Of a DNA stretch of 64,000 nt, positions 1-64,000 are shown piece after piece (position 1 is the first letter of the stretch; the number at the start of each line of letters is the position of its first letter). Made by a program: the position numbers and the translations under genes. Source of the stretch: Saccharofermentans sp. (GTDB lineage: Bacteria; Bacillota; Clostridia; Saccharofermentanales; Saccharofermentanaceae); contig JAKSRK010000001.1 in assembly GCA_024403655.1 (NCBI GenBank), forward strand, positions 1 to 64,000, in the 5' to 3' direction. The notes beneath the pieces are model-generated. The model was not told the origin of the DNA, searched no databases, and saw only the letters and a list, made by a program, of their open reading frames with translations.

Positions 1-55
1 AACCCGGGGCCCACTGATTAAGAGTCAGTTGCTCTACCATCTGAGCTAATGGTGC
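1..55 (-). tRNA. tRNA-Lys (CTT anticodon), 3' end cut by window
   Basis: Read on the minus strand, the acceptor 5' arm GCACCAT (49-55) is followed by a D-arm with the AGCTCAG..GGTAGAGCA pattern. The anticodon stem ACTGA/TCAGT encloses the loop CTCTTAA, which places CTT at the anticodon and so predicts lysine. The T-arm begins GGCCCCGGGTT and then runs off the left end, so the last 20 or so bases are missing. A strong promoter lies just upstream (79-106). Confidence 0.93.
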
Positions 56-78
56 ATGTGCTTCAATCAAGCTTGTTT

Positions 79-106
79 ATTATAACATTGCATTCATGGA
101 TGTCAA
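79..106 (-). promoter_or_regulatory. Promoter of tRNA-Lys
   Basis: On the minus strand there is a perfect -35 TTGACA (101-106), a 16-base spacer and a perfect -10 TATAAT (79-84). The -10 is extended by an upstream TGT. The tRNA starts about 24 bases downstream of the -10. Confidence 0.85.
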
Positions 107-139
107 CATTATTTTTACTAGTTTTTTCAACTTTTTTGC

Positions 140-1246
140 TTAATTGAAGAATCCTTCCATATCTACTGATGAGAAGTTCTCGTCAAGAGGCAGTGATACG
201 GCCTTTTTAAGCTTGGCTGACTTATAAATTCCCATAAGAGTATCTACAGAGGAATAACCGCTTAATGCATCTGCAAGAGGCTGTCTGTCAGAATCATTTA
301 TTGCTTCAATAAAGTCAGCATAAATGCCTGTATGAGGATTAACAGCATTAAGAAGGGAGGAGAAGCCGTATGTACTAATCTGCTTAATAATATATTGCAT
401 ATTAAGACTCTTTCCATTTCTGACTATATGAAGAGAAGGCATTCCTTTCTTAAGACCTAATGTAATCTCGCCGTTCTCGCAAAGAACAGAGAACATGGCG
501 CAGTGATCCTTGTCGGATGTAGCTGTTGTTCCTTCAATGCTAGCAAGTGCGTTATCTTCCATACGAAGAAGTGCCATACCAAGGTCTTCTGCTTCGATAT
601 GACGCAGACGCTGGGAAAGCATAGCCTGAGCTTCAACGGGCTTACTTCCCATAAGCCATACAAGAAGATCTATGGCATGAATGGTCTGATTCATCATGGC
701 TCCGCCGTCAGACTTCCATGTTCCTCTCCATGCAGCAGAAGAATAGTAATCTTCTCCGTGTCCCCATCTTACATAGATGGTGCCGTGAAGGACCTTACCG
801 AACTTACCGGAAGCTATGTCTTCATGAAGTAATGAGACAAAAGGAAAGTAGCGGTAGATATGTCCCATGGCAATCTTTCTATTACATTCTTTGGAAAGTT
901 CGTAAATCTTACGACTCTCATCTGAAGACATAGTCATGGGCTTTTCCAAAAGGAGATTACAGCCGTGTCTTAAGGCATAATCCGCTATTTGAAAGTGAAG
1001 ACCTGAAGGTACCGTTACTGCTACTATATCAGGCTTTATCTCATCAATAGCCTGCTTGTAGTCGTTATAAATCTTTACTTCATTTGCGGGTATCTTACTT
1101 GATTCCAAAAGCTTTAAGGGAGCTTTATCGGATACATCAACAAGGGCTTTGAGCTCAGCCTTGTTACTTAGCTTCTTGATAGCTTTAATATGCTTTGCGG
1201 CAACACGTCCGCAGCCGATTATAATTACTGAAAGTTTCTTTTCCAT
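140..1246 (-). CDS. Gfo/Idh/MocA family NAD(P)-dependent oxidoreductase
   Basis: A 368-residue cytosolic dehydrogenase of the Gfo/Idh/MocA family. The N-terminal Rossmann fold opens with the strand and glycine motif VIIIGCGRVAAKH (residues 7-19). The family signature EKP is at about residues 101-103 (LLLEKPMTM), where the lysine is the usual catalytic residue. The C-terminal half is the mixed alpha/beta substrate domain, with the HAIDLL helix typical of the family. The substrate, probably a sugar or inositol, cannot be told from sequence. There is no clear ribosome site. A -10 box ends 6 bases before the ATG, so the mRNA may be leaderless. It diverges from the phosphorylase gene, with overlapping promoters. 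Confidence 0.85.
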   Translation of the reverse strand: MEKKLSVIIIGCGRVAAKHIKAIKKLSNKAELKALVDVSDKAPLKLLESSKIPANEVKIYNDYKQAIDEIKPDIVAVTVPSGLHFQIADYALRHGCNLLLEKPMTMSSDESRKIYELSKECNRKIAMGHIYRYFPFVSLLHEDIASGKFGKVLHGTIYVRWGHGEDYYSSAAWRGTWKSDGGAMMNQTIHAIDLLVWLMGSKPVEAQAMLSQRLRHIEAEDLGMALLRMEDNALASIEGTTATSDKDHCAMFSVLCENGEITLGLKKGMPSLHIVRNGKSLNMQYIIKQISTYGFSSLLNAVNPHTGIYADFIEAINDSDRQPLADALSGYSSVDTLMGIYKSAKLKKAVSLPLDENFSSVDMEGFFN

Positions 1247-1252
1247 ACGCCT

Positions 1253-1277
1253 ATAATAACATAATTATTGTTATAAT
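1253..1277. promoter_or_regulatory. Back-to-back divergent extended -10 promoters
   Basis: The segment is an imperfect palindrome made of two outward-facing extended -10 elements. TGTTATAAT (1269-1277) points right to the nucleoside phosphorylase gene. TGTTATTAT on the minus strand (1253-1261) points left to the oxidoreductase. Only 7 bases separate them, so each lies where the other's -35 would be, and polymerase binding should be mutually exclusive. Confidence 0.65.
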
Positions 1278-1310
1278 CTATTCGTAATAATTTATCCGGA
1301 GACAAGGCCT

Positions 1311-2636
1311 ATGAATTTTGTTGATATCATTCTTGATAAGCGTTACGGAAGAGCTTTAAGCGACGAACAGATAGACTTTTTTATTAAAAGCGTAACTGAT
1401 AAGACAGTACCCGATTATCAGGTATCGGCTCTTCTTATGGCTATTGTTTTAAATGGTATGGATGATCGTGAGATGACGACTCTTACCATGAAGATGGCTT
1501 CTTCGGGTGAGATGAACGATTTGTCTTTTGTTGACGGTATTGCTGTTGATAAACACTCTACAGGCGGTGTTGGAGATAAGATTACGCCTATTGTACTTCC
1601 TTTATGTGCGACTTTCGGCGTTCCCGGAGTAAAGCTGTCAGGAAGAGGTCTTGGCTTTACGGGAGGTACCGTAGATAAGTTTGAGTCAGTAAAGGGCTTT
1701 AATGTGCAGGTATCGCAGGAAGATTTCCCAAAGTATCTTGAGAAGTCAGGTATGGTTATCTCGGGGCAGACTCCTTCTCTTGCTCCTGCAGACAAGATTT
1801 TATATGCCTTAAGAGATGTTACGGGAACCGTTGATTCCATCCCTCTTATTGCTTCAAGTATTATGAGCAAGAAGATTGCAGGCGGAGCTCAGGCGATTGT
1901 ACTTGATGTAACCTGCGGTAGCGGCGCTTTTATGAAGACGGAAGAAGATGCGCGTAAGCTTGCTTCTGCCATGATCAGAATCGGTAACCTTGCAGGAAGA
2001 AAGACTGTAGCTGTAATCACCAATATGGATGAGCCTCTCGGAAAGGCTGTGGGAAATGTTCTCGAAATGCAGGAAGTACACGAAGTCTTACTTGGCAGAG
2101 GTTCGTCCGATGTAGTGGAAGTCGCCTGTGCACTTGCTTCAAGAATGATTACTCTCGCCGGAAAGAACGATGGCATGAGTATTGAATCTCTTGAAGAAGA
2201 ATGTAAAAAGAGAATACAGGACGGTACTGTTCTGGCTAAGTACTATGAGCTTATTATCTCCCAGGGAGGAAATATTCTTCCCAGCGGTGCACCCGAGTAT
2301 GTAGAGAAGCCTTTCGAGGATATAAGAGTACCAGCTACACAGGACGGGTATATTAAAGGCATACAGGCTGATGTTATAGGTAAAGCCTCGGTTATGCTTG
2401 GAGCAGGAAGGCTTACCAAAGAGGATAAGATTGATTATGGGGCAGGTATCTGTTTTTACAGGAAAGTAGGAGACAAGGTCAAAAGAGGGGACGTCATATG
2501 TTCTCTTTACAGAGGCGAGAGTGTAACACCTGACGATGAGAAGCTTTTTGATGCGATGGAAATGATATCAGATGCGATCACTTATTCATCAGAGATAGTT
2601 GAGCCGACAAAGGCAGTAATTGACGTTCTTGACTGA
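1311..2636 (+). CDS. pdp: Pyrimidine-nucleoside (thymidine) phosphorylase
   Basis: A cytosolic salvage enzyme that splits uridine or thymidine with phosphate into the base and (deoxy)ribose-1-phosphate. At 441 residues it has the full length of the Pdp/DeoA family. The family signature KHSTGGVGDK is at about residues 81-90, followed by SGRGLGFTGGTVDK. The N-terminal helical domain and the C-terminal domain with the GDVICSLY segment are both present. Sequence alone does not separate Pdp from the thymidine-specific DeoA. The gene has its own extended -10 promoter. The ruvC promoter sits across its stop codon, so it is not obligatorily in the ruv operon. Confidence 0.92.
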   Translation: MNFVDIILDKRYGRALSDEQIDFFIKSVTDKTVPDYQVSALLMAIVLNGMDDREMTTLTMKMASSGEMNDLSFVDGIAVDKHSTGGVGDKITPIVLPLCATFGVPGVKLSGRGLGFTGGTVDKFESVKGFNVQVSQEDFPKYLEKSGMVISGQTPSLAPADKILYALRDVTGTVDSIPLIASSIMSKKIAGGAQAIVLDVTCGSGAFMKTEEDARKLASAMIRIGNLAGRKTVAVITNMDEPLGKAVGNVLEMQEVHEVLLGRGSSDVVEVACALASRMITLAGKNDGMSIESLEEECKKRIQDGTVLAKYYELIISQGGNILPSGAPEYVEKPFEDIRVPATQDGYIKGIQADVIGKASVMLGAGRLTKEDKIDYGAGICFYRKVGDKVKRGDVICSLYRGESVTPDDEKLFDAMEMISDAITYSSEIVEPTKAVIDVLD

Positions 2637-2648
2637 AATAAGTATAAT
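2620..2648 (+). promoter_or_regulatory. Promoter of the ruvCAB-queH operon
   Basis: A near-consensus sigma-A promoter: -35 TTGACG (2620-2625), a 17-base spacer and -10 TATAAT (2643-2648). The -35 lies inside the last codons of the phosphorylase gene. The predicted start is about 2655, giving a leader of about 27 bases with the ribosome site GAGGAG before ruvC. No LexA-type box is visible around it. Confidence 0.8.
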
Positions 2649-2681
2649 GTGAACAAATGTTTATAAAGAGGAGCTTTCTTA

Positions 2682-3245
2682 ATGGGTAATACGCCCGAGA
2701 CAGTTAAGATTATCGGAATCGACCCGGGCTATGCAATTACGGGTTATGGAATAATAGAGAAGACGGGTAACAGAATCAGATGTATTGATTACGGTGCTAT
2801 TACCACCCCCGCCAAGACTCCGTTTCCTGACAGGCTTCTTACTATTAATGATAAGATGAGATTCATCCTTGATATGTATAAGCCTGATTATATGGCTGTT
2901 GAGGAATTGTTTCTTTATAAGAATACTACTACGGCGATTGGTACGGCACAGGCAAGAGGCGTTGTAATAGTTGAAGCGGCAAGAGCCAATATTCCTGTTT
3001 ATGAGTACACGCCGGGAGAGATTAAGCTTGCTGTTACAGGTTACGGTAAAGCGCAGAAGCAGCAGGTTGCCATGATGACCAAGTCTTTGCTGGGACTTAA
3101 GGAGATGCCCAAGCCTGACGATGTAACGGACGCTCTTGCTATTGCAATCTGCTTTGCTCATGCGGGTCCCAAGTTCTCTAATCAGTCTGTATCAGGATAC
3201 CAGTACGGAAGATACGGCTACAGCAGGCGTAATGAGTTCGGATGA
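2682..3245 (+). CDS. ruvC: Holliday junction endonuclease RuvC
   Basis: Resolves Holliday junctions by paired nicking, acting with the RuvAB branch-migration motor. The 187 residues match the family length. The N-terminal RNase-H-like strand IIGIDPGYAITGYG carries the first catalytic Asp. AVEELFLYKN carries the Glu, and the late motif PDDVTDALAIA supplies the last two acidic residues. A short Tyr/Ser-rich tail of about 20 residues follows the domain. It is first in the cluster ruvC-ruvA-ruvB-queH, with a GAGGAG ribosome site 9 bases before the ATG and a strong promoter just upstream. Confidence 0.96.
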   Translation: MGNTPETVKIIGIDPGYAITGYGIIEKTGNRIRCIDYGAITTPAKTPFPDRLLTINDKMRFILDMYKPDYMAVEELFLYKNTTTAIGTAQARGVVIVEAARANIPVYEYTPGEIKLAVTGYGKAQKQQVAMMTKSLLGLKEMPKPDDVTDALAIAICFAHAGPKFSNQSVSGYQYGRYGYSRRNEFG

Positions 3246-3279
3246 CTGCTAGGATATAATCTTTGAGGGAGTATAAATC

Positions 3280-3891
3280 ATGTATTCATATATAAAAGGT
3301 GAGTTGGTAAAAATTACGGACGACATAGTTGTCGTTGATAATAACGGAATCGGATATGAGATTATCTGTCCCTTTGCTTTGTCTTCCAAGTTAGGTCATA
3401 TCGGAACTGACGTATGCGTTTGGATTTATCAGAGTGTAAGAGAAGACGACATATCTCTTTACGGTTTCTCTGAGCCTGAGCAGAAGGACATGTTCCTCCT
3501 GCTTATTACAGTAAGCGGCATCGGTCCCAAGGTAGCTCATTCAATCTGCTCCCAGCTTACACCAGACAAGTTCGCATTGGCTGTAATGGGTTCTGATGTT
3601 AAGGCTCTTACAGGAGTTAAGGGCTTAGGTAAGAAGGGTGCAGAGAGAATCGTACTTGAACTTAAGGATAAGCTTAAGGACGTTAATGCTAATAATCCTT
3701 CCATTGTTATATCTTCAGATGATTCGACTGATACGGTTATAAGTTCTTCAGTTGCAGCTGATGCTGTTGAGGCACTGATGGTATTAGGTTATAAGCAGGC
3801 TGATGCAGCCAACGCAGTCAGCAGTGTTTACTCTGAGGATCTCGATTTGCAGGCAGTAATACGTAAAGCACTTAAGAGTCTTGCGAGGTAA
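3280..3891 (+). CDS. ruvA: Holliday junction branch migration protein RuvA
   Basis: The junction-binding subunit of the RuvAB motor. The 203 residues show the three RuvA regions. The N-terminal OB fold begins [12 protein letters not shown]. Tandem helix-hairpin-helix elements are centred on [13 protein letters not shown] and [22 protein letters not shown]. The small C-terminal RuvB-contact domain (about residues 155-203) contains [16 protein letters not shown]. The linker between core and C-terminal domain is acidic and serine/threonine-rich. A GGGAG ribosome site precedes the ATG. It is followed 5 bases later by ruvB. Confidence 0.96.
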
Positions 3892-3896
3892 ATGGG

Positions 3897-5000
3897 ATGG
3901 ATTACGGTCATTTTGACAGCGGTTTTGAAGATGAAGAGAGAGTTATCGGAAGGCAGAGGCAGTTCGATGACAGAGATGAGAAGAATCTTCGACCTATAAC
4001 CTTTGAAGACTATAGCGGTCAGAAGAAGGTTAAGGAGAATCTTAAGATATTTATCAGTGCGGCCAAGAAGCGTAATGATGCTCTTGATCATGTTTTGCTC
4101 TATGGTCCTCCGGGATTAGGTAAGACAACTCTTGCAGGAATTATCGCTTCAGAGATGGGTGTTGCCATGCATATTACTACCGGCCCTTCAATTGAGAAGG
4201 CCGGAGATCTCGCAGCTATTCTTACCAACCTTAATGAGAACGAAGTTCTTTTTATCGATGAGATTCACAGACTTAACAGAAGTGTTGAGGAAGTACTTTA
4301 TCCTGCAATGGAGGATTACTGTCTTGACCTTATGATCGGTAAAGGACCTTCAGCCAGATCAGTTAGACTTGATCTTCCTCATTTTACTTTGGTTGGTGCT
4401 ACCACCAGAGCCGGAATGCTTTCCGCTCCTTTGCGTGACAGATTCGGTATGCTTCATCGTCTGGAGCTTTACGATACGGAAGATCTAATGTCAATTTTGA
4501 AGCGTGATGCATCTCTTCTTGAGATAGATATTGATGATGAAGGTCTTAGGAATATCGCTTCAAGATCAAGAGGAACACCCAGAATCGCTATCAGACTTTT
4601 GAAGCGTATGCGTGACTATGCTGCTTATCTTGATAAGAATGTAATTGATAAAGAAGTATCTGACTTCGGTCTTAATGCGCTTGATATTGACAGTATTGGT
4701 CTTGATTCAATAGACAGACGAATCCTCACAACTATTGCTGATGTTTTCCGTGGTGGTCCTGTTGGTCTTGAGACTCTTGCTGCATGTACGGGTGAAGATC
4801 CTGTTACAATTGAAGATGTATATGAGCCTTTCCTTCTTCAGAACGGTTTTATTGCAAAGACACCCAGAGGAAGAGTTCTTACCTTAAGAGCCTTTGAACA
4901 TCTCGGATTATCTGTTCCGCCTTCATTTATTGCCAAGAACAGCGGTGTTGGAGCAGTAGGGTTTGAGAATATTTCAATGGATCTGGATAAGAAGGATTAA
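3897..5000 (+). CDS. ruvB: Holliday junction branch migration ATPase RuvB
   Basis: The hexameric AAA+ ATPase that drives branch migration at RuvA-bound junctions. In the 367 residues the Walker A motif is [14 protein letters not shown] and Walker B is [12 protein letters not shown]. The sensor 1 region is [10 protein letters not shown] and the arginine-finger region is LRDRFGM. The C-terminal winged-helix domain contains the [10 protein letters not shown] segment typical of RuvB. The N-terminus is about 20 residues longer than in many homologues and rich in Asp/Glu/Arg. The ATG is served by GAGG within the last codons of ruvA. Confidence 0.97.
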
Positions 5001-5005
5001 TTACC

Positions 5006-5578
5006 ATGTCAATGCTTTTACATGCCTGCTGCGGCCCATGTGCCATGTATCCTGTTGATTTCCTGCTTAATGAAGGCAGGGAATTCGATTTGTATTGGTA
5101 TAATCCCAACATACATCCTGTTTATGAATGGAACAGAAGACTTGAGAATCTTCAGAAAGCTTCCGATCATTATAATGTAAAGCTGATTAGAGACGGTGGC
5201 GAAGGATATATAGATTGCAGGGAAGAATATTGGAAATCAAAGGAATACCTGGATATATATTCTTCAAGATGCGATATGTGTTATGACATAAGACTTGAGA
5301 ATGTAGCCAGATTTGCTTCTGAGAACGGATATGATTCTATCTGTACGACTTTACTTGTAAGTCCTTACCAGCAGCATGAGAAGATTTGTGATATTGCCCG
5401 TCAGAAGGCTGATAAGTATGGTATAGAATTCGATTACTATGATTTCCGTCCCGGATTCAGGGAAGGCCAGAATATGGCTAGAGATATCGGATTATACCGT
5501 CAGAAGTACTGCGGATGTATTTTCTCGTTGGATGAATCCAAGTTCAAAGATAAAATCCTTAAATCATTTGAAGAATAA
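5006..5578 (+). CDS. queH: Epoxyqueuosine reductase QueH
   Basis: Catalyses the last step of queuosine tRNA modification, reducing epoxyqueuosine to queuosine; QueH is the non-cobalamin alternative to QueG. The 190-residue protein (formerly DUF208) shows the diagnostic cysteines: LHACCGPCA near the N-terminus, SSRCDMCYDIRLE in the middle and YCGCIFSLDES near the C-terminus. These are expected to hold an iron-sulfur cluster plus a second metal site. It follows ruvB by 5 bases, which suggests co-transcription. It ends 3 bases before the end of the opposing rqcH. Confidence 0.93.
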   Translation: MSMLLHACCGPCAMYPVDFLLNEGREFDLYWYNPNIHPVYEWNRRLENLQKASDHYNVKLIRDGGEGYIDCREEYWKSKEYLDIYSSRCDMCYDIRLENVARFASENGYDSICTTLLVSPYQQHEKICDIARQKADKYGIEFDYYDFRPGFREGQNMARDIGLYRQKYCGCIFSLDESKFKDKILKSFEE

Positions 5579-5581
5579 CTC

Positions 5582-7480
5582 TTATACTATCTCCTTGGCA
5601 CTTACAACAATAGAGTAATAGCCTTCGTAGATTACCATTCCGGGCTTTGCTCCGGGAATCTTCTTAACATGTGATACTTTGCAGTAATCAACTTCAGCCT
5701 TGATGTCTCCGGCTTTGCTGCCTTCTGATGCATTATGTTCTTCAAGCATAATGCTCTTGGAGAAATAGGCTGCAGTCTGAGCTGCTTCTATAACAGAATT
5801 ATCAGGCGGAAATTCTTCGCCCTTTATGCCTTTTAAGATAACGTGAGTTCCGGGCATTCCCTTGATATGGAACCACCAGTCATCTTTATCTGCTACTTTG
5901 AAGGTAAGTTCATCATTTTGAAGGTTATTTCTACCGCAAATAATCTCTCTTCCGTCGGAACTAGTATATCTTCTGTAGGGAAGCGGAGCAGAATTCTTGT
6001 TGGCCTTTTGCTTGTTATTCTTCTCTCTGGCTTTCTTGGCAGCTTCTCTTAAAGCACGTGAAGAAGCCTTGCCTGATTTTGCTTTACCTACAGTTGTATT
6101 AGGATCACCTTGATTCTGCTGCTTTCTTGCTTTGGGCTTATCTCCGGCTGCATTTAGTTCCTGCATTACTGCACTTATGTCATCTTCGCAGGATGCAGCC
6201 TCAGCAGCTACCTTAAGAGTTCTTAAGTAGTCTATTGCCATCTTATCGTCGGCAAGATACTCTTCTGCTAAAGTCAGCTTACGCTTAGCTTTACGGAATC
6301 TTCTATAGTAATCCTGGGCATTGTCAGAAGCGTTCAAAGAAGGATCGAGCTTAATGGTAATGTCTTTGGGCGGATCCTCGTAATAATTCTGACAGTTTAA
6401 GTATTCTTCCTTACCGTTAAGAAGGTACTGATTGGCAAGTATTAAATCAGCACATACCTTGTAGTAGTCTGATTTGATACCTTCTTCTTTGTCTGCCATG
6501 TGTATCTCAGCTTTATGAGTAGCATGAGAAAGCGCACTTCCGATAATCGCCTTTAAGCGTTGCTTCTTCTTATCCAGGTCGATGAAGCGATCCTTCTCGT
6601 GATAATACATATCAATAGCCTGTGACAGTGTAGATGCGTCCTTCTTCTTAGGATAGCCCTGAAGAGCGAAAGGAGAATATTCGCAAGCCATATCATCCTC
6701 GCTGTAGTAAGAAGCGGGGGAGATGTCATAGTTTACGACCTTTGAGGCAAGTTCGCAGACAACTTTTGTTATAGCCTGCTTTTCCTGTGAACTCAGGTTC
6801 TTTGCAGGCATTCTGTCATCAACATCTGCTTTAAGACAGAGCTGTCTGCAAAGGTTAGGTGAGATACCCTTAATAGAATTAAGAAGAGCCTTCTCGATGG
6901 GTCTACCCATCTCTTCCTCTTCAATAGGCATTATACCCTCAGACGCTATCTTTAAAACCTCTTCACAAGTGAACTTGTCCTGTGAAGGGGGATACTCATA
7001 AATTCTGGCAGGCATAACTTCTCTTACGCGGCTTACGCTGTAATCTACATGTACTATGCTGTCCAGAATTCTTCCGTTAGGATTAATGAGGATAAGATTG
7101 CTATATCTGCCCATAAGTTCGGCAGTAAGCTTTATATTCTTAACATCGTGAAGCTCATCGGTTGACGTTACTTCAATCTCAATGATTCTTTCATATCCCG
7201 GATTAGATACGGATATAATCTTGGATCCTGACAAATACTTTCTTAAGAGCATACAAAAGGAAGGAGGTGTCTGAGGATTCTCTCTTGTAGAATCAGTAAT
7301 ATTAATTCTGGGAGCAGAAGGATTAACAGAGATAAGAAGCTTCTTAATACCTGAAATAGTTCTGATATGAAGAATTACCGTATATTTATCGGGTTGGAAT
7401 ACTTTATCTATTCTGGCTCCTGTTAATTCATCGTTAAGCTCACGAGAAAGAAGCTGAGCAGTAATACCGTCTAAAGCCAT
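5582..7480 (-). CDS. rqcH: Rqc2/NFACT family ribosome quality control protein RqcH
   Basis: Binds stalled 50S subunits carrying peptidyl-tRNA and directs alanine tailing; older annotations call it a fibronectin-binding protein. In the 632 residues an NFACT-N domain begins MALDGITAQLLSRELNDELTG. It is followed by a helix-hairpin-helix region and a long coiled coil (about residues 290-430). A highly basic Lys/Ala/Gln-rich linker occupies about 450-505. The NFACT-R domain near the C-terminus contains GREIICGRNN, DDWWFHIKG and PGTHVIL. Its ATG shares one base with the stop codon of the upstream small membrane protein gene (TAATG), so the two are translationally coupled. SmpB, the tmRNA rescue partner, is also in this window. 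Confidence 0.93.
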   Translation of the reverse strand: MALDGITAQLLSRELNDELTGARIDKVFQPDKYTVILHIRTISGIKKLLISVNPSAPRINITDSTRENPQTPPSFCMLLRKYLSGSKIISVSNPGYERIIEIEVTSTDELHDVKNIKLTAELMGRYSNLILINPNGRILDSIVHVDYSVSRVREVMPARIYEYPPSQDKFTCEEVLKIASEGIMPIEEEEMGRPIEKALLNSIKGISPNLCRQLCLKADVDDRMPAKNLSSQEKQAITKVVCELASKVVNYDISPASYYSEDDMACEYSPFALQGYPKKKDASTLSQAIDMYYHEKDRFIDLDKKKQRLKAIIGSALSHATHKAEIHMADKEEGIKSDYYKVCADLILANQYLLNGKEEYLNCQNYYEDPPKDITIKLDPSLNASDNAQDYYRRFRKAKRKLTLAEEYLADDKMAIDYLRTLKVAAEAASCEDDISAVMQELNAAGDKPKARKQQNQGDPNTTVGKAKSGKASSRALREAAKKAREKNNKQKANKNSAPLPYRRYTSSDGREIICGRNNLQNDELTFKVADKDDWWFHIKGMPGTHVILKGIKGEEFPPDNSVIEAAQTAAYFSKSIMLEEHNASEGSKAGDIKAEVDYCKVSHVKKIPGAKPGMVIYEGYYSIVVSAKEIV

Positions 7481-7830
7481 TATTGTTCTCCGCCTTCATC
7501 AGATGCTGATTCTTTACCAAGGCTTAATACAAGTCCGATAATCCATACTGCAGCAACTAATATTAGCTCTATTCCGAGAATCAAAAAGAATCTGTCGTAG
7601 TTGTTCCAGGACACAAGTAAATCAACAAGTACTGTTATCAGAACTATAAGAATAGTCATAACAGGGAAGAAGAACTTTGACTTGGAAAAAGCAAGCCAAT
7701 AGTCTGCGAATGTTACATCTGCTGTCTGAACCGGTTGTCTCTTGGACGGTGCTTTACCGGAATTCTGTCTTCTTGCAGTCTTAGGCTTCCTGCCTGAACT
7801 GCTGTTGTTTGTTCTTCTTTGCTGTGCCAT
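7480..7830 (-). CDS. Small two-helix membrane protein, function unknown
   Basis: I do not recognise a family. From the ATG at 7830 the protein is 116 residues. About 50 residues of low-complexity basic N-terminus (Gln, Arg, Ser, Lys, Pro) are followed by two hydrophobic segments. The second is LILGIELILVAAVWIIGLVL, and the tail is acidic. I chose 7830 over an upstream non-ATG start because an extended -10 (TGCTAAAAT on the minus strand) ends 7 bases before this ATG. No ribosome site exists, so the mRNA may be leaderless. The stop overlaps the rqcH start, which makes a role near the ribosome possible but unproven. Confidence 0.6.
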   Translation of the reverse strand: MAQQRRTNNSSSGRKPKTARRQNSGKAPSKRQPVQTADVTFADYWLAFSKSKFFFPVMTILIVLITVLVDLLVSWNNYDRFFLILGIELILVAAVWIIGLVLSLGKESASDEGGEQ

Positions 7831-7952
7831 GGAAGTTATTTTAGCATAAAGTAGGTTAGTATATAACAAAAATAGAAAAAGTATTTCATCCTTAAACTAT
7901 CGTGTACTATTAATGCACCTTATTAATATGGTCTATATGTTAATATATCCTC

Positions 7953-8441
7953 ATGAATGGAAGAAATTACGAGAAGTCAGTTGCAAGATATCTTAAGCAT
8001 CACGGTTTTTATGCAGTCAAAGTAACTAAGGGTTCCGGAGACTATGGTGTAGATGTTCTTGCTAAGAAGATAGGGCATAGGTACGCAGTACAGTGTAAGT
8101 ATTATTCTCGTCCCGTTGGAGTATCTGCTGTACAGCAGGTTGTAGCAGGAATGGCCTACTACGATTGTGACAGGGGAATAGTAGTTACCAATACGACTTT
8201 TACAAGACAGGCTAAGGAACTTGCTGAACTTAACGGTATAGACCTAATTGCCAAAGTTAGTCCTTATAATGGAATTCTCCGTATGTTTTTTAATCTTATA
8301 ACAACAGCCGCACTTGTATGTGCGGCCGTCGGATACTATCGAATATATGCTGTAATCACAGCTGTTGTAATATCTTTCATAAGATTGTGCCTTTGGAAGG
8401 CAAGAAGAGATATTATCAGAGGCTCTCGCCCTTCTCAGTAA
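7953..8441 (+). CDS. Membrane-anchored Mrr-like PD-(D/E)XK nuclease domain protein
   Basis: The first about 100 residues match the Mrr_cat (restriction endonuclease-like) fold. They include an N-terminal acidic residue in YEKSVARYL (E7), D34 in GSGDYGVDVLA, and the core QCK (Q47, C48, K49) in YAVQCKYY. This is the D...QxK form of the PD-(D/E)XK active site. Two hydrophobic segments (about 108-147) follow and should anchor it in the membrane, leaving a short basic tail. The target is unknown; family members include Mrr restriction enzymes and housekeeping nucleases. The start has an extended -10 (TGTTAATAT) 6 bases upstream and no ribosome site. Its 3' end overlaps the opposing prs gene by 26 bases. 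Confidence 0.75.
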   Translation: MNGRNYEKSVARYLKHHGFYAVKVTKGSGDYGVDVLAKKIGHRYAVQCKYYSRPVGVSAVQQVVAGMAYYDCDRGIVVTNTTFTRQAKELAELNGIDLIAKVSPYNGILRMFFNLITTAALVCAAVGYYRIYAVITAVVISFIRLCLWKARRDIIRGSRPSQ

Positions 8442-9624
8442 GAAGCTTCTTAATCTTCTCTGTAGGATTAATGAGGTTAGAGAGTGAAGCATCGTGGTTG
8501 ATTGCATCGATGAGAAGAGCCACGAACTTACACATATTAACGTCTGCATACCAGGGAGCATCAAGAAGTTCAGGTCTTCTGTAGATGAGGTTAGTAGCAA
8601 ATACCTTATCAAAGATTCCTTCTTCGTATGCCTTGTTGAAGTTGTCGATACCTTCAGTGTAAAGAGCGAATGTGCATGCGCAGAATACCTTACGTGCACC
8701 TCTCTGCTTCATGGCACGGCAAATATCAAGCATGGAATCACCGGATGAAATCATATCATCAACAATGAGGATATCCATACCTTCTACGGAATCACCAAGG
8801 AACTCGTGAGCGATAATAGGATTTCTACCATTTACGATTGTTGTGTAGTCACGTCTCTTATAGAATGTTCCGAGAGGAACTCCGAGAATAGATGCAAAGT
8901 ACATTGCTCTTCCGATTGCACCTTCATCAGGAGATACAACCATGAACTTACCCTTGCTGAAGGAAAGGTCAGGAATCTGACGATACATTTCCTTGATAAT
9001 CTGATATGTTGCAGGTAATGATTCAAAACCTGAAAGGGGAATAGCATTTGCAACTCGCTCGTCATGAGCATCGAATGTAATTATGTTAGCAACACCGAGG
9101 TTATAGAGTTCTTCCAATGCAAAAGCACAGTCTAATGACTCTCTTGAATTTCTCTTATGCTGACGTGATTCATAAAGGAAAGGCATGATTACATTGATTC
9201 TTCTGGCCTTACCGGAGCAAGCAAGGATAACTCTCTTCAAGTCCTGATAATGATCGTCAGGGCTCATTCTGTTTGTATGACCAAACATCTTATATTCAAT
9301 TGAAGTATTCATGACATCACTTACGATGTAGAGGTCATGGCCTCTTACTGTATTCTTAACAACAGCCTTACCTTCACCTGAAGAGAATCTGGGATTCTCA
9401 ACATCGATTCTGTAGTCCTGTCTGAAGAATCCGGGATACTTGGAAACAATTGCTTCCTGCTGATATTCTGATCTTCTGGCATTAAGGTACCAATTGACTT
9501 TATCAGTGAATTCTACGCTACCTCTAAGCGGGATAATACCGATAGGGCCTACGGGAGCCATAGGGTTCTCACCGTACTGGTTATAACGTGAATAGGATTT
9601 CTCGTCTGAAGGAACAGAAGTCAT
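8416..9624 (-). CDS. prs: Ribose-phosphate pyrophosphokinase, long form (copy 1)
   Basis: Makes PRPP from ribose-5-phosphate and ATP for nucleotide, His and Trp synthesis. At 402 residues it is about 85 longer than the standard Prs. Motifs are in order: FDAHDER (184-190, metal/ribose site), VSPDEGAIGRA (230-240), the flexible-loop KRR (256-258) and the PRPP loop IVDDMISSGDSM (287-298). The extra length includes an N-terminal extension of about 20 residues and a C-terminal helical part. A GAGG ribosome site lies 7-8 bases before the ATG. A second paralogue lies 32 bases upstream on the same strand, so the pair is probably one operon. Confidence 0.9.
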   Translation of the reverse strand: MTSVPSDEKSYSRYNQYGENPMAPVGPIGIIPLRGSVEFTDKVNWYLNARRSEYQQEAIVSKYPGFFRQDYRIDVENPRFSSGEGKAVVKNTVRGHDLYIVSDVMNTSIEYKMFGHTNRMSPDDHYQDLKRVILACSGKARRINVIMPFLYESRQHKRNSRESLDCAFALEELYNLGVANIITFDAHDERVANAIPLSGFESLPATYQIIKEMYRQIPDLSFSKGKFMVVSPDEGAIGRAMYFASILGVPLGTFYKRRDYTTIVNGRNPIIAHEFLGDSVEGMDILIVDDMISSGDSMLDICRAMKQRGARKVFCACTFALYTEGIDNFNKAYEEGIFDKVFATNLIYRRPELLDAPWYADVNMCKFVALLIDAINHDASLSNLINPTEKIKKLLTEKGESL

Positions 9625-9656
9625 GTGTTAGTTACCTCGCTTGTGTATATTGGATG

Positions 9657-10832
9657 TCATTCAAAATCTTCAAATATCTCGCCGATTCTTATCTGCTCTA
9701 AAAATTCCGTTATACGGGAAGTGGAGTTAATAAGATCGAATACTGATTCATCAACATTAAGTGCATCGATTATTCTTGTTATGTAAGGAATCATATTAAC
9801 ATCTACATACCATTCTCTCTTCAAAAGCTCTTCAGGTCTGTAGATGAGGTTGGTGCAAACAACAGATTTAATAATTCCGTTTTTATAAGCTTCGTCAAAA
9901 ATTTCAAGTCCGTCTGTAAAAAGTCCAAAAGGTGAGAGGCAGAAGATATCCTTAGCTCCTGCTTTCTTAAGCTTCTCTGAAGTCTGGAGCATGGTGCTTC
10001 CGGAATTAATCATGTCGTCAATGATGAGGATGTCCTTACCGTTGACGTCATCGCCCAGGAACATATAGTCCTTGATAGGATGTACGCCGTCTACCTTAAC
10101 AGAATAATCCCTGTCTCTGTAAAAGATTCCCAAGGGGAGGTTAAGCATAGAAGAGTAGAATATTGCTCTGTTAACACCTGATTCGTCAGGTGAGACAACC
10201 ATAGTCTTATTCTTATCAATAGAAAGAGTATCAAACTTTGAAAATAAAGTTGAAATTATCTTATAAGCACTCTTGGGGAATTCCATTCCCATGATGGGAA
10301 CTGCGTTAGATATTCTCTCGTCGTGCGGATCAAATGCTATAAAATTAGCTACACCCAAGTCATAAAGCTGCCTTAACATGTCGGCACAGTCCCAGGATTC
10401 TCTTGAACCATCAACAATATCACGTCTTCCTTCGTAAACGAAAGGCATGATTACATTGATTCTTCTGGCTTTACCGGAAATAGTGGAGATGATTCTGATA
10501 AGATCTCTGAACTGATCGTCAGGAGACATTATATGGTCGTAACCTGAGATATCAAAATGCTGATTATATGCAAGTACATCAGTGATGATAAAAATATCGT
10601 GGCCTCTGACACTCTCGGCAAGCTGGAATTTACCTTCGCCTGTCTGAAATCTTACAACCGAAGAATCAATAACGTAGTCAGTTCTTAAATAGCCGGGATT
10701 TGTAACATAAGGGTTGGAATGATTGTCAAATCTCTTCTTTCTCTTCTCATAAAGGGTATTACTAACCGCTCTGACGAATTCGTCATTGGTAGAGTGAGAG
10801 ATAATACCGATAGGACCGAAGGGTTCAAGCAC
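9657..10832 (-). CDS. prs: Ribose-phosphate pyrophosphokinase, long form (copy 2)
   Basis: A second 391-residue PRPP synthetase, clearly paralogous to its downstream neighbour. Corresponding motifs are FDPHDERISNAVP, VVSPDESGVNRA, YRDRDY and ILIIDDMINSGSTM. In the flexible loop this copy has RDR where the neighbour has KRR. In the ribose site it has FDPHDER for FDAHDER, so kinetic differences are possible. I place the start at the GTG at 10832 because AAAGGAGA lies 10 bases upstream; a TTG at 10841 is too close to that site. It is preceded by a terminator for engB and a weak promoter. Confidence 0.87.
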   Translation of the reverse strand: MLEPFGPIGIISHSTNDEFVRAVSNTLYEKRKKRFDNHSNPYVTNPGYLRTDYVIDSSVVRFQTGEGKFQLAESVRGHDIFIITDVLAYNQHFDISGYDHIMSPDDQFRDLIRIISTISGKARRINVIMPFVYEGRRDIVDGSRESWDCADMLRQLYDLGVANFIAFDPHDERISNAVPIMGMEFPKSAYKIISTLFSKFDTLSIDKNKTMVVSPDESGVNRAIFYSSMLNLPLGIFYRDRDYSVKVDGVHPIKDYMFLGDDVNGKDILIIDDMINSGSTMLQTSEKLKKAGAKDIFCLSPFGLFTDGLEIFDEAYKNGIIKSVVCTNLIYRPEELLKREWYVDVNMIPYITRIIDALNVDESVFDLINSTSRITEFLEQIRIGEIFEDFE

Positions 10833-10909
10833 AATGAACAATCTCCTTTACGTAGCCTTTACTAATAAGTATCTTAAAAATAAATATTTAATTCAATTGT
10901 GTTATTTGA

Positions 10910-10933
10910 CAAAAAACTTCAGAATAGTCTGAA
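10910..10933 (-). terminator. Intrinsic terminator of engB
   Basis: On the minus strand TTCAGA and TCTGAA form a 6-bp stem around CTAT (10918-10933), followed directly by G and six T residues. It lies 23 bases past the engB stop and before the copy 2 prs gene. Confidence 0.6.
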
Positions 10934-10956
10934 TATTATTTGTTGCTAGTTTGTGT

Positions 10957-11550
10957 TTACAGTTTAAGGAAATCACAAATTCCCTGCTGAAGGTCTGTAA
11001 TACCTGATTTTGCAACTGAAGATACGGCATAGATATTGGCGTCTTCGGAGAAATCGAATACTTCTTCCAATTCTTTTATCCTTCTGTTCAGCTGAGCTCT
11101 GGAAAACTTGTCGCATTTGGTGAATATGACGAAGTAGGGAATGTTGTTATTGTTCAGATACTCAAGCATCCCAATATCTTCCTTGGAAGGATCGTGTCTT
11201 ACATCTATTAAGTGAAGAACGAGATCATAACTTCTGCCGCATGTGAAGTAGTCATCTGCAAGTTTGCTGAAGCCTTCCTTAAGTTCCTTGCTGACTTTTG
11301 CATATCCGTAGCCGGGAAGGTCTGCAATCATTATCTTTTTGTCAACATTAAAGTAAACAACTGCTCTGGTTTTTCCGGGTGTTTGGGATACTCTGGCAAG
11401 CTTCTTGTTATCCGACAATGCATTTATAAGTGAGGATTTACCTACATTTGACTTGCCGGACATAACTATCTCAGGCATATCGTGCTCCGGACACTGCTCC
11501 AACTTGGCTGCAAGCGTCATAAAACGTGTATTTCTGAAATTAACTGCCAT
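10957..11550 (-). CDS. engB: Ribosome biogenesis GTPase YsxC/EngB
   Basis: An essential GTPase that assists late 50S subunit assembly. It has 197 residues from the ATG at 11550, which has GGAGG 5 bases upstream. The G motifs are in order: G1 SGKSNVGKSSLI, G2 threonine region TPGKTRAVVYF, G3 ADLPGYGYAKV, G4 FTKCDKF and G5 VSSVAKSG. Length and motif spacing match the family. It is transcribed away from comEC and followed by its own terminator. Confidence 0.96.
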   Translation of the reverse strand: MAVNFRNTRFMTLAAKLEQCPEHDMPEIVMSGKSNVGKSSLINALSDNKKLARVSQTPGKTRAVVYFNVDKKIMIADLPGYGYAKVSKELKEGFSKLADDYFTCGRSYDLVLHLIDVRHDPSKEDIGMLEYLNNNNIPYFVIFTKCDKFSRAQLNRRIKELEEVFDFSEDANIYAVSSVAKSGITDLQQGICDFLKL

Positions 11551-11584
11551 ATATACCTCCAACTGCTAGATTATTCTATCTCAT

Positions 11585-11659
11585 AGAACTGTTCTAATTA
11601 AATCGTATTTTGTCGTATTTTGTTGTTTTTTGTGAGTTTTTTTGTCCCATTTTTATAAA
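11585..11659 (+). promoter_or_regulatory. comEC promoter with 10-bp-phased TTGT repeats
   Basis: Three direct repeats start exactly 10 bases apart: TTGTCG (11610), TTGTTG (11620) and TTGTGA (11630). The third can act as -35 with an 18-base spacer to -10 TATAAA (11654-11659). The repeats bring in-phase T-tracts that should bend the DNA. Upstream there is a short palindrome AGAACTGTTCT (11585-11595). The same repeat architecture occurs before the pilin cluster at 26767. Confidence 0.55.
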
Positions 11660-11681
11660 ACAAAAAGATAAATTAGTAAAG

Positions 11682-13946
11682 ATGAGACATTTTAGAGAAT
11701 TTTATAAGAAGTTTACCAGAAGGGTTCTCCTGCTACCTGCATTTGCAGGAATTGTATGTGTTGCATTAAGACTTTGCTTAGGCTCTTTTATAACTTTAAT
11801 TTTACTACTGTTACTGATGATTATGCTTTTCGTATTAATCGATAAAAAGGGCAGAGGTCTTATGTCATTTGTCCTTACAGCTTTCTTCGTAGCATTCATT
11901 CTATTGTATTTCTACATATTCTCATCAGTTGAAATGCCTGTTTTAAATCATGACGTTTCATTTAACTGCAAGGTGATTTCAGTTAGCCATTCTCTAGACG
12001 GGAGTTATAAACTTCGAGTCTATAGCAGCTTATACGGCTTTTTGGAGTTTAAATTAACTGAAAATGAAGATATTCCTCTTACAGGTGACGAGATTACTTT
12101 AAGCGGAATCTTCTACGAGCCTGATTCTCCGCGTAATCCCGGACAGTTTGATTATAAAAACTATCTTAAAAGACGTGGCGTAGACTATGCTTTTATGCCG
12201 GAAACAATAGAAAAACATTCGCAGAGTTCTTTCTTAAGAACTTCTCTAAGGAATACAGAAGAAATGATGTACAGATTCAGGCAACGAATACTTTCGCTCT
12301 ATGATGATAACGCTCCTTTGGCAGCATCAGTATTCTTAGGAGACGGATCTTTAACGGATACTGCTTCTAAGTCGCTTTATAAACGTAACGGCTGCGCACA
12401 TCTTTTGGCTGTATCCGGTACGCATTTCGCAGGTTTTTTGAGTGTTTTTGCATTTTTTCTTAATAAAATCTCTAAACCAAAGTTTAGATCTGCACTAAGT
12501 GTGTTCTTGTGCATTCTATTAGCATCCTTTACCGGCTGGAGCAGCTCTGTAACAAGAGCCTGTATCATGTGTTGTGCTACAAACTGCTCAAGAGATCCTT
12601 TGTCCGGCTTAAGTACAGCTTGTATTCTCATGATTCTGACTAATCCGTATAGTGCCTTATCTTACGGTTTTCTAATGACTACAAGTGCGAGTCTGGCTCT
12701 TTTATATCTGACACCTCGCTACGCCGACTTCCTCGAAAGGCATCTTCCTAAGAAAGCTGCTAATCTTCTAGCACCAGTTCTTTCAGCTCAGACAGGTATG
12801 CTGCCGTTTATTATGCTTACATCTCAAAAGTTCGGAATAGTTCCGTTACTACTACAAATAGTAAGTTCATTCATTGCGGCTGTTGCATGTTCTTTCTTTG
12901 TTCCATGTGTGATACTGTCGCTTCTGTTTTCGCCTGTTTTTGCGGCTCCATCTTCTTTTCTTCTTATGATTTTGAATTATCTCATCACGACTGCTGATAA
13001 GTACTATTCAGGTATAACAATCCCTTTTGACACTGCAATAATTATTTTTGTTTTATTGTTTGTTACTAGCTTTAAAGCATCTTCAATCAGCAGGAAATTC
13101 AGAATTCCGTTATTTGTACTGCTACTCGCTCTGGTTATGAGTAACATTTTTAGTGTTTATTTTGATGCTGATGCGGAGATTATATTTATTGATGTAGGGC
13201 AGGGAGATTCTTGTCTTGTTATGTGTGGTAATAAGACGGTATTGATTGATGGCGGAACTTATGATGCCGGAGAAGAGAGTGTCTTATGTGTTCTTGATTA
13301 CTACGATATCCGGCATGTTGATATTGCTATTGCTACGCATTGGGATATGGACCATATTGGCGGATTACTCTATCTTTATCAAAATGGTTTTATTGACCAA
13401 ATCTATACTTCCTATATCGGGAAAGGTCCTAAGCAGCAGGAGATAATGGATGAATTCATGCCTGATGAAAGTATTGAAGAAGTATTTTCTCTGTTGGAAG
13501 CGGGAGATTCAATTAGTTTGTCTGATTCTTTTGTTGTTGATGTTTTATATCCATTGTCTCGAAATACATATGACGGAGGTAATGATGACAGTCTTGTACT
13601 ACTTCTTAAGTGTAATGAAACAAAATTGCTTCTGACAGGAGATCTTGCTGAAGATGGAGAGATAGATATGCTTTCTGATATGAGTATAGGTAAGGTTGAT
13701 ATTCTTAAGGTCGGTCATCATGGAAGCGGTTTTTCTACCGGTTATGCTCTTCTTTGTGATACAAGACCTGATATAGCAGTAATATCAGCAGGAATTAATA
13801 ACATATACGGCCATCCGTCTGAGGAAACTCTTAAGCGACTCAGAGAAAGTGATGCTGATATAATTTCTACTCAGGATATAGGAGCAATTACCATAGAAAT
13901 CTACGACGACAGATATATTATTTATGGGTTTGTAAATAAATTATGA
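11682..13946 (+). CDS. comEC: DNA internalization protein ComEC/Rec2
   Basis: The inner-membrane channel that takes single-stranded DNA into competent cells. It has 754 residues from the ATG at 11682; an upstream TTG at 11610 lies inside the promoter repeats. The N-terminus has several membrane helices and the DUF4131 region. The central Competence domain has about eight more helices and begins around NGCAHLLAVSGTHFAG. The C-terminal metallo-beta-lactamase domain has FIDVGQGDSCLV, THWDMDHIGG and KVGHHGSG. No other DNA-uptake gene is adjacent. The ribosome site is poor, with about 16 bases between the predicted start of transcription and the ATG. Confidence 0.9.
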   Translation: MRHFREFYKKFTRRVLLLPAFAGIVCVALRLCLGSFITLILLLLLMIMLFVLIDKKGRGLMSFVLTAFFVAFILLYFYIFSSVEMPVLNHDVSFNCKVISVSHSLDGSYKLRVYSSLYGFLEFKLTENEDIPLTGDEITLSGIFYEPDSPRNPGQFDYKNYLKRRGVDYAFMPETIEKHSQSSFLRTSLRNTEEMMYRFRQRILSLYDDNAPLAASVFLGDGSLTDTASKSLYKRNGCAHLLAVSGTHFAGFLSVFAFFLNKISKPKFRSALSVFLCILLASFTGWSSSVTRACIMCCATNCSRDPLSGLSTACILMILTNPYSALSYGFLMTTSASLALLYLTPRYADFLERHLPKKAANLLAPVLSAQTGMLPFIMLTSQKFGIVPLLLQIVSSFIAAVACSFFVPCVILSLLFSPVFAAPSSFLLMILNYLITTADKYYSGITIPFDTAIIIFVLLFVTSFKASSISRKFRIPLFVLLLALVMSNIFSVYFDADAEIIFIDVGQGDSCLVMCGNKTVLIDGGTYDAGEESVLCVLDYYDIRHVDIAIATHWDMDHIGGLLYLYQNGFIDQIYTSYIGKGPKQQEIMDEFMPDESIEEVFSLLEAGDSISLSDSFVVDVLYPLSRNTYDGGNDDSLVLLLKCNETKLLLTGDLAEDGEIDMLSDMSIGKVDILKVGHHGSGFSTGYALLCDTRPDIAVISAGINNIYGHPSEETLKRLRESDADIISTQDIGAITIEIYDDRYIIYGFVNKL

Positions 13947-14006
13947 AATTTAAGTCAAGTTATGTATAATGAAAATTAACAGTCATTAAGGGATAGGTGT
14001 TTATTT

Positions 14007-15341
14007 ATGAAAATATCAATTAAAAAATCTTTAGCAACAATTCTTGCTGCTTCAGTTTTGTTGCCGGTTGTATCTTGTCAAAAGGAAGATTATAGTGGCA
14101 AAATTCTGACTACTGCTGATTTTATATCAGAGTATGCAGTAGAGCGTAAATATGTAGAAATTACGAATATGTCTACAGGTATAGATTCAGAGCTTCGTGA
14201 GTTTATGTCTATGAGTACAGATTCTGCTACTATCTACAGACCTCAGCTTGCTATTGAATCTACACTTGAATATAAAGTGCTTAAAGATACACTTGAATGT
14301 TACGAAGATGACAATACTGGTAGTATTGATGTCGAATTTTCATATTGTGATTACGAAGAAGTTTTAAGATCGACTCCGATATTTTTGTCAATTGAGGATT
14401 TTGAGCAGGCTGTATACGATTGTGAGGAAAGAATCGAACTTACAATTACTTACCAGTTTCAGTATGCTGATGGCTTTGTAAAATTAACTAATATCAGTGA
14501 TCTCAATGAGCTCTTCCCATATAGAGATATTGATGTCACGATTGCTCAGAGTTTTGATAATTATGTCGGTGCCCCGGTTTTCTCCGGTCCCTCATATAAC
14601 TCCGAGTACGAATGTTTTAACGCAACCGAAACACTTTATGTTGAGGTTCCTGTTGAAGGTGACGGCAATCTGCTAGCTTGGGATTATTACTTTGAGATAA
14701 AAAAGGGATTTGATGTTATATATACATCGGATGTAATTCATGATGAATATCCTAATGTTCTTTCTCTTGAATATGATAACGGTCGTTATCTATCGGGTGG
14801 TAATTATGATTATACGTTATATGATCTTGAGGGTAACAAGATTTGTGAGTTTTCAGTTTATGTTATTGGCAATGGCATAATAAATAACATTGCCGGCACA
14901 TCTCTTTATTATGAAGTTCCTGAAGGTTTCATTTATGGTGATTCCAACACAGTTGATATGTATGAAAGATTTGGAAATGAAAATATACTGGTTGATGTTT
15001 TTCTCGTAAATCGTGATGTCACTTTTACTGTTTATCACAATCCGGGACAGGCTACAGAGCAAGCTTGCATTAATTATGTTAATGACTCTTACAATACTAT
15101 ATATTCCAACTTCGCCGAATATGATGTACCCTTTTCTATGCATATTGTTAATTACTCTTATAGCCTTGATGGTACCCCAATTAATTCTGCTTGTTACTTT
15201 GTTGATTTGGATGGCGAATATTATGATGTGTACGTGTTTACTGCTGCTTTTAATTACGAGGATCAGACATTCTGCGTTGTAATATACAGTTCTAATTATG
15301 ATACTATGCTTACATTGTTAGATGGATTGCATGCCGGCTGA
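14007..15341 (+). CDS. Lipoprotein of unknown function
   Basis: I do not recognise a domain. The 444-residue protein has a type II signal peptide with lipobox VVSC and C24 as the lipidated residue. It is therefore exported and anchored to the outer face of the membrane. The body is acidic, rich in Tyr, Asp and Asn, and predicted mostly beta, without cysteines typical of enzymes. The last third (EVPEGFIYGDSNTVDMYE and after) resembles the compact extracellular module seen in many Clostridia lipoproteins. A TATAAT box at 13965-13970 and an AGGTG ribosome site suggest it is transcribed alone. Confidence 0.65.
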   Translation: MKISIKKSLATILAASVLLPVVSCQKEDYSGKILTTADFISEYAVERKYVEITNMSTGIDSELREFMSMSTDSATIYRPQLAIESTLEYKVLKDTLECYEDDNTGSIDVEFSYCDYEEVLRSTPIFLSIEDFEQAVYDCEERIELTITYQFQYADGFVKLTNISDLNELFPYRDIDVTIAQSFDNYVGAPVFSGPSYNSEYECFNATETLYVEVPVEGDGNLLAWDYYFEIKKGFDVIYTSDVIHDEYPNVLSLEYDNGRYLSGGNYDYTLYDLEGNKICEFSVYVIGNGIINNIAGTSLYYEVPEGFIYGDSNTVDMYERFGNENILVDVFLVNRDVTFTVYHNPGQATEQACINYVNDSYNTIYSNFAEYDVPFSMHIVNYSYSLDGTPINSACYFVDLDGEYYDVYVFTAAFNYEDQTFCVVIYSSNYDTMLTLLDGLHAG

Positions 15342-15376
15342 TAAATAATTATTCAAAATTAAAGAGGTGCTTAGTA

Positions 15377-15382
15377 TATAAT
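15377..15382 (+). promoter_or_regulatory. -10 box for a leaderless holA transcript
   Basis: A perfect TATAAT ends 6 bases before the holA ATG, placing the expected start of transcription at the initiation codon. No matched -35 is visible. The purine-rich AGAGGTG further upstream is over 20 bases from the ATG and would not be in the RNA. Confidence 0.5.
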
Positions 15383-15388
15383 TCCCAT

Positions 15389-16414
15389 ATGGCGTATAAA
15401 AAGAACACTACATCAGAATACTTAGGTTCTAAGGGCTTAAGTGACATAATAAAAAATGATCAGGGCAGTCTTAAGCTGATTCTGATGTTTGGCGAAGAAG
15501 ATTTCTTTATTGAGAAAGAGATGGAGATTATCAAGAAGAAGTATCTTTCTGAGGGTGCCGAGCAGATGGACTATGTTAAGCTTGACCTGGCCGGTAAGGA
15601 ACCTGATATCGAGAAGATAAGGGAAAACCTTGAACTTCCTTCATGGTTATCTCAGAAGAGAATAGTCGTTGTATCTGACTTTGCTATTCCTTCCGATGCA
15701 GATGAGTTCGTCCAACTTTTGTCTTCAGTTCCTGATGGTAGCTTGCTGGTTTTTATTACATCCAAAGTTGATAAACGTAAAAAGTCTGTTATGAACGCTT
15801 TTACAAAGTATGGTGTTGTAGCGGAACTTAATTATCTTGATGAAGATAAGTCATCTTTGTGGATTACACAGGTTCTTGGTAAGAATAAGATTACAATAGA
15901 TGAAGAAGCCGCTTCTTCAATCGTATCCAGGTGTGATAAATCCATGAGACTCATTTCTTCTGAGGTCAGTAAGATTGTTTTATATTGTGCTGCTTCAAAG
16001 ACCGTACATGTTGATATCAATCTTGTTGAGCAGATATGTCCGCCGGATATTAACGGCTCAGTCTTTAATATTACTGATGCTGTAGGGCAGAAGGATGTAA
16101 ATACAGCACTTCTGATTCTTAACAACCTGATTATTATGAAGGAACCTACTCAAAGAATCAGATTTATGCTTATGCGTCACCTTAAGCATCTTATATGCGC
16201 CAAGGAGCTTAATGACCAGGCTCAGATTGCTTCAAGACTTAAAGTTCAGCCTTTCGTTGCAAAGAAGCTTCTGTCTCAGAGTTCAAGATTTAACCTTAAT
16301 ACGCTTATTATGTTATTTCAGGAATGTGTTAAGGAAGACGGAGAAATCAAGCATGGCAATCTTGATGACAGAAAGAGTCTTGAGAGCTTTATAGTTCTTG
16401 CCTGCGGTCAGTAA
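15389..16414 (+). CDS. holA: DNA polymerase III subunit delta
   Basis: The clamp-loader subunit that opens the beta sliding clamp. The 341-residue length fits HolA. The N-terminal AAA+-like domain begins with LKLILMFGEEDFFIEKE, the usual HolA opening without a functional Walker A. The middle region shows RIVVVSDFAIP and LLVFITSKVDKRK. The C-terminal collar domain contains VFNITDAVGQKDVNTALLIL and PTQRIRFMLMRHLKHL. HolA commonly lies near comEC in Bacillota, as here. No ribosome site is present, and the TATAAT just before the ATG suggests a leaderless mRNA. Confidence 0.9.
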   Translation: MAYKKNTTSEYLGSKGLSDIIKNDQGSLKLILMFGEEDFFIEKEMEIIKKKYLSEGAEQMDYVKLDLAGKEPDIEKIRENLELPSWLSQKRIVVVSDFAIPSDADEFVQLLSSVPDGSLLVFITSKVDKRKKSVMNAFTKYGVVAELNYLDEDKSSLWITQVLGKNKITIDEEAASSIVSRCDKSMRLISSEVSKIVLYCAASKTVHVDINLVEQICPPDINGSVFNITDAVGQKDVNTALLILNNLIIMKEPTQRIRFMLMRHLKHLICAKELNDQAQIASRLKVQPFVAKKLLSQSSRFNLNTLIMLFQECVKEDGEIKHGNLDDRKSLESFIVLACGQ

Positions 16415-16444
16415 AACACCTGAAATATAAGGCTTGCCACTTTA

Positions 16445-16473
16445 TTGACTGAAATTATCTCTTGCTTTAATAT
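16445..16473 (+). promoter_or_regulatory. Promoter of icd
   Basis: -35 TTGACT (16445-16450), a 17-base spacer and -10 TAATAT (16468-16473). The expected transcript starts near 16480 and contains the CAGGAGGAG ribosome site. Confidence 0.7.
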
Positions 16474-16511
16474 ATATTGGTTAATTGAAGAATAATCAGG
16501 AGGAGTATATT

Positions 16512-17708
16512 TTGAGTAAAATACAGATGAAAACACCGCTCGTTGAGATGGACGGCGATGAGATGACAAGAATCGTTTGGCAGCAGATCAAGGATATTGT
16601 TATTAATCCTTTTGTTGACCTTAAGACAGAATATTATGATCTCGGTCTTGTTAATCGTGATGCAACTAACGATCAGGTAACAATAGATTCAGCAAATAGA
16701 ACTAAGGAACTCGGTGTAGCAGTTAAGTGTGCTACTATCACTCCCAACGCTCAGCGTGTTGAAGAGTACAACCTTAAGCAGATGTGGAAGAGCCCCAACG
16801 GTACAATCAGAGCTATGCTTGATGGTACTGTATTCAGAGCGCCTATCCTTGTTAATGGTATTAATCCTTTCGTTTCTTGCTGGAAGAAGCCTATTACTAT
16901 CGCTCGTCATGCATATGGTGATGTTTATAAGAATTCTGAGCTTCGTGTAGACGGTGCTGCAAAAGCTGAACTCGTTGTTACTTATCCTGATGGAAGAGTA
17001 GACAAGAAGGTTATTCATGAGTTCGATGCAGCAGGTGTTATTCAGGGTATGCACAATACAGATAAGTCAATTGCTGCTTTTGCAAGAGCTTGCTTTACTT
17101 ATGCACTTGATATCAAGCAGGACCTCTGGTTTGCTACTAAGGATACTATTTCTAAGACTTATGATCACAGATTCAAGGATATCTTTGCTGAGATTTTCGA
17201 AGCTGAGTTCAAGGATAAGTTTGCTGCAGCAGGTATTGAGTATTTCTATACTCTTATCGATGATGTTGTTGCACGTATCATGAGATCCGAGGGTGGTATT
17301 CTCTGGGCTTGTAAGAACTATGATGGCGATGTTATGAGTGATATGCTTGCATCAGCATGCGGTTCTCTTGCAATGATGACTTCTGTACTTGTTTCTCCTG
17401 AAGGTGTTTACGAGTACGAGGCTGCTCACGGAACAGTTACACGTCATTACTACAAGTATCTTAAGGGTGAAGCTACATCTACAAATCCTATGGCTACTCT
17501 CTTTGCTTGGACAGGTGCTCTTCGTAAGAGAGCTCAAATGGACGAGCTTCCTGAACTTGAAGATTTTGCTAACAGACTTGAGAAGGCTTCTATCGATACT
17601 ATCGAGTCCGGCACTATCACAGGTGACCTTAAGAATCTTATTAATGTTCCTGAGAAGAACGTTGTTAATACTGAGGATTTCCTCAAGGCTATCGCAGCAA
17701 AGCTGTAA
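16512..17708 (+). CDS. icd: NADP-dependent isocitrate dehydrogenase (eukaryotic-type homodimer)
   Basis: Oxidises isocitrate to 2-oxoglutarate with NADP, supplying glutamate carbon and NADPH. I set the start at the TTG at 16512, which has CAGGAGGAG 8 bases upstream, giving 398 residues. Visible motifs are [13 protein letters not shown] near the N-terminus, the substrate loop [17 protein letters not shown], the catalytic lysine region [14 protein letters not shown], and [15 protein letters not shown] with [10 protein letters not shown] near the C-terminus. This is the subfamily II enzyme, distinct from the E. coli Icd. The SEC-C gene follows 15 bases later with its own ribosome site. Confidence 0.95.
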
Positions 17709-17723
17709 TTTACGGAGGTTAAT

Positions 17724-18245
17724 ATGGCTACTTATTACGAGACATGGATTGACAGATCGGAGACTGTACGCGATCAGACATCTTATACATATTATATTAA
17801 TTCTTATTATTCAATGGAGAAGGATGCTTATGATAAGATCCTTTCCGCTTATCCTGATAATAAGGAATTTACATCCGGTAAGGCAGCTGATCTTGCTAAG
17901 AAGCTCGGATTTGATGCTGACACAATGGATATCTTTGTTGGTTTCCTTGATGGTATCAAGACAAGCCTTAAGAATGAGATTGATGTAGAGTCAGTTGATG
18001 ATGAGACTGAAATTGACCTTGATATCGATTATGAGAAGCTTTACTACAACATGAGAGATGCTAAGGCTACATGGCTCTTTAAGCTTAACTCTTGGAAGAA
18101 GGTTCTTCCTGAAGATAAGGCAGCTGCTATCGCCAGAGAGTACAGAGAAGCTAATATTGCTCATTCAGATAAGGTAGGACGTAACGATCCTTGTCCTTGC
18201 GGTTCAGGCAAGAAGTACAAGAAGTGTTGCGGTAAGAATGCGTAA
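17724..18245 (+). CDS. SEC-C motif protein, function unknown
   Basis: A 173-residue acidic soluble protein. The last 25 residues are a SEC-C zinc-binding motif, [18 protein letters not shown], nearly identical to the one ending SecA in this window. The rest is helical with clusters of Asp, Glu and Tyr, and I recognise no enzyme domain. In SecA the motif binds SecB or the ribosome, so a role near nascent chains is one possibility. The coding region ends 8 bases inside mreC, so the two are probably translationally coupled. A CGGAGG ribosome site precedes the ATG. Confidence 0.75.
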
Positions 18246-19158
18246 ACTTCTCACAAGTAAATGGTTTATTGTTGTTATGGCGGTCCTGCTTATCCTGACC
18301 GCCATAATACTTGGTATGCTTCCGGGCTCGCCTTTAGGTAAGGTTTTAAAGCCCGTTGGCGCCATTGCTTCACCTGTCCAAAAGTCTATAAAGAATATTG
18401 GTAACAATGTTGCTGATTTTTGGGCTGCCATTAATGATGGTGTAGCGATAAGAGAAGAGAATGCTCAGCTTCGTGAAGAGATTGCACAGCTTGAATATGA
18501 GCTTACACAGAATGAAGAAGCAAGTATCAGGTATGAAGAGCTTCAGGATGCTTTCCATATCAGAGATACTTTCAGTAATTATGAGATTTACGGAGCTTCT
18601 GTTCTTTCTCGTGAGGCAGATGAATGGTTCTCAAGTATCAGAATTGGACTTGGTAATGTAGATGGAATTTATCTTGCAAGTGGCGATTCTTATGCTGTAG
18701 TTGATGTTCGAATGAACCTTATAGGCAGAGTTATTGATATTAACGAAGCTGATTCTGAGATATTACCATTGCTTCATGAAGGTTTTGTTGTCAGTGCCAA
18801 GGTTAATGCTGTTAACGGAGCCGGTATGATTGTAAGAGGAGACGCTTCTTTGAAGTTAGAAGGTCTTTGCCTTGTTACTGATATTGATGAGAATACTGTA
18901 CTTGTTCCCGGAACTGAGATTGTAACTTCAGGTGACGGCGGCCTTTTCCCACAGGGAATTCCCATAGGAGTTATTGAATCTGTTGATGATTCCAATCCTT
19001 TGATTATTACAGCTACGTTAAGACCTTATGCTGATGTAGCCGGTCTTAATGATGTATTCGTTATGGTTCCTTTCTCAGTAATTGAAGAGCAGCAGGCGAA
19101 TATTGATGCAGGACTTCCTCCTGTAGCAACATCTTCTTCTGACGAGGAGGAGGAGTAA
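18238..19158 (+). CDS. mreC: Rod shape-determining protein MreC
   Basis: A scaffold of the elongasome linking MreB to PBP2 outside the membrane. In the 306 residues there is one N-terminal membrane helix (about 8-28). A coiled coil follows (about 65-105, [19 protein letters not shown]). Two beta domains come next, with the MreC pattern [21 protein letters not shown] and [17 protein letters not shown]. The tail is acidic. The ATG lies 8 bases inside the preceding SEC-C gene with no strong ribosome site of its own. No mreB is in this window. mreD follows after 5 bases. Confidence 0.94.
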
Positions 19159-19163
19159 ATTTA

Positions 19164-19781
19164 ATGAGAAGACCTGCACTCATCCGTATGATTATCGTAT
19201 ATGTTGTATATACTTTGCTGATATGCTGCTTTCAGGTTTCTTTCTCCCAGGTAATGACATTCAAAGGCCAGGTTGCAGACCTGATGCTTATTTATACTGT
19301 AGTTGTCTCATATTTTTATGGATTTTTGGACGGTGCTATAGTAGGAATATCTGTCGGTCTTCTGAGGGACTTTTTTGCGGCTCCGGCTGTAACTATAACC
19401 GGCGGTAAGATAGTTCCTTCAGTAGGAATTGGTATTCTTGTTATGTTCCTTGCAAGTGCGATTGCTTCTTCTTTTTTTACCAAACGTATGCGTCGTAATT
19501 CGCTCTTTTCGCTTGTGGCTGTTGCTGTAGTTACGCTTTTGTATAAGGTATCCGGTCATATTATTATTGGTATTTGGACCAGGGCTGTTATGCATAAAGG
19601 ATACAATTTGACTTTGGCACAGATAATATTTGAGTCGATTTTGCCTCAAATATTACTTAATATAGTTTGTGCTATTCCTGTTATACTTCTTTTACGTTAT
19701 TTGGGTCCTTACAGGAAGGGAATTAATCCCAGGTTTAATAGTGAGAGTGAATTGGAGAATAATCTGTGGTTAAAGATCTGA
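19164..19781 (+). CDS. mreD: Rod shape-determining protein MreD
   Basis: A polytopic membrane component of the elongasome. The 205 residues contain about five to six hydrophobic helices. The typical MreD opening is VVYTLLICCFQVSFSQ, and the conserved loop FKGQVADLMLIYTVVVSYFYG precedes DGAIVGISVGLLRDFF. The coding end overlaps the PBP2 gene by 16 bases. It sits between mreC and the PBP2 gene, the standard order. A GAGGAGG site lies within the end of mreC. Confidence 0.9.
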   Translation: MRRPALIRMIIVYVVYTLLICCFQVSFSQVMTFKGQVADLMLIYTVVVSYFYGFLDGAIVGISVGLLRDFFAAPAVTITGGKIVPSVGIGILVMFLASAIASSFFTKRMRRNSLFSLVAVAVVTLLYKVSGHIIIGIWTRAVMHKGYNLTLAQIIFESILPQILLNIVCAIPVILLLRYLGPYRKGINPRFNSESELENNLWLKI

Positions 19782-22096
19782 ATCCTTCATCTATACAGGA
19801 AAGAGAAAAGAACTCTTTTTGGGGTTCTTTGTTTAGATCTGTTACTGACAGATATTTTGTTCTGTCTGCTTTGTTTTGTTCTGTTGGTGCAGTTATCCTG
19901 TTTATGACTGCTTCTTTGCAGTTTTCCGGATATCAGAGAACGATTTCTTCGACTACTACAGGTGTTCAGAGAATGTATACAGTTTCTGCTCCCAGAGGTG
20001 ATATTGTTGACTGTAATGGTGTAACTCTTGCTACTTCTGAATCAGTTAATACTGTTTTGATTGCAAATGCCGGATTATTGGACGATGATCTTAACAGCAT
20101 GTGTCTGGAACTCAGTTATCTGTTTGATGAATATAACTGTATATCTGAGTCTGAACTCGATGATTATTTTTCCATTGATCCTTTTACATTCCATAAAGAT
20201 GAAGAAGCTATCAGACTTTGGCAGACTAACCATAATCTGTTTGACCTCGAAGATTATTCCGAGGGTATTATCGTAACTTTTACTGATAATTACGTTAAAA
20301 CTGACCCACAGGTCTTTTTCCTTTATATGCGTAATCTATTCGGAATCGATGAGTCATATACTGAAGAAGAAGCATATAGAATTTGCAGAATCAGGTATCA
20401 GATTTACAGAGATAACTGGTCGTTCCTGACCGGAACACCTGTAGAGATTGCTACTGATGTTCCTGATGAACTTGTAACTAAGATAATCGAGCAGAATTAT
20501 CACTATATGGGTCTTATTTGCACTCAGACATATAGAAGAGTCTATACTCCCATGGCTCAGCTTTCCTGTCATGTAGTTGGTTATGTAGGAAGAATTTCTC
20601 AAGAGTCACTGACAACACTTCAGCCATTTGGTTATAACAACGATGATCTCGTTGGGCAGTCCGGAGTTGAATCTCAGATGGAGAGGTATCTCCATGGTCA
20701 GAGCGGTATTTCTTCCTATGATATCTGGACCACAGACGGTACTGAAGGACAGTTCTTTCCGTCAACTTACGGTGTTCCCGCACAGGCTGGAGCAACTGTT
20801 AACTTAACTATTGATTCAGATCTTCAAAGTGTTGGTATTAATGCTTTAAAGGATTATATTGCAGCTGCTGAGCTTGCTAATCACGCCGACTTTAAGACTG
20901 CGAATGCTGGTGCCTTCGTTATGATGGATGTTAATTCCGGAGCTGTTTTGGCGATGGGTTCTTATCCTAATTTTGATCCTAATGACTTCGTTTTATCCAT
21001 GTACGGTGATCCACAGGCTCAGGAACAGCTTGAATACTATCTTGGAATTGGTGAATACGAAGATATTACTGCTGAAGATATGCCATTGTGGAACAGAGCC
21101 ATTATGTCTCAGTACGCTCCCGGCTCTACGTTTAAGATGTGTACAGCACTTGCCGCACTTGAAACAGGAGTTATCTCTCCGGCTTCTTCATGGTGGTCTT
21201 GTGATAGTCCGATCGATATTGGCGGATGGACATTCAGATGTCTTGAGTTCCCTGATGGAGGACACGGACCTTTGGATTTGAATACTGCTATGGCAACTTC
21301 ATGTAATATTTATTTCATGAGAATTGGTCGTGAAGCCGGTATTGATAATATTGACGAGATGGGTCAAAGACTTGGTCTTGGTGAGTATACCGGAATCGAT
21401 CTTCCAGGTGAGATCAGGGGAGTAAGAGCATCCAGAGAAACAAAACGACTTCTTCATGAGAATGAATATGACAGAACCTGGTTCCCGGCAGATACTGCTC
21501 AGTCTGCCATTGGACAGTTTGATAACTGTTTTACTATTTTGCAGCTTTGCAGATATACAGCAGGTATTGCAACAAATCAGCTGGTAACTCCTTATGTTGT
21601 TGATAACGTAGTAGCTTCAGACGGTACGATTCTTTATACAGGTCAGTCGAATCCCGTTCCTCTTGGAATTGATGAGGATTATCTTGATTCTGTCAGATTC
21701 GCTATGAGATGTGTAGTTACAGGTACCAGTATTATTCCTTTGGAAGATGCTACCGCCAGTGAGACTTTCTATGATTTCCCAATAAGCGTTGCTTGTAAGA
21801 CCGGTACTGCAGAGACAGGTTTCGAAGAGATTCGTAAAGAGTATTCAAACGGACTTTTTGTTTGTTATGCACCTGCTGAGGATCCTCAGGTAGCTATTGC
21901 GCTTGTTGTTGAGAGAGGTGAGTGGGGTTCTTCTACAGCTATCATTGCCCGTCAGCTTCTTGCGGCTTACTTTGGTATTCCGGAGGAGAACAGTAATGTA
22001 ATCGATTATTATCCTCAGACGGGAGATGTTATTGTTGTAGATGCTCTTCCTGCTGAGGACGTAGATTATAGTGATTATGTCTATGTTGAGGAATGA
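19766..22096 (+). CDS. mrdA: Penicillin-binding protein 2 (elongation transpeptidase)
   Basis: A class B PBP that crosslinks peptidoglycan during elongation with RodA and MreCD. It has 776 residues from a GTG start with GGAG 8 bases upstream, inside mreD. One membrane helix occupies about residues 32-52, followed by a pedestal/dimerization domain starting near RGDIVDCNGVTLA. The transpeptidase domain has the active-site tetrad STFK (S454), the SCN motif (S512) and KTG (K678). The acidic Tyr-rich tail of about 40 residues is not typical. A poly-T stretch, but no clear stem, follows the stop. Confidence 0.94.
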   Translation: MVKDLNPSSIQEREKNSFWGSLFRSVTDRYFVLSALFCSVGAVILFMTASLQFSGYQRTISSTTTGVQRMYTVSAPRGDIVDCNGVTLATSESVNTVLIANAGLLDDDLNSMCLELSYLFDEYNCISESELDDYFSIDPFTFHKDEEAIRLWQTNHNLFDLEDYSEGIIVTFTDNYVKTDPQVFFLYMRNLFGIDESYTEEEAYRICRIRYQIYRDNWSFLTGTPVEIATDVPDELVTKIIEQNYHYMGLICTQTYRRVYTPMAQLSCHVVGYVGRISQESLTTLQPFGYNNDDLVGQSGVESQMERYLHGQSGISSYDIWTTDGTEGQFFPSTYGVPAQAGATVNLTIDSDLQSVGINALKDYIAAAELANHADFKTANAGAFVMMDVNSGAVLAMGSYPNFDPNDFVLSMYGDPQAQEQLEYYLGIGEYEDITAEDMPLWNRAIMSQYAPGSTFKMCTALAALETGVISPASSWWSCDSPIDIGGWTFRCLEFPDGGHGPLDLNTAMATSCNIYFMRIGREAGIDNIDEMGQRLGLGEYTGIDLPGEIRGVRASRETKRLLHENEYDRTWFPADTAQSAIGQFDNCFTILQLCRYTAGIATNQLVTPYVVDNVVASDGTILYTGQSNPVPLGIDEDYLDSVRFAMRCVVTGTSIIPLEDATASETFYDFPISVACKTGTAETGFEEIRKEYSNGLFVCYAPAEDPQVAIALVVERGEWGSSTAIIARQLLAAYFGIPEENSNVIDYYPQTGDVIVVDALPAEDVDYSDYVYVEE

Positions 22097-22144
22097 TTAA
22101 CCATCACAGCAAAATTTTTTTTATTTATTTTTCACAATTCTTAA

Positions 22145-22173
22145 TTGCCTTTAATGTCAGTTTTTAATACAAT
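22145..22173 (+). promoter_or_regulatory. Promoter of the mgsA-like gene
   Basis: -35 TTGCCT (22145-22150), a 17-base spacer and -10 TACAAT (22168-22173). Transcription should start near 22180, which rules out the upstream in-frame ATG and supports the ATG at 22208. Confidence 0.7.
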
Positions 22174-22207
22174 GAAAATGTATTTTAAGCAGATAAGGAG
22201 CATTGTT

Positions 22208-22609
22208 ATGAAGATTGTACTTATGGCTGATAACAGAAAGATAGAGCTTTTGGTCAATTTCTGTATTGCATATAAGACTTTACTGCTTAAACATCAGCTT
22301 ATTTCCGTTTATAACACTGCAAAACATCTTAAGGCATCAGTTGATATTGATGTGTCAGGTCTTTCAGTAGACTATTCAAGTGGTGTAGAGCAGCTTGCTG
22401 CACGTGCACAGTTTAATGAGATTGACTGTGTTATCTATCTTCGCGATGGAAGAAGTGAGCAGTCTGAAGATGCTCATGAACTTCTTAATGTTTGTGACTA
22501 CAATAACATTCCTTATGCAACTAATCTTGCTACAGCCGAGACTTTAATTCTTGCTATCGACAGAGGTGATCTTGACTGGAGACTTTGGCTTAAGGAAAGT
22601 AAGGTTTAA
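22208..22609 (+). CDS. Methylglyoxal synthase-like protein, active site not conserved
   Basis: The 133 residues follow the MgsA fold from end to end, including NIPYATNLATAETLI (100-114), which matches NIPVATNVATA of E. coli MgsA. The functional motifs differ. The phosphate loop TGTTG is replaced by VYNTA (34-38). The GGDQQ segment with the catalytic Asp is replaced by SGVEQ (58-62), and the N-terminal AHD is replaced by MAD. Only the FWDP Asp seems kept (LRDG, D80). I therefore infer MGS fold without MGS activity; it may bind a phosphorylated ligand. AAGGAG lies 8 bases before the ATG. Its stop overlaps the next start (TAATG). Confidence 0.75.
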   Translation: MKIVLMADNRKIELLVNFCIAYKTLLLKHQLISVYNTAKHLKASVDIDVSGLSVDYSSGVEQLAARAQFNEIDCVIYLRDGRSEQSEDAHELLNVCDYNNIPYATNLATAETLILAIDRGDLDWRLWLKESKV

Positions 22610-23232
22610 TGTCAGTATCAGTCAAAACTTATCCATATGGGCCTTTGGGTGCAAATATGTATGCCGTATTTTCAGATACGGCATTTATTGTTATTGATCC
22701 CTGTGTAGAACCTTCAAGAATACAGACGGACCTTATTCCGGAAGCAGTATTTATTACTCATGGGCATTTCGACCATATTGCCTGTGTGGATATGTGGAAG
22801 AAGAAGTATCCTGATGTTCCTGTCTATATTCATGGAGAAGATATGGTTTGTCTTTCTTCTTCAAGAGATAATCTTTCTTACGATTTCGGATATCCTTTTA
22901 CAAGTTCTGTTGAAGCTTCAAATATGGATGAAGCAAAAGGGAAGAGCTTTTGTGACGGTAGTCTGCATTTCGACTATATTCATACTCCGGGACATAGTAA
23001 GGGAAGTTCCTGTATAGTTTTTACCAATTCTGAAGATAAGTTTATGTTTACTGGTGACATGCTTTTTGCTGGCTCAGTAGGAAGAACTGATTTTTACGGT
23101 TCAAATACAGATTCCATGAAGAATTCCATAAATACTCTGAAAGGCATAAGTGAAGAGTACCTTATTTATCCCGGTCACGGACCTTCAACTACACTTCAGA
23201 GAGAACTTGATTCCAATCCCTTCTTTTATTAA
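22609..23232 (+). CDS. MBL-fold hydrolase, glyoxalase II-like
   Basis: A 207-residue cytosolic metallo-beta-lactamase-fold hydrolase. The zinc motif is THGHFDH, followed by HTPGHSKGS, the Asp in FTGDMLF and the last His in YPGHGPST, in the order of the GloB-like thioesterase group. It lacks the glutathione-binding C-terminal domain of true glyoxalase II, so the natural thioester is unknown. The start shares a base with the stop of the MGS-like gene, implying coupled translation. The pair recalls methylglyoxal metabolism, but the partner lacks the MGS active site. Confidence 0.85.
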   Translation: MSVSVKTYPYGPLGANMYAVFSDTAFIVIDPCVEPSRIQTDLIPEAVFITHGHFDHIACVDMWKKKYPDVPVYIHGEDMVCLSSSRDNLSYDFGYPFTSSVEASNMDEAKGKSFCDGSLHFDYIHTPGHSKGSSCIVFTNSEDKFMFTGDMLFAGSVGRTDFYGSNTDSMKNSINTLKGISEEYLIYPGHGPSTTLQRELDSNPFFY

Positions 23233-23285
23233 TTCTGCTCTTGTGATATTCTCTATTAGTTAAAGAAATTGCGGAGGTAATTGGT

Positions 23286-24317
23286 ATGAGCGATCTCAAA
23301 GAGTCTCTGATTAATACCCGTGCGGAATTTGAGGAGAAGATCAAGAGTCTTACGAATTCCAAGGAAATAGAAGCACTTCGTGTAGAGTTTTTCGGTAAAA
23401 AAGGTAAACTTACCGGCGTACTTCGCGGTATGGGCCAGCTTTCTCCTGAAGAAAGACCCGCTGCAGGTAAGCTCGTTAATGAAGTAAGGGAAAAGATGGA
23501 GTCTATATTCGGCGAATATCAGACTAAGATTAATGAACTTGAGAACAGTCACAAGCTTAAGAAGGAAGTAATTGACGTTACTCTTCCTACATCTTACAGT
23601 GGTGCCGGTGCAAGACATCCTCTTAATATGGCTATCAACGAGATTTGTGACATCTTCCTTGGTCTCGGATATTCCATCGGTGAAGGTCCCGAAGTAGAGT
23701 ACGATAAGTATAATTTCGAGCTTTTAAGACTTCCTAAGGGACATCCTGCAAGAGATACTCAGGATACTTTCTATATAAGTGATATTATCCTTCTTCGTAC
23801 TCAGACTTCTCCCATGCAGATTAGAATTATGGAGAAGCAGAAGCCCCCGATTAAGGTTGTTTGCCCCGGTAAGGTATACAGACAGGATACTTTGGATAGT
23901 ACTCACTCTCCCGTATTCCATCAGATTGAGGGTCTTGTTGTTGATAAGGGAATCACTATGGGTGATCTCGTTGGTTCTTTGCAGCTTTTTGCAAAGAAGC
24001 TTTTTGGTGAAGATACAAAGATTAGACTTCGTCCTCACCATTTCCCCTTTACAGAGCCTTCTGTTGAAGTTGACCTTACTTGCTGGTCTTGCGGTGGTAA
24101 GGGCTGTCGTGTATGCAAGGGTGAAGGCTGGATCGAAGTATTGGGTGCCGGTATGGTTCATCCCGAAGTATTGGAGAACTGCGGTATCGATTCTGAAGAA
24201 TACAGCGGTTTTGCTTTCGGTATCGGTGTTGAGAGAACGGCTATGGGTCGTTACGGAATTGATGACATCAGACTTCTTTACGAGAATGATGTTCGTTTCC
24301 TTAAGCAGTTTAAGTAA
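23286..24317 (+). CDS. pheS: Phenylalanyl-tRNA synthetase alpha subunit
   Basis: The catalytic subunit of the alpha2beta2 enzyme charging tRNA-Phe. Its 343 residues include the N-terminal coiled coil (residues 1-85). The class II core has motif 2 in [24 protein letters not shown] and motif 3 in [18 protein letters not shown]. The phenylalanine-pocket region [17 protein letters not shown] is present. [12 protein letters not shown] forms an additional cysteine cluster seen in many bacterial PheS. GCGGAGG precedes the ATG. The 53-base gap upstream is too short for a T-box leader. Confidence 0.97.
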
Positions 24318-24332
24318 GGAGGAGACAATTAA

Positions 24333-26747
24333 ATGAAAGCTCCTATTGGTTGGTTAAAAGATTTTACTGATATAGATGTATCTCCCAAGGAACTTGCTGA
24401 TGCAATGACACTCTCCGGTTCCAAGGTTGAGGAGATTATTTCAACAGATATCACTGGTGTTTATGTAGGAAAGATTTTGGTTGTGGAAGATCATCCCGAT
24501 TCAGATCATCTCCATATTCTTAAGGTTGACTTCGGCAGAGACGAACTTGGCCACGAAGTACAGATTGTATGCGGTGCGCCTAATGTTGAAGTTGGTATGC
24601 TTTGTCCTATTGCTGCTGTCGGTGCTCATCTTCCTGAGATTGATATTAAGAAGGGCAAGATCAGAGGCGTAGAGAGCTTCGGTATGTGCTGTTCTGCTGA
24701 TGAACTTGGTTCTATCGGTGCAGGTAAGCCTGGTGCTGATGTTTATGGTCTTTGGGATTTAAGACTTCTTGATCCTGTTCCTGCTGTAGGTACAGACATC
24801 AGAGACCTTTTCAATCTCGATGATCTCGTAACAATCGATTATGAGATTACTTCCAACAGACCTGACTGTTTCTCTATCGAAGGATTGGGTAGAGAAGCTG
24901 CAGTTACTTTAGGTCATCCTTTTAAGCCCGTAAAGTCTGAGCTTAAGCAGGAGGGAAGCCTTGATACTGCTTCTGTTGCCAAGGTTGACATTGAAGCTCC
25001 TGATCTTTGCTATCGTTACTGTGCTAGAACAGTTGAGGATGTTGTTATCGGACCTTCTCCCGCATGGATGGCCGAAAGGCTTACTGCTGCAGGTATGCGT
25101 CCTATTAATAACATCGTTGATATTACAAATTACGTTTGTCTTGAGCTTGGTCAGCCCATGCACGCATTCGATCTTGATTACTTAAAGAATAATCACATCA
25201 TCGTAAGAACTGCTAAGGACGGCGAGTTAACAAAGACTTTAGATGGTAATGACCATACTCTTAATTCTTCTAATCTTGTTATTGCTGATGAGGAGAAGGT
25301 ATGTGCTATCGCCGGTGTTATGGGTGGTGAGAACTCTGAGGTTCTTGATTCTACTAAGACAATCCTTTTTGAGTCAGCTACATTTAACGGTGTATCTGTC
25401 AGAAAGACAGCTATTGCCAATGGTCTTCGTACTGAAGCTTCTTCACGCTATGAGAAGGGTCTTGATGCTGAGAATGCTCTTCGTGCTCTCGACAGAGCCT
25501 GTGAGCTTGTAGAAATCTTAGGCTGTGGTAAGGTAAGTAAGGGTCTTATTGATGTATATCCTACAAAGAAGGACGTTAAGAAGATTCCTTTCAGACCTGC
25601 TAAAATCAATGCTTTCATTGGAATTGATGCCAGCGAAGAGTTTATGCTTGATATCCTTAATCAGCTCGAGTGTAAGGTAGAAGACGGTATCATTACTCCT
25701 CCTACATTCCGTCCTGATCTTGAGTCAGAAGCTGATATTTCTGAGGAAATCGCAAGATTCTATGGCTACAATAATATTCCCGCTACTCTTCTTAATAGTT
25801 CTGCTACTACATTAGGCGGCAGAACACGTGAGCAGCAGCTTACAGAGAAGATTGTTGATACACTCGTATCATGTGGTTTCTTTGAAGCTATTACTTATTC
25901 CTTCGAGAGCCCTTCTGATATGGATCTCTTAAGAGTAGCTGAGGATTCTCCTCTTCGTAATCAGGTTAAGATTTCCAATCCTTTGGGTGACGACACTTCT
26001 GTTATGAGAACAACAATGCTTCCTTCAATGCTTAGAATTGCTGCTCGTAACTCAAACAGAGGCGTTCCTGCTGCTAAGGTATTTGAAGTAGCTTACGTAT
26101 ACATTCCTGACGAAGATCCTGCTAATCTTCCTGAAGAGCGCAAGACTTTGTGTGGTTTCTCTTACGATAATACTGCTTCTGACAGTAAGACAATCTTCTA
26201 TGATGTAAAGGGAATTATTGAAGAAGTAACAACAATTCTCGGAATTCGTTCCGTTTCCTTTGAGCCTCTTACAGATGATCCTTCTTTCCATCCCGGTAGA
26301 AGTGCAAAGCTTATTGTTAACGGTAAGTGCTGTGGTAAGTTCGGCGTTATCTATCCTGAAGCAGCTGAGAATTTTGATGCTCCTTCCAAGTCTGTATTCT
26401 TTGAGATTGAGTGTAAGGCTCTTACATCTGCAGCTAAAACTGAAAGAGTATATAAGCAGCTTCCCAAGTATCCCGGAATTGCACGTGATATCGCTGTTAT
26501 GGTTGATAAGTCCGTTCCTGTCGGAGAGATTATCAAGACCTGTAAGTCTGCAGGCGGCAAGCTTCTTAAGGAAGTTGAATTCTTCGATGTTTACGAGGAT
26601 TCAAAGCTTGGTGCAGATATGAAGTCTGTTGCTGTATCTCTTATGTACAGAGACGATAGTAAGACTTTGACTGAGGCTGATATTAAGGAATCTTACGACA
26701 AGATTCTCGAAAGGCTTGCAAAGAACTATAACGCTAAGTTGAGATAA
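24333..26747 (+). CDS. pheT: Phenylalanyl-tRNA synthetase beta subunit
   Basis: The large subunit that binds tRNA-Phe and edits mischarged tyrosine. Its 804 residues carry the N-terminal tRNA-binding domain (about 40-155; VVEDHPDSDHLHILKVDFG). The B3/4 editing domain contains VDITNYVCLELGQPMHAFD. The B5 domain follows, then a catalytic-like core with YSFESPSDMD. The C-terminal anticodon-binding FDX-ACB domain begins at about residue 710 (KQLPKYPGIARDIAVMVD). It follows pheS by 15 bases with a GGAGGAG ribosome site. Confidence 0.97.
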   Translation: MKAPIGWLKDFTDIDVSPKELADAMTLSGSKVEEIISTDITGVYVGKILVVEDHPDSDHLHILKVDFGRDELGHEVQIVCGAPNVEVGMLCPIAAVGAHLPEIDIKKGKIRGVESFGMCCSADELGSIGAGKPGADVYGLWDLRLLDPVPAVGTDIRDLFNLDDLVTIDYEITSNRPDCFSIEGLGREAAVTLGHPFKPVKSELKQEGSLDTASVAKVDIEAPDLCYRYCARTVEDVVIGPSPAWMAERLTAAGMRPINNIVDITNYVCLELGQPMHAFDLDYLKNNHIIVRTAKDGELTKTLDGNDHTLNSSNLVIADEEKVCAIAGVMGGENSEVLDSTKTILFESATFNGVSVRKTAIANGLRTEASSRYEKGLDAENALRALDRACELVEILGCGKVSKGLIDVYPTKKDVKKIPFRPAKINAFIGIDASEEFMLDILNQLECKVEDGIITPPTFRPDLESEADISEEIARFYGYNNIPATLLNSSATTLGGRTREQQLTEKIVDTLVSCGFFEAITYSFESPSDMDLLRVAEDSPLRNQVKISNPLGDDTSVMRTTMLPSMLRIAARNSNRGVPAAKVFEVAYVYIPDEDPANLPEERKTLCGFSYDNTASDSKTIFYDVKGIIEEVTTILGIRSVSFEPLTDDPSFHPGRSAKLIVNGKCCGKFGVIYPEAAENFDAPSKSVFFEIECKALTSAAKTERVYKQLPKYPGIARDIAVMVDKSVPVGEIIKTCKSAGGKLLKEVEFFDVYEDSKLGADMKSVAVSLMYRDDSKTLTEADIKESYDKILERLAKNYNAKLR

Positions 26748-26766
26748 GTCCTTTTATTAGGACTCG

Positions 26767-26815
26767 TTGTCGAAATTTGTCGGCAATTGTCGTCTTTTGA
26801 CGTAAGTAATATATT
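26767..26815 (+). promoter_or_regulatory. Pilin-cluster promoter with four phased TTGTCG repeats
   Basis: TTGTCG occurs at 26767, 26777 and 26787, and TTGACG at 26797, each exactly 10 bases (one helical turn) apart. The third copy forms a -35 with a 17-base spacer to -10 TATATT (26810-26815). The array covers one face of the helix and is a good candidate operator. The comEC promoter has the same arrangement. Confidence 0.65.
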
Positions 26816-26819
26816 AATG

Positions 26820-26853
26820 CCCCTTGTATCATGAATAAAACTGATACAGGGGG
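26820..26853 (+). promoter_or_regulatory. 5' leader hairpin covering the ribosome site
   Basis: CCCC plus TGTATCA (26820-26831, one bulged T) pairs with TGATACA plus GGGG (26842-26852) around a 10-base loop. The 3' arm is the G-rich ribosome site of the next gene. The hairpin starts at the predicted 5' end of the mRNA, so it may both stabilise the RNA and limit translation. Confidence 0.55.
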
Positions 26854-26861
26854 TATCTTTT

Positions 26862-27107
26862 ATGGGTTCAACATTAGAGACTGCAATTGTTATTACTGCA
26901 GTACTCTTTGTTTTAACAGCACTTGTTATTGTGCCTGCAAACTATTGCATTGACTGTAAGACTTCTTCCGATATTGCTTGTGAAGATATCAGTGACGGTG
27001 CTGACGGCATTTCTTCCGAACAGTTAAATACGCTTCTTACCGGATTGTCTGAGAACTACAGAATGATTTACGGAGGAATCAGTAATGAACTTAGTGAAGA
27101 AGAATAA
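26862..27107 (+). CDS. Small TadE-like/pseudopilin-like membrane protein
   Basis: The 81 residues open with GSTLETAIVITAVLFVLTAL, a Gly followed four residues later by Glu and then a hydrophobic helix. This is the layout of TadE-type pilin-like proteins. Two cysteines (CIDC) follow the helix, and the remaining 45 residues are acidic and hydrophilic. The protein probably faces the cell surface with one membrane helix. It overlaps the next gene by 23 bases and shares the phased-repeat promoter. The pilin-like assignment is by pattern only. Confidence 0.55.
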   Translation: MGSTLETAIVITAVLFVLTALVIVPANYCIDCKTSSDIACEDISDGADGISSEQLNTLLTGLSENYRMIYGGISNELSEEE

Positions 27108-28452
27108 GAGAAGAGGTGCTACTTCAGTATTTCTTGCTATTATCCTGTCAGCTATTATTCTTGTGGAATGCACTTATATTGGACTAGTTGAAGATCTGAG
27201 ATGTAATCTTGCTTATACCAGAGGAGTTAAGCTTCAGGTTGAGACATTCCTGTCTGAATACGACAGACAACTTCTTAAGACATATGGAATCTATGCTTTT
27301 AGAATCGACTGTATAGACGATTCTGTTTTTACTAATACACTTGAAGGATCAGGAATAGAGAATCATTCTGATCTGTTTGTATGCGGTATTAATAGCTTTG
27401 ATACTGATGATTTAAGAGATGCAATCTCTTTATATTATTCATACAGGTCTTCAGGTGTGATCTTTGACTATCTGGCTGATTATATATTTGAAGCAATTGA
27501 AGAAGTTGATCAGTATGGGATACTCGACAAGATAAGAAGTTTTACAAGTAGCGGAGCTTCTGATGTTCTAATGAATATTATTGACGGAGTATCTTCTGTC
27601 TCAGAAGAAATAATTCAATATGCATCATCTCTCGGGATAGAAGATATAGATGAATATCTTGAGAACTTTTCAGAGTTCATTGAACTATTTGATCAGCTTA
27701 ATAATAGCGGACCTTTAAGCGGAAGTTCTTACTCACCTAGAGATTTCAGCTTCGGGATAGACAGTGTTACCGGACTTTATAATATGATGAATTCGACTGC
27801 AGACTTTATATCAGGTCCTTTATTTCATGGCTTTGCTGTGAATTATGCAAGTTATAACTTCGACTGTCTTCTTGATGAAGATACTGCTTTGGACGGTACG
27901 TCTTTTTCATTCTTTCATGAAGGAGATCTTTTTGATTCAGAATATATACTTACAGGTTTAGAGGATAACATTGCCGGTGCGGCATGTATTTTACTAGTCT
28001 TTCAGTTTCTTTTTGTTACTGAGATTGTTAAGACTGTCTTAGATACTGAAAAAATGGAATGGATTTCAGTTGTTGCAGATGTACTTGCCGTACTTATAGA
28101 AATACTGACTTTAGGTGAAATTCCTGCTACCCCGGAGATATGTAAAGCTGTCATTATCTGCTATGTTGCTCAGTTTGCTGCGAAGTTTGATCTTCAGGAC
28201 ATTATCTCAGGAGATACTGTCACTTTGATTGAATTAGCGGGGATACCAGCAATAAATATAGGTTACAGAGAAATTTTGAATCTGTATATGAATTTTGTTC
28301 CTGATTCTGTACTTCTTTCAAGAATGACCGAAATCATTAACAGAGATTTTGATAATTATGCCTGTGGTATAAGCGTAGCTTCCGATTGCAATGGAACAGA
28401 AATTAATTATTCAAGGACATACGATATTTATGAGAATCAAATATATGTCTAG
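27085..28452 (+). CDS. DUF5702-like pilus-associated membrane protein
   Basis: In the 455 residues a basic N-terminus (KKNKRRGATSVFLAIIL) leads into one hydrophobic helix. The stretch FLSEYDRQLLKTYGIYAF follows, resembling the opening of DUF5702 proteins found in Clostridia Tad pilus loci. The rest is a long extracellular acidic region, with further hydrophobic stretches near residues 290-370. GGAGG lies 8 bases before the ATG. Overlap with genes on both sides shows a tight operon. The family assignment is moderate. Confidence 0.6.
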   Translation: MNLVKKNKRRGATSVFLAIILSAIILVECTYIGLVEDLRCNLAYTRGVKLQVETFLSEYDRQLLKTYGIYAFRIDCIDDSVFTNTLEGSGIENHSDLFVCGINSFDTDDLRDAISLYYSYRSSGVIFDYLADYIFEAIEEVDQYGILDKIRSFTSSGASDVLMNIIDGVSSVSEEIIQYASSLGIEDIDEYLENFSEFIELFDQLNNSGPLSGSSYSPRDFSFGIDSVTGLYNMMNSTADFISGPLFHGFAVNYASYNFDCLLDEDTALDGTSFSFFHEGDLFDSEYILTGLEDNIAGAACILLVFQFLFVTEIVKTVLDTEKMEWISVVADVLAVLIEILTLGEIPATPEICKAVIICYVAQFAAKFDLQDIISGDTVTLIELAGIPAINIGYREILNLYMNFVPDSVLLSRMTEIINRDFDNYACGISVASDCNGTEINYSRTYDIYENQIYV

Positions 28453-29440
28453 AACTAAAGGCGGCAGTATAACAATAGAGACTGCCATAGCTTTTACAGT
28501 AACACTTTGCTTCATATCTAGTGTTCTTACTGCAATAACTCTTTTAAGGACTGATATTCTTATGCAAAGAGCAGTTAGTAACACTTGTGAAGATTTTGCC
28601 CTTCTAACCCCTTTATCCGTCACGGCAGCAGACAGCGTAAGTACTCTTGCAAATGCGCTGCCTGACGGAACTTCTTCATCGCAAAATATAGAAGAGCAAT
28701 TATCTTCAGTAATAACAAGACTTGCAGGATTTGACATGGCTTCGGGGAATTCACTGACTGAAGCCGCAATGGATATTGCCATCTCTTCTAATTTTGAGAA
28801 TCAGATAGCAGATAAATATATTGAGTATAATGACGGTTCCGATTATTTACTGCCATCCTATATTGATGTAGATTTTGATATAGATCCAAATACTGCTTAT
28901 ATAACCGTTTATGTTAGTTATGAAGTTGATACTCTGGTCGGCAGAGTCAGTATGCACATTACTGATGGAATTCCTTTTTACGGTGACATGGAATTGTTTT
29001 TGAACGGACAGGGAGGAAGTGAGGAAAGTAGTTCGGATGAAGATGTTTGGAGTATGGACAACATCAGCAGAGGAATGTGGTTTGAAGAGCACTATGGTTC
29101 AAACCTGCCACATACATTTCCTGTCATCAATAACTTCGAGAACGGACAGGCTACTTCGTACCTGAGTATCGATCTCAACAGACCTTCTTATTCTGATAAC
29201 TCCAGGATTGAACGAAGAATTGGAGCACAAATTGAAGAACTGGCTGAATTCAACGGTGCTGATGTTAATATTAACGGAAACAACTATGTTATAAATGAAG
29301 AGGATATTACTTCAAGAAGACTGTTAGTTGTCGTACCTTCTAACTCTCCGAATTCTGCTCTTCAGACTTTATCAGGCCTTGAAGCTGAGGCTGAGAGATA
29401 CGGTGTTGAGCTTGTAATAGTACCTTACGGAGAATCATAA
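28430..29440 (+). CDS. TadE-like pilus assembly protein
   Basis: A 336-residue protein whose N-terminal helix follows GGSITIETAIAFTVTLCF, the Gly...Glu pattern of TadE-like proteins. It is then an extracellular acidic, Ser-rich region with a short C-terminal globular part (RRLLVVVPSN and ELVIVPYGES). The start is uncertain: ATG at 28430, or ATG at 28445 which would overlap the previous stop by 8 bases; neither has a good ribosome site. It is the last gene of the pilin-like cluster. No secretion ATPase or prepilin peptidase is adjacent. Confidence 0.55.
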   Translation: MRIKYMSRTKGGSITIETAIAFTVTLCFISSVLTAITLLRTDILMQRAVSNTCEDFALLTPLSVTAADSVSTLANALPDGTSSSQNIEEQLSSVITRLAGFDMASGNSLTEAAMDIAISSNFENQIADKYIEYNDGSDYLLPSYIDVDFDIDPNTAYITVYVSYEVDTLVGRVSMHITDGIPFYGDMELFLNGQGGSEESSSDEDVWSMDNISRGMWFEEHYGSNLPHTFPVINNFENGQATSYLSIDLNRPSYSDNSRIERRIGAQIEELAEFNGADVNINGNNYVINEEDITSRRLLVVVPSNSPNSALQTLSGLEAEAERYGVELVIVPYGES

Positions 29441-29462
29441 ATTTCCATATTATATATAAATA

Positions 29463-29491
29463 TTGTTTTCGAATTTAAGTTAGGGTATCAT
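29463..29491 (+). promoter_or_regulatory. Promoter of the small membrane gene/regulator/secA segment
   Basis: -35 TTGTTT (29463-29468), a 17-base spacer and -10 TATCAT (29486-29491). Transcription from here would start near 29498, so the in-frame ATG at 29495 is excluded and the GTG at 29525 is favoured. Confidence 0.55.
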
Positions 29492-29524
29492 GGTATGGAT
29501 TATTTTTATGGAGGCAATATTCTT

Positions 29525-29758
29525 GTGAGAAGCAATTCTTCTGTAAGAAAACCTGCATTGGCACATTCTGATATTAGTGATAAGGCATCAGCTGCAGTTG
29601 GTATCGGAGAAGTCATGAAGAAAGCTCAAAAAGAGCTTGTCTTTAAAAGGATAACCTATGTCATATTAGCTTTGTTGTTAATAACATTTATAGCTTATGC
29701 TGTTGTCATGGGTTATGCTGAGATGCTTGTAGACAGATTCTTCTCATTGATGGGATAA
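29525..29758 (+). CDS. Small single-helix membrane protein, function unknown
   Basis: It has 77 residues from the GTG at 29525, which has GGAGG about 10 bases upstream. About 45 hydrophilic residues are followed by one hydrophobic helix (VILALLLITFIAYAVVMGY) and a short tail. I recognise no family. It precedes the TrpR-like regulator and secA on the same strand, with 7 bases to the next gene, so a shared transcript is likely. Confidence 0.5.
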   Translation: MRSNSSVRKPALAHSDISDKASAAVGIGEVMKKAQKELVFKRITYVILALLLITFIAYAVVMGYAEMLVDRFFSLMG

Positions 29759-29765
29759 GATAGGC

Positions 29766-30161
29766 ATGGCTGAATTTGACGATCATGAGCAGGATGCGCT
29801 TAATAATCTATATGAGGCAATACTGACTCTTAAGACACCGGAGGAATTACACAGCTTTTTCTCCGATCTTATGTCATATAACGAACTATGTTCGATGCTC
29901 CACAGATGGCAGATTCTTCTTCTTATCGATCAGGGTAAGAGTTACGAAGAGATTATTAAGGAATTAGCTCCACCTTCTAACAATGAAGATAATCAGACCT
30001 CGGATAAGGGGAAAAGGGATACTCGTAAAGGTAAGGGCAGAAGCAGTACTAAGGTAAGCTCCACTACCATTTCGAGAGTCAAAACTTGTTATAACAACGA
30101 GTACGGCGGATACAGAACCGCTTTAAACAGATTAAAGAAACAAAAACCAGAGGAGATTTAA
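29766..30161 (+). CDS. TrpR/YerC-like DNA-binding protein with HTH insertion
   Basis: The 131 residues match the YerC/YecD (TrpR-like) family of about 100 residues. LYEAILTLKTPEELHSFFSDL and LCSMLHRWQILLLIDQGKSYEEI correspond to the first helices. TISRVKTCYNNEYGGY corresponds to the recognition helix and end. Between them, residues about 69-97 form a polar, basic, low-complexity insertion (Asn, Glu, Lys, Arg, Gly, Ser). It sits at the turn of the helix-turn-helix, where homologues have only a few residues. Its target is unknown. It lies directly before secA, 1 base apart. Confidence 0.75.
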   Translation: MAEFDDHEQDALNNLYEAILTLKTPEELHSFFSDLMSYNELCSMLHRWQILLLIDQGKSYEEIIKELAPPSNNEDNQTSDKGKRDTRKGKGRSSTKVSSTTISRVKTCYNNEYGGYRTALNRLKKQKPEEI

Positions 30162-30162
30162 A

Positions 30163-32958
30163 ATGGGAATATTAACATCCGTTTTCGGTACACATAGTGA
30201 CAGGGAGATAAAAAGAATTAATCCTATTGTCGATAAAGTAATGAGTCTCGAAGAAGAGTATTCCAAGCTTTCAGACAGTGAACTTCGTGCCAAGACAGAC
30301 GACTTTAAGAGCAGATTAGAACTCGGTGAGACTTTGGACAGTATTCTTCCTGAAGCTTTTGCTACAATGCGTGAGGCTGCATGGCGAGTACTTGGTATGA
30401 AGCATTACAGAGTTCAGGTTATTGGTGGTATCGTTCTTCACCAAGGTCGTATCGCCGAGATGAAGACCGGTGAAGGTAAAACACTTGTTGCTACATTGCC
30501 TGTTTACCTTAATGCTCTTTCTGGTAAGGGTGTTCACGTTGTAACAGTTAACGATTACCTTGCAAAGCGTGACTCAGAGTGGATGGGTAAGGTCTACAGA
30601 TTCCTTGGACTTTCTGTTGGTCTTATTGTTCATGATATTCCTAATAACAAGCGTCAGGAGATGTATGCATGCGATATCGTATACGGAACTAACAATGAGT
30701 TTGGTTTCGATTATCTCCGTGACAACATGATTGTTCGTAAGGAACAGCTTGTACAGCGTGAGCTTAACTACGCTATCGTCGATGAGGTTGACTCAATTCT
30801 TATCGATGAGGCAAGAACTCCTCTTATCATTTCCGGTAGAGGAACAGAATCTTCCGATCTTTATCAGAAGGCTGATACTTTTGTAAGAGGTCTTAAGTCT
30901 TTTACTGTTGTTGAGACAGACGATAAGGTAGATATGGATGAGATCGTTGGTGATGCTGATTATGTAATCGACGAGAAGGCTAATACTTCTGTCCTTACAG
31001 GTAACGGTATCAAGAAGGCAGAGAAGTTCTTTGGTGTTGAGAACCTTTCCGATCCGGATAACCTTTCTTTGCAGCACTATATCAATAATGCCCTTAAGGC
31101 TCACGGTAACTTCCACCTCGATCAGCAGTACGTTGTTAATGACGGTGAGGTTATTATCGTTGATGACTTCACAGGTCGTCTTATGCCCGGTAGAAGATAC
31201 AGCGACGGTCTTCATCAGTCTATCGAGGCTAAGGAAGGAGTTAAGATTGCTAATGAGAACAGAACTCTTGCAACAATCACTTTCCAGAATTTCTTCCGTA
31301 TGTATTCCAAGCTTTCCGGTATGACCGGTACAGCTTATACTGAGGAAGCAGAGTTCAGAGATATTTATAATCTCGATGTTATTCAGATTCCTACCAATAA
31401 GGTTATCGCTCGTATTGATGAGAACGATGCTGTATTTAAGACTCAGAAGGGTAAGTACGCTGCAGTTCTTAAGACTGTTATTGAAGCTCATTCCAAGGGG
31501 CAGCCTGTACTTGTTGGTACAGTAAACGTTGATAAGTCTGAGTATCTTTCAAAGATTTTTACAAAGGCAGGTATCAAGCACAACGTTCTTAATGCCAAGA
31601 ACCATATGCGAGAGGCTGAGATTGTTGCACAGGCAGGTCGTAAGGGTGCAGTAACCATCGCTACTAACATGGCCGGTCGTGGTACTGATATTCTTCTTGG
31701 TGGTAACAGTGAGTTCCTTGCTAAGCAGGAGATGAGAAAGCTCGGTTACGATGATGATATGATTGATGCAGCTACTGCTCATAATGAGACAGATGATGAG
31801 ATTATTCTTGGTGCTCGTGCAAAGTTTGCAGAGCTTGAGGAATCATTCTCAGCTAAGATTAAGCCTGAAGCTGAAGAGGTCAGAGAGATTGGTGGTCTCT
31901 TTATCGTTGGTACTGAGCGTCATGAATCAAGACGTATCGATAATCAGCTCAAGGGACGTGCAGGTCGTCAGGGTGATCCCGGTCGCACGAAGTTCTTCCT
32001 TGCATTGGATGACGATCTTCTTCGTATCTTCGGTGGTGACAGAGTTACTAATATGTACAATACCTTAGGTGTTGATGAGACTATGGAGATTCAGACAGGT
32101 ATTCTTACAAAGCTCATCGACAGCTCACAGAAGAAGCTTGAGGCAATGCATTTCGGTGCCCGTAAGAATGTCCTTGAATATGATGATGTTAATAATATTC
32201 AGAGAACAATTACTTATGATCAGCGTCGTAAGGTTATCGACGGTGACGACATGCATGAGACATTCCTCAAGATGATTGAGAGAGTTGCAGATCGTCAGGT
32301 TGATGCTTTTGCTCCCGAAGGTGTAATCACTCCTTCTGAAAGATTTACTCTTGGTATCAAGCTTGAAGAAATCTTCGGTGAGATTCCCGCTGTTCTTAAT
32401 GTTAAGGATGAGCATTCAGAGCTTCCTTCTCCTGAAGAACTTAAGAAGAACATCGTTGATGATGCTGTTGAGGCATTAAGAGTTAAGGAAGAGTCTGTTA
32501 CAAGTGAGATTTTCAAGGAAGCTGAGAGAGCAATCCTTCTTACAACTGTTGACCAGAAGTGGATGGATCATATTGATGCAATGGATCAGCTTTCTACATC
32601 TATTAGAATGAGAAGCGTTGGTCAGCATGATCCTGTTGTTGAATATAAGATGGAAAGTGCGGATATGTTCGAGGAGATGAATGAAGCAATTCAGGTTGAT
32701 TCAGTAAGAATCCTCATGAAGGGTCATTTCTCTGCTGAGAAGAGAGTTGAGACTAAGTCTGCTGTAGCATCCATGACAGAAGGATCTTCCAGACCTCAGG
32801 CAAGCAGCCTGCCTACTGAAGCTCAGCAGGTACAGGGTGCAGCGCAGCCCGCTCCTTCGGCTCCTGTAAAGAGAGATTCATCTAAGGTAGGGCGTAATGA
32901 TCTTTGTCCTTGCGGAAGCGGTAAGAAATATAAGAATTGCTGCGGTAAGAACGATTGA
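30163..32958 (+). CDS. secA: Preprotein translocase ATPase SecA
   Basis: The motor that pushes preproteins through SecYEG. In the 931 residues the N-terminal DEAD motor has Walker A (MKTGEGKTLVA) and Walker B (VDEVDSILIDEARTPLI). The preprotein crosslinking domain includes ADYVIDEKANTSVLT. NBD2 has GTNVDKSEY-like and TNMAGRGTDILLGG motifs and GRAGRQGDPG. The helical scaffold follows. A Ser/Gln/Ala/Pro-rich linker leads to the SEC-C zinc motif, [18 protein letters not shown] precedes the ATG. It is followed by a terminator hairpin. Confidence 0.98.
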   Translation: MGILTSVFGTHSDREIKRINPIVDKVMSLEEEYSKLSDSELRAKTDDFKSRLELGETLDSILPEAFATMREAAWRVLGMKHYRVQVIGGIVLHQGRIAEMKTGEGKTLVATLPVYLNALSGKGVHVVTVNDYLAKRDSEWMGKVYRFLGLSVGLIVHDIPNNKRQEMYACDIVYGTNNEFGFDYLRDNMIVRKEQLVQRELNYAIVDEVDSILIDEARTPLIISGRGTESSDLYQKADTFVRGLKSFTVVETDDKVDMDEIVGDADYVIDEKANTSVLTGNGIKKAEKFFGVENLSDPDNLSLQHYINNALKAHGNFHLDQQYVVNDGEVIIVDDFTGRLMPGRRYSDGLHQSIEAKEGVKIANENRTLATITFQNFFRMYSKLSGMTGTAYTEEAEFRDIYNLDVIQIPTNKVIARIDENDAVFKTQKGKYAAVLKTVIEAHSKGQPVLVGTVNVDKSEYLSKIFTKAGIKHNVLNAKNHMREAEIVAQAGRKGAVTIATNMAGRGTDILLGGNSEFLAKQEMRKLGYDDDMIDAATAHNETDDEIILGARAKFAELEESFSAKIKPEAEEVREIGGLFIVGTERHESRRIDNQLKGRAGRQGDPGRTKFFLALDDDLLRIFGGDRVTNMYNTLGVDETMEIQTGILTKLIDSSQKKLEAMHFGARKNVLEYDDVNNIQRTITYDQRRKVIDGDDMHETFLKMIERVADRQVDAFAPEGVITPSERFTLGIKLEEIFGEIPAVLNVKDEHSELPSPEELKKNIVDDAVEALRVKEESVTSEIFKEAERAILLTTVDQKWMDHIDAMDQLSTSIRMRSVGQHDPVVEYKMESADMFEEMNEAIQVDSVRILMKGHFSAEKRVETKSAVASMTEGSSRPQASSLPTEAQQVQGAAQPAPSAPVKRDSSKVGRNDLCPCGSGKKYKNCCGKND

Positions 32959-32970
32959 TAATAATTGACG

Positions 32971-32999
32971 AAGCCCATTAGCATGGGCTTTGTTCTTTT
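32971..32999 (+). terminator. Intrinsic terminator after secA
   Basis: AAGCCCAT and ATGGGCTT form an 8-bp stem around TAGC (32971-32990), followed by TGTTCTTTT. Because no promoter is visible between it and the next gene, readthrough may supply the phosphorylase gene. Confidence 0.8.
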
Positions 33000-33016
33000 A
33001 TGGTTAGGAGATACTT

Positions 33017-33865
33017 ATGATTAGCGATAAAGATGCATATTTGAATTATGTAGATTCAGCTGCTGAATATATCAGAAATGCTATTCCTTCAGGACTTGAG
33101 ATTCCTTCTGTTTGTATAGTTCTTGGATCAGGACTTGCTCCACTCGCATCTGAGTGTACTGATACAATGTCAATTTCATATGCTGACATACCTGGTTTCC
33201 CTGTATCTACTGTTCCAGGACATGAGGGAAGACTTATTATCGGAAATCTTGAAGGTAAAAGAGTCTTCATGATGTCGGGCAGATTTCATTATTACGAAGG
33301 CTACGATACGTCTCTTTGTACTTTATATGTTCGAGTTATGAGTAAGCTTGGTGTAAAGCTTTTAATGCTCACAAACGCTGCCGGTGGTCTTCTTGATGAT
33401 ATGAATCCCGCAGATCTTATGGTTATTGAAGATCATTTGTCTTTCTTCTGTGATTCTCCTTTGAGAGGTCCTAACCTTGACGAATTCGGTGTAAGATTTC
33501 CTGATCAGTCATTTGTTTATGACAAGGACTGTATTGAACTTCTTATGAAGTCAGCTGATGAACTAGGCATCAGATTACATAAGGGTATTTATTCTTACAG
33601 CAAGGGTCCTCAGTATGAGACACCTGCTGAGATAAGAGCACTTAAGATGCTTGGAGTTGGCGCTGTCGGAATGTCTACGGTTCCTGAAGCTATCGTTGCA
33701 TCTCATTGTGGCATGAAGGTTGCTGCTGTATCATGTATCTCAAACCTTGCAGCAGGCATCAGCAAGACTGCACTTACACATGAAGAAGTAATGGAAAATG
33801 CAAATAAGTCTTCAAAGTCAAACTGTGATTTGGTTAAAACATTTATTAAGAAATGGAGTTATTAA
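33017..33865 (+). CDS. punA: Purine-nucleoside phosphorylase
   Basis: Splits inosine and guanosine with phosphate in purine salvage. Its 282 residues are typical of the trimeric class. Motifs are the phosphate site IVLGSGLAPLA, PGHEGRLIIG, SGRFHYYEGYD, LTNAAGG, the GPQYETPAEIR segment and GMSTVPEAIVA, with SCISNLAAGIS near the end. TTAGGAGA precedes the ATG. The S-adenosylhomocysteine hydrolase gene starts 1 base after the stop. This pairing makes sense because it releases adenosine that must be recycled, although this class usually prefers 6-oxopurines. Confidence 0.94.
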   Translation: MISDKDAYLNYVDSAAEYIRNAIPSGLEIPSVCIVLGSGLAPLASECTDTMSISYADIPGFPVSTVPGHEGRLIIGNLEGKRVFMMSGRFHYYEGYDTSLCTLYVRVMSKLGVKLLMLTNAAGGLLDDMNPADLMVIEDHLSFFCDSPLRGPNLDEFGVRFPDQSFVYDKDCIELLMKSADELGIRLHKGIYSYSKGPQYETPAEIRALKMLGVGAVGMSTVPEAIVASHCGMKVAAVSCISNLAAGISKTALTHEEVMENANKSSKSNCDLVKTFIKKWSY

Positions 33866-33866
33866 T

Positions 33867-35126
33867 ATGAGTATTCCTGCTTATGAAGTAAAAGACATTA
33901 ATCTCGCTCCTTATGGTCTTGAGAAGATTGAATGGGCTTACCGTAACATGCCCGTATTGAGAGCAATTGAGAAAGAACTTATCGAAGAGCAGCCTTTCAA
34001 GGGGATGAAGATATCAGTATCAGTACATGTTGAGGCAAAGACAGCTTGTCTTGCCAGAGCTCTTGCAAGAGGCGGAGCTGATGTTGCTCTTACCGGTTGT
34101 AATCCTCTTTCCACTCAGGATGATGTTGCTGCAGCACTTGCTGCATCCGGTGATTTGCATGTATATGCTGTTCACGGTGTGGATGAGGCTGGTTACATCA
34201 AGCACCTTAAGATGGCTTTGGATTTCGCTCCTGATATTGTTATCGATGACGGTGGTGACCTTGCCATGCTTCTTCATTCAGAATGCAAGGAACTTACTAA
34301 GAACCTTATTGGCGGATGCGAAGAAACTACTACAGGTGTTCACAGACTTGAGATCCTTGAGAAGGACGGTAAGCTTGCTTACCCTGTAGTTGCAGTTAAC
34401 GATGCGAGATGTAAGCATCTCTTTGACAACAGATTCGGTACAGGACAATCTGTATGGACAGCCATCATGGCAACTACAAATCTTGTTGTTGCAGGTAAGA
34501 CGGTAGTTGTAGCCGGATACGGCATGTGCGGCAGGGGAGTTGCATTAAGAGCGAAAGGCTTGGGCGCAAGAGTTATTGTTACTGAGATTGATCCCGTTAA
34601 GGCCTGTGAAGCTCTTATGGAAGGCTATGAAGTAATGACTATGGATGATGCTTCAAAGCTTGGTGATTTCTTTGTAACTGTTACAGGTTGTGAAGATGTC
34701 ATTGTCGGAAGACATTTCGAGAATATGAAGGATGGAGCAGTATGCTGCAACGCCGGCCATTTCGACTGTGAAGTTAGCGTTAATGAGCTTAAGCAGATGG
34801 CTGTTGAATCATCTGAACTTCGTCATAATGTAATCGGCTATAAGCTTTCTAATGGCAATACTGTTTGCATTATCGCTGAAGGCAGACTTGTTAATCTTGC
34901 ATCCGGAGACGGACATCCCGTTGAGATTATGGACATGAGTTTTGCTTTGCAGGCACAGTCTGCAAGATATATTGCTAAGTATGGTCAAGATCTTGATAAG
35001 AAGGTCATTCAGACACCTACTGAAATCGACGAACGCGTAGCTCAGATCCTTCTTGCTACTAAGGAGATTTCCATTGACAAATTAACTCCTGAACAGCAGA
35101 AGTATATTTCTTCCTGGGATTTTTAA
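33867..35126 (+). CDS. ahcY: S-adenosylhomocysteine hydrolase (adenosylhomocysteinase)
   Basis: Splits S-adenosylhomocysteine, the product of SAM methylation, into adenosine and homocysteine. The 419 residues place it in the shorter class that lacks the roughly 40-residue insertion of mammalian enzymes. Visible motifs are SVHVEAKTACLARAL, the substrate loop GCNPLSTQDDVAAAL, IDDGGDLAML, GGCEETTTGVHRL, the Rossmann motif VVVAGYGMCGRG, NAGHFDCEV and GRLVNLASGDGHP. The ATG at 33867 has GGAG 8 bases upstream; an upstream in-frame start falls inside punA. Homocysteine can be used by the MetY system encoded elsewhere in the window. Confidence 0.94.
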   Translation: MSIPAYEVKDINLAPYGLEKIEWAYRNMPVLRAIEKELIEEQPFKGMKISVSVHVEAKTACLARALARGGADVALTGCNPLSTQDDVAAALAASGDLHVYAVHGVDEAGYIKHLKMALDFAPDIVIDDGGDLAMLLHSECKELTKNLIGGCEETTTGVHRLEILEKDGKLAYPVVAVNDARCKHLFDNRFGTGQSVWTAIMATTNLVVAGKTVVVAGYGMCGRGVALRAKGLGARVIVTEIDPVKACEALMEGYEVMTMDDASKLGDFFVTVTGCEDVIVGRHFENMKDGAVCCNAGHFDCEVSVNELKQMAVESSELRHNVIGYKLSNGNTVCIIAEGRLVNLASGDGHPVEIMDMSFALQAQSARYIAKYGQDLDKKVIQTPTEIDERVAQILLATKEISIDKLTPEQQKYISSWDF

Positions 35127-35130
35127 AAAC

Positions 35131-35159
35131 TTGACATAAAGCGCCTGAATTAGTATATT
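35131..35159 (+). promoter_or_regulatory. Promoter of tRNA-Thr
   Basis: A perfect -35 TTGACA (35131-35136), a 17-base spacer and -10 TATATT (35154-35159), ending 13 bases before the tRNA. Confidence 0.88.
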
Positions 35160-35172
35160 TTTAGGCGCACAT

Positions 35173-35247
35173 GCCAATGTGGCTCAGGGGTAGAGCAATT
35201 CACTCGTAATGAATAGGCCGTGGGTTCGATTCCCACCATTGGCTCCA
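35173..35247 (+). tRNA. tRNA-Thr (CGT anticodon)
   Basis: The acceptor stem is GCCAATG/CATTGGC with discriminator T and an encoded CCA (35245-35247). The D-arm GGCTCAGGGGTAGAGC, the anticodon stem ATTCA/TGAAT with loop CTCGTAA, and the T-arm GGGTTCGATTCCCA are all standard. CGT reads threonine codon ACG. It has its own promoter and terminator. Confidence 0.97.
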
Positions 35248-35257
35248 GATTAGTTTA

Positions 35258-35289
35258 GATCCTTCACGATATGTGAAGGATCTTTTTTA
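35258..35289 (+). terminator. Terminator of tRNA-Thr
   Basis: GATCCTTCAC and GTGAAGGATC form a perfect 10-bp stem around GATAT (35258-35282), followed by six T residues. Confidence 0.92.
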
Positions 35290-35365
35290 TCTCTGAAAAG
35301 AATAGTGAAATGGAATTTATGGTTTTCAATAGTGAAGAAAATGATTTTCAATTAATCAAATAATG

Positions 35366-35398
35366 CAAAAAGAAACCCTCGGTAATGAAACCGAGGGT
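35366..35398 (-). terminator. Terminator of tRNA-Leu
   Basis: ACCCTCGGT and ACCGAGGGT (35375-35398) form a perfect 9-bp stem. On the minus strand it is followed by TTTCTTTTT. It lies 15 bases beyond the 3' end of tRNA-Leu. Confidence 0.85.
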
Positions 35399-35413
35399 AA
35401 AAATAAATTAAAT

Positions 35414-35498
35414 TGGTGCGGGCGGCGGGACTTGAACCCGCACGATTTATGGTCGGCAGATTTTGAGTCTGCTGCGTCTGCCATTCCGCCACGCCCGC
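35414..35498 (-). tRNA. tRNA-Leu (CAA anticodon)
   Basis: On the minus strand the acceptor stem is GCGGGCG/CGCCCGC with discriminator A and encoded CCA. The anticodon stem GCAGA/TCTGC holds the loop CTCAAAA, giving CAA (codon TTG). A long variable arm is present, as expected for a class II tRNA. Confidence 0.97.
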
Positions 35499-35540
35499 AA
35501 AATTAAGCATTTTGCATTAATTATGCGCCAACAAGAATGA

Positions 35541-35569
35541 ATTATAGAGTAAGATTTATTTTTTTTCAA
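35541..35569 (-). promoter_or_regulatory. Promoter of tRNA-Leu
   Basis: On the minus strand -35 is TTGAAA (35564-35569), the spacer is 17 bases and -10 is TATAAT (35541-35546). Confidence 0.75.
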
Positions 35570-35642
35570 CAAAAAAGATAATAATAAAAAAAATAGGTCT
35601 AATTAATCGAATTATGTAGTACAATAGATTCAGTTTGAAAAA

Positions 35643-35658
35643 GTGCGGTCTTCCGCAC
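35643..35658 (+). promoter_or_regulatory. 5' leader hairpin upstream of pckA
   Basis: GTGCGG and CCGCAC form a 6-bp GC-rich stem with a TCTT loop, closely following a TACAAT -10 (35620-35625). If transcription starts near 35632 the hairpin lies near the 5' end of the mRNA, where it could protect the transcript. The ribosome site GAGGTG is 14 bases further on. Confidence 0.45.
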
Positions 35659-35685
35659 GGAAAATAAAAAGACGAGGTGTAAAAA

Positions 35686-37299
35686 ATGGCAAACATTGAT
35701 TTATCCAAGTATGGCATCACAGGCACAACTGAGATCGTTTACAATCCTTCTTACGAGTTGTTGTTCGAAGAAGAGACAAAGGCTGGTCTCGAAGGTTATG
35801 AAGTAGGTCAGAACACAGAGCTCGACACAGTTAACGTTATGACTGGTATTTATACAGGTCGTTCTCCTAAAGATAAGTACATTGTTATGGATGAGACATC
35901 CAAGGACACAGTATGGTGGACATCTGATGAGTATAAGAACGACAACCACCCTATGACTGAGGCTACATGGGCTACAGTTAAGGACATCGCTAAGAAGGAG
36001 CTTTCCAACAAGAGACTTTTCGTTGTTGACGCTTTCTGCGGTGCTAATGCTGACACAAGAATGGCAGTTCGTTTCATCGTTGAGGTTGCTTGGCAGGCTC
36101 ACTTTGTAAAGAACATGTTCATCCAGCCTACAGCTGCTGAGCTCGAGGGATTCGAGCCCGATTTCATCGTTTACAATGCTTCTAAGGCTAAGGTTGAGAA
36201 CTATGCTGAGCTTGGTCTTAACTCTGAGACATGTGTAGCATTCAACGTTACATCTCGTGAGCAGGTTATCATCAACACATGGTACGGCGGAGAGATGAAG
36301 AAGGGTATGTTCTCCATGATGAACTACTACCTTCCTCTTAAGGGTATGGCTTCCATGCACTGCTCTGCTAACTGCGATATGGACGGTAAGCACACAGCTA
36401 TTTTCTTCGGTCTTTCCGGTACAGGTAAGACAACACTTTCTACAGATCCTAAGAGACGTCTCATCGGTGATGACGAGCACGGTTGGGATGACAACGGTGT
36501 ATTCAACTTCGAGGGTGGATGCTACGCTAAGGTTATCGGCCTTTCCAAGGAGAACGAGCCTGATATCTACAACGCAATCAAGAGAGATGCTCTTCTTGAG
36601 AACGTAACAGTAGCTGCTGACGGTAAGATTGATTTCGCTGATAAGTCCGTTACAGAGAACACACGTGTTTCTTATCCTATCAACCACATCAACAACATCG
36701 CAGCTGAGGTTAACGGTGTTTCTGCTGGTCCTGCAGCTGAGAACGTAATCTTCCTTTCTGCTGATGCATTCGGAGTACTTCCTCCTGTTTCTATCCTTAC
36801 ACCTGAGCAGACTCAGTACTACTTCCTTTCTGGTTTCACAGCTAAGCTTGCTGGTACAGAGCGTGGTATCACAGAGCCTACTCCTACATTCTCTGCTTGC
36901 TTCGGTCAGGCTTTCCTTGAGCTTCATCCTACAAAGTACGCTCAGGAGCTTGTTAAGAAGATGGAGAAGTCCGGTGCTAAGGCTTTCCTTGTAAACACAG
37001 GTTGGAACGGAACTGGTAAGAGAATTTCTATCCCTGATACACGTGGTATCATCGATGCTATCCTTGATGGTTCTATCCTTAAGGCTGAGACAAAGAAGAT
37101 CCCTATGTTCGACTTCGAAGTACCTACAGCTCTTCCTAACGTAAATCCTGCAATCCTTGATCCTCGTGATACATATGCTGACGCTTCTGAGTGGGAAGTT
37201 AAGGCTAAGGATCTTGCTGAGAGATTCCAGAAGAACTTCGCTAAGTACACAACAAATGAGGCTGGTAAGGCTCTCGTAGCTGCTGGCCCTCAGCTCTAA
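35686..37299 (+). CDS. pckA: Phosphoenolpyruvate carboxykinase (ATP)
   Basis: Interconverts oxaloacetate and PEP with ATP/ADP; in anaerobes it often runs toward oxaloacetate for succinate formation. The 537 residues match the ATP-dependent family. Motifs are [11 protein letters not shown], the substrate site [18 protein letters not shown], the P-loop [12 protein letters not shown], the metal site GDDEHGWD and [10 protein letters not shown]. The gene uses an extreme set of preferred codons (ACA, GCT, AAC, TTC), far more biased than its neighbours. It therefore should be among the most highly expressed genes here. It is followed by a strong terminator. Confidence 0.97.
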
Positions 37300-37320
37300 T
37301 AATTATTATTAGCTGATTCC

Positions 37321-37356
37321 AATAGGACCTCGATTCAGTTCGAGGTCCTATTTTTA
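37321..37356 (+). terminator. Terminator of pckA
   Basis: AATAGGACCTCGA and TCGAGGTCCTATT form a perfect 13-bp stem around TTCAGT (37321-37352), then run into TTT. Confidence 0.95.
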
Positions 37357-37431
37357 TTGTTGTTTTATGAGATTGCATTCAATACTTGTTATGAAGCTAT
37401 TTAAGAGAGAATTAGTTTTCTGACAATAATA

Positions 37432-37457
37432 GTCCCTGCCGCGTATTACGACAGGGA
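37432..37457 (-). terminator. Possible terminator of the CPBP gene
   Basis: GTCCCTG and CAGGGAT with CG/CG pairs inside form a stem of about 9 bp (37432-37457) 29 bases beyond the CPBP stop on the minus strand. The following T-run is poor, so efficiency may be low. Confidence 0.45.
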
Positions 37458-37485
37458 TTGCTTGCTTTAAATTACTATTCTCGAC

Positions 37486-38532
37486 TTATCCGGCCATCAT
37501 ATAAGATGTGACAACCATAACTAAGAAGATCGAGAAGGATACAAAGAATGACCATCTTGTAAAGAATACCTTTGTTGTAAGGCTTGAAGTAGAAAGCTGC
37601 AGGGAAGATACTTCTTCGTCTGTAGCAGGCTTATTGCAGATAACCTGATTCTCAACGGGATTCTTTTTAAAGTGAGTAAAGAGAATTATAAGACCAATTA
37701 CTCCGAGAACAATCTCAGCAATTGTTACTACAACGTTTAATGTATTTAATGCATCCTCTGAAAGCTTCTGGCTTGCAATTACCATGAGTACAGAATTACT
37801 GTTGTTTACGATATGCATTATTGCAGCAGGGATGATTGACTTACTCTTTTCAGTTATATAAGCAAGGAGAAGACCCATAATGAATGCGTTGAAGAACTGA
37901 GTTACATTAAGGTGCATAAGGCCGAATATAAATGCTGAAGCAAAGATACCGAACTTAGGGGAGATGTGGCTTGTGAGAGAAAGCACTGCACCTCTGCAGA
38001 GAAGCTCTTCAAGGATTGGTCCTACTACAGCAACATAAAGAATTGATACGACACTGAGGAAGATATTGTCATTCATTATTCCGTTTGTAATGTTACTGGT
38101 TACTTCTGAACTGGATGCTGAGAAGACGGAAGAAAAGAGAGTCATGATTAATCCGTCAATATTTGCTACTGCAAGAATGGCAAAAGATGCTGCTATTATT
38201 AATCCGGCACTAATCTGAGGCTTATGAATGTAGTCTTTGATTTTGGCTTTATTAATTTTTATTCCTATATATGCTGCGACAAAGTCAGCTATTGTACATG
38301 CGACTGCAGAAATCGGAATCGCGTATTTTACTGCAGCTTCCATCGCATTGCTCAGATCAGCGCTAACAAATGCCGATACTACCATAAGTACTGTTGATAG
38401 CCCCTGAGCAACCAAAATCTGTATAAGAACAGCTATCCATGCCCATTCGTAGTATCTGTCTATTTTACGCTTAATTGTGTTTTGAGGCTTATAGTATTCT
38501 TCACGCCTCTTGGTTACTTCTTCCTTTTTCAT
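37486..38532 (-). CDS. CPBP family intramembrane metalloprotease
   Basis: The 348 residues from the ATG at 38532 have AAAGGA 9 bases upstream; a TTG at 38550 is less likely. The N-terminus is charged, and about eight hydrophobic helices follow. The CPBP (CAAX protease/bacteriocin processing) motif is visible: EELLCRG holds the paired Glu and Arg, FGLMHLN holds the first His, and a second conserved polar region FFNAFIMGLLLAY follows. The substrate is unknown; family members act on peptides, bacteriocins or signalling proteins in the membrane. It is transcribed divergently from the pyr operon and shares no promoter with it. Confidence 0.85.
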   Translation of the reverse strand: MKKEEVTKRREEYYKPQNTIKRKIDRYYEWAWIAVLIQILVAQGLSTVLMVVSAFVSADLSNAMEAAVKYAIPISAVACTIADFVAAYIGIKINKAKIKDYIHKPQISAGLIIAASFAILAVANIDGLIMTLFSSVFSASSSEVTSNITNGIMNDNIFLSVVSILYVAVVGPILEELLCRGAVLSLTSHISPKFGIFASAFIFGLMHLNVTQFFNAFIMGLLLAYITEKSKSIIPAAIMHIVNNSNSVLMVIASQKLSEDALNTLNVVVTIAEIVLGVIGLIILFTHFKKNPVENQVICNKPATDEEVSSLQLSTSSLTTKVFFTRWSFFVSFSIFLVMVVTSYMMAG

Positions 38533-38651
38533 TTCTGTATATCCTTTCAAATTAATTCATATTCATAATAGGGAAAATATGCCAATAACCGGTAAATGTC
38601 TGTTAAAGAATGTATAAAGAATGATCCTAAAAAAATGTAATATTAATCTCG

Positions 38652-38680
38652 TTGCAAATAGTAATCTAAAGGCATAGACT
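38652..38680 (+). promoter_or_regulatory. Promoter of the pyr operon
   Basis: -35 TTGCAA (38652-38657), a 17-base spacer and -10 TAGACT (38675-38680). Transcription would begin near 38687, just before the PyrR-binding hairpin. Confidence 0.55.
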
Positions 38681-38699
38681 AATAAAGTAATACTTTTAA

Positions 38700-38809
38700 A
38701 TGATCCGGCGAGATCATAAGGTTTATGCAGATAAGTCGACTTAGGAATATATTCGACTTGATTTACTGTAACTGTAATTATTGCCGGATACTTATATTCC
38801 GGCATTTTT
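38700..38809 (+). promoter_or_regulatory. PyrR-dependent attenuator of the pyr operon
   Basis: ATGATC and GATCAT (38700-38717) close a hexaloop CGGCGA, an exact match to the CNGNGA loop bound by PyrR. A terminator stem TGCCGGA/TCCGGCA with a T-run lies at 38782-38809. Bases 38703-38710 (ATCCGGCG) can instead pair with 38782-38789 (TGCCGGAT), forming the antiterminator. All three alternative structures are thus readable. A second stem AAGTCGA/TCGACTT (38733-38759) sits between. Inference: UMP-bound PyrR holds the first hairpin, frees the terminator and shuts the operon. Confidence 0.85.
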
Positions 38810-38833
38810 GTTGCCCAAAAAGGAGGAATCGTG

Positions 38834-39382
38834 ATGTCTGAGAAAATCGTTCCCATCATGTCAGAAGCTGATGTTCAGCGTGCCGTTATCAGAATCGCCC
38901 ACGAGATTGTAGAGCGTAATCAGGGCCTTGATAATGTTGCTCTTATCGGCATTCAAACTAGAGGCGTTCCTATGGCTAAGGCTATAAGAAAGTATCTGGA
39001 AGAGATTGAAAATATTAAGGTGCCTTTGGGTATACTTGATATCACATTCTATAGAGACGATTTGTCTATGCTGTCTGCACATCCCGTAGTAAACGGTACA
39101 GATATTCCTTTCGATGTAAATGGTAAAAAGATTATTGTTGTAGATGATGTTCTCTTTTCGGGAAGAACAATCAGATCTGCCATAGATAATATCTTTGATA
39201 TGGGAAGACCTGACTGCATTCAGCTTGCTATCCTTGTTGACAGAGGTCACAGACAGCTTCCTTTCAGAGCAGATTATGTAGGTAAGAATGTTCCTACATC
39301 GATTCATGAGCATATAAAAGTAGAGTTAGAAGACGTTGACGGCAGAACACAGGTACTGCTCGTAAAGGAGGAAGAAGCATAA
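38834..39382 (+). CDS. pyrR: Bifunctional pyr regulator / uracil phosphoribosyltransferase PyrR
   Basis: An RNA-binding attenuation protein with weak uracil phosphoribosyltransferase activity. It has 182 residues from the ATG at 38834; AGGAGG lies 8 bases upstream, and a GTG three bases earlier is too close. The opening EKIVPIMSEADVQRAVIRIAHEI and the loop GIQTRGVPMA match PyrR, and the PRPP motif is IIVVDDVLFSGRTIRSA. It is the first gene of pyrR-B-C-F-K-D, controlled by the attenuator just upstream. Its stop overlaps the pyrB ATG (TAATG). Confidence 0.95.
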   Translation: MSEKIVPIMSEADVQRAVIRIAHEIVERNQGLDNVALIGIQTRGVPMAKAIRKYLEEIENIKVPLGILDITFYRDDLSMLSAHPVVNGTDIPFDVNGKKIIVVDDVLFSGRTIRSAIDNIFDMGRPDCIQLAILVDRGHRQLPFRADYVGKNVPTSIHEHIKVELEDVDGRTQVLLVKEEEA

Positions 39383-40311
39383 TGGGACTTAAGAGTAAGG
39401 ACCTTCTCGGAATGAAGCAGTTAACTCCCGAGGAGATAATGGAGATTCTCGATACTGCAAAGACAATGAAGCTTGTTATTTCTTCAGCTAATAAGAAGAC
39501 AAGCCACCTTCAGGGAAAGTCAGTAGTAACACTTTTCTATGAGAACAGCACAAGAACAAGACTTTCTTTTGAACTTGCATCCAAGTATATGGGTTCAGCT
39601 TCTGCTAATATTTCTGCATCCGGTTCTTCTGTTGCAAAGGGTGAGTCACTTCTTGATACAGCAAGAACAATTGATATGATGGGTACAGATATTATTATCA
39701 TGCGTCACCCTCAGTCAGGTGCGCCCCATTCCATCGCAAACAGAATTAAGGCTTCAGTAGTAAATGCAGGAGACGGTATGAATGAGCATCCTACACAGGC
39801 TCTCCTTGATATGCTTACTATGTATGAGAGATTCGATACTTTCGAGGGAAAGAATATTGCTATCTGCGGTGATGTTTATCATAGCCGTGTAGTAAGATCC
39901 AATGCTATCGGTCTTGCTAAGTTAGGTGCGCACGTAAGCGTATACGGCCCCAGAACAATGATGCCAATAGGAATAGAGAAGATGGGCGTAAGAGTTGCTT
40001 CTTCCGTAGCAGACTGCGTAAAGGACGCTGATGCCGTAATGGGACTTCGTGTACAGCTCGAAAGGCAGAAGAGCTCACTTTTCCCCTCTGTTGCAGAGTA
40101 TTCAAAGTTCTATGCAATTACACCTGAGATGCTTAAGCTTGCCAAGCCTGATGCATTCCTTATGCACCCCGGCCCCTGTAACCACGGTGTTGAGCTTCCT
40201 ACTGCTGTTTACGACTGCGATCAGTCTGTAATCAACGAGCAGGTAACAAACGGTGTAGCTGTAAGAATGGCAGTACTTTATCTTCTCATGGCAAGGAGGA
40301 ACAACCTTTAA
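39382..40311 (+). CDS. pyrB: Aspartate carbamoyltransferase catalytic subunit
   Basis: Joins carbamoyl phosphate and aspartate in the second step of pyrimidine synthesis. In the 309 residues the carbamoyl-phosphate site is FYENSTRTRLSFELA, and the flexible loop contains GSSVAKGESLLDT. Further motifs are IIMRHPQSGAPH, DGMNEHPTQALLD and MHPGPCNHGVELP. No pyrI regulatory chain is next to it, as in Bacillus. Start and stop codons overlap those of pyrR and pyrC (TAATG on both sides). The carbamoyl-phosphate synthetase genes are not in this window. Confidence 0.96.
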   Translation: MGLKSKDLLGMKQLTPEEIMEILDTAKTMKLVISSANKKTSHLQGKSVVTLFYENSTRTRLSFELASKYMGSASANISASGSSVAKGESLLDTARTIDMMGTDIIIMRHPQSGAPHSIANRIKASVVNAGDGMNEHPTQALLDMLTMYERFDTFEGKNIAICGDVYHSRVVRSNAIGLAKLGAHVSVYGPRTMMPIGIEKMGVRVASSVADCVKDADAVMGLRVQLERQKSSLFPSVAEYSKFYAITPEMLKLAKPDAFLMHPGPCNHGVELPTAVYDCDQSVINEQVTNGVAVRMAVLYLLMARRNNL

Positions 40312-41567
40312 TGAAAACTATTATTAAGAATTGTAAGGTATTTAATTCCGATAAGGATGTTGTTTACGTAAATGACGGTAAGTTCTCTGAGGCTTTTGCA
40401 GAAAACGAAGCCGATGAAGTAATTGATGCTAAGGGTAATACTGTATTCCCCGGCCTTGTTGATATTCATGTTCACTTAAGAGAGCCAGGTTATGAGTACA
40501 GAGAGACAATCGCAACAGGAACAGCAGCTGCTGCAAGAGGCGGTTTCACATCTGTTTGCTGCATGCCCAATACGCTTCCTGTTTGTGATAATGCCGCAGT
40601 AGTAAGCGGTATCCTTAAGAAGGCAGCAGAGGCAGGCAATTGCCGCGTATATCCTATCGGAGCTGCAACTAAGGACATTGAGAATACTGAGCTTGCAGAG
40701 CTTGGTCTTATGAAGGAAGCAGGAATTGTTGCCGTATCTAATGACGGTAAGCCGATTCCCAACGCCGGCCTTATGCGTAAGGTTCTTGAGTATTCATCAG
40801 ATTTTGATATTCCTGTTCTTAATCACTGTGAAGAGAAGTCGTTAGGTACAGGCGCCATGAATGAAGGCGAAGTATCTACTGCAATCGGTATCAGAGGTTC
40901 TTCTACAGCTGCTGAAGACATCATGATCTCCAGAGATCTTATTCTTGCTGAGTATTTAAATGTTCCCGTTCATATCTGCCACGTAAGTACTATGGGCGGT
41001 GTAAGAATGATCAGGGAAGCAAAGGCAAGAGGAGTTAAGGTTACTGCAGAGACATGTCCTCATTATTTCACACTTACTGATGCCTGCTGTGAGAATTATG
41101 ATACTAACTTTAAAATGCATCCCCCGTTGAGAACTGAAGAGCACAGACTTGCTGTTATCGAGGGACTTAAGGATGGAACAATCGATTGTATCGTAACAGA
41201 CCATGCTCCTCATCATCAGGACGAGAAGGATGTTGAATTCTCTAACGCAAACAACGGTATTGTAGGTCTTGAGAGCTCTTTTGCATTAAGCTATACCTAT
41301 CTTGTTAAGACAGGAATCATCACATTGGAGAAGTTAATCGATCTCATGTGTTACAATCCTTCTAGTATATTGAAGCTTGGCAGAGGCGGCATGAATGTCG
41401 GCGATGATGCTGATCTTACAATTATGGATCTTGAGAATGAATTTACTTTCGACAAGAATAAGATGCTCACAAAGGGAAGAAATACTCCTTTCGACGGATG
41501 GAAGCTCTTCGGTGAGACACAGCTTACAATGATGGGAGGAAAGAAAACTTATGAAAAACTTTGCTGA
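40311..41567 (+). CDS. pyrC: Dihydroorotase
   Basis: Cyclises carbamoyl-aspartate to dihydroorotate. The 418 residues are of the type I (long) class. The metal motif is DIHVHLREPGYEYRETIATG, with VLNHCEE, HICHVSTMGG and IVTDHAPHHQDEK supplying further ligands. The C-terminal segment includes FGETQLTMMGGKK. A class I member uses a carboxylated lysine; I did not pin that residue down. It overlaps the pyrF start by 17 bases. The ATG shares its A with the pyrB stop. Confidence 0.95.
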   Translation: MKTIIKNCKVFNSDKDVVYVNDGKFSEAFAENEADEVIDAKGNTVFPGLVDIHVHLREPGYEYRETIATGTAAAARGGFTSVCCMPNTLPVCDNAAVVSGILKKAAEAGNCRVYPIGAATKDIENTELAELGLMKEAGIVAVSNDGKPIPNAGLMRKVLEYSSDFDIPVLNHCEEKSLGTGAMNEGEVSTAIGIRGSSTAAEDIMISRDLILAEYLNVPVHICHVSTMGGVRMIREAKARGVKVTAETCPHYFTLTDACCENYDTNFKMHPPLRTEEHRLAVIEGLKDGTIDCIVTDHAPHHQDEKDVEFSNANNGIVGLESSFALSYTYLVKTGIITLEKLIDLMCYNPSSILKLGRGGMNVGDDADLTIMDLENEFTFDKNKMLTKGRNTPFDGWKLFGETQLTMMGGKKTYEKLC

Positions 41568-42501
41568 TGCACTTACAAACAGAATTAAGGAGCTTGATAA
41601 CCCTACAGTAATGGGTCTTGATCCCAAGCTTGAATATATCCCGATTGACATCGTTTCCAAGTGGGTTCAGGAATATCCCAGCGATAATGATATGTCTACT
41701 GCAGAGGCTATCTATGAGTTCAATACTCGCCTTATCGATGCAGTTTGTGACATTATTCCTGCAGTAAAGCCCCAGATTGCTTACTATGAGATGTATGGTA
41801 TCAAGGGTATCGAAGTATTTAAGAGAACTTGCGATTATGCCAGATCTAAGGGCATGATTGTTATTGCAGATGCTAAGCGTAATGATATCGGTTCAACTGC
41901 AACAGCTTATGCTGAAGCTCTTATCGGTAAGACCGTGCTTACAGACGGTGTTGAAGAGGTTAAGTTCGGTGCTGATGCCGTTACTGTTAACGGTTATCTC
42001 GGAATTGATGGCGTACAGCCTTTCATCGATGTATGTAAGAGAGATGGCAGAGGTATCTTTACTCTTGTTAGAACATCAAATCCTTCTGCTGGAGATTTGC
42101 AGGATCTTAAGCTTGAGGATGGCAGAACTGTATATCAGGCAATGGCTGATAATGTTCAGAATTGGGGTAAGGAACTTATCGGTGAGAACGGTTTCTCATC
42201 TGTTGGTGCTGTTGTAGGTGCTACAGTTCCTGAGCAGGCAGTAGAAGCTCGTAAGAGAATGCCTAACGCTCTTATTCTTGTTCCCGGTTACGGTGCACAG
42301 GGTGCCGGACCTGACGCTGCTGTTGCTTCTTTCACTAAGGAAGGTACAGGTTCTATAGTAAATGCTTCAAGAAGCCTTATGTGCGCATGGAAGAAGAGAA
42401 CAGACCTTAAGCCTAAGGAATTTGCAAAGGCTACAAGAGAAGAAGCTACTGATATGAGACTTAAGCTTACACTTGCTTTGAAGGACAGAAAGTACGTATG
42501 A
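41551..42501 (+). CDS. pyrF: Orotidine 5'-phosphate decarboxylase, type 2
   Basis: Makes UMP from OMP. The 316 residues fit the longer type 2 class, starting KNFADALTNRIKELDNPTVMGLDPKLEYIP. The catalytic motif is IADAKRNDIGSTATAYAEAL, with the Asp, Lys and Asp tetrad residues in place. GYGAQGAGPD is the phosphate loop near the C-terminus. The ribosome site GGAGG lies inside pyrC. The stop overlaps the pyrK ATG by four bases (ATGA). Confidence 0.96.
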   Translation: MKNFADALTNRIKELDNPTVMGLDPKLEYIPIDIVSKWVQEYPSDNDMSTAEAIYEFNTRLIDAVCDIIPAVKPQIAYYEMYGIKGIEVFKRTCDYARSKGMIVIADAKRNDIGSTATAYAEALIGKTVLTDGVEEVKFGADAVTVNGYLGIDGVQPFIDVCKRDGRGIFTLVRTSNPSAGDLQDLKLEDGRTVYQAMADNVQNWGKELIGENGFSSVGAVVGATVPEQAVEARKRMPNALILVPGYGAQGAGPDAAVASFTKEGTGSIVNASRSLMCAWKKRTDLKPKEFAKATREEATDMRLKLTLALKDRKYV

Positions 42502-43262
42502 AAAAAGAATACAGCTGCAAAGTAATCTCCAGATGCATGCTCAATGCAGATACTGCATATATAGAGATTAAGTGCCCCGAGATAGCTAATGAAGCTAATC
42601 CCGGTCAGTTTGTGAATATATCCTGCTCCAGATTCTTAAAGAGACCTTTTGGAATTGCTTCAGTAAATAAGGCAGAAGGTACATTCAAGATTGGAGTTAA
42701 GGTAGTCGGCAAGGGGACAACTGAGATCGCCGCTTTTGAAGAGAATCAGGAGATAAGCGTTTTGGGTCCTTTGGGTAACGGCTTTACTATTGAAGAAGGA
42801 AAGAAGTACATCCTTGTTGCGGGTGGTACAGGTGTTTTCCCGATTAATTTTGCTCATGAAGTTTTGACTTCCAAAGCAATAGTGCACACTGTAGTTGAAG
42901 GCTTCAGATGTAAAGAACAGATTGTTCTTAACGATCCTTCCTACATTCTTACAACAGATAACGGAGATGCAGGAATTCACGGCAATTGCTGTAATGGTCT
43001 TGATACTATTCCTGAAGAGAAGCTTAAAGATTCTGTTGTTATGTGTGTCGGACCTCTCCCTATGATGAAGGCAGTAGGTAACTGGGCAGCATCTCACGGT
43101 CTTAAGTGCTTCGTTTCAATGGAACAGAGAATGGCCTGCGGAATAGGTATTTGCCTTGTATGTATCTGTAAGATTAAGGCGGAAAAAGAAGGACAGGAGT
43201 TCGAGCATAAGAGATGCTGTAAGGACGGTCCGGTATTCCCTTATGAGGAGGTGATCTGGTGA
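42498..43262 (+). CDS. pyrK: Dihydroorotate dehydrogenase electron transfer subunit
   Basis: The FAD and [2Fe-2S] subunit that passes electrons from dihydroorotate oxidation by PyrD to NAD. In the 254 residues the FAD motif RFLKRPFGIASV and the NAD site LVAGGTGVFPINFAHEV are visible. The iron-sulfur cysteines lie in QRMACGIGICLVCICKIK and KRCCKDGPVF near the C-terminus. It is needed only by class 1B PyrD, which follows with a four-base overlap (GTGA). Confidence 0.94.
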   Translation: MKKEYSCKVISRCMLNADTAYIEIKCPEIANEANPGQFVNISCSRFLKRPFGIASVNKAEGTFKIGVKVVGKGTTEIAAFEENQEISVLGPLGNGFTIEEGKKYILVAGGTGVFPINFAHEVLTSKAIVHTVVEGFRCKEQIVLNDPSYILTTDNGDAGIHGNCCNGLDTIPEEKLKDSVVMCVGPLPMMKAVGNWAASHGLKCFVSMEQRMACGIGICLVCICKIKAEKEGQEFEHKRCCKDGPVFPYEEVIW

Positions 43263-44176
43263 GTTCTTCAATCAGTGTTAATGTAGGTAAGGTTGAACTT
43301 AAAAGCCCCCTTATCCTTGCATCTGGAACATGCAACTTCGGTCATGAACTTTCCGAGTATTATGATCTTTCTATCCTTGGTGGTTTATCATCCAAAGGTC
43401 TTACAATAAAGCCAAGAGTCGGTAACGAAGGCGTAAGAGTCGCTGAGACTGCTGCCGGTATGCTTAATTCAGTCGGACTTCAGAATCCGGGCGTTGATTA
43501 CTTTATTGAGAATGATCTTGATTATATGAATTCTCTTGGTTGCGGAAGAATTATCAATGTTGCAGGTCATTCATTTGATGACTATGTAGCAATGATAGAA
43601 AAGCTTGATCCTCATAAGGATAAGATTGATGCTCTTGAGATTAATCTTTCCTGTCCCAACGTTAAGGCAGGATGCATGAGTATCGGTTCTGACCCTGAGC
43701 AGATTAAGCTCATTGTTTCAGCTCTTCGTGAGAGAACAGATCTTCCTTTGTGGATTAAGTTAACTCCTAATGTAACTGACATCAAGACTATGGCTCTTGC
43801 TGCTCAGGAGGGTGGAGCTGATGCAGTAGTACTTATTAATACTCTGCTTGGAATGGCTGTAGACATTAAGACTCGTCGTCCCATCCTCAGAAATAATACA
43901 GGTGGTTATTCTGGACCTGCTGTTAAGCCTGTTGCTATTCGTATGGTATCTGAGTGTTATCAGGTTCTTGATATCCCGATTATCGGATGCGGTGGCATCA
44001 TGAACTATGAGGATGTAATTGAATTTATGCTTGCAGGTGCATCAGCAGTTGAGATTGGTACAGCATCTTTGATTCATCCTGCTTGTCCCGTTGATATCAC
44101 TCGTGATCTTGAGAACTGGTGCAGGGAACAGGGTGAGGATCTCAAATCTCTTACCGGTACTTTAAAACTCTGGTAA
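43259..44176 (+). CDS. pyrD: Dihydroorotate dehydrogenase, class 1B
   Basis: Oxidises dihydroorotate to orotate. The 305-residue barrel starts at a GTG preceded by GAGGAGGTGATC, inside pyrK. Class 1 features are seen: LASGTCNFGHE, VGLQNPG and the active-site cysteine in INLSCPNVKAG. Later motifs are IKLTPNVTDI, RNNTGGYSGPAVKP and IIGCGGI. The pairing with PyrK fixes class 1B. It is the last gene of the operon, followed by a two-way terminator. Orotate is then used by PyrE at 47879, a separate unit. Confidence 0.96.
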   Translation: MSSSISVNVGKVELKSPLILASGTCNFGHELSEYYDLSILGGLSSKGLTIKPRVGNEGVRVAETAAGMLNSVGLQNPGVDYFIENDLDYMNSLGCGRIINVAGHSFDDYVAMIEKLDPHKDKIDALEINLSCPNVKAGCMSIGSDPEQIKLIVSALRERTDLPLWIKLTPNVTDIKTMALAAQEGGADAVVLINTLLGMAVDIKTRRPILRNNTGGYSGPAVKPVAIRMVSECYQVLDIPIIGCGGIMNYEDVIEFMLAGASAVEIGTASLIHPACPVDITRDLENWCREQGEDLKSLTGTLKLW

Positions 44177-44217
44177 TACTGTAACAGGTTATTAATTATT
44201 AGAATTTAAAACTTTTT

Positions 44218-44251
44218 AAAGGCAGCTCTTCAAATAAGATGAGCTGCCTTT
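44218..44251. terminator. Bidirectional terminator between pyrD and the lipoprotein gene
   Basis: AAAGGCAGCTC and GAGCTGCCTTT form an 11-bp stem with a 12-base loop. T residues follow in both directions, serving the converging pyr operon and lipoprotein gene. Confidence 0.85.
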
Positions 44252-44280
44252 AAGTTTATTATCAATTAGAAGTTAGCGAA

Positions 44281-45153
44281 TTAATACTGAAGGTACATTG
44301 CAGGTCTGACACCCTTAGGGCTTGATACGGATACTGTCTCAGATGCATTAAGTGAACCGTACATACCTACGATACAAGCGTGATCGCCATCCTGGCCTAA
44401 AGTTCTGAGCCACCAGTCACAGCCTTCAACACCGATACATGTTCCACTGAAACCATAAGAAGCAAGAACTGCTGAATAGTAACCCTCTGTGATTGCATAA
44501 GCTGATGCAAGCTTGTGCTTCTTAGCCCATACGGAAGGAGAAGCAATGATTGCTTCACTGTGTCCTGATACTGAAGACTCATTCCAGTTATTGAAGCTGA
44601 AGTATGTATAGACTTCATCATAGCTTAAGCAGAATACATTATCACTAGTTCCGTTTCCTGCACTTGAACCAAAGTAAGGATTACCGGGATTATCTACTAC
44701 TGTAAGAACGATTGAATCCTTCTCATCGTCTGAGAAGGCTATATCGTAGAACTCACCGTTAAGCCAAGTACGAAGTTCACTATATTCCCAGATGGTTGTA
44801 TCTTCGGAATATCTCATATAATTAAGAATGTCTTTACTTACTACAAGAAGCATTCCGTCTGTATTATCAAGAACGATCCATTCGATGTCCTCGTTACCAT
44901 TTGACAAATCATTATCCTGCTCATAGGAACCAAAAACAAGAATGTCACCGGGCTTTGCATCTGCTGCACTAGACAGACTGTTAAATGTTCTGGACTGAGC
45001 GAGTTCGATGCTGAATCCCTTTTCCTCGGAAGAATCTGCAGAATCCTTATTGATGAGCTCTTTTATATAGTCGCAACCGGCTATATTGACGGACATGGCA
45101 ACTAACATTGATACAGAAGCAAACTTAATAACGAAATCCTTAATACTCTTCAT
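44281..45153 (-). CDS. DUF6273-type lipoprotein
   Basis: The 290 residues carry a type II signal peptide with lipobox NIAGC (C27). The exported domain resembles DUF6273, shown by the order IEWIVLDNTDGMLLVVSKD, WEYSELRTWLNGEFYDIAFSDDE, WWLRTLGQDG and GVRPAMYLQY. The function of the domain is unknown. AAGGAG lies 8 bases before the ATG. An extended -10 on the minus strand (TGTTATATT, 45204-45212) is its probable promoter. Confidence 0.8.
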   Translation of the reverse strand: MKSIKDFVIKFASVSMLVAMSVNIAGCDYIKELINKDSADSSEEKGFSIELAQSRTFNSLSSAADAKPGDILVFGSYEQDNDLSNGNEDIEWIVLDNTDGMLLVVSKDILNYMRYSEDTTIWEYSELRTWLNGEFYDIAFSDDEKDSIVLTVVDNPGNPYFGSSAGNGTSDNVFCLSYDEVYTYFSFNNWNESSVSGHSEAIIASPSVWAKKHKLASAYAITEGYYSAVLASYGFSGTCIGVEGCDWWLRTLGQDGDHACIVGMYGSLNASETVSVSSPKGVRPAMYLQY

Positions 45154-45203
45154 TAATACTCTCCTTACCGCTCTTCTTATAAATTCTATTAATCATCAAA
45201 CTG

Positions 45204-45212
45204 AATATAACA
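45204..45212 (-). promoter_or_regulatory. Extended -10 of the DUF6273 lipoprotein gene
   Basis: On the minus strand TGTTATATT forms an extended -10 about 50 bases before the lipoprotein start. The gap 45154-45437 otherwise holds only the exporter promoter, and I see no gene in it. Confidence 0.5.
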
Positions 45213-45374
45213 CATGATATATATGTATTAGCGCTATAAAGGTTTATTCATTTTCACGAATTGAAGTATTGTTGGAACTCGATTATCTCAACGATTGTTA
45301 CAATTCAGTTCACAATATTGACTTATTCTAATAAATAATAGATATATTTTAAGGAACTTCAATGTTTTTTGATT

Positions 45375-45402
45375 TTGATTTAATCTCAAAAGTGTATATA
45401 AT
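45375..45402 (+). promoter_or_regulatory. Promoter of the ThrE-like exporter gene
   Basis: -35 TTGATT (45375-45380), a 16-base spacer and -10 TATAAT (45397-45402). The transcript carries CCGGAGG 9 bases before the ATG. Confidence 0.6.
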
Positions 45403-45437
45403 TAGCATGTTTTTAGCAGTTCCGGAGGTCGTATTAC

Positions 45438-46760
45438 ATGAGTAAATTCAGACAACAGCACATGCCTGTCATGTGGCATGAATTTTCTTCCAAAGAATCA
45501 GATATACCTGTTATTCAGGCATCTTTAAATGATAAGGCTACTTTGATCGGCAGAGTCGGTCTTTTATTTTTGTCTTCAGGAGCAAGTTCTTATCGTGTAC
45601 GTGCAGCAATGAATAAGTTGGCGCGAGCACTTAATGTCACAATCAATGCTGATATCGGTATTAAGTCACTTGAGTATACCTGTATTGATGGTGATAAATT
45701 CTGCACAAACGCTTTGTCTAACGTCGGTTACGGTATTAATACATATAAGCTTCACTATCTTGAGATATTCTGCGATGGCTTCAAGGAAAGAGTTAACAGA
45801 TATTCCTCTGAAGATTGTCACAAGATGCTTGATACAATCCAGAACAGCAGAAGTAATTACTCTTTCATTTTAAGCGTGCTTGCTTCCGGGCTTGCCTGCG
45901 GTGCATTTGCATTTCTGCTTGGCGGAGGTCTTATTGATATACTCGGAGCATTCTTTGCAGCTGCAGCAGGATTTGCTGTAAGAAAGCTTCTTATTGGTAA
46001 ACATATCACGATGTTCGCCAATACCAGTGCCGGCGTTCTTGCTTCCTGTGCCGCTTATATTCTTTTTGTAACAGTAGTAGATGCTGTTTTGGGTACTCAT
46101 TTCGATTATCAGGCAGGCTACATATGTTCAATGTTATACATTATTCCCGGATTCCCTCTGATAACTGGTGGAATTGACCTTGCAAAGCTTGACTTAAGAT
46201 CCGGTCTTGAGAGACTTACTTATGCTTTACTTGTTATTGGTGTAGCAACTACTACTTGCGCCTTTACCGCAACAATTTTCTCTTTTTCTCCCGGTGATTT
46301 TACAGAGTACAGCATGGCTTATCCTGTTCTCCTGACTTTAAGAGTTATTATGAGTTTTTGTGGTGTATTCGGCTTCTCCGTTATCTTTAACAGTACTCCT
46401 AAGATGGCTGCTACAGCAGGTCTTATCGGAGCTATAGCCAATTCAGTCAGACTTCTTATTACTGACCATACTAACTTTGGTGTCAGCATCGCAGCATTCT
46501 GTGGTGCTCTTACAGCAGGACTTATTGCTTCTGCTGTATCGAAGAAAGTAGGTTTCCCCAGAATCACACTTACGGTTCCTTCTATAGTAATTATGGTTCC
46601 GGGTCTTCTTATGTATAAGGGAATTTACTACATTTCACAAAGTTCTTTTGAGAACGGACTTACATTCCTCGGCAAAGCTTTAATTATTGTTGTATCACTT
46701 CCGCTGGGCCTTGTTTTTGCAAGAATCTTTACTGATAGAAACTTCAGAAAATCAAGCTGA
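45438..46760 (+). CDS. Threonine/serine exporter family protein (ThrE N- and C-domains fused)
   Basis: In the 440 residues, the first about 135 match the soluble N-terminal part of ThrE/YjjP, with GLLFLSSGASSYRVRAAMNKLARAL and a Cys pair. About ten membrane helices follow, covering both the YjjP-like half and the small YjjB-like half, with the conserved PSIVIMVPGLLMYKGIYY near the end. E. coli splits these into YjjP and YjjB, while Corynebacterium ThrE is a single chain as here. The likely role is export of amino acids or dicarboxylates such as succinate. Confidence 0.8.
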   Translation: MSKFRQQHMPVMWHEFSSKESDIPVIQASLNDKATLIGRVGLLFLSSGASSYRVRAAMNKLARALNVTINADIGIKSLEYTCIDGDKFCTNALSNVGYGINTYKLHYLEIFCDGFKERVNRYSSEDCHKMLDTIQNSRSNYSFILSVLASGLACGAFAFLLGGGLIDILGAFFAAAAGFAVRKLLIGKHITMFANTSAGVLASCAAYILFVTVVDAVLGTHFDYQAGYICSMLYIIPGFPLITGGIDLAKLDLRSGLERLTYALLVIGVATTTCAFTATIFSFSPGDFTEYSMAYPVLLTLRVIMSFCGVFGFSVIFNSTPKMAATAGLIGAIANSVRLLITDHTNFGVSIAAFCGALTAGLIASAVSKKVGFPRITLTVPSIVIMVPGLLMYKGIYYISQSSFENGLTFLGKALIIVVSLPLGLVFARIFTDRNFRKSS

Positions 46761-46765
46761 TCATG

Positions 46766-46774
46766 TGTTATAAT
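46766..46774 (+). promoter_or_regulatory. Extended -10 for a leaderless transcript
   Basis: TGTTATAAT, a perfect extended -10, ends 7 bases before the ATG at 46782. No ribosome site is present. Confidence 0.65.
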
Positions 46775-46781
46775 TTGCACC

Positions 46782-47795
46782 ATGAAAAATACGAATACAT
46801 TTAACTTCAGTAATTTCCATATTCAGGATGCAATTGTATTTGCAGGGAGAGTCCTGATTGCTTCAGGTCTTTGTGTTTTATACGTATTTCTTAACGGTAA
46901 GTTATCACCCGAGATGATCGGTTATGCTCTTCTTGTAAGAATGCTTTTCATTCTCTGGACTATATTCAGTATTTACGAGTATGTTCTAAGCTGGGTTTTC
47001 CCAAGAGTAAAGAGTATCGAATTTGAGCAGAACCATATCATTGTAAACGGTAAAGACAAGTTCGTTTATAGCAAGGATACTTTTACTGCTTCTAGAGTAT
47101 TTAAGTTTACCCTCATTGATTTTAATATTTTTCTTAATTTAAAAGATGAAGAGGAAGGTCTGAACAAGACTTACTTCTTCGGTAATGTCATCTGGAACAA
47201 AGAGAACAGCAAGCGTCAGGAGTGCACAGAGAAGATAATACACTTTGAGACTAAGCTCTATGAGAAGTTCGCATATGCTTATCTTTGTGAGAATTCATCT
47301 GAGAATAATACTTATATTAATGTCGATATAAAGAAAGTTAACAGAAGTCATCTCTTAAGTGTTTTAAAGGATTATATTCCCGGTGCCATACTGATGCTTC
47401 TGGCATTGATTAATATTCTTGTAAGGCCCTTATTTTTATTTCTTTTTATTTGTTCCGCAGCTCTATTCATCTTTGCTGTGCTTAAGGGAATAAGCTTCGG
47501 AAGAGATACTAAAGTCTTTATTAATTCTGCTGAGATTACAAGAACGGTTATCAGATTTGACGGTGATCTTTTTACCATTGGAAATAATCTTAAGGTTACT
47601 TATCTTAATTCATCTTCAGATACTAAGAAGATCGGTATTCTTCCTGACGGCTCTTATATTGAAGTATCTGACGGTAAAACAACTAAGACATTCTGGCTTG
47701 GTCCCAATTATTTATATGGTAGGGAACAGGTCCTCATAAAGTATGTCCTCGACAGCATCATTAATTACATCAAAAGTTATAACGAAGAAGCTTAA
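46782..47795 (+). CDS. Polytopic membrane protein, function unknown
   Basis: I do not recognise a family. The 337 residues have two N-terminal helices (about 17-70), a soluble stretch of about 120 residues rich in Lys, Asn and Phe, another helix pair (about 200-235), and a C-terminal soluble part. The two soluble parts look alike in pattern (IEFEQNHIIVNGKDKFVYSKDTF and RFDGDLFTIGNNLKVTYLNS), suggesting an internal duplication of helix pair plus soluble module. A perfect extended -10 ends 7 bases before the ATG. pyrE follows 83 bases later. Confidence 0.6.
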   Translation: MKNTNTFNFSNFHIQDAIVFAGRVLIASGLCVLYVFLNGKLSPEMIGYALLVRMLFILWTIFSIYEYVLSWVFPRVKSIEFEQNHIIVNGKDKFVYSKDTFTASRVFKFTLIDFNIFLNLKDEEEGLNKTYFFGNVIWNKENSKRQECTEKIIHFETKLYEKFAYAYLCENSSENNTYINVDIKKVNRSHLLSVLKDYIPGAILMLLALINILVRPLFLFLFICSAALFIFAVLKGISFGRDTKVFINSAEITRTVIRFDGDLFTIGNNLKVTYLNSSSDTKKIGILPDGSYIEVSDGKTTKTFWLGPNYLYGREQVLIKYVLDSIINYIKSYNEEA

Positions 47796-47813
47796 TTTTG
47801 CTTCTATCAGTTT

Positions 47814-47842
47814 TTGCATTTTATCCTCTCTAATAGTATTCT
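47814..47842 (+). promoter_or_regulatory. Promoter of pyrE
   Basis: -35 TTGCAT (47814-47819), a 17-base spacer and -10 TATTCT (47837-47842). The -10 is part of an inverted repeat TATTCTT/AAGAATA (47837-47858), so a regulator may bind here. No PyrR loop of the pyr-operon type is seen. Confidence 0.5.
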
Positions 47843-47878
47843 TAATGCGGAAAGAATATTTATCAGGAGGATAAATTT

Positions 47879-48730
47879 GTGAACGACGTTAAAGTTATTG
47901 CTGATCTTTTTAACACCAATGCAGTCAGAGTAGCACCTGCAGATACACCTTTTTGGTATACATCAGGTAAGCTCGGACCTTTCTATATCAATACTCACTT
48001 TATTGTAAAGAGCGAAGATGAAGCAAACAGAATGCTTAAGGTAATTGAAGAATCCATTAAGGAAGATAAGCTTACAGCTCCTTCAAAGATTTTCAAGGAA
48101 TTCCTTGCACTCTATAACACTTCTGAGACATTCAAAAACGTTACAGATAAGCTCGTAGAACTCTCAAAGGAAAGAGAATTCGACTACATCTCGGGCGGTG
48201 AGAGAAGAGATTTCTTCTTCTCCATGCTTCCTGCTTATATCTTGGGTAAGCCCCATATTACTATCTTCAAGGATTGTTCTGCAGTTGTTACAAACTCTGA
48301 TTTTGAAGATGCAAGAACAGCAGATAAGGCAGAACTTGAAGGCAAGAAGATTTTGCATATTGCTGACCTTATTACTGAGGCTTCAAGCTATGAGCGTGCA
48401 TGGGTCCCTGTAATCAGAGGCTTCGGTGCTGATATCAGCGATACACTTGCAGTAGTAGACAGACATCAGAACGGACGCAAAGTATTGGAAGGCTTAGGAG
48501 TAGAAATGGAGACTCTTGCAGGCATCGACAAGACTTTATTCGATCATGCTCTTGAATCTTCTTACATCAATAAGGATCAGTACGATCTTGTAATTAAGTT
48601 CTTATCAGATCCTGATGCTTATATGAAGGATTTCATTGCTAATCATCCTACATTTATCGATGACCAGATTGCTCTCGGCGGTAAAGCCAAGGAGAGAGCT
48701 GAACTTGCTATTTCTAAGGGTTTTGTCTGA
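47879..48730 (+). CDS. pyrE: Orotate phosphoribosyltransferase, long variant form
   Basis: Joins orotate and PRPP to OMP, between PyrD and PyrF. The 283 residues begin at a GTG with AGGAGG 8 bases upstream. The typical early motif FWYTSGKLGPFYIN is present, as are ISGGERRDFFFSM and VVDRHQNGRKVLEGLGVEMETL. At the PRPP loop, where standard enzymes have a VxDDVxTTG pattern, this protein has HIADLITEASSY. I recall this as a feature of the longer Clostridia form. Function is therefore probable but rests on context and overall fold. It is separate from the pyr operon. Confidence 0.75.
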   Translation: MNDVKVIADLFNTNAVRVAPADTPFWYTSGKLGPFYINTHFIVKSEDEANRMLKVIEESIKEDKLTAPSKIFKEFLALYNTSETFKNVTDKLVELSKEREFDYISGGERRDFFFSMLPAYILGKPHITIFKDCSAVVTNSDFEDARTADKAELEGKKILHIADLITEASSYERAWVPVIRGFGADISDTLAVVDRHQNGRKVLEGLGVEMETLAGIDKTLFDHALESSYINKDQYDLVIKFLSDPDAYMKDFIANHPTFIDDQIALGGKAKERAELAISKGFV

Positions 48731-48735
48731 TCCTT

Positions 48736-50364
48736 ATGCCGGATAACAGGAATAAAAGATTACATATTGATCTCGGTGCGGCCGCATATTTTCTTGCGGC
48801 CGCTGTTATTGCCTGTTTTTTATTCTATGTAAGGAATATGGTTCTTGCAGATCACGACTCTTTATATGAGTTTTTCCTTGCCAGAGAAAATGACTTCTCT
48901 TTTGCATTCGACAGAGCGTTGAACTTTAACCTTAAAAGGGGAAGAGTAGGAGTCGTTTTCCCCTTTGTAGTTGCAATAAGATACCTTATTAACGGAAGCG
49001 GTAACTATATAGCAATATGGCTTTTACAGTATCTGCCAATTCTGACGAATATTGCTTTGATAGCACATATATTAAGAAAGACTGTCGGTAAAGGTTTGTC
49101 TTCTTTATTTATAGTGCTCTTTGCAGGTCTGGTTCAGATAAACAGATGGCACAGCCTTATAATCTGTTATCCGCTTGACTTTATGTATGGACTTTTTGTT
49201 ATGAATCTCGGTTTGTGGATTTTCTATAACTATCTTAACGAAGACAAGCAGAGCGGATTTTTGCATTACGGTAAGATTATCCTTTGTGCTCTTTTGGCTT
49301 ATGAATCTTTTATTGTCTACGAACCCTTCTTCGTGTCTGTAGGAGCATATGCTATTCTTGCTATCTATTTTGCAATTAATGAAGAGAAGACTTTTATTAA
49401 TAGAGTTAAATACCTCTTTATAAGGTTATGGCCTGTAGCTGTAGCTGCTCTTATATTTCTTATTCTGTTTTATCTTCATCTGAATTCCGAATTCGTAGAT
49501 GATTCTCCGAGTTACCCTGTTGGCCATAATATTCGTAATACTGTTTATACCTGGGGAGTTATATCCGGCGGTATGTTTCCGCTAATATATTTCTTCTATC
49601 CAAGTAGTTCCAAAGAGCTAATAAACGTTACTTTTACGCCTTCTTTCTTTAAGATTCTAATATCAGTTCTGACCTTTGCCGCAAGTTTTGTATCACTTAA
49701 GTATATTGCTGCTCGAAAGGATACCGTTAAGGCAAAGCCCTGCATCTTAATGGCGATAATGGGGGCCTTTATAGCAGTATTCTTTGCCCTTCCTCATTCA
49801 CTTACTTTGCTCTATCAAGACTGGGTAGTAAACGACCATCAGGCAGGATATGTTCCTACCACCATCTGCTACTTTGGCTGGATTCTTTTCATCTGCTCCG
49901 GCCTGGCTCTTATTGTCACACGAGTAAATCTGTCAAAAGGAATAGTTCCTGTTATTCTTGCTCTTTTAATAGCTGTAAGTACATATCTTACATATTCAGT
50001 AAATGATGGCTTCAGATCGGTAGAATATGGCCAGAGTGAAGCCGTATGTCTTAAGAATCAGGCTTTATATTCTTTATTCAGATCTGATGTATTCAGAGAA
50101 GAAGAAATAGACCTTATTTATACTCCTCAGTACATGGGTATTCATAATGCGACTGAGACTAATGAAGAATTGGCAGAGTTTGAATCCGGTAATGAACTTG
50201 ACCTTACCAAATACGGTGATGAATTTGATGCTCTTTTTGATTCTTATGAGCATCCAGCCAGATTTGAATATGATTTTGAAAGACAAGAAGGTATTCTTTA
50301 TCTTTACGACAATGACGGTGACCACGAGGCTGACAGAAGCGTTATTATTCCAATCGCAAGATAA
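48736..50364 (+). CDS. Polytopic membrane protein, possibly GT-C type glycosyltransferase
   Basis: The 542 residues have about ten to twelve membrane helices and a soluble acidic C-terminal tail (about 440-542). After the first helix comes VLADHDSLYEFF, an acidic DxD in the first outer loop. GT-C glycosyltransferases have such a motif there, but I see no further signature. The function is therefore only suggested. It starts 5 bases after pyrE with no good ribosome site, so translation may depend on pyrE. An extended -10 for tldD follows. Confidence 0.45.
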   Translation: MPDNRNKRLHIDLGAAAYFLAAAVIACFLFYVRNMVLADHDSLYEFFLARENDFSFAFDRALNFNLKRGRVGVVFPFVVAIRYLINGSGNYIAIWLLQYLPILTNIALIAHILRKTVGKGLSSLFIVLFAGLVQINRWHSLIICYPLDFMYGLFVMNLGLWIFYNYLNEDKQSGFLHYGKIILCALLAYESFIVYEPFFVSVGAYAILAIYFAINEEKTFINRVKYLFIRLWPVAVAALIFLILFYLHLNSEFVDDSPSYPVGHNIRNTVYTWGVISGGMFPLIYFFYPSSSKELINVTFTPSFFKILISVLTFAASFVSLKYIAARKDTVKAKPCILMAIMGAFIAVFFALPHSLTLLYQDWVVNDHQAGYVPTTICYFGWILFICSGLALIVTRVNLSKGIVPVILALLIAVSTYLTYSVNDGFRSVEYGQSEAVCLKNQALYSLFRSDVFREEEIDLIYTPQYMGIHNATETNEELAEFESGNELDLTKYGDEFDALFDSYEHPARFEYDFERQEGILYLYDNDGDHEADRSVIIPIAR

Positions 50365-50392
50365 GCCTTGTAATTACATGACGTTAGAAGAA

Positions 50393-50401
50393 TGATATAA
50401 T
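50393..50401 (+). promoter_or_regulatory. Extended -10 promoter of tldD
   Basis: TGATATAAT is a perfect extended -10. It predicts a leader of about 107 bases before tldD, which contains the hairpin described at 50472-50510. Confidence 0.6.
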
Positions 50402-50471
50402 TCTTATTGACCTATAAAAGACACGTCCTGGAATTCAAGAGATACTGATTCAAAAGATTATTAACTATATA

Positions 50472-50510
50472 AATACCTCTTGTAAGTCTTAGGATGAGAT
50501 GAGAGGTATT
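50472..50510 (+). promoter_or_regulatory. tldD leader hairpin hiding the ribosome site
   Basis: AATACCTCT (50472-50480) and AGAGGTATT (50502-50510) pair perfectly over 9 bp with a 21-base loop. The 3' arm includes the AGAGG ribosome site of tldD. Confidence 0.5.
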
Positions 50511-50514
50511 ATTT

Positions 50515-51909
50515 ATGCTCAGTGACAGCAATATTATGCGAATCCTTGATGCAGCTATGAGCAAGACAGCGGATTTTGCTGATGTATTTATCGAAGAGAG
50601 AAAGTCTTCGAGTGTCGGAATGCTCAACGGTAAAGTAATCAAGGCAGGATCATCTTTTGATCTTGGTATCGGAATCAGACTTATGGCAGGAACTAATGTT
50701 GTTTATGTCTATTCCAATGATATGGATCCCGACGGACTTATTAAGCTCGCTTTGGATGCAGCAGACGCTCTTAAGGGGAATGCATCTTTATCAGTAAAAG
50801 AACTTGAATCAAAGTGTTTTACAACTGCAACAGATATTAGAATTGATCCTATGTCTGTTAAGAAGACAGAGAACGTAGATTTCCTTCGTAAGGCATCAGA
50901 ATTTGCGCTTAACTATGATCCTAAGATTACTCAGTGTGCAGCTTCTTATGCAGCAGGTAAGAGGACAGTAAGAATCGTTAATTCTGATGGTCTTAACAAA
51001 GAAGAGACTGCTCAGAGAATCAGAATCTCTGTTGAAGCAATAGCTACAAAGGGTAACGAGAAGCAGACGGGAAGGGTTGCTCCCGGTACCATGAGAGGAT
51101 ATGAATTCATTAACGAGTATCCGATATTAGATAAGACAAGAGAATGCTGTGAGACTGCACTTAGAATGATTGATGCAGGCTATGCTCCTTCCGGTAAAAT
51201 GCCTGTTATTCTCGGTAACGGTTTTGGCGGAGTTATTTTCCACGAAGCATGCGGACATTCACTTGAATCCGCTGCAGTCGGAATCGGAAGCTCATGCTTT
51301 GCTGATAAGCTTAATCAGCAGATTGCTTCTCCCGTTGTAAGTGCTTATGACGATGCAAGAATTAAGGGAGAATGGGGTTCTTATTATACGGACGATGAAG
51401 GACATGAGTCATCAAGTCTTCTTCTTATCGAGAACGGTATTCTTAAGAATTATCTTATCGATAAGCTCGGCTCAAGAAGAATGAATATGCCTTCTACCGG
51501 ATGTGGAAGAAAGCAGGATTATTCTTATGCTCCTACATCCAGAATGGGTAATACTTTTATTGCTCCCGGTAAGGACGATCCCAAGGATATCATCGCTGAT
51601 ACTGAATACGGCCTTTACTGCACTCAGATGGGCGGTGGTTCAGTTGATCCTGCAACTGGTGAATTCAACTTTGCAGCCAACGAAGCATTTATGGTAAGAA
51701 ACGGAAAAGTATGTGAACCCGTTAGAGGTGCAACACTTATCGGTAAGGGTTCTGAAGTACTTATGAATATTGACCGCGTGGCAAATGATCTTGAGCTTTC
51801 CGCAGGAATGTGCGGAGCTTCCTCAGGTAATGTTCCTGTTACTGTTGGTCAGCCGACAATCAGAATATCTTCTATTCTTGTTGGCGGCAGAGAGGAAGGT
51901 GAAGAGTAA
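50515..51909 (+). CDS. tldD: Metalloprotease TldD
   Basis: The catalytic partner of the TldD/TldE protease, which acts on unfolded peptides. The 464 residues contain the zinc motif HEACGH (FHEACGHSLES) with the expected downstream Cys, and the terminal domain with GGGSVDPATGEF and GMCGASSGNVPVTVGQP. Full family length. The stop overlaps the tldE start (TAATG), which ensures equal expression of the heterodimer. Confidence 0.95.
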   Translation: MLSDSNIMRILDAAMSKTADFADVFIEERKSSSVGMLNGKVIKAGSSFDLGIGIRLMAGTNVVYVYSNDMDPDGLIKLALDAADALKGNASLSVKELESKCFTTATDIRIDPMSVKKTENVDFLRKASEFALNYDPKITQCAASYAAGKRTVRIVNSDGLNKEETAQRIRISVEAIATKGNEKQTGRVAPGTMRGYEFINEYPILDKTRECCETALRMIDAGYAPSGKMPVILGNGFGGVIFHEACGHSLESAAVGIGSSCFADKLNQQIASPVVSAYDDARIKGEWGSYYTDDEGHESSSLLLIENGILKNYLIDKLGSRRMNMPSTGCGRKQDYSYAPTSRMGNTFIAPGKDDPKDIIADTEYGLYCTQMGGGSVDPATGEFNFAANEAFMVRNGKVCEPVRGATLIGKGSEVLMNIDRVANDLELSAGMCGASSGNVPVTVGQPTIRISSILVGGREEGEE

Positions 51910-53255
51910 TGGATATTAAACTTGCTGAAAGCTTCATGAAGAAGCTTATCGATAAGTCAAAAGATTACGGCTTCGAAGAGGCTGAGGCTTCTTTCTCAAG
52001 CGGAAGTTCAATGAGCATATCTATTCTTAACGGAGAAGTTCAGTCCTATGAGAGGTCAAATGAGCAGGGCGTGGCCTTCAAAGGTAAGAAAAACGGCCAG
52101 ATGGCAGCAGCATCCACAACTGAATTTACAGACGATGCCCTCCTATTCCTTCTTACAAATGCAGCTGACTGTTGCGATGTAAAAGATGACGAAGACGAAG
52201 ACTTCATCTACTGCGATCCTGAACATAAGGAGCTTAAACTGTCGCAGATAACAGATGCTTTCGAGAAGAATACTTATGCAAGATTCTCTGAGCTTGGACT
52301 TAAGCTGGAGAAGAATATTTTTGCCCTTTCAGAGGACATTAAAGGAATTGACCATCTTTCAATTTCCTGTGACAGAAGTCTTGATCTCAAGATCAATTCA
52401 AAGGGGCTTTATGCATATAAAGACAGTGACTATGTCGGCCTTATGGCAGTGGGAAGAGCTGAGAAGGACGGTGTTGTTAAGACAGGCGGCCACTACTGGT
52501 ACGGCAACGACATAGATAAGTTCGACGAAGAGAAATTCTTAAAGATTTTCTCCCAGAAGCTTCTTACAAAGTTCGGTGCAAGTTCAGTTCCTTCTGCAAA
52601 GTACAAAATATTACTTTCGAACGAAGCAGTAATATCTTTTATCTCAACCTTCATGAGTAATTTCTCATCCTATTCCATGCAGAAAGGCATGTCTTTGCTT
52701 GCAGGGAAGGAAGGGGAGAAGATTGCATCCGATATCTTTACTTTAAGGGAAGAGCCTATGTATGAGAAAGCTCTTATAAAGGTTCCTTTCGACTCAGAAG
52801 GCGTTCTTACTTATCCCAAATCTCTTATAGAAAATGGTGTATTTAAGACAGCTCTTTATAATCTTAAGACAGCCAATAAGGCAGGAATCAAATCAACCGG
52901 TAACGGGTTTAAGGGTATCGGTTATGCAAACCTTATTGTAGAGCCCGGAGAGAAGACTTTCGATGAGCTTCTTGAAGAGGTTGGAGACGGTCTTTATATT
53001 ACAGACTTAAGCGGACTTCATGCAGGAGTTAACGTTATTAGCGGTGATTTCTCATTGCTCTGCGAAGGCTACAGAATTGAAGGCGGTAAGATTACACACG
53101 CTGTTGAACAGATTACGGTTTCCGATAATTTCTACGATGTACTTAAGAAGATATCCCTCGTAGGCAATGACGTTTTGGCAGAACCTGACGGTGCAGGCGA
53201 ACTATTCGCACCATCCATTGTTATTAATAGCGTTTCTATTGCAGGTGATAAGTGA
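51909..53255 (+). CDS. pmbA: TldD partner protein TldE/PmbA
   Basis: The 448 residues share the TldD/PmbA fold but lack a HExxxH motif, as expected for the non-catalytic TldE half. Visible features are SFSSGSSMSISILNGEVQSYERS near the N-terminus and GLHAGVNVISGDFSLLCEGYRIEGG near the C-terminus. The ATG shares a base with the tldD stop. There is no separate promoter between them. Confidence 0.93.
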   Translation: MDIKLAESFMKKLIDKSKDYGFEEAEASFSSGSSMSISILNGEVQSYERSNEQGVAFKGKKNGQMAAASTTEFTDDALLFLLTNAADCCDVKDDEDEDFIYCDPEHKELKLSQITDAFEKNTYARFSELGLKLEKNIFALSEDIKGIDHLSISCDRSLDLKINSKGLYAYKDSDYVGLMAVGRAEKDGVVKTGGHYWYGNDIDKFDEEKFLKIFSQKLLTKFGASSVPSAKYKILLSNEAVISFISTFMSNFSSYSMQKGMSLLAGKEGEKIASDIFTLREEPMYEKALIKVPFDSEGVLTYPKSLIENGVFKTALYNLKTANKAGIKSTGNGFKGIGYANLIVEPGEKTFDELLEEVGDGLYITDLSGLHAGVNVISGDFSLLCEGYRIEGGKITHAVEQITVSDNFYDVLKKISLVGNDVLAEPDGAGELFAPSIVINSVSIAGDK

Positions 53256-53261
53256 TATAAT
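53253..53261 (+). promoter_or_regulatory. Extended -10 promoter of metY
   Basis: TGATATAAT, a perfect extended -10, overlaps the tldE stop. The leader is only about 33 bases, which leaves no room for a SAM riboswitch. AAAGGGG is the ribosome site. Confidence 0.6.
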
Positions 53262-53300
53262 CAACAGGATTTTTGTTGTAAAACGAAAGGGGTTAATATA

Positions 53301-54581
53301 ATGAGCGATATCAGTATCGATACAAAATGCCTCCATGCAGGCTGGACACCTACTAACGGAGAACCCAGACAGGTTCCCATCTACCAGAGTACAACATTTA
53401 AGTATGACTCATCAGATGATATGGGTGCTCTTTTTGATCTTGAAGCATCAGGTTATTTCTATACAAGACTTCAGAATCCTACTAATGACTATGTAGCAGC
53501 TAAGCTTTGCGAGCTTGAGGGCGGTTATGCAGGAATGCTTACTTCTTCAGGTCAGGCTGCTAACTTCTTTGCAGTATTTAATATCTGTGAGAGTGGTGAT
53601 CACTTTATTGCATCATCTTCTATTTACGGCGGAACATTTAATCTCTTCGGCGTTACTATGGCCAAGATGGGTATTGAATGTACTTTTGTTGATCAGGAAC
53701 TTCCTTACGAAGAGCTTGCAAAGCTTATCAAGCCCAACACAAAGTGTATCTTCGGTGAGACTATTACTAATCCTACATGTTCTGTATTGGATTTTGAGAA
53801 GTTCAGCAAGCTTGCTCACGATCACGGAATTCCTTTGATTGTTGATAATACATTTGCAACTCCCATTAACTGCAGACCTATTGAACACGGTGCAGATATC
53901 GTTACTCATTCAACAACTAAGTATATTGACGGTCATGCAGCAAGTGTAGGTGGTGCTATTATCGATTCCGGTAACTTTGACTGGCTTGCACATGCTGATA
54001 AGTTCCCCGGACTTACAACTCCCGATGAATCTTATCACGGCATTACATATGCTACAAAGTTCGGTAAGGCTGCTTATATCACTAAGGCTACTTCTCAGCT
54101 TATGCGTGACTTCGGTGCTATTCAGGCTCCTCAGAATGCATTCTATATTCAGCTTGGCCTTGAGTCTTTACATGTACGTATGAGACAGCACGTAAGCAAT
54201 GCAACAAAGATTGCAGAGTTCCTTGAGAGCGAAGATCGTATTGCCTGGGTTAACTATCCCGGACTTAAGTCCAGCAAGTCTTATGATGTTGCTCAGAAGT
54301 ATTGCCCCAACGGTACTTGCGGTGTTATGTGCTTCGGTATTAAGGGCGGCAGAGAAGCAAGCGTTAAGTTTATGGACAACCTTAAGCTTATCTCTATTGT
54401 TACTCACGTTGCTGATGCAAAGAGCTGTGTACTTAATCCTGCAAGCCATACACACAGACAGCTTACAGAGGAGCAGCTTATTGAAGCAGGTATCGCTCCT
54501 GATCTTATCAGATTCTCTGTTGGTCTTGAGGATGCTGATGATCTTATTGCTGATATCAAGCAGGCTTTGGATAAGCTTTAA
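53301..54581 (+). CDS. metY: O-acetylhomoserine sulfhydrylase
   Basis: A PLP enzyme making homocysteine from O-acetylhomoserine and sulfide. In the 426 residues the substrate motif is IYQSTTFKYDSSDDMGALF and the fold-I motif is YTRLQNPTND. The PLP lysine lies in THSTTKYIDGHA. The DNTFATP motif and GLESLHVRMRQH near residue 290 point to MetY rather than cystathionine gamma-synthase. The homocysteine can enter methionine synthesis, complementing the AHCY route. A strong terminator follows. Confidence 0.92.
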   Translation: MSDISIDTKCLHAGWTPTNGEPRQVPIYQSTTFKYDSSDDMGALFDLEASGYFYTRLQNPTNDYVAAKLCELEGGYAGMLTSSGQAANFFAVFNICESGDHFIASSSIYGGTFNLFGVTMAKMGIECTFVDQELPYEELAKLIKPNTKCIFGETITNPTCSVLDFEKFSKLAHDHGIPLIVDNTFATPINCRPIEHGADIVTHSTTKYIDGHAASVGGAIIDSGNFDWLAHADKFPGLTTPDESYHGITYATKFGKAAYITKATSQLMRDFGAIQAPQNAFYIQLGLESLHVRMRQHVSNATKIAEFLESEDRIAWVNYPGLKSSKSYDVAQKYCPNGTCGVMCFGIKGGREASVKFMDNLKLISIVTHVADAKSCVLNPASHTHRQLTEEQLIEAGIAPDLIRFSVGLEDADDLIADIKQALDKL

Positions 54582-54606
54582 TTTATAATTTGAAATTATA
54601 TTTGCG

Positions 54607-54640
54607 GAGGGAAAATGCTTATGCGTTTTCCCTCTTTTTA
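54607..54640 (+). terminator. Terminator of metY
   Basis: GAGGGAAAA and TTTTCCCTC, with an inner GC pair, form a stem of about 11 bp around TTAT, followed by five T residues. Confidence 0.9.
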
Positions 54641-54664
54641 TAAGAAAGACATCTGCTAATGATG

Positions 54665-54670
54665 TAAAAT
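54665..54670 (+). promoter_or_regulatory. -10 box for a leaderless glycerate kinase transcript
   Basis: TAAAAT ends 6 bases before the ATG. No ribosome site is present in the 30 bases after the metY terminator. Confidence 0.45.
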
Positions 54671-54676
54671 ACTGAT

Positions 54677-55807
54677 ATGGTAAAAATAGTTGTTGCAATT
54701 GATTCTTTTAAAGGAAGCCTTACATCAATGGAAGCCGGAAATGCAGCCAAAGAAGGTATTTTAAAGGCTGTTTCAAAAGCTGATGTAATTGTAAGACCAT
54801 TGGCAGACGGCGGAGAAGGTACTTTTGAAGCTCTGACTTCAGGCATGGGTGGTGCTATTCAGCAAATAGAAGTTACAGGGCCTCTGGGCGATAAAGTTAC
54901 TGCATCTTATGGTATTATACCGGAATCTTCTACTGCCGTGATGGAAATGTCTCAGGCAGCCGGAATAACCCTGATTAACGAATCAGACAGAAATCCTCTT
55001 AATACAACTACTTATGGTGTCGGAGAGATGATTAAAGATGCCATTTATAAAGGCTGTCGTAAGTTCATCGTAGGAATTGGCGGCAGTGCTACAAATGACG
55101 GCGGAATAGGAATGCTACAGGCATTGGGCTTTAAGATCCTAGATAGAAACGGAAAACAGGTATCTTTGGGAGCTCGTGGTCTGGCTGAAGTTGATTCAAT
55201 TAGTACAGATGAAGTCTTAGCTGAGCTTAGCGAATGTGAGTTTAAGATCGCTTGTGATGTAACAAATCCCTTATTCGGGCCTAATGGAGCCAGTGCCGTA
55301 TTCGGCCCACAAAAAGGTGCAACACCTGAGATGGTAGCTGATATGGACCGATGGCTCTATGACTTTGCTTCAATATGTAACGATTCAGATCCGACAGCTC
55401 CCGGAACAGGTGCCGCAGGCGGACTGGGCTTTGCTTTCAAAACATTTACCAATTCAATATTAGAATCAGGAATCAGAATAGTCCTGGATGAAACAAATCT
55501 GGAAGATTATATAAAAGATGCTGATCTTGTAATAACCGGAGAAGGCAGACTCGACTCACAAACTGTTTATGGTAAGGCACCTATTGGTGTTGCTGCAATC
55601 GCTAAGCAATATAATATTCCTGTTATTGCATTCGCTGGCTCTGTATCTGATGATGCCTGCATCGTGAATAACTATGGAATCGATGCCTTTTTCCCTATTA
55701 CGAGAAGCATTTGCAGCCTTCAGGAAGCAATGCAAAAAGAGACAGCAAAGCGTAATCTCACATATACTGTTGAACAGGTAATGCGCATTTATTATAGAAA
55801 TATTTGA
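54677..55807 (+). CDS. glxK: Glycerate kinase (GlxK/GarK family)
   Basis: Phosphorylates glycerate using ATP, feeding lower glycolysis. The 376 residues match the GlxK/GarK family. They show VVAIDSFKGSLTSMEAGNA, PLADGGEGTFEAL, the GIGGSATNDGGIGM motif, CDVTNPLFGPNGASAVFGPQKGA and ITGEGRLDSQTVYGKAP. Whether the product is 2- or 3-phosphoglycerate cannot be judged. The ATG lies 6 bases after a -10 box and lacks a ribosome site. The end overlaps the opposing ydcF gene by 16 bases. Confidence 0.92.
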   Translation: MVKIVVAIDSFKGSLTSMEAGNAAKEGILKAVSKADVIVRPLADGGEGTFEALTSGMGGAIQQIEVTGPLGDKVTASYGIIPESSTAVMEMSQAAGITLINESDRNPLNTTTYGVGEMIKDAIYKGCRKFIVGIGGSATNDGGIGMLQALGFKILDRNGKQVSLGARGLAEVDSISTDEVLAELSECEFKIACDVTNPLFGPNGASAVFGPQKGATPEMVADMDRWLYDFASICNDSDPTAPGTGAAGGLGFAFKTFTNSILESGIRIVLDETNLEDYIKDADLVITGEGRLDSQTVYGKAPIGVAAIAKQYNIPVIAFAGSVSDDACIVNNYGIDAFFPITRSICSLQEAMQKETAKRNLTYTVEQVMRIYYRNI

Positions 55808-56544
55808 TGTGCAATAGCAAACATCTCTCTAAAGTAGTAACAAGGAAGTAGCCATAACGGCGTACTTACACCAATACCACCGGAATGAAGGCCCAGATCT
55901 TTTGCTATCAGATAAGCTCTATATTCATGGAATGAATCAGTTACTATAAGTACAGAATTTCCGAGGTTCTTTTCTACCATAATACTCTTACTGAACTTCA
56001 GGTTCTCTCTGGTAGACGTTGATTTGTCTTCCAAATAAAGCCTTGTAGAATCAATTCCGAGGCGAACTAATTCATCTCTTATACACTGAGCTTCAGAGAT
56101 TCCTTCATCAGGACCCTGACCACCTGAACATATACAGATTGCTTCCGGATGTTCTGAAAGATATTTATAAGCAGTATTAATCCTGTTACTAAGCATAAGA
56201 CTGGGACTACTACCATTAACTTTACAGCCTAGTACCACAACAACAGTACGTTCAGTAGAGGGAGGCGGGCAGTAAGAGTGCTTAACCATAAGTACAGTCA
56301 TTATGCTGATATAAGATATACCTGCCAAAAGCACAGTAACAACAATAGTTCTTATGATTTTCCTTTGCTTTAAGAAAGCATTTATCTTTATAAAGAAAAT
56401 ACAATATATTACTACTAATATACTTGCAATTAATCCGAAGAATCCGCCGATATTATTACCGGGTCCAGTGATTATGCTGGCAATCAAATCTACAATTAAT
56501 AATGAAAAAATGATTCCTACTAATATTCTTATAATCTTTATCAT
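55792..56544 (-). CDS. ydcF: YdcF family (DUF218) membrane protein
   Basis: The 250 residues start with about three membrane helices (residues 1-95) and continue with a DUF218 domain. This has VVVVLGCKVNGSSPSLML, CICSGGQGPDEGISEAQ, the Arg-Asn pair in STSTRENLKFSK and VTDSFHEYRAYLIAKDLG. Relatives act in lipid carrier or envelope metabolism, and E. coli YdcF binds SAM; the function here is not known. A TATAAT (minus strand, 56551-56556) ends 6 bases before the ATG and no ribosome site is present. Confidence 0.85.
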   Translation of the reverse strand: MIKIIRILVGIIFSLLIVDLIASIITGPGNNIGGFFGLIASILVVIYCIFFIKINAFLKQRKIIRTIVVTVLLAGISYISIMTVLMVKHSYCPPPSTERTVVVVLGCKVNGSSPSLMLSNRINTAYKYLSEHPEAICICSGGQGPDEGISEAQCIRDELVRLGIDSTRLYLEDKSTSTRENLKFSKSIMVEKNLGNSVLIVTDSFHEYRAYLIAKDLGLHSGGIGVSTPLWLLPCYYFREMFAIAHQIFL

Positions 56545-56550
56545 AGAAAT

Positions 56551-56556
56551 ATTATA
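56551..56556 (-). promoter_or_regulatory. -10 box for a leaderless ydcF transcript
   Basis: On the minus strand a perfect TATAAT is followed by ATTTCT and then the ATG. A perfect 10-bp inverted repeat lies 40 bases further upstream (56597-56619). Confidence 0.55.
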
Positions 56557-57072
56557 AGTTACTAAAGAAAATGAATTGAGGAATTAATACGGCATAAATA
56601 CTTTGACAATCAAAGTATTACATATTACATGATAATACGTACTAATAATAAAACTGATAAAGCAAAACATATAAATGCTTACACCAATAAACGTATTGTA
56701 CTGACAGACAAACGACGATTACAAAATACAAACTGCTAATAAGCGGTATCGAATTTAAAAGCATAAAGAACTAAATAATAAATACATTCCATATAATGTA
56801 ATTAGGATCCCAATGACAAACAGATTAAACAACCAGATAAAATCTGCATCTGTAAGTTAATGTATAACTAATAAATGATAGATATGATGTAACAATATAA
56901 GTTATTCAGATTACATTGTAATTATATTAGCCAATGAACCTGACAGCAGATTCCTAGTATCATGACCAAATCTGTGACATGACTAACCAATATACAATTG
57001 TTTTATCAAAAACTATCCCTTCCTAATTCACCAAAATTGTAATTATACCGAATTAGATATATATGGAAAAAT
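56557..57072. other. AT-rich stretch without genes
   Basis: About 515 bases between the operon terminator and ydcF. No open reading frame, tRNA or known RNA family is recognised. The base composition is distinctly more AT-rich than its surroundings. It contains a perfect hairpin AATACTTTGA/TCAAAGTATT with a CAA loop (56597-56619) and several short AT stems. The 12-base word ATTGTAATTATA is repeated at about 56917 and 57036. A TTGACA lies inside the hairpin, on the plus strand. Confidence 0.6.
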
Positions 57073-57104
57073 GAAAAAACTGATAACGCGTCAGCGCCAT
57101 CAGT
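57073..57104 (-). terminator. Terminator of the U32-to-vanZ operon
   Basis: On the minus strand ACTGATGGCGC and GCGTTATCAGT form an 11-bp stem (two G-U pairs) around TGAC, followed by six T residues. The stem starts inside the last codon and stop codon of vanZ. Confidence 0.85.
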
Positions 57105-57687
57105 CTTCATACCTCTCTTCGTCTTTACCAATATGCTGTAAGTAAATCGAGAATACAACTCTAATGATAAGCAATATAATGACAATACCGATTAGATCAA
57201 AACCGACATCAACAATTGTTCCGTGACGACCGTCGACAAACAACTGATGATATTCATCAAGAATTGCATATAATGTGCTAATCCATAATGAGATCAGAAT
57301 AAACATCTCGTTATCAGATTTAATGAGCTTCATTCTGGATTCCGAATAAGCAACCTTGGGAGAAATCTTATTCGTAGTGCTTACAGCAAAGAATGCCAAA
57401 AGAGCCAATACACTGAATTCGAATATATGAGCAAACTTACGAAGAATCTCCTCTGTGACTTCAATAAAGTTGAAATAGTAAGTTATATACGCGTAAAGCG
57501 AATTGGATCTTATTGAAGAATCACTTCCTGTCTCCGATGATAACTTAAAAATCTCAATAATCCAGAGTGTCAGTAAAAGCCAGAGAATAATGCTTATTAT
57601 AAGATATATAGCATTAATATCTTTCCTATGCAGCTCAGTCTTAAAGTTCGGTTCTTCTGACATAATAACGATATTATCCTTCTTCAC
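57100..57687 (-). CDS. VanZ family protein
   Basis: The 195 residues have four membrane helices and the VanZ-like motif: FAHIFEFSVLALLAFFAV and SLWISTLYAILDEYHQLFVDGRHGTIVDVGFDLIG. VanZ gives low-level teicoplanin resistance in enterococci, but most family members have unknown roles and this one has no resistance genes nearby. The start is a GTG preceded by AGGTGA; an internal ATG eight codons later is possible but lacks spacing to a ribosome site. It lies 3 bases after smpB. Confidence 0.82.
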   Translation of the reverse strand: MKKDNIVIMSEEPNFKTELHRKDINAIYLIISIILWLLLTLWIIEIFKLSSETGSDSSIRSNSLYAYITYYFNFIEVTEEILRKFAHIFEFSVLALLAFFAVSTTNKISPKVAYSESRMKLIKSDNEMFILISLWISTLYAILDEYHQLFVDGRHGTIVDVGFDLIGIVIILLIIRVVFSIYLQHIGKDEERYED

Positions 57688-57690
57688 GTA

Positions 57691-58158
57691 TCACCTGTTA
57701 TTGTACTTAATAGCACGGTCAATATCGCGCTTAGCCTGCTGCTGTGCCATTACATCACGCTTATCATAGTTCTTCTTACCACGAGCAAGACCTATCTCAA
57801 ACTTTACCTTACCATCTTTAAAATAGCACTTGGTAGGCACCAAAGTAAGACCATCCTGCTTGGTAATTGAATAAAGCTTGATGATTTCTTTCTTATGCAT
57901 AAGAAGTTTACGTGAGCGCATGGGGTCTAGATTAAATCTGTTTCCCATCTCATAAGGGCTTATATGCACACCAATAAGCCAAATCTCACCCTCTTTTACA
58001 GCCACGTAACTGTCTTTAAGGTTGACCTTACCAAGACGCATGCTCTTAACTTCCGTTCCTGAGAGAACGACACCGCATTCGTACTTTTCTTCTATATAGT
58101 AGTCGTGAAAAGCCTTTCGATTCTCGGCTATGACTTTAATTCCCTTTGTTATTGCCAT
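57691..58158 (-). CDS. smpB: SsrA-binding protein SmpB
   Basis: Partners tmRNA in rescuing stalled ribosomes. The 155 residues match the family, with HDYYIEEKYECGVVLSGTEVKSMRLGKVNLKDSYV and LIGVHISPYEMGNRFNLDPMRSRKLLMHKKEI. The basic C-terminal tail (KKNYDKRDVMAQQQAKRDIDRAI) inserts into the ribosome channel. It lies in the U32-to-vanZ operon. The ssrA gene is not in the window. Confidence 0.96.
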   Translation of the reverse strand: MAITKGIKVIAENRKAFHDYYIEEKYECGVVLSGTEVKSMRLGKVNLKDSYVAVKEGEIWLIGVHISPYEMGNRFNLDPMRSRKLLMHKKEIIKLYSITKQDGLTLVPTKCYFKDGKVKFEIGLARGKKNYDKRDVMAQQQAKRDIDRAIKYNNR

Positions 58159-58169
58159 TTCTTTACCTT

Positions 58170-59186
58170 TTATAGCTTAAGTGAAGGTACGGCATTAAGA
58201 TCAAGTCCGTGCCTTGTTCCGTTAATATACTCGAAATATCCCGCGGATGCAATCATTGCTGCATTATCGGTACAAAGACCAAGCTTGGGATAGAAAAGCT
58301 CAATGCCACGCTTTTTACTTTCGATATCAAATACTTCCCTCAAAAATGAGTTTGCACTGACACCGCCGGCAAGGCATACTTTCTTAATTCCGGTCATATT
58401 GGAAGCCTTCATTGTATTCTTTGCAAGTATCGTCGCGAGATGGTGCTGATAAGATGCAGTAAAGTCCTTAATATCAATCTCTTCGCCCTTCATCTTAATT
58501 CCGTTTATGAGATTAAGTGCGGATGTCTTAATGCCGCTGAAGGAGAAATCAAGGCTGTCTGCAAGGTGTGCTGTAGCGAAAGTATACTTCGTCACATCGC
58601 CTCCCTGCCCTGCTCTGTCCATCTTAGGACCACCGGGATAGCCAAGACCGATTACTCTCGCAATCTTATCTATCGCTTCTCCTGCAGCATCGTCTCTGGT
58701 CTTCGCAATAATATTAAGTTCAGTATAGGACTTAACTTCTACTATCTGCGTGTTACCGCCGCTTACACAAAGGCATAGAAAAGGCGGCTCTAGCTCAGGA
58801 AAGCTTAAATAGTTGGCACAGATATGTCCATGAAGATGATTAACTCCTACAAGAGGAAGTCCTGTAGCAGCACATATACCCTTAGCCGCCGAAAGGCCTA
58901 CAAGCAAAGCCCCTACCAGGCCTGGACCGTAGGTAACAGCTACAGCATCTACGTCTTCTAATGTCATATCTGCTTTCTTAAGAGCATCTTCTATGCAGGG
59001 ATAAACCGCATCTACATGCATTCTTGAAGCAAGCTCAGGAACGACTCCGCCGTACTCTTCGTGGAAGTCAGCCTGAGAAGCAATAATATTGCTTACTATC
59101 TCACGACCGTTCTTAACAATGGAACAAGCCGTCTCATCGCAGGAAGATTCAATTCCCAAAATGTATATGTCCTTATCGCTCTTCAT
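58170..59186 (-). CDS. tsaD: tRNA threonylcarbamoyladenosine transferase TsaD
   Basis: Adds threonylcarbamoyl to A37 of ANN-decoding tRNAs, in complex with TsaB/TsaE. The 338 residues show the opening ILGIESSCDETA, VPELASRMH, the metal motif NHLHGHICANYL, CVSGGNTQIVEV and the SFSGIKTSALNLI segment. Later come CLAGGVSANSFLREVF and CTDNAAMIASAG, all standard. The ribosome site GGGG precedes the ATG. The other Tsa genes are not in the window. Confidence 0.96.
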   Translation of the reverse strand: MKSDKDIYILGIESSCDETACSIVKNGREIVSNIIASQADFHEEYGGVVPELASRMHVDAVYPCIEDALKKADMTLEDVDAVAVTYGPGLVGALLVGLSAAKGICAATGLPLVGVNHLHGHICANYLSFPELEPPFLCLCVSGGNTQIVEVKSYTELNIIAKTRDDAAGEAIDKIARVIGLGYPGGPKMDRAGQGGDVTKYTFATAHLADSLDFSFSGIKTSALNLINGIKMKGEEIDIKDFTASYQHHLATILAKNTMKASNMTGIKKVCLAGGVSANSFLREVFDIESKKRGIELFYPKLGLCTDNAAMIASAGYFEYINGTRHGLDLNAVPSLKL

Positions 59187-59188
59187 GT

Positions 59189-60223
59189 TTACCCCTTAAT
59201 AAAAAATGTCGTCATATACTGCATTATTGTATCTATATATACATCTTTACCGACGTTAAAAGATTCCAGATATCCGGCTCCAGGAATCATTTGAGATACT
59301 GTGATTCCCGAGTTAAGCCTGTTACGTTCATCTACTATTTGAGTTATCTTCTCGGCTCCTATATAAGTGTCATGACCTCCGTAGATGATACAGACAGGCA
59401 CAGGAAGTCTGGATATCTCTGCTGCCAGATTAACCGAATCAGATATTCCCGTAGACACTCTGATCGCATACGGTACAAAGTTAGCGGTAAGTGAACCGAG
59501 GAACTCATTCTGACGTACTGCAGGGCTAATATAATCATCTGAATTCTTGGCAGGAGAATCAAAGATCATGCCCTTAATGTATGACTGATTAAGCCCTAGA
59601 TCCAGAATATCCTGAGGATAAGAATTAAGCTCGGCTTCTGTAAGATTAGCAGGCGGAAGCTGATCGTATGCCATAATGCAGGCGGTAGTTCCGGTTCCAA
59701 TACCGTAAAGAACTACATCAGTAGTAACGGATATGGACTTTACCTGAGAAATAGCTCCGAGAACATCGTTCCATTCAAGATAACCGTAACCCGTTATATC
59801 TCCTTCGGAATCACCTGAATTTCTAAGGTCGAACATGAAGACATTGTAGTCATTATTAAGCCATGTCTCTATAAGGTCGATCATGTTAACTCCGAACGGA
59901 AGTCTGTTAGATCCTGAGTTATGTACAACAATAATTGTCGTGATAGGATCTTCACACTTAAAGAACCATCCTGACAGTGTAGTCTGCTTATCAAAAGACT
60001 CAAATGAACATGTCGAATAAGAAGGCAGAATGTTAGATGGAACATTGGATACCTGAGTGGATTCGATATTCATAAGATTATTAGAACTTAATACTGTCAG
60101 AACAATCATAAAGACAAGTACGACAGCTATGATACTTAAGACCAGGGCACTTCTTACGATAAGTCTGTTGCCATGGCCGGCCATTTTATTCTCAAAATCA
60201 ACGCCGGAAAAACCTTTGCTCAT
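59189..60223 (-). CDS. Alpha/beta-hydrolase fold protein lacking the catalytic Ser and His
   Basis: In the 344 residues an N-terminal helix (about 24-46) anchors an outer alpha/beta-hydrolase domain like B. subtilis YqkD. Expected features are VFMFDLRNSGDSEG and VLYGIGTGTTA. The nucleophile motif GxSxG reads GIGTG (174-178), with Gly176 where Ser should be. The His motif reads GAGYLESF, with Tyr318 instead of His. The Asp site GGHDTYIGAE (D285) is kept. I infer that it is not a hydrolase and may be a binding or scaffold protein. A GGGAG ribosome site precedes the ATG, 2 bases before tsaD. Confidence 0.8.
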   Translation of the reverse strand: MSKGFSGVDFENKMAGHGNRLIVRSALVLSIIAVVLVFMIVLTVLSSNNLMNIESTQVSNVPSNILPSYSTCSFESFDKQTTLSGWFFKCEDPITTIIVVHNSGSNRLPFGVNMIDLIETWLNNDYNVFMFDLRNSGDSEGDITGYGYLEWNDVLGAISQVKSISVTTDVVLYGIGTGTTACIMAYDQLPPANLTEAELNSYPQDILDLGLNQSYIKGMIFDSPAKNSDDYISPAVRQNEFLGSLTANFVPYAIRVSTGISDSVNLAAEISRLPVPVCIIYGGHDTYIGAEKITQIVDERNRLNSGITVSQMIPGAGYLESFNVGKDVYIDTIMQYMTTFFIKG

Positions 60224-60240
60224 ATAGAATTACTCCCTTA

Positions 60241-61218
60241 TCAGAGCATCCTCTTCTTCTTCAACAATATCCAACTTATGACGAAGCTCATTATACAGCC
60301 GGCAAGAAGACAAATGAATGGAATGGGATTATTGGCAAATTCCGCATCCCAAGGCATGGGGCAGTTCTGACCGAAGAAGCATCCGATAAGGTCGGGCATC
60401 GTAAGACAGATTGTAGCTCCTGCGAGGATCTTCATTATGTCATTAACATTGTTGTTGATAATGGAAGCATACGCATCCATTGTGCTGCTTACGATAGTGG
60501 AATAAATATCCGCCATCTCATGAGCCTGCTTATACTCGATTACAACGTCCTCAAGAAGATCTTCATCCTCATCGTAGAGCTTAATCGTTCTGCCTCGCAT
60601 TAATTTCTCAAGCACGGCTTCGTTAGACTTCAACGATGATGCGAAGTAAACGAGGGATTTACTTAATTCAAGGAGCTTAAAGAGCTGATTATTACTAATC
60701 TCCTTGGCAAGCTCACTCTCAGCAACTTCTAACGTCTTGTCGATAAAACGCAGGAGTCTCAAGTACTCTCTTGCAACCGCAAAGAGAATCTGAATAGTAA
60801 ATCTCGTTCTGTATGCAATATAAAGATCCTTAATTCTGTTATCAATAAAGTGATCAAGAATCTGAGTCTGCCTGAGCGATACAGTTACGATGTGCTTAGG
60901 CGTCAGAATAATACCAAGAGGAGTAGTCTCATACTTGATAATGTCGTTATCTCTTCTGGTATAAGGTACGTCAATGATGACAAGGACAATTCCTGTATCG
61001 TCATCAAAGTCGATACGAGGTCTCTCCTCTTCATCCAATGGATATCTTAAGAATTCCTGGGGAATACTCAATTCATTCTCAACAGTAGCGATCTCGGATT
61101 CAGTCGGAGAATAAAGATTAATCCAGCAGTCATCCTTGATCTTGTCGATTTCTTCTACTCTGAAAAGCTGACGGGAAGATTTATGTTTGCTTTCTTGTGA
61201 TTCATAAATCTCAAGCAT
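60241..61218 (-). CDS. CorA-like divalent cation transporter
   Basis: The 325 residues have a large cytosolic N-terminal domain and two C-terminal membrane helices, the CorA layout. Characteristic segments are DKIKDDCWINLYSPTESEI and LGIILTPKHIVTVSLRQ, with the long helix KTLEVAESELAKEISNNQLFKLLELSKSLVYF. The periplasmic-loop signature, normally GMN, is GQN here (283-285). An AGGGAGG ribosome site is close to the ATG, and an extended -10 on the minus strand at 61256-61264 (TGCTAAAAT) may drive it. The ion carried is not certain. Confidence 0.82.
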   Translation of the reverse strand: MLEIYESQESKHKSSRQLFRVEEIDKIKDDCWINLYSPTESEIATVENELSIPQEFLRYPLDEEERPRIDFDDDTGIVLVIIDVPYTRRDNDIIKYETTPLGIILTPKHIVTVSLRQTQILDHFIDNRIKDLYIAYRTRFTIQILFAVAREYLRLLRFIDKTLEVAESELAKEISNNQLFKLLELSKSLVYFASSLKSNEAVLEKLMRGRTIKLYDEDEDLLEDVVIEYKQAHEMADIYSTIVSSTMDAYASIINNNVNDIMKILAGATICLTMPDLIGCFFGQNCPMPWDAEFANNPIPFICLLAGCIMSFVISWILLKKKRML

Positions 61219-61255
61219 TATATAAACCTCCCTTAATTAATTAAATCAGCATTTA

Positions 61256-61264
61256 ATTTTAGCA
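61256..61264 (-). promoter_or_regulatory. Extended -10 upstream of corA
   Basis: TGCTAAAAT on the minus strand forms an extended -10 in the 72-base gap between dut and corA. The leader would be about 31 bases. Confidence 0.45.
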
Positions 61265-61290
61265 TTTATAAGGATGTATTACCACCCACA

Positions 61291-61782
61291 TCAAACACCG
61301 GTAGAGCCGAATCCGCCACCTCTGTTACTGCCGATATCTGCAACAGAATCAACAATATCAAGATTAGCATATTCTACCTTTGCTACTACCATCTGAGCGA
61401 TTCTGTCACCCTTCTTAATAAGGTAGCTGCCATGCTTGCAGCCCTTATCGTTAAGTGTAAACGGAGCATCTTCACTTGCATCTTCACGATTGGAAGCATT
61501 ATAGATAATTACGTTAACTTCGTCTCTGTAACCGCAGTCAATTGTTCCGGGGGTATTAGGGACTCTTAATGTAGTCTTATAAGAGATACCGCTTCTTGGA
61601 CGAATCTGAACTTCATATCCGTAAGGGATAGCCATTTTAAGGCCAGTTGGTACAAGAACACTGCAGCCGGGCTTAACAACAATATCAGCACAGCTGTAAA
61701 GGTCCATTCCTGCGTCGCCGTCATTAGCATATGTGGGAAGTACTGCTTCTTCCCTGCACTTTTCAATCTTAATATCAATCAC
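61291..61782 (-). CDS. dut: dUTP diphosphatase
   Basis: Hydrolyses dUTP to dUMP, keeping uracil out of DNA. The trimeric class is clear in the 163 residues: DGDAGMDLYSCADI, VPTGLKMAIPYGYEVQIRPRSGISYKTTL, NTPGTIDCGYRDEVNVIIYN and GDRIAQMVVAKVE. The C-terminal GGFGSTG loop (RGGGFGSTGV) closes over the substrate. A 15-residue insertion (SNREDASEDAPFTLNDKGC) lies between the third and fourth motifs. The start is a GTG with GAGGAGGA upstream, 13 bases after the U32 gene. Confidence 0.94.
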   Translation of the reverse strand: MIDIKIEKCREEAVLPTYANDGDAGMDLYSCADIVVKPGCSVLVPTGLKMAIPYGYEVQIRPRSGISYKTTLRVPNTPGTIDCGYRDEVNVIIYNASNREDASEDAPFTLNDKGCKHGSYLIKKGDRIAQMVVAKVEYANLDIVDSVADIGSNRGGGFGSTGV

Positions 61783-61795
61783 TTATGAGTCCTCC

Positions 61796-64000
61796 TCAAA
61801 CTTCGGTAAAACACTGAATAATATTGATGCCGAGAGAAGCAATATTAGTAATATCACTCTCATCGTAGTTAGTCTTAGAAGGACCGTAGAGCATGGATGT
61901 GTGGTCCATAGGTCTTGTAACAAGTCTGCACTCCTTCTCACCTTCACCCTGGTCAAGCATGAATACATCCCTTTCGAGGCATATTCTGCAGTCCTTCTTG
62001 TTATTACCTACAGCACAGAAGTCTGACTGCATCCAGGGAATCATTCCACCGCCGTGAACAAGTATGGTATCACCGGCCTTGCCCTGTTCTGACAAAATCT
62101 CAAATGAAGTATCAGGAGAAATCTCATAAGACATGAAGACTGCATCTGACACTTCGCTTATAGCTTTGTAGCTGACTGCATTATATGTATTGGCTCCGGC
62201 TGAAATGAAATGCTTAAGATTTAGCTCGCCGTAGATATCAGAATCTGACATATGGTCACAGTCGATTACAGCGTAGAAATCATCTCCCAGTTCTTCCTTA
62301 ACAATCTTTAATGTGTCTACAAATCTCTTACTGATATTATCGTGAATAAGATCAGGGAAAACCGCAACGAGTCTGCTTGAGGAGCTTCTGATAAAGCCCA
62401 AGATTTTCTCTCTGAACTTTGCAAAAGACAAATCATAAATTGAGAAAGCATACATGTCCGCATCGCGTCTTAAGTCGCCCTTAATAGAAGCAAACGAAGG
62501 GAAATAATACAAAGTCTCAATCTTACCCTCATCTGCTATATCCCTCTCCTGAACTTCATCAGAGAACATATCGTAATTAGAACCGGCGTTATGAGAAGCC
62601 TCATAGTCAAGCTCAGATATGAGAGAATCAATAAGCTGACGTCTGATATCATTAATAAGGCTAATCTGGCAGCCTACCTCATTTGAACCGTGAACTACAA
62701 AGAATTCATTCACTTCGAAAGGCGTATCTCCCGTCTTACGCATCTGCTTCTCGATTCTCTCCCAGGGGATAGTATTGCCTTCATAAGAAGAATCAATCAT
62801 CTCTTCTACGGAAGCAAATACTTCAGTGAAGATGCCGTCGCATATTCTTGCATCAGCCTTGAAGATACCTTCTCTTGAAGTATCAACGGAAATATTAATC
62901 TTAGTCTTTCTCTTGGAAGCTCTTGAGCCTACAAAATCATGGCTCATAAGGAATACATTAAGGTCTCTGCCAAGAGTCTTGATAGCATCAGGATGAAGTC
63001 CCTTCAAAGTAATGCTACCGGGAGCTTCATGAATCTTACCTACAGGGAAAGAAGCTACTTCCCCCTTCTTGTCTCTTATCGAAATGTAATCTCCCTTGGA
63101 AGGTATTACGGAGCCGTTAGAGGTTCTTAAAGTTACAGTACCCTTCTTAGGATCAGTAGAAGAGATTCTTCCTATCTTAAGACCGTACTTGCCGACAAAT
63201 TCACCTGATAAGAGATTATCCGGCTTCTTGCCGCTTAAGGACTGTGAAGTAAAGCTTCCGCCTCTGTTAAAGCTAACAAGGAGGCTGTCGTTAACGCTCT
63301 TAACTAGCTCTTCATCAAGAATACCGTCATAATATGCATCAATTAATACTCTGTATGCATGAACAGCAGAAGATACATACGCTTCATCTCTCATTCTTCC
63401 TTCTATCTTAAGAGAGCCGATTCCTGAAGCAATAAGCTCTGACAGGTAAGGAATTATGCATCTGTCCTTGGGAGACAGAAGATGACCTGATCTTACTACA
63501 TTGCCGGAAGCAGAAGACTTAAGCTTATACTCCTGTCTGCAGGGCTGAGCACAAAGACCTCTGTTACCAGATCTTGTACCGCTCTTATTCATGGAACTGA
63601 AAAGACAAAGTCCTGAATAGCATACGCATACGGCACCATGAGCAAATACTTCAAGATCTATATCATAATGAGATGCAAGACGTACTCTGCTTCTTATCTC
63701 ATCCAAAGTAAGTTCTCTTGGAAGAACAACTCTGGTAAATCCCATATCTGCGAGAGTCTTATAATCCGCAGTGGAATATACATTCATCTGGGTACTTGCA
63801 TGCAAAGGAATCTGAGGATACTTTGCTCTTATCGACTTCGCAAGACCGATATCCTGGACGAGTATTGCATCAACTCCGAGGTTATACGCATTTGCTGCAA
63901 GTTCAGTTGCCTCCGGAAGTTCCTCGTCATTAATTAGAGTATTCAAAGTAAGATATACCTTGGTACTTCTTCTATGGGCATATATGCAACCTTCCATAAG
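61796..64000 (-). CDS. U32 family peptidase with DUF3656-type C-terminus (RlhA-like), 5' end missing
   Basis: A U32 protein truncated at its N-terminus by the window end; about 70 residues are expected to be missing, since family members start with an LLAPAG-type motif before the strand seen here. The barrel segment VYLTLNTLINDEEL is followed by the cysteine motif in CYSGLCLFSS and GNRGLCAQPCRQEY, which probably binds an iron-sulfur cluster. The long C-terminal half (about residues 260-733 of the visible part) resembles DUF3656 in RlhA/YdcP, a 23S rRNA C2501 hydroxylation factor. The rRNA role is inferred by family. It is first visible gene of the leftward operon. Confidence 0.85.
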   Translation of the reverse strand, partial: LMEGCIYAHRRSTKVYLTLNTLINDEELPEATELAANAYNLGVDAILVQDIGLAKSIRAKYPQIPLHASTQMNVYSTADYKTLADMGFTRVVLPRELTLDEIRSRVRLASHYDIDLEVFAHGAVCVCYSGLCLFSSMNKSGTRSGNRGLCAQPCRQEYKLKSSASGNVVRSGHLLSPKDRCIIPYLSELIASGIGSLKIEGRMRDEAYVSSAVHAYRVLIDAYYDGILDEELVKSVNDSLLVSFNRGGSFTSQSLSGKKPDNLLSGEFVGKYGLKIGRISSTDPKKGTVTLRTSNGSVIPSKGDYISIRDKKGEVASFPVGKIHEAPGSITLKGLHPDAIKTLGRDLNVFLMSHDFVGSRASKRKTKINISVDTSREGIFKADARICDGIFTEVFASVEEMIDSSYEGNTIPWERIEKQMRKTGDTPFEVNEFFVVHGSNEVGCQISLINDIRRQLIDSLISELDYEASHNAGSNYDMFSDEVQERDIADEGKIETLYYFPSFASIKGDLRRDADMYAFSIYDLSFAKFREKILGFIRSSSSRLVAVFPDLIHDNISKRFVDTLKIVKEELGDDFYAVIDCDHMSDSDIYGELNLKHFISAGANTYNAVSYKAISEVSDAVFMSYEISPDTSFEILSEQGKAGDTILVHGGGMIPWMQSDFCAVGNNKKDCRICLERDVFMLDQGEGEKECRLVTRPMDHTSMLYGPSKTNYDESDITNIASLGINIIQCFTEV

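Follow-up and report, generated by a model that had tools for sequence, protein, structure and literature searches.

Is a repressor whose helix-turn-helix (HTH) is interrupted at the turn still a member of a known family, how widely is such an interruption distributed, and what accompanies it at the DNA sites that the protein reads? These questions are raised by a short open reading frame (ORF) in a stretch of 64,000 nucleotides from Saccharofermentans sp., called the window below. The HTH turn is usually regarded as intolerant of long insertions. The features of the locus to which we refer are the following:

28391-29440, + strand: ORF of 349 aa upstream of hisR, with a TadE-like start (by eye)
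29495-29758, + strand: ORF of 87 aa preceding hisR, SecG match below threshold
29766-30161, + strand: hisR (yerC), TrpR family, 131 aa, ATG to TAA
29943-29963, + strand: first HTH helix, residues 60-66 (AlphaFold2 model)
29970-30053, + strand: insert at the HTH turn, residues 69-96, 28 aa (FFxD-TISR distance; alignment)
29970-30017, + strand: variable linker of the insert, residues 69-84 (pN/pS 0.57; pLDDT below 50 in 72-84)
30018-30053, + strand: conserved basic arm of the insert, residues 85-96, net charge +4 (pN/pS 0.104; Fisher test against the linker)
30060-30095, + strand: recognition helix, residues 99-110 (AlphaFold2 model; TISRV identical in all 75 proteins compared)
30163-32958, + strand: secA, 3' neighbour of hisR (conserved order)

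Identity and fold of the hisR product

As judged from its sequence, the product of the ORF at 29766-30161 is HisR/YerC, the TrpR-family repressor of histidine biosynthesis. It matches PF01371 with 61.8 bits (cut-off 27) and, with 61.2 bits, exceeds the curated cut-off of TIGR02531 (HisR/YerC; 42.2); in both cases the best stretch of the match stops at residue 66-67, that is, at the HTH turn. The nearest solved structures, the HisR/YerC-like PDB chains 3frw, 3kor and 3g1c, are aligned as two separate blocks, one before and one after the insert. The AlphaFold2 model (mean pLDDT 77, from 6 sequences) has pLDDT values below 50 at residues 72-84 and 86-93, and shows the six-helix TrpR fold with its HTH at moderate scores: the best structural matches are HisR-like chains (Z 6.5-7.9; for 3frw, Z 7.9, rmsd 4.9 and 89 aligned), followed by TrpR (Z 5.4-5.9; for 1tro, Z 5.4, rmsd 5.6 and 92 aligned), and the best Foldseek E-value is 2.1e-3. 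The first-pass annotation had predicted that the insert would pull the two HTH helices apart; the model keeps both of them, at residues 60-66 and 99-110.

R47 and R104 are invariant across the 75 HisR proteins compared, and we take them to be the equivalents of Arg54 and Arg84 of E. coli TrpR, so that effector sensing is probably kept in HisR with the insert; histidine would still be the corepressor. At residues 29-48 (29850-29911, + strand), H29, H46 and W48 are found in 42, 45 and 48 of 48 proteins with the insert, in place of Y, Q and L/F in HisR without it, and since these residues lie near the presumed effector site, effector sensing may differ in the insert clade.

According to PMC9413887, yerC codes for the histidine repressor HisR, with the consensus operator cacTTTAnnnnnnTAAAgtg in most lineages, DNA binding by the Ruminococcus gnavus protein depends on histidine, and the HTH turn is highly conserved. 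A short turn and a length below 100 aa are given there as typical of the family, and we do not treat them as defining HisR. The window protein has neither, being 131 aa long with a 28-aa insert, and we file it as a derived member of the family because in 3 of the 53 matched genomes of its genus a HisR of the ordinary kind precedes the same secA.

The FFxD-TISR distance is 70 residues in the window protein, against 42 in proteins without the insert. An in-frame insert at the turn with conserved flanks, as the annotation had described, is thereby confirmed, its exact extent being 28 aa (residues 69-96) instead of about 29 (69-97).

Distribution, history and parts of the insert

An order-wide search gave a HisR match in 113 of 148 genomes. 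Within the genus, the match was broken or gapped at the same turn in 50 of 53 matched genomes and ungapped in three (G062, G080 and G149), and outside the genus none of the 60 matched genomes of the order showed a gap longer than one residue, one of them (G104) being cut by a contig end. A frameshift or an assembly artefact is rejected by the 50 genomes, and the comparison of orthologues that had been proposed earlier places the insert well beyond this assembly. Class-wide, HisR was matched in 275 of 391 genomes. No gapped HisR occurred outside the genus among the strongest matches listed, down to E 1.3e-39, or in 40 class genomes that were re-examined, the weakest included (three of these yielded no more than partial matches, in reading frames of some 345 aa), and independent insertions at that turn were likewise absent from both sets. 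For class genomes whose matches were of intermediate strength, with E about 1e-39 to 1e-31, the judgement relied on the E-value only; the strongest gapped HisR match within the genus has E 3.5e-18. The insert is consequently lineage-wide within one genus of Clostridia.

We read 48 insert-bearing proteins in full, G151 and G140 being left out of all counts that follow, and found insert lengths of 6, 8-10, 13, 16-17, 23, 25-30, 34 and 38 aa. The insert has two parts, a variable linker and then a conserved basic arm constrained like the recognition helix. Pooled over near relatives, pN/pS was 0.570 for the linker and 0.104 for the arm (the last 12 residues), and with the same pooling it was 0.098 for the recognition helix and C-terminus and 0.076 for the core, the within-cluster pairs behind these values not being independent of each other. 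In 11 near pairs, chosen by hand and possibly sharing branches, the arm had 19 nonsynonymous and 50 synonymous changes, the corresponding numbers for the linker being 118 and 71 (Fisher p 6e-7); in the same pairs the arm and the recognition helix gave p 0.21. The last 12 residues carry a net charge of +3 to +5 in inserts of at least 16 aa, except for G076 (+1), and of 0 to +1 in inserts of 6-13 aa. The expectation of a variable sequence at a constant position is therefore borne out by the first part of the insert, and fails for the last 12 residues, which are conserved.

On the tree of the HisR core, the insert clade has a support of 100/100 and a very long stem, which the midpoint root divides into 3.16 and 1.47 changes per column (from few columns); on the SecA tree the stem of the genus is 0.2. 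The same HisR stem carries a change from T to S and one from A to T in the recognition helix, a change from S/T/A to E at residue 61, and the loss of the K-x-K/R-D start. A single clade of insert-bearing genomes is not rejected by SecA (p-AU 0.468). In the best SecA tree, G013 and G021 fall outside the trio without the insert, with weak support (83/72), so that a later loss of the insert in this trio is possible.

The gene secA follows hisR on the same strand in all 48 genomes with the insert and in 23 of 27 without it (71 of 75 in all), the four exceptions all belonging to family f2. Since this order is the same with or without the insert, the insert-type hisR most likely diverged in place. 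Upstream of hisR, a homologue of the 349-aa ORF was found in 46 of 48 genomes with the insert and in 21 of 27 without it; the C-terminus of this ORF gives a match just below threshold to PF21111, a CDI-toxin nuclease-like domain (26.2 bits, cut-off 27). The 87-aa ORF, adjacent to hisR-secA, has homologues at hisR in 40 of 48 and 4 of 27 genomes, respectively, and its match to SecG is also sub-threshold (19.6 bits, cut-off 29.2).

The his operator in genomes with and without the insert

Upstream of hisZ-hisG-hisD, the window genome has CTTTAGTTGACTAAAG, a site of the TTTA-n6-TAAA type that marks HisR operators, just downstream of a promoter-like TTGACA/TATAAT pair (by eye). All 39 genomes of the genus that were searched have hisG, and 29 of them contain CTTTAGTnnACTAAAG, in 34 places; 33 of these are near hisG and the remaining one is in G004. 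The same pattern read backwards, as a control, matched in 2 of the 39.

For the comparison we took one operator per genome, that with the fewest mismatches and nearest to the gene, which gave 42 operators with the insert and 35 without it. Left out were G097, with no usable site, and G010, G016 and G061, in which HisR had not been read; the irregular operators of G149 and of three other no-insert genomes (genus or order) were kept in the counts, and for 13 of the 35 the ungapped status of HisR comes from the order-wide matches alone. The two sets differ in the centre of the operator. Position -3 holds 1.72 bit of information in the insert operators and 0.04 bit in the others, and G stands on both sides at -3 in 36 of 40 insert rows on the SecA tree and in 0 of 18 no-insert rows; the four exceptions, for the site used, are G150, G148, G014 and G065. 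At -2 the values are 1.25 bit (T) with the insert and 1.04 bit (C) without it, and at -9 they are 0.16 and 0.85 bit.

The surroundings of the operators differ as well. Outward half-sites at 8 bp accompany 34 of the 35 no-insert operators and 7 of the 42 insert operators. Counted by flanks, with at most one mismatch, 59 of 70 no-insert flanks have a half-site at 8 bp, the next offset being 16 bp with 8, and 7 of 84 insert flanks have one at 8 bp, which is not above some other offsets (up to 11). An exact left tandem half-site is retained in six genomes of a single clade, whose inserts measure 13-27 aa (G150, G117, G030, G148, G012 and G014), and G013 has a tandem half-site with a mismatch. In other orders, the 8-bp array was present in all 22 no-insert operators; of their 44 flanks, 28 carry a half-site at 8 bp, 16 carry one at 16 bp, and at most 5 do so at any other offset; these loci are the 30 best hisG matches and not a random draw, four genomes (G228, G384, G323 and G373) were taken as lacking the insert on E-values, and G365 had no site. 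Half-sites of the form CTTTA/TAAAG at 8 bp (and 16 bp) can be read in individual no-insert his operons, for instance at L083, L085 and L088 and at the class loci L195-L220. Operators without the insert thus have a variable centre, and those with the insert are mostly solitary palindromes of the form CTTTAGTnnACTAAAG.

The association between insert and operator is backed by one supported independent pair, or two when all branches are used, and therefore amounts to about one evolutionary event. Within the insert genomes, T stands at -2 on both sides in 26 of 32 with inserts of at least 20 aa and in 1 of 8 with shorter ones; in random pairings a median of 2 of 3 independent pairs agreed and none disagreed, which is not significant. 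Such a pairing of long inserts with T at -2 would fit an arm acting near the operator centre.

In 23 of the 42 insert genomes there is a further site, mismatched at no more than one position, at a distance of 17 bp (4 genomes), 49 bp (1), 53 bp (15) or 54 bp (3). The palindrome at 53-54 bp lies upstream in 18 of the 42, for instance at L061 (G033), L082 (G009) and L124 (G031), so that two sites would bracket the his promoter, as seen by eye in G033 and G009.

Autoregulation of hisR was also considered and rejected: in the window, CTTTAGTnnACTAAAG with up to three mismatches gave 2 matches against 5.2 expected and CTTTAn6TAAAG with up to one mismatch gave 7 against 4.9 expected, the nearest of each kind lying kilobases from hisR. 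An exact CTTTAn6TAAAG with a different centre stands at 52407-52422 (+ strand); given 7 matches against 4.9, it is possibly due to chance.

Explanations, and comparison with known systems

The insert, its two-part constraint, the common locus and the operator difference are computed directly from the genomes, and the binding mode of HisR with the insert seems to have changed with them. The explanation that we favour, with a probability of about 60%, is that the basic arm supplies further DNA contacts, HisR having left TrpR-like tandem binding for isolated palindromes whose centre is fixed. A disordered insert took the place of the tight turn of the HTH in one clade of Clostridia; in most of the species it begins as a free linker and ends in a basic arm, attached where the recognition helix starts. 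The two HTH helices would still pack as in TrpR, with the arm lying on the operator and adding contacts. HisR without the insert would bind as side-by-side dimers on 8-bp half-sites, the tandem mode of TrpR, and the derived protein as single dimers on CTTTAGTnnACTAAAG beside the hisZ promoter. Loss of the turn and the changes linked to it may have shifted reading to the centre of one palindrome, away from the outer bases and the adjacent dimers; there the basic arm, gained later or lost in some lines, would strengthen the contact. That the insert could add DNA contacts had been suggested in the first-pass annotation; purifying selection on the arm and the changed operator fit this suggestion, the contact itself being what we infer from them. 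A wider formulation is more doubtful, and we offer it tentatively: that an arm splitting the HTH took over the stability and specificity of cooperative dimers as the 8-bp array gave way to single fixed-centre palindromes, the series of 0-38 residues in one genus preserving the steps.

Inserts of 6-10 aa, with a net charge of 0 to +1 and hence no basic arm, already accompany G at -3, which counts against a simple account in which the arm causes the operator difference. Also against it are the clade of six insert genomes that retains a tandem half-site, the four insert operators lacking the two-sided G at -3, and the fact that the association amounts to about one event. The short inserts favour the principal alternative, which we consider unlikely: that the insert is a tolerated disordered loop and that the new operator results from other substitutions on the same stem (in the recognition helix, at the start of the first HTH helix, or by loss of the basic N-terminal segment), a stem on which many HisR positions were indeed fixed differently. 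Against this alternative, the arm is as constrained as the recognition helix. The change from A to T is unnecessary, since G013, G021 and G065 keep A and yet have an operator with the new centre; S before A/T is insufficient, being present in G050, G044, G038 and G055 without the insert and without the two-sided G at -3; and the lysine after SRV is likewise insufficient (G128, G122, G114 and G090). These exceptions disfavour single recognition-helix substitutions as the sole cause; in the reading that we favour, the arm, rather than the same-stem changes, would be what altered the operator.

Instead of reading the operator, the arm might bind DNA of any sequence, RNA polymerase or some other protein. 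It is short, basic and disordered and would act beside a promoter, with the operator just downstream of the -10 box, but only two residues separate it from the recognition helix and the operator centre differs in the same clade, so that we regard this possibility as improbable. Replacement of hisR by an insert-type gene from elsewhere, which the great length of the HisR stem relative to that of SecA might suggest, is very improbable, since secA follows hisR in both kinds and no gapped HisR was found outside the genus among the matches listed from the 391 class genomes or in the 40 weak genomes re-examined.

The reading preferred here, of an arm that adds contacts at a fixed-centre palindrome, can be set against three known systems. 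The first is AT-hooks and similar minor-groove arms, in which a short, disordered arm rich in Gly, Arg and Lys stands beside a DNA-binding domain. The HisR arm is likewise short, Gly/Arg/Lys-rich and disordered, but it lies inside the HTH and not at a terminus; moreover, the GRP core that is the mark of the AT-hook is missing from all 48 inserts, and an identity with it was rejected.

The second is E. coli TrpR (1tro; tandem form 1trr). The fold is alike (Z 5.4-5.9), and the TrpR operator TGTAcTnGTnnACnAgTACA and that of the insert clade have GTnnAC in common at the centre; TrpR has no insert at the turn, however, and its effector differs. As described in PMC8745587, TrpR binds some operators as cooperative tandem pairs of dimers, and the 8-bp array of HisR operators without the insert resembles such a pair. 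This suggests that in other Clostridia the operators of HisR are built, like those of TrpR, as arrays of half-sites spaced by 8 bp, and are not only the 20-bp palindrome given in PMC9413887. The words "insertion" and "direct repeat" are absent from the main text of that paper, its uses of "tandem" and "half-site" relate to matters other than arrays of HisR half-sites, and a search of the accessible literature gave no relevant account of HTH-turn inserts or of 8-bp half-sites in TrpR.

The third is HisR/YerC itself (TIGR02531; PMC9413887), with which the window protein shares the family match, a TTTA-n6-TAAA operator upstream of the his operon and a conserved recognition helix, and from which it differs by 28 residues at an otherwise highly conserved HTH turn. 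In the operators of the insert clade the centre is fixed, and the outer cac/gtg and the 8-bp half-sites are mostly lost. The HisR identity, the two parts of the insert and the accompanying operator difference had been overlooked in the earlier annotation. Within a single genus, orthologues at a shared locus carry 0, 6-10, 13-17 or 23-38 additional residues, and the operator of each can be read. The joint change of a transcription factor and its sites is therefore directly testable, in what amounts to a natural experiment in the retargeting of a repressor. What the locus presents is a known family in an altered form, HisR with a long insert at the HTH turn.
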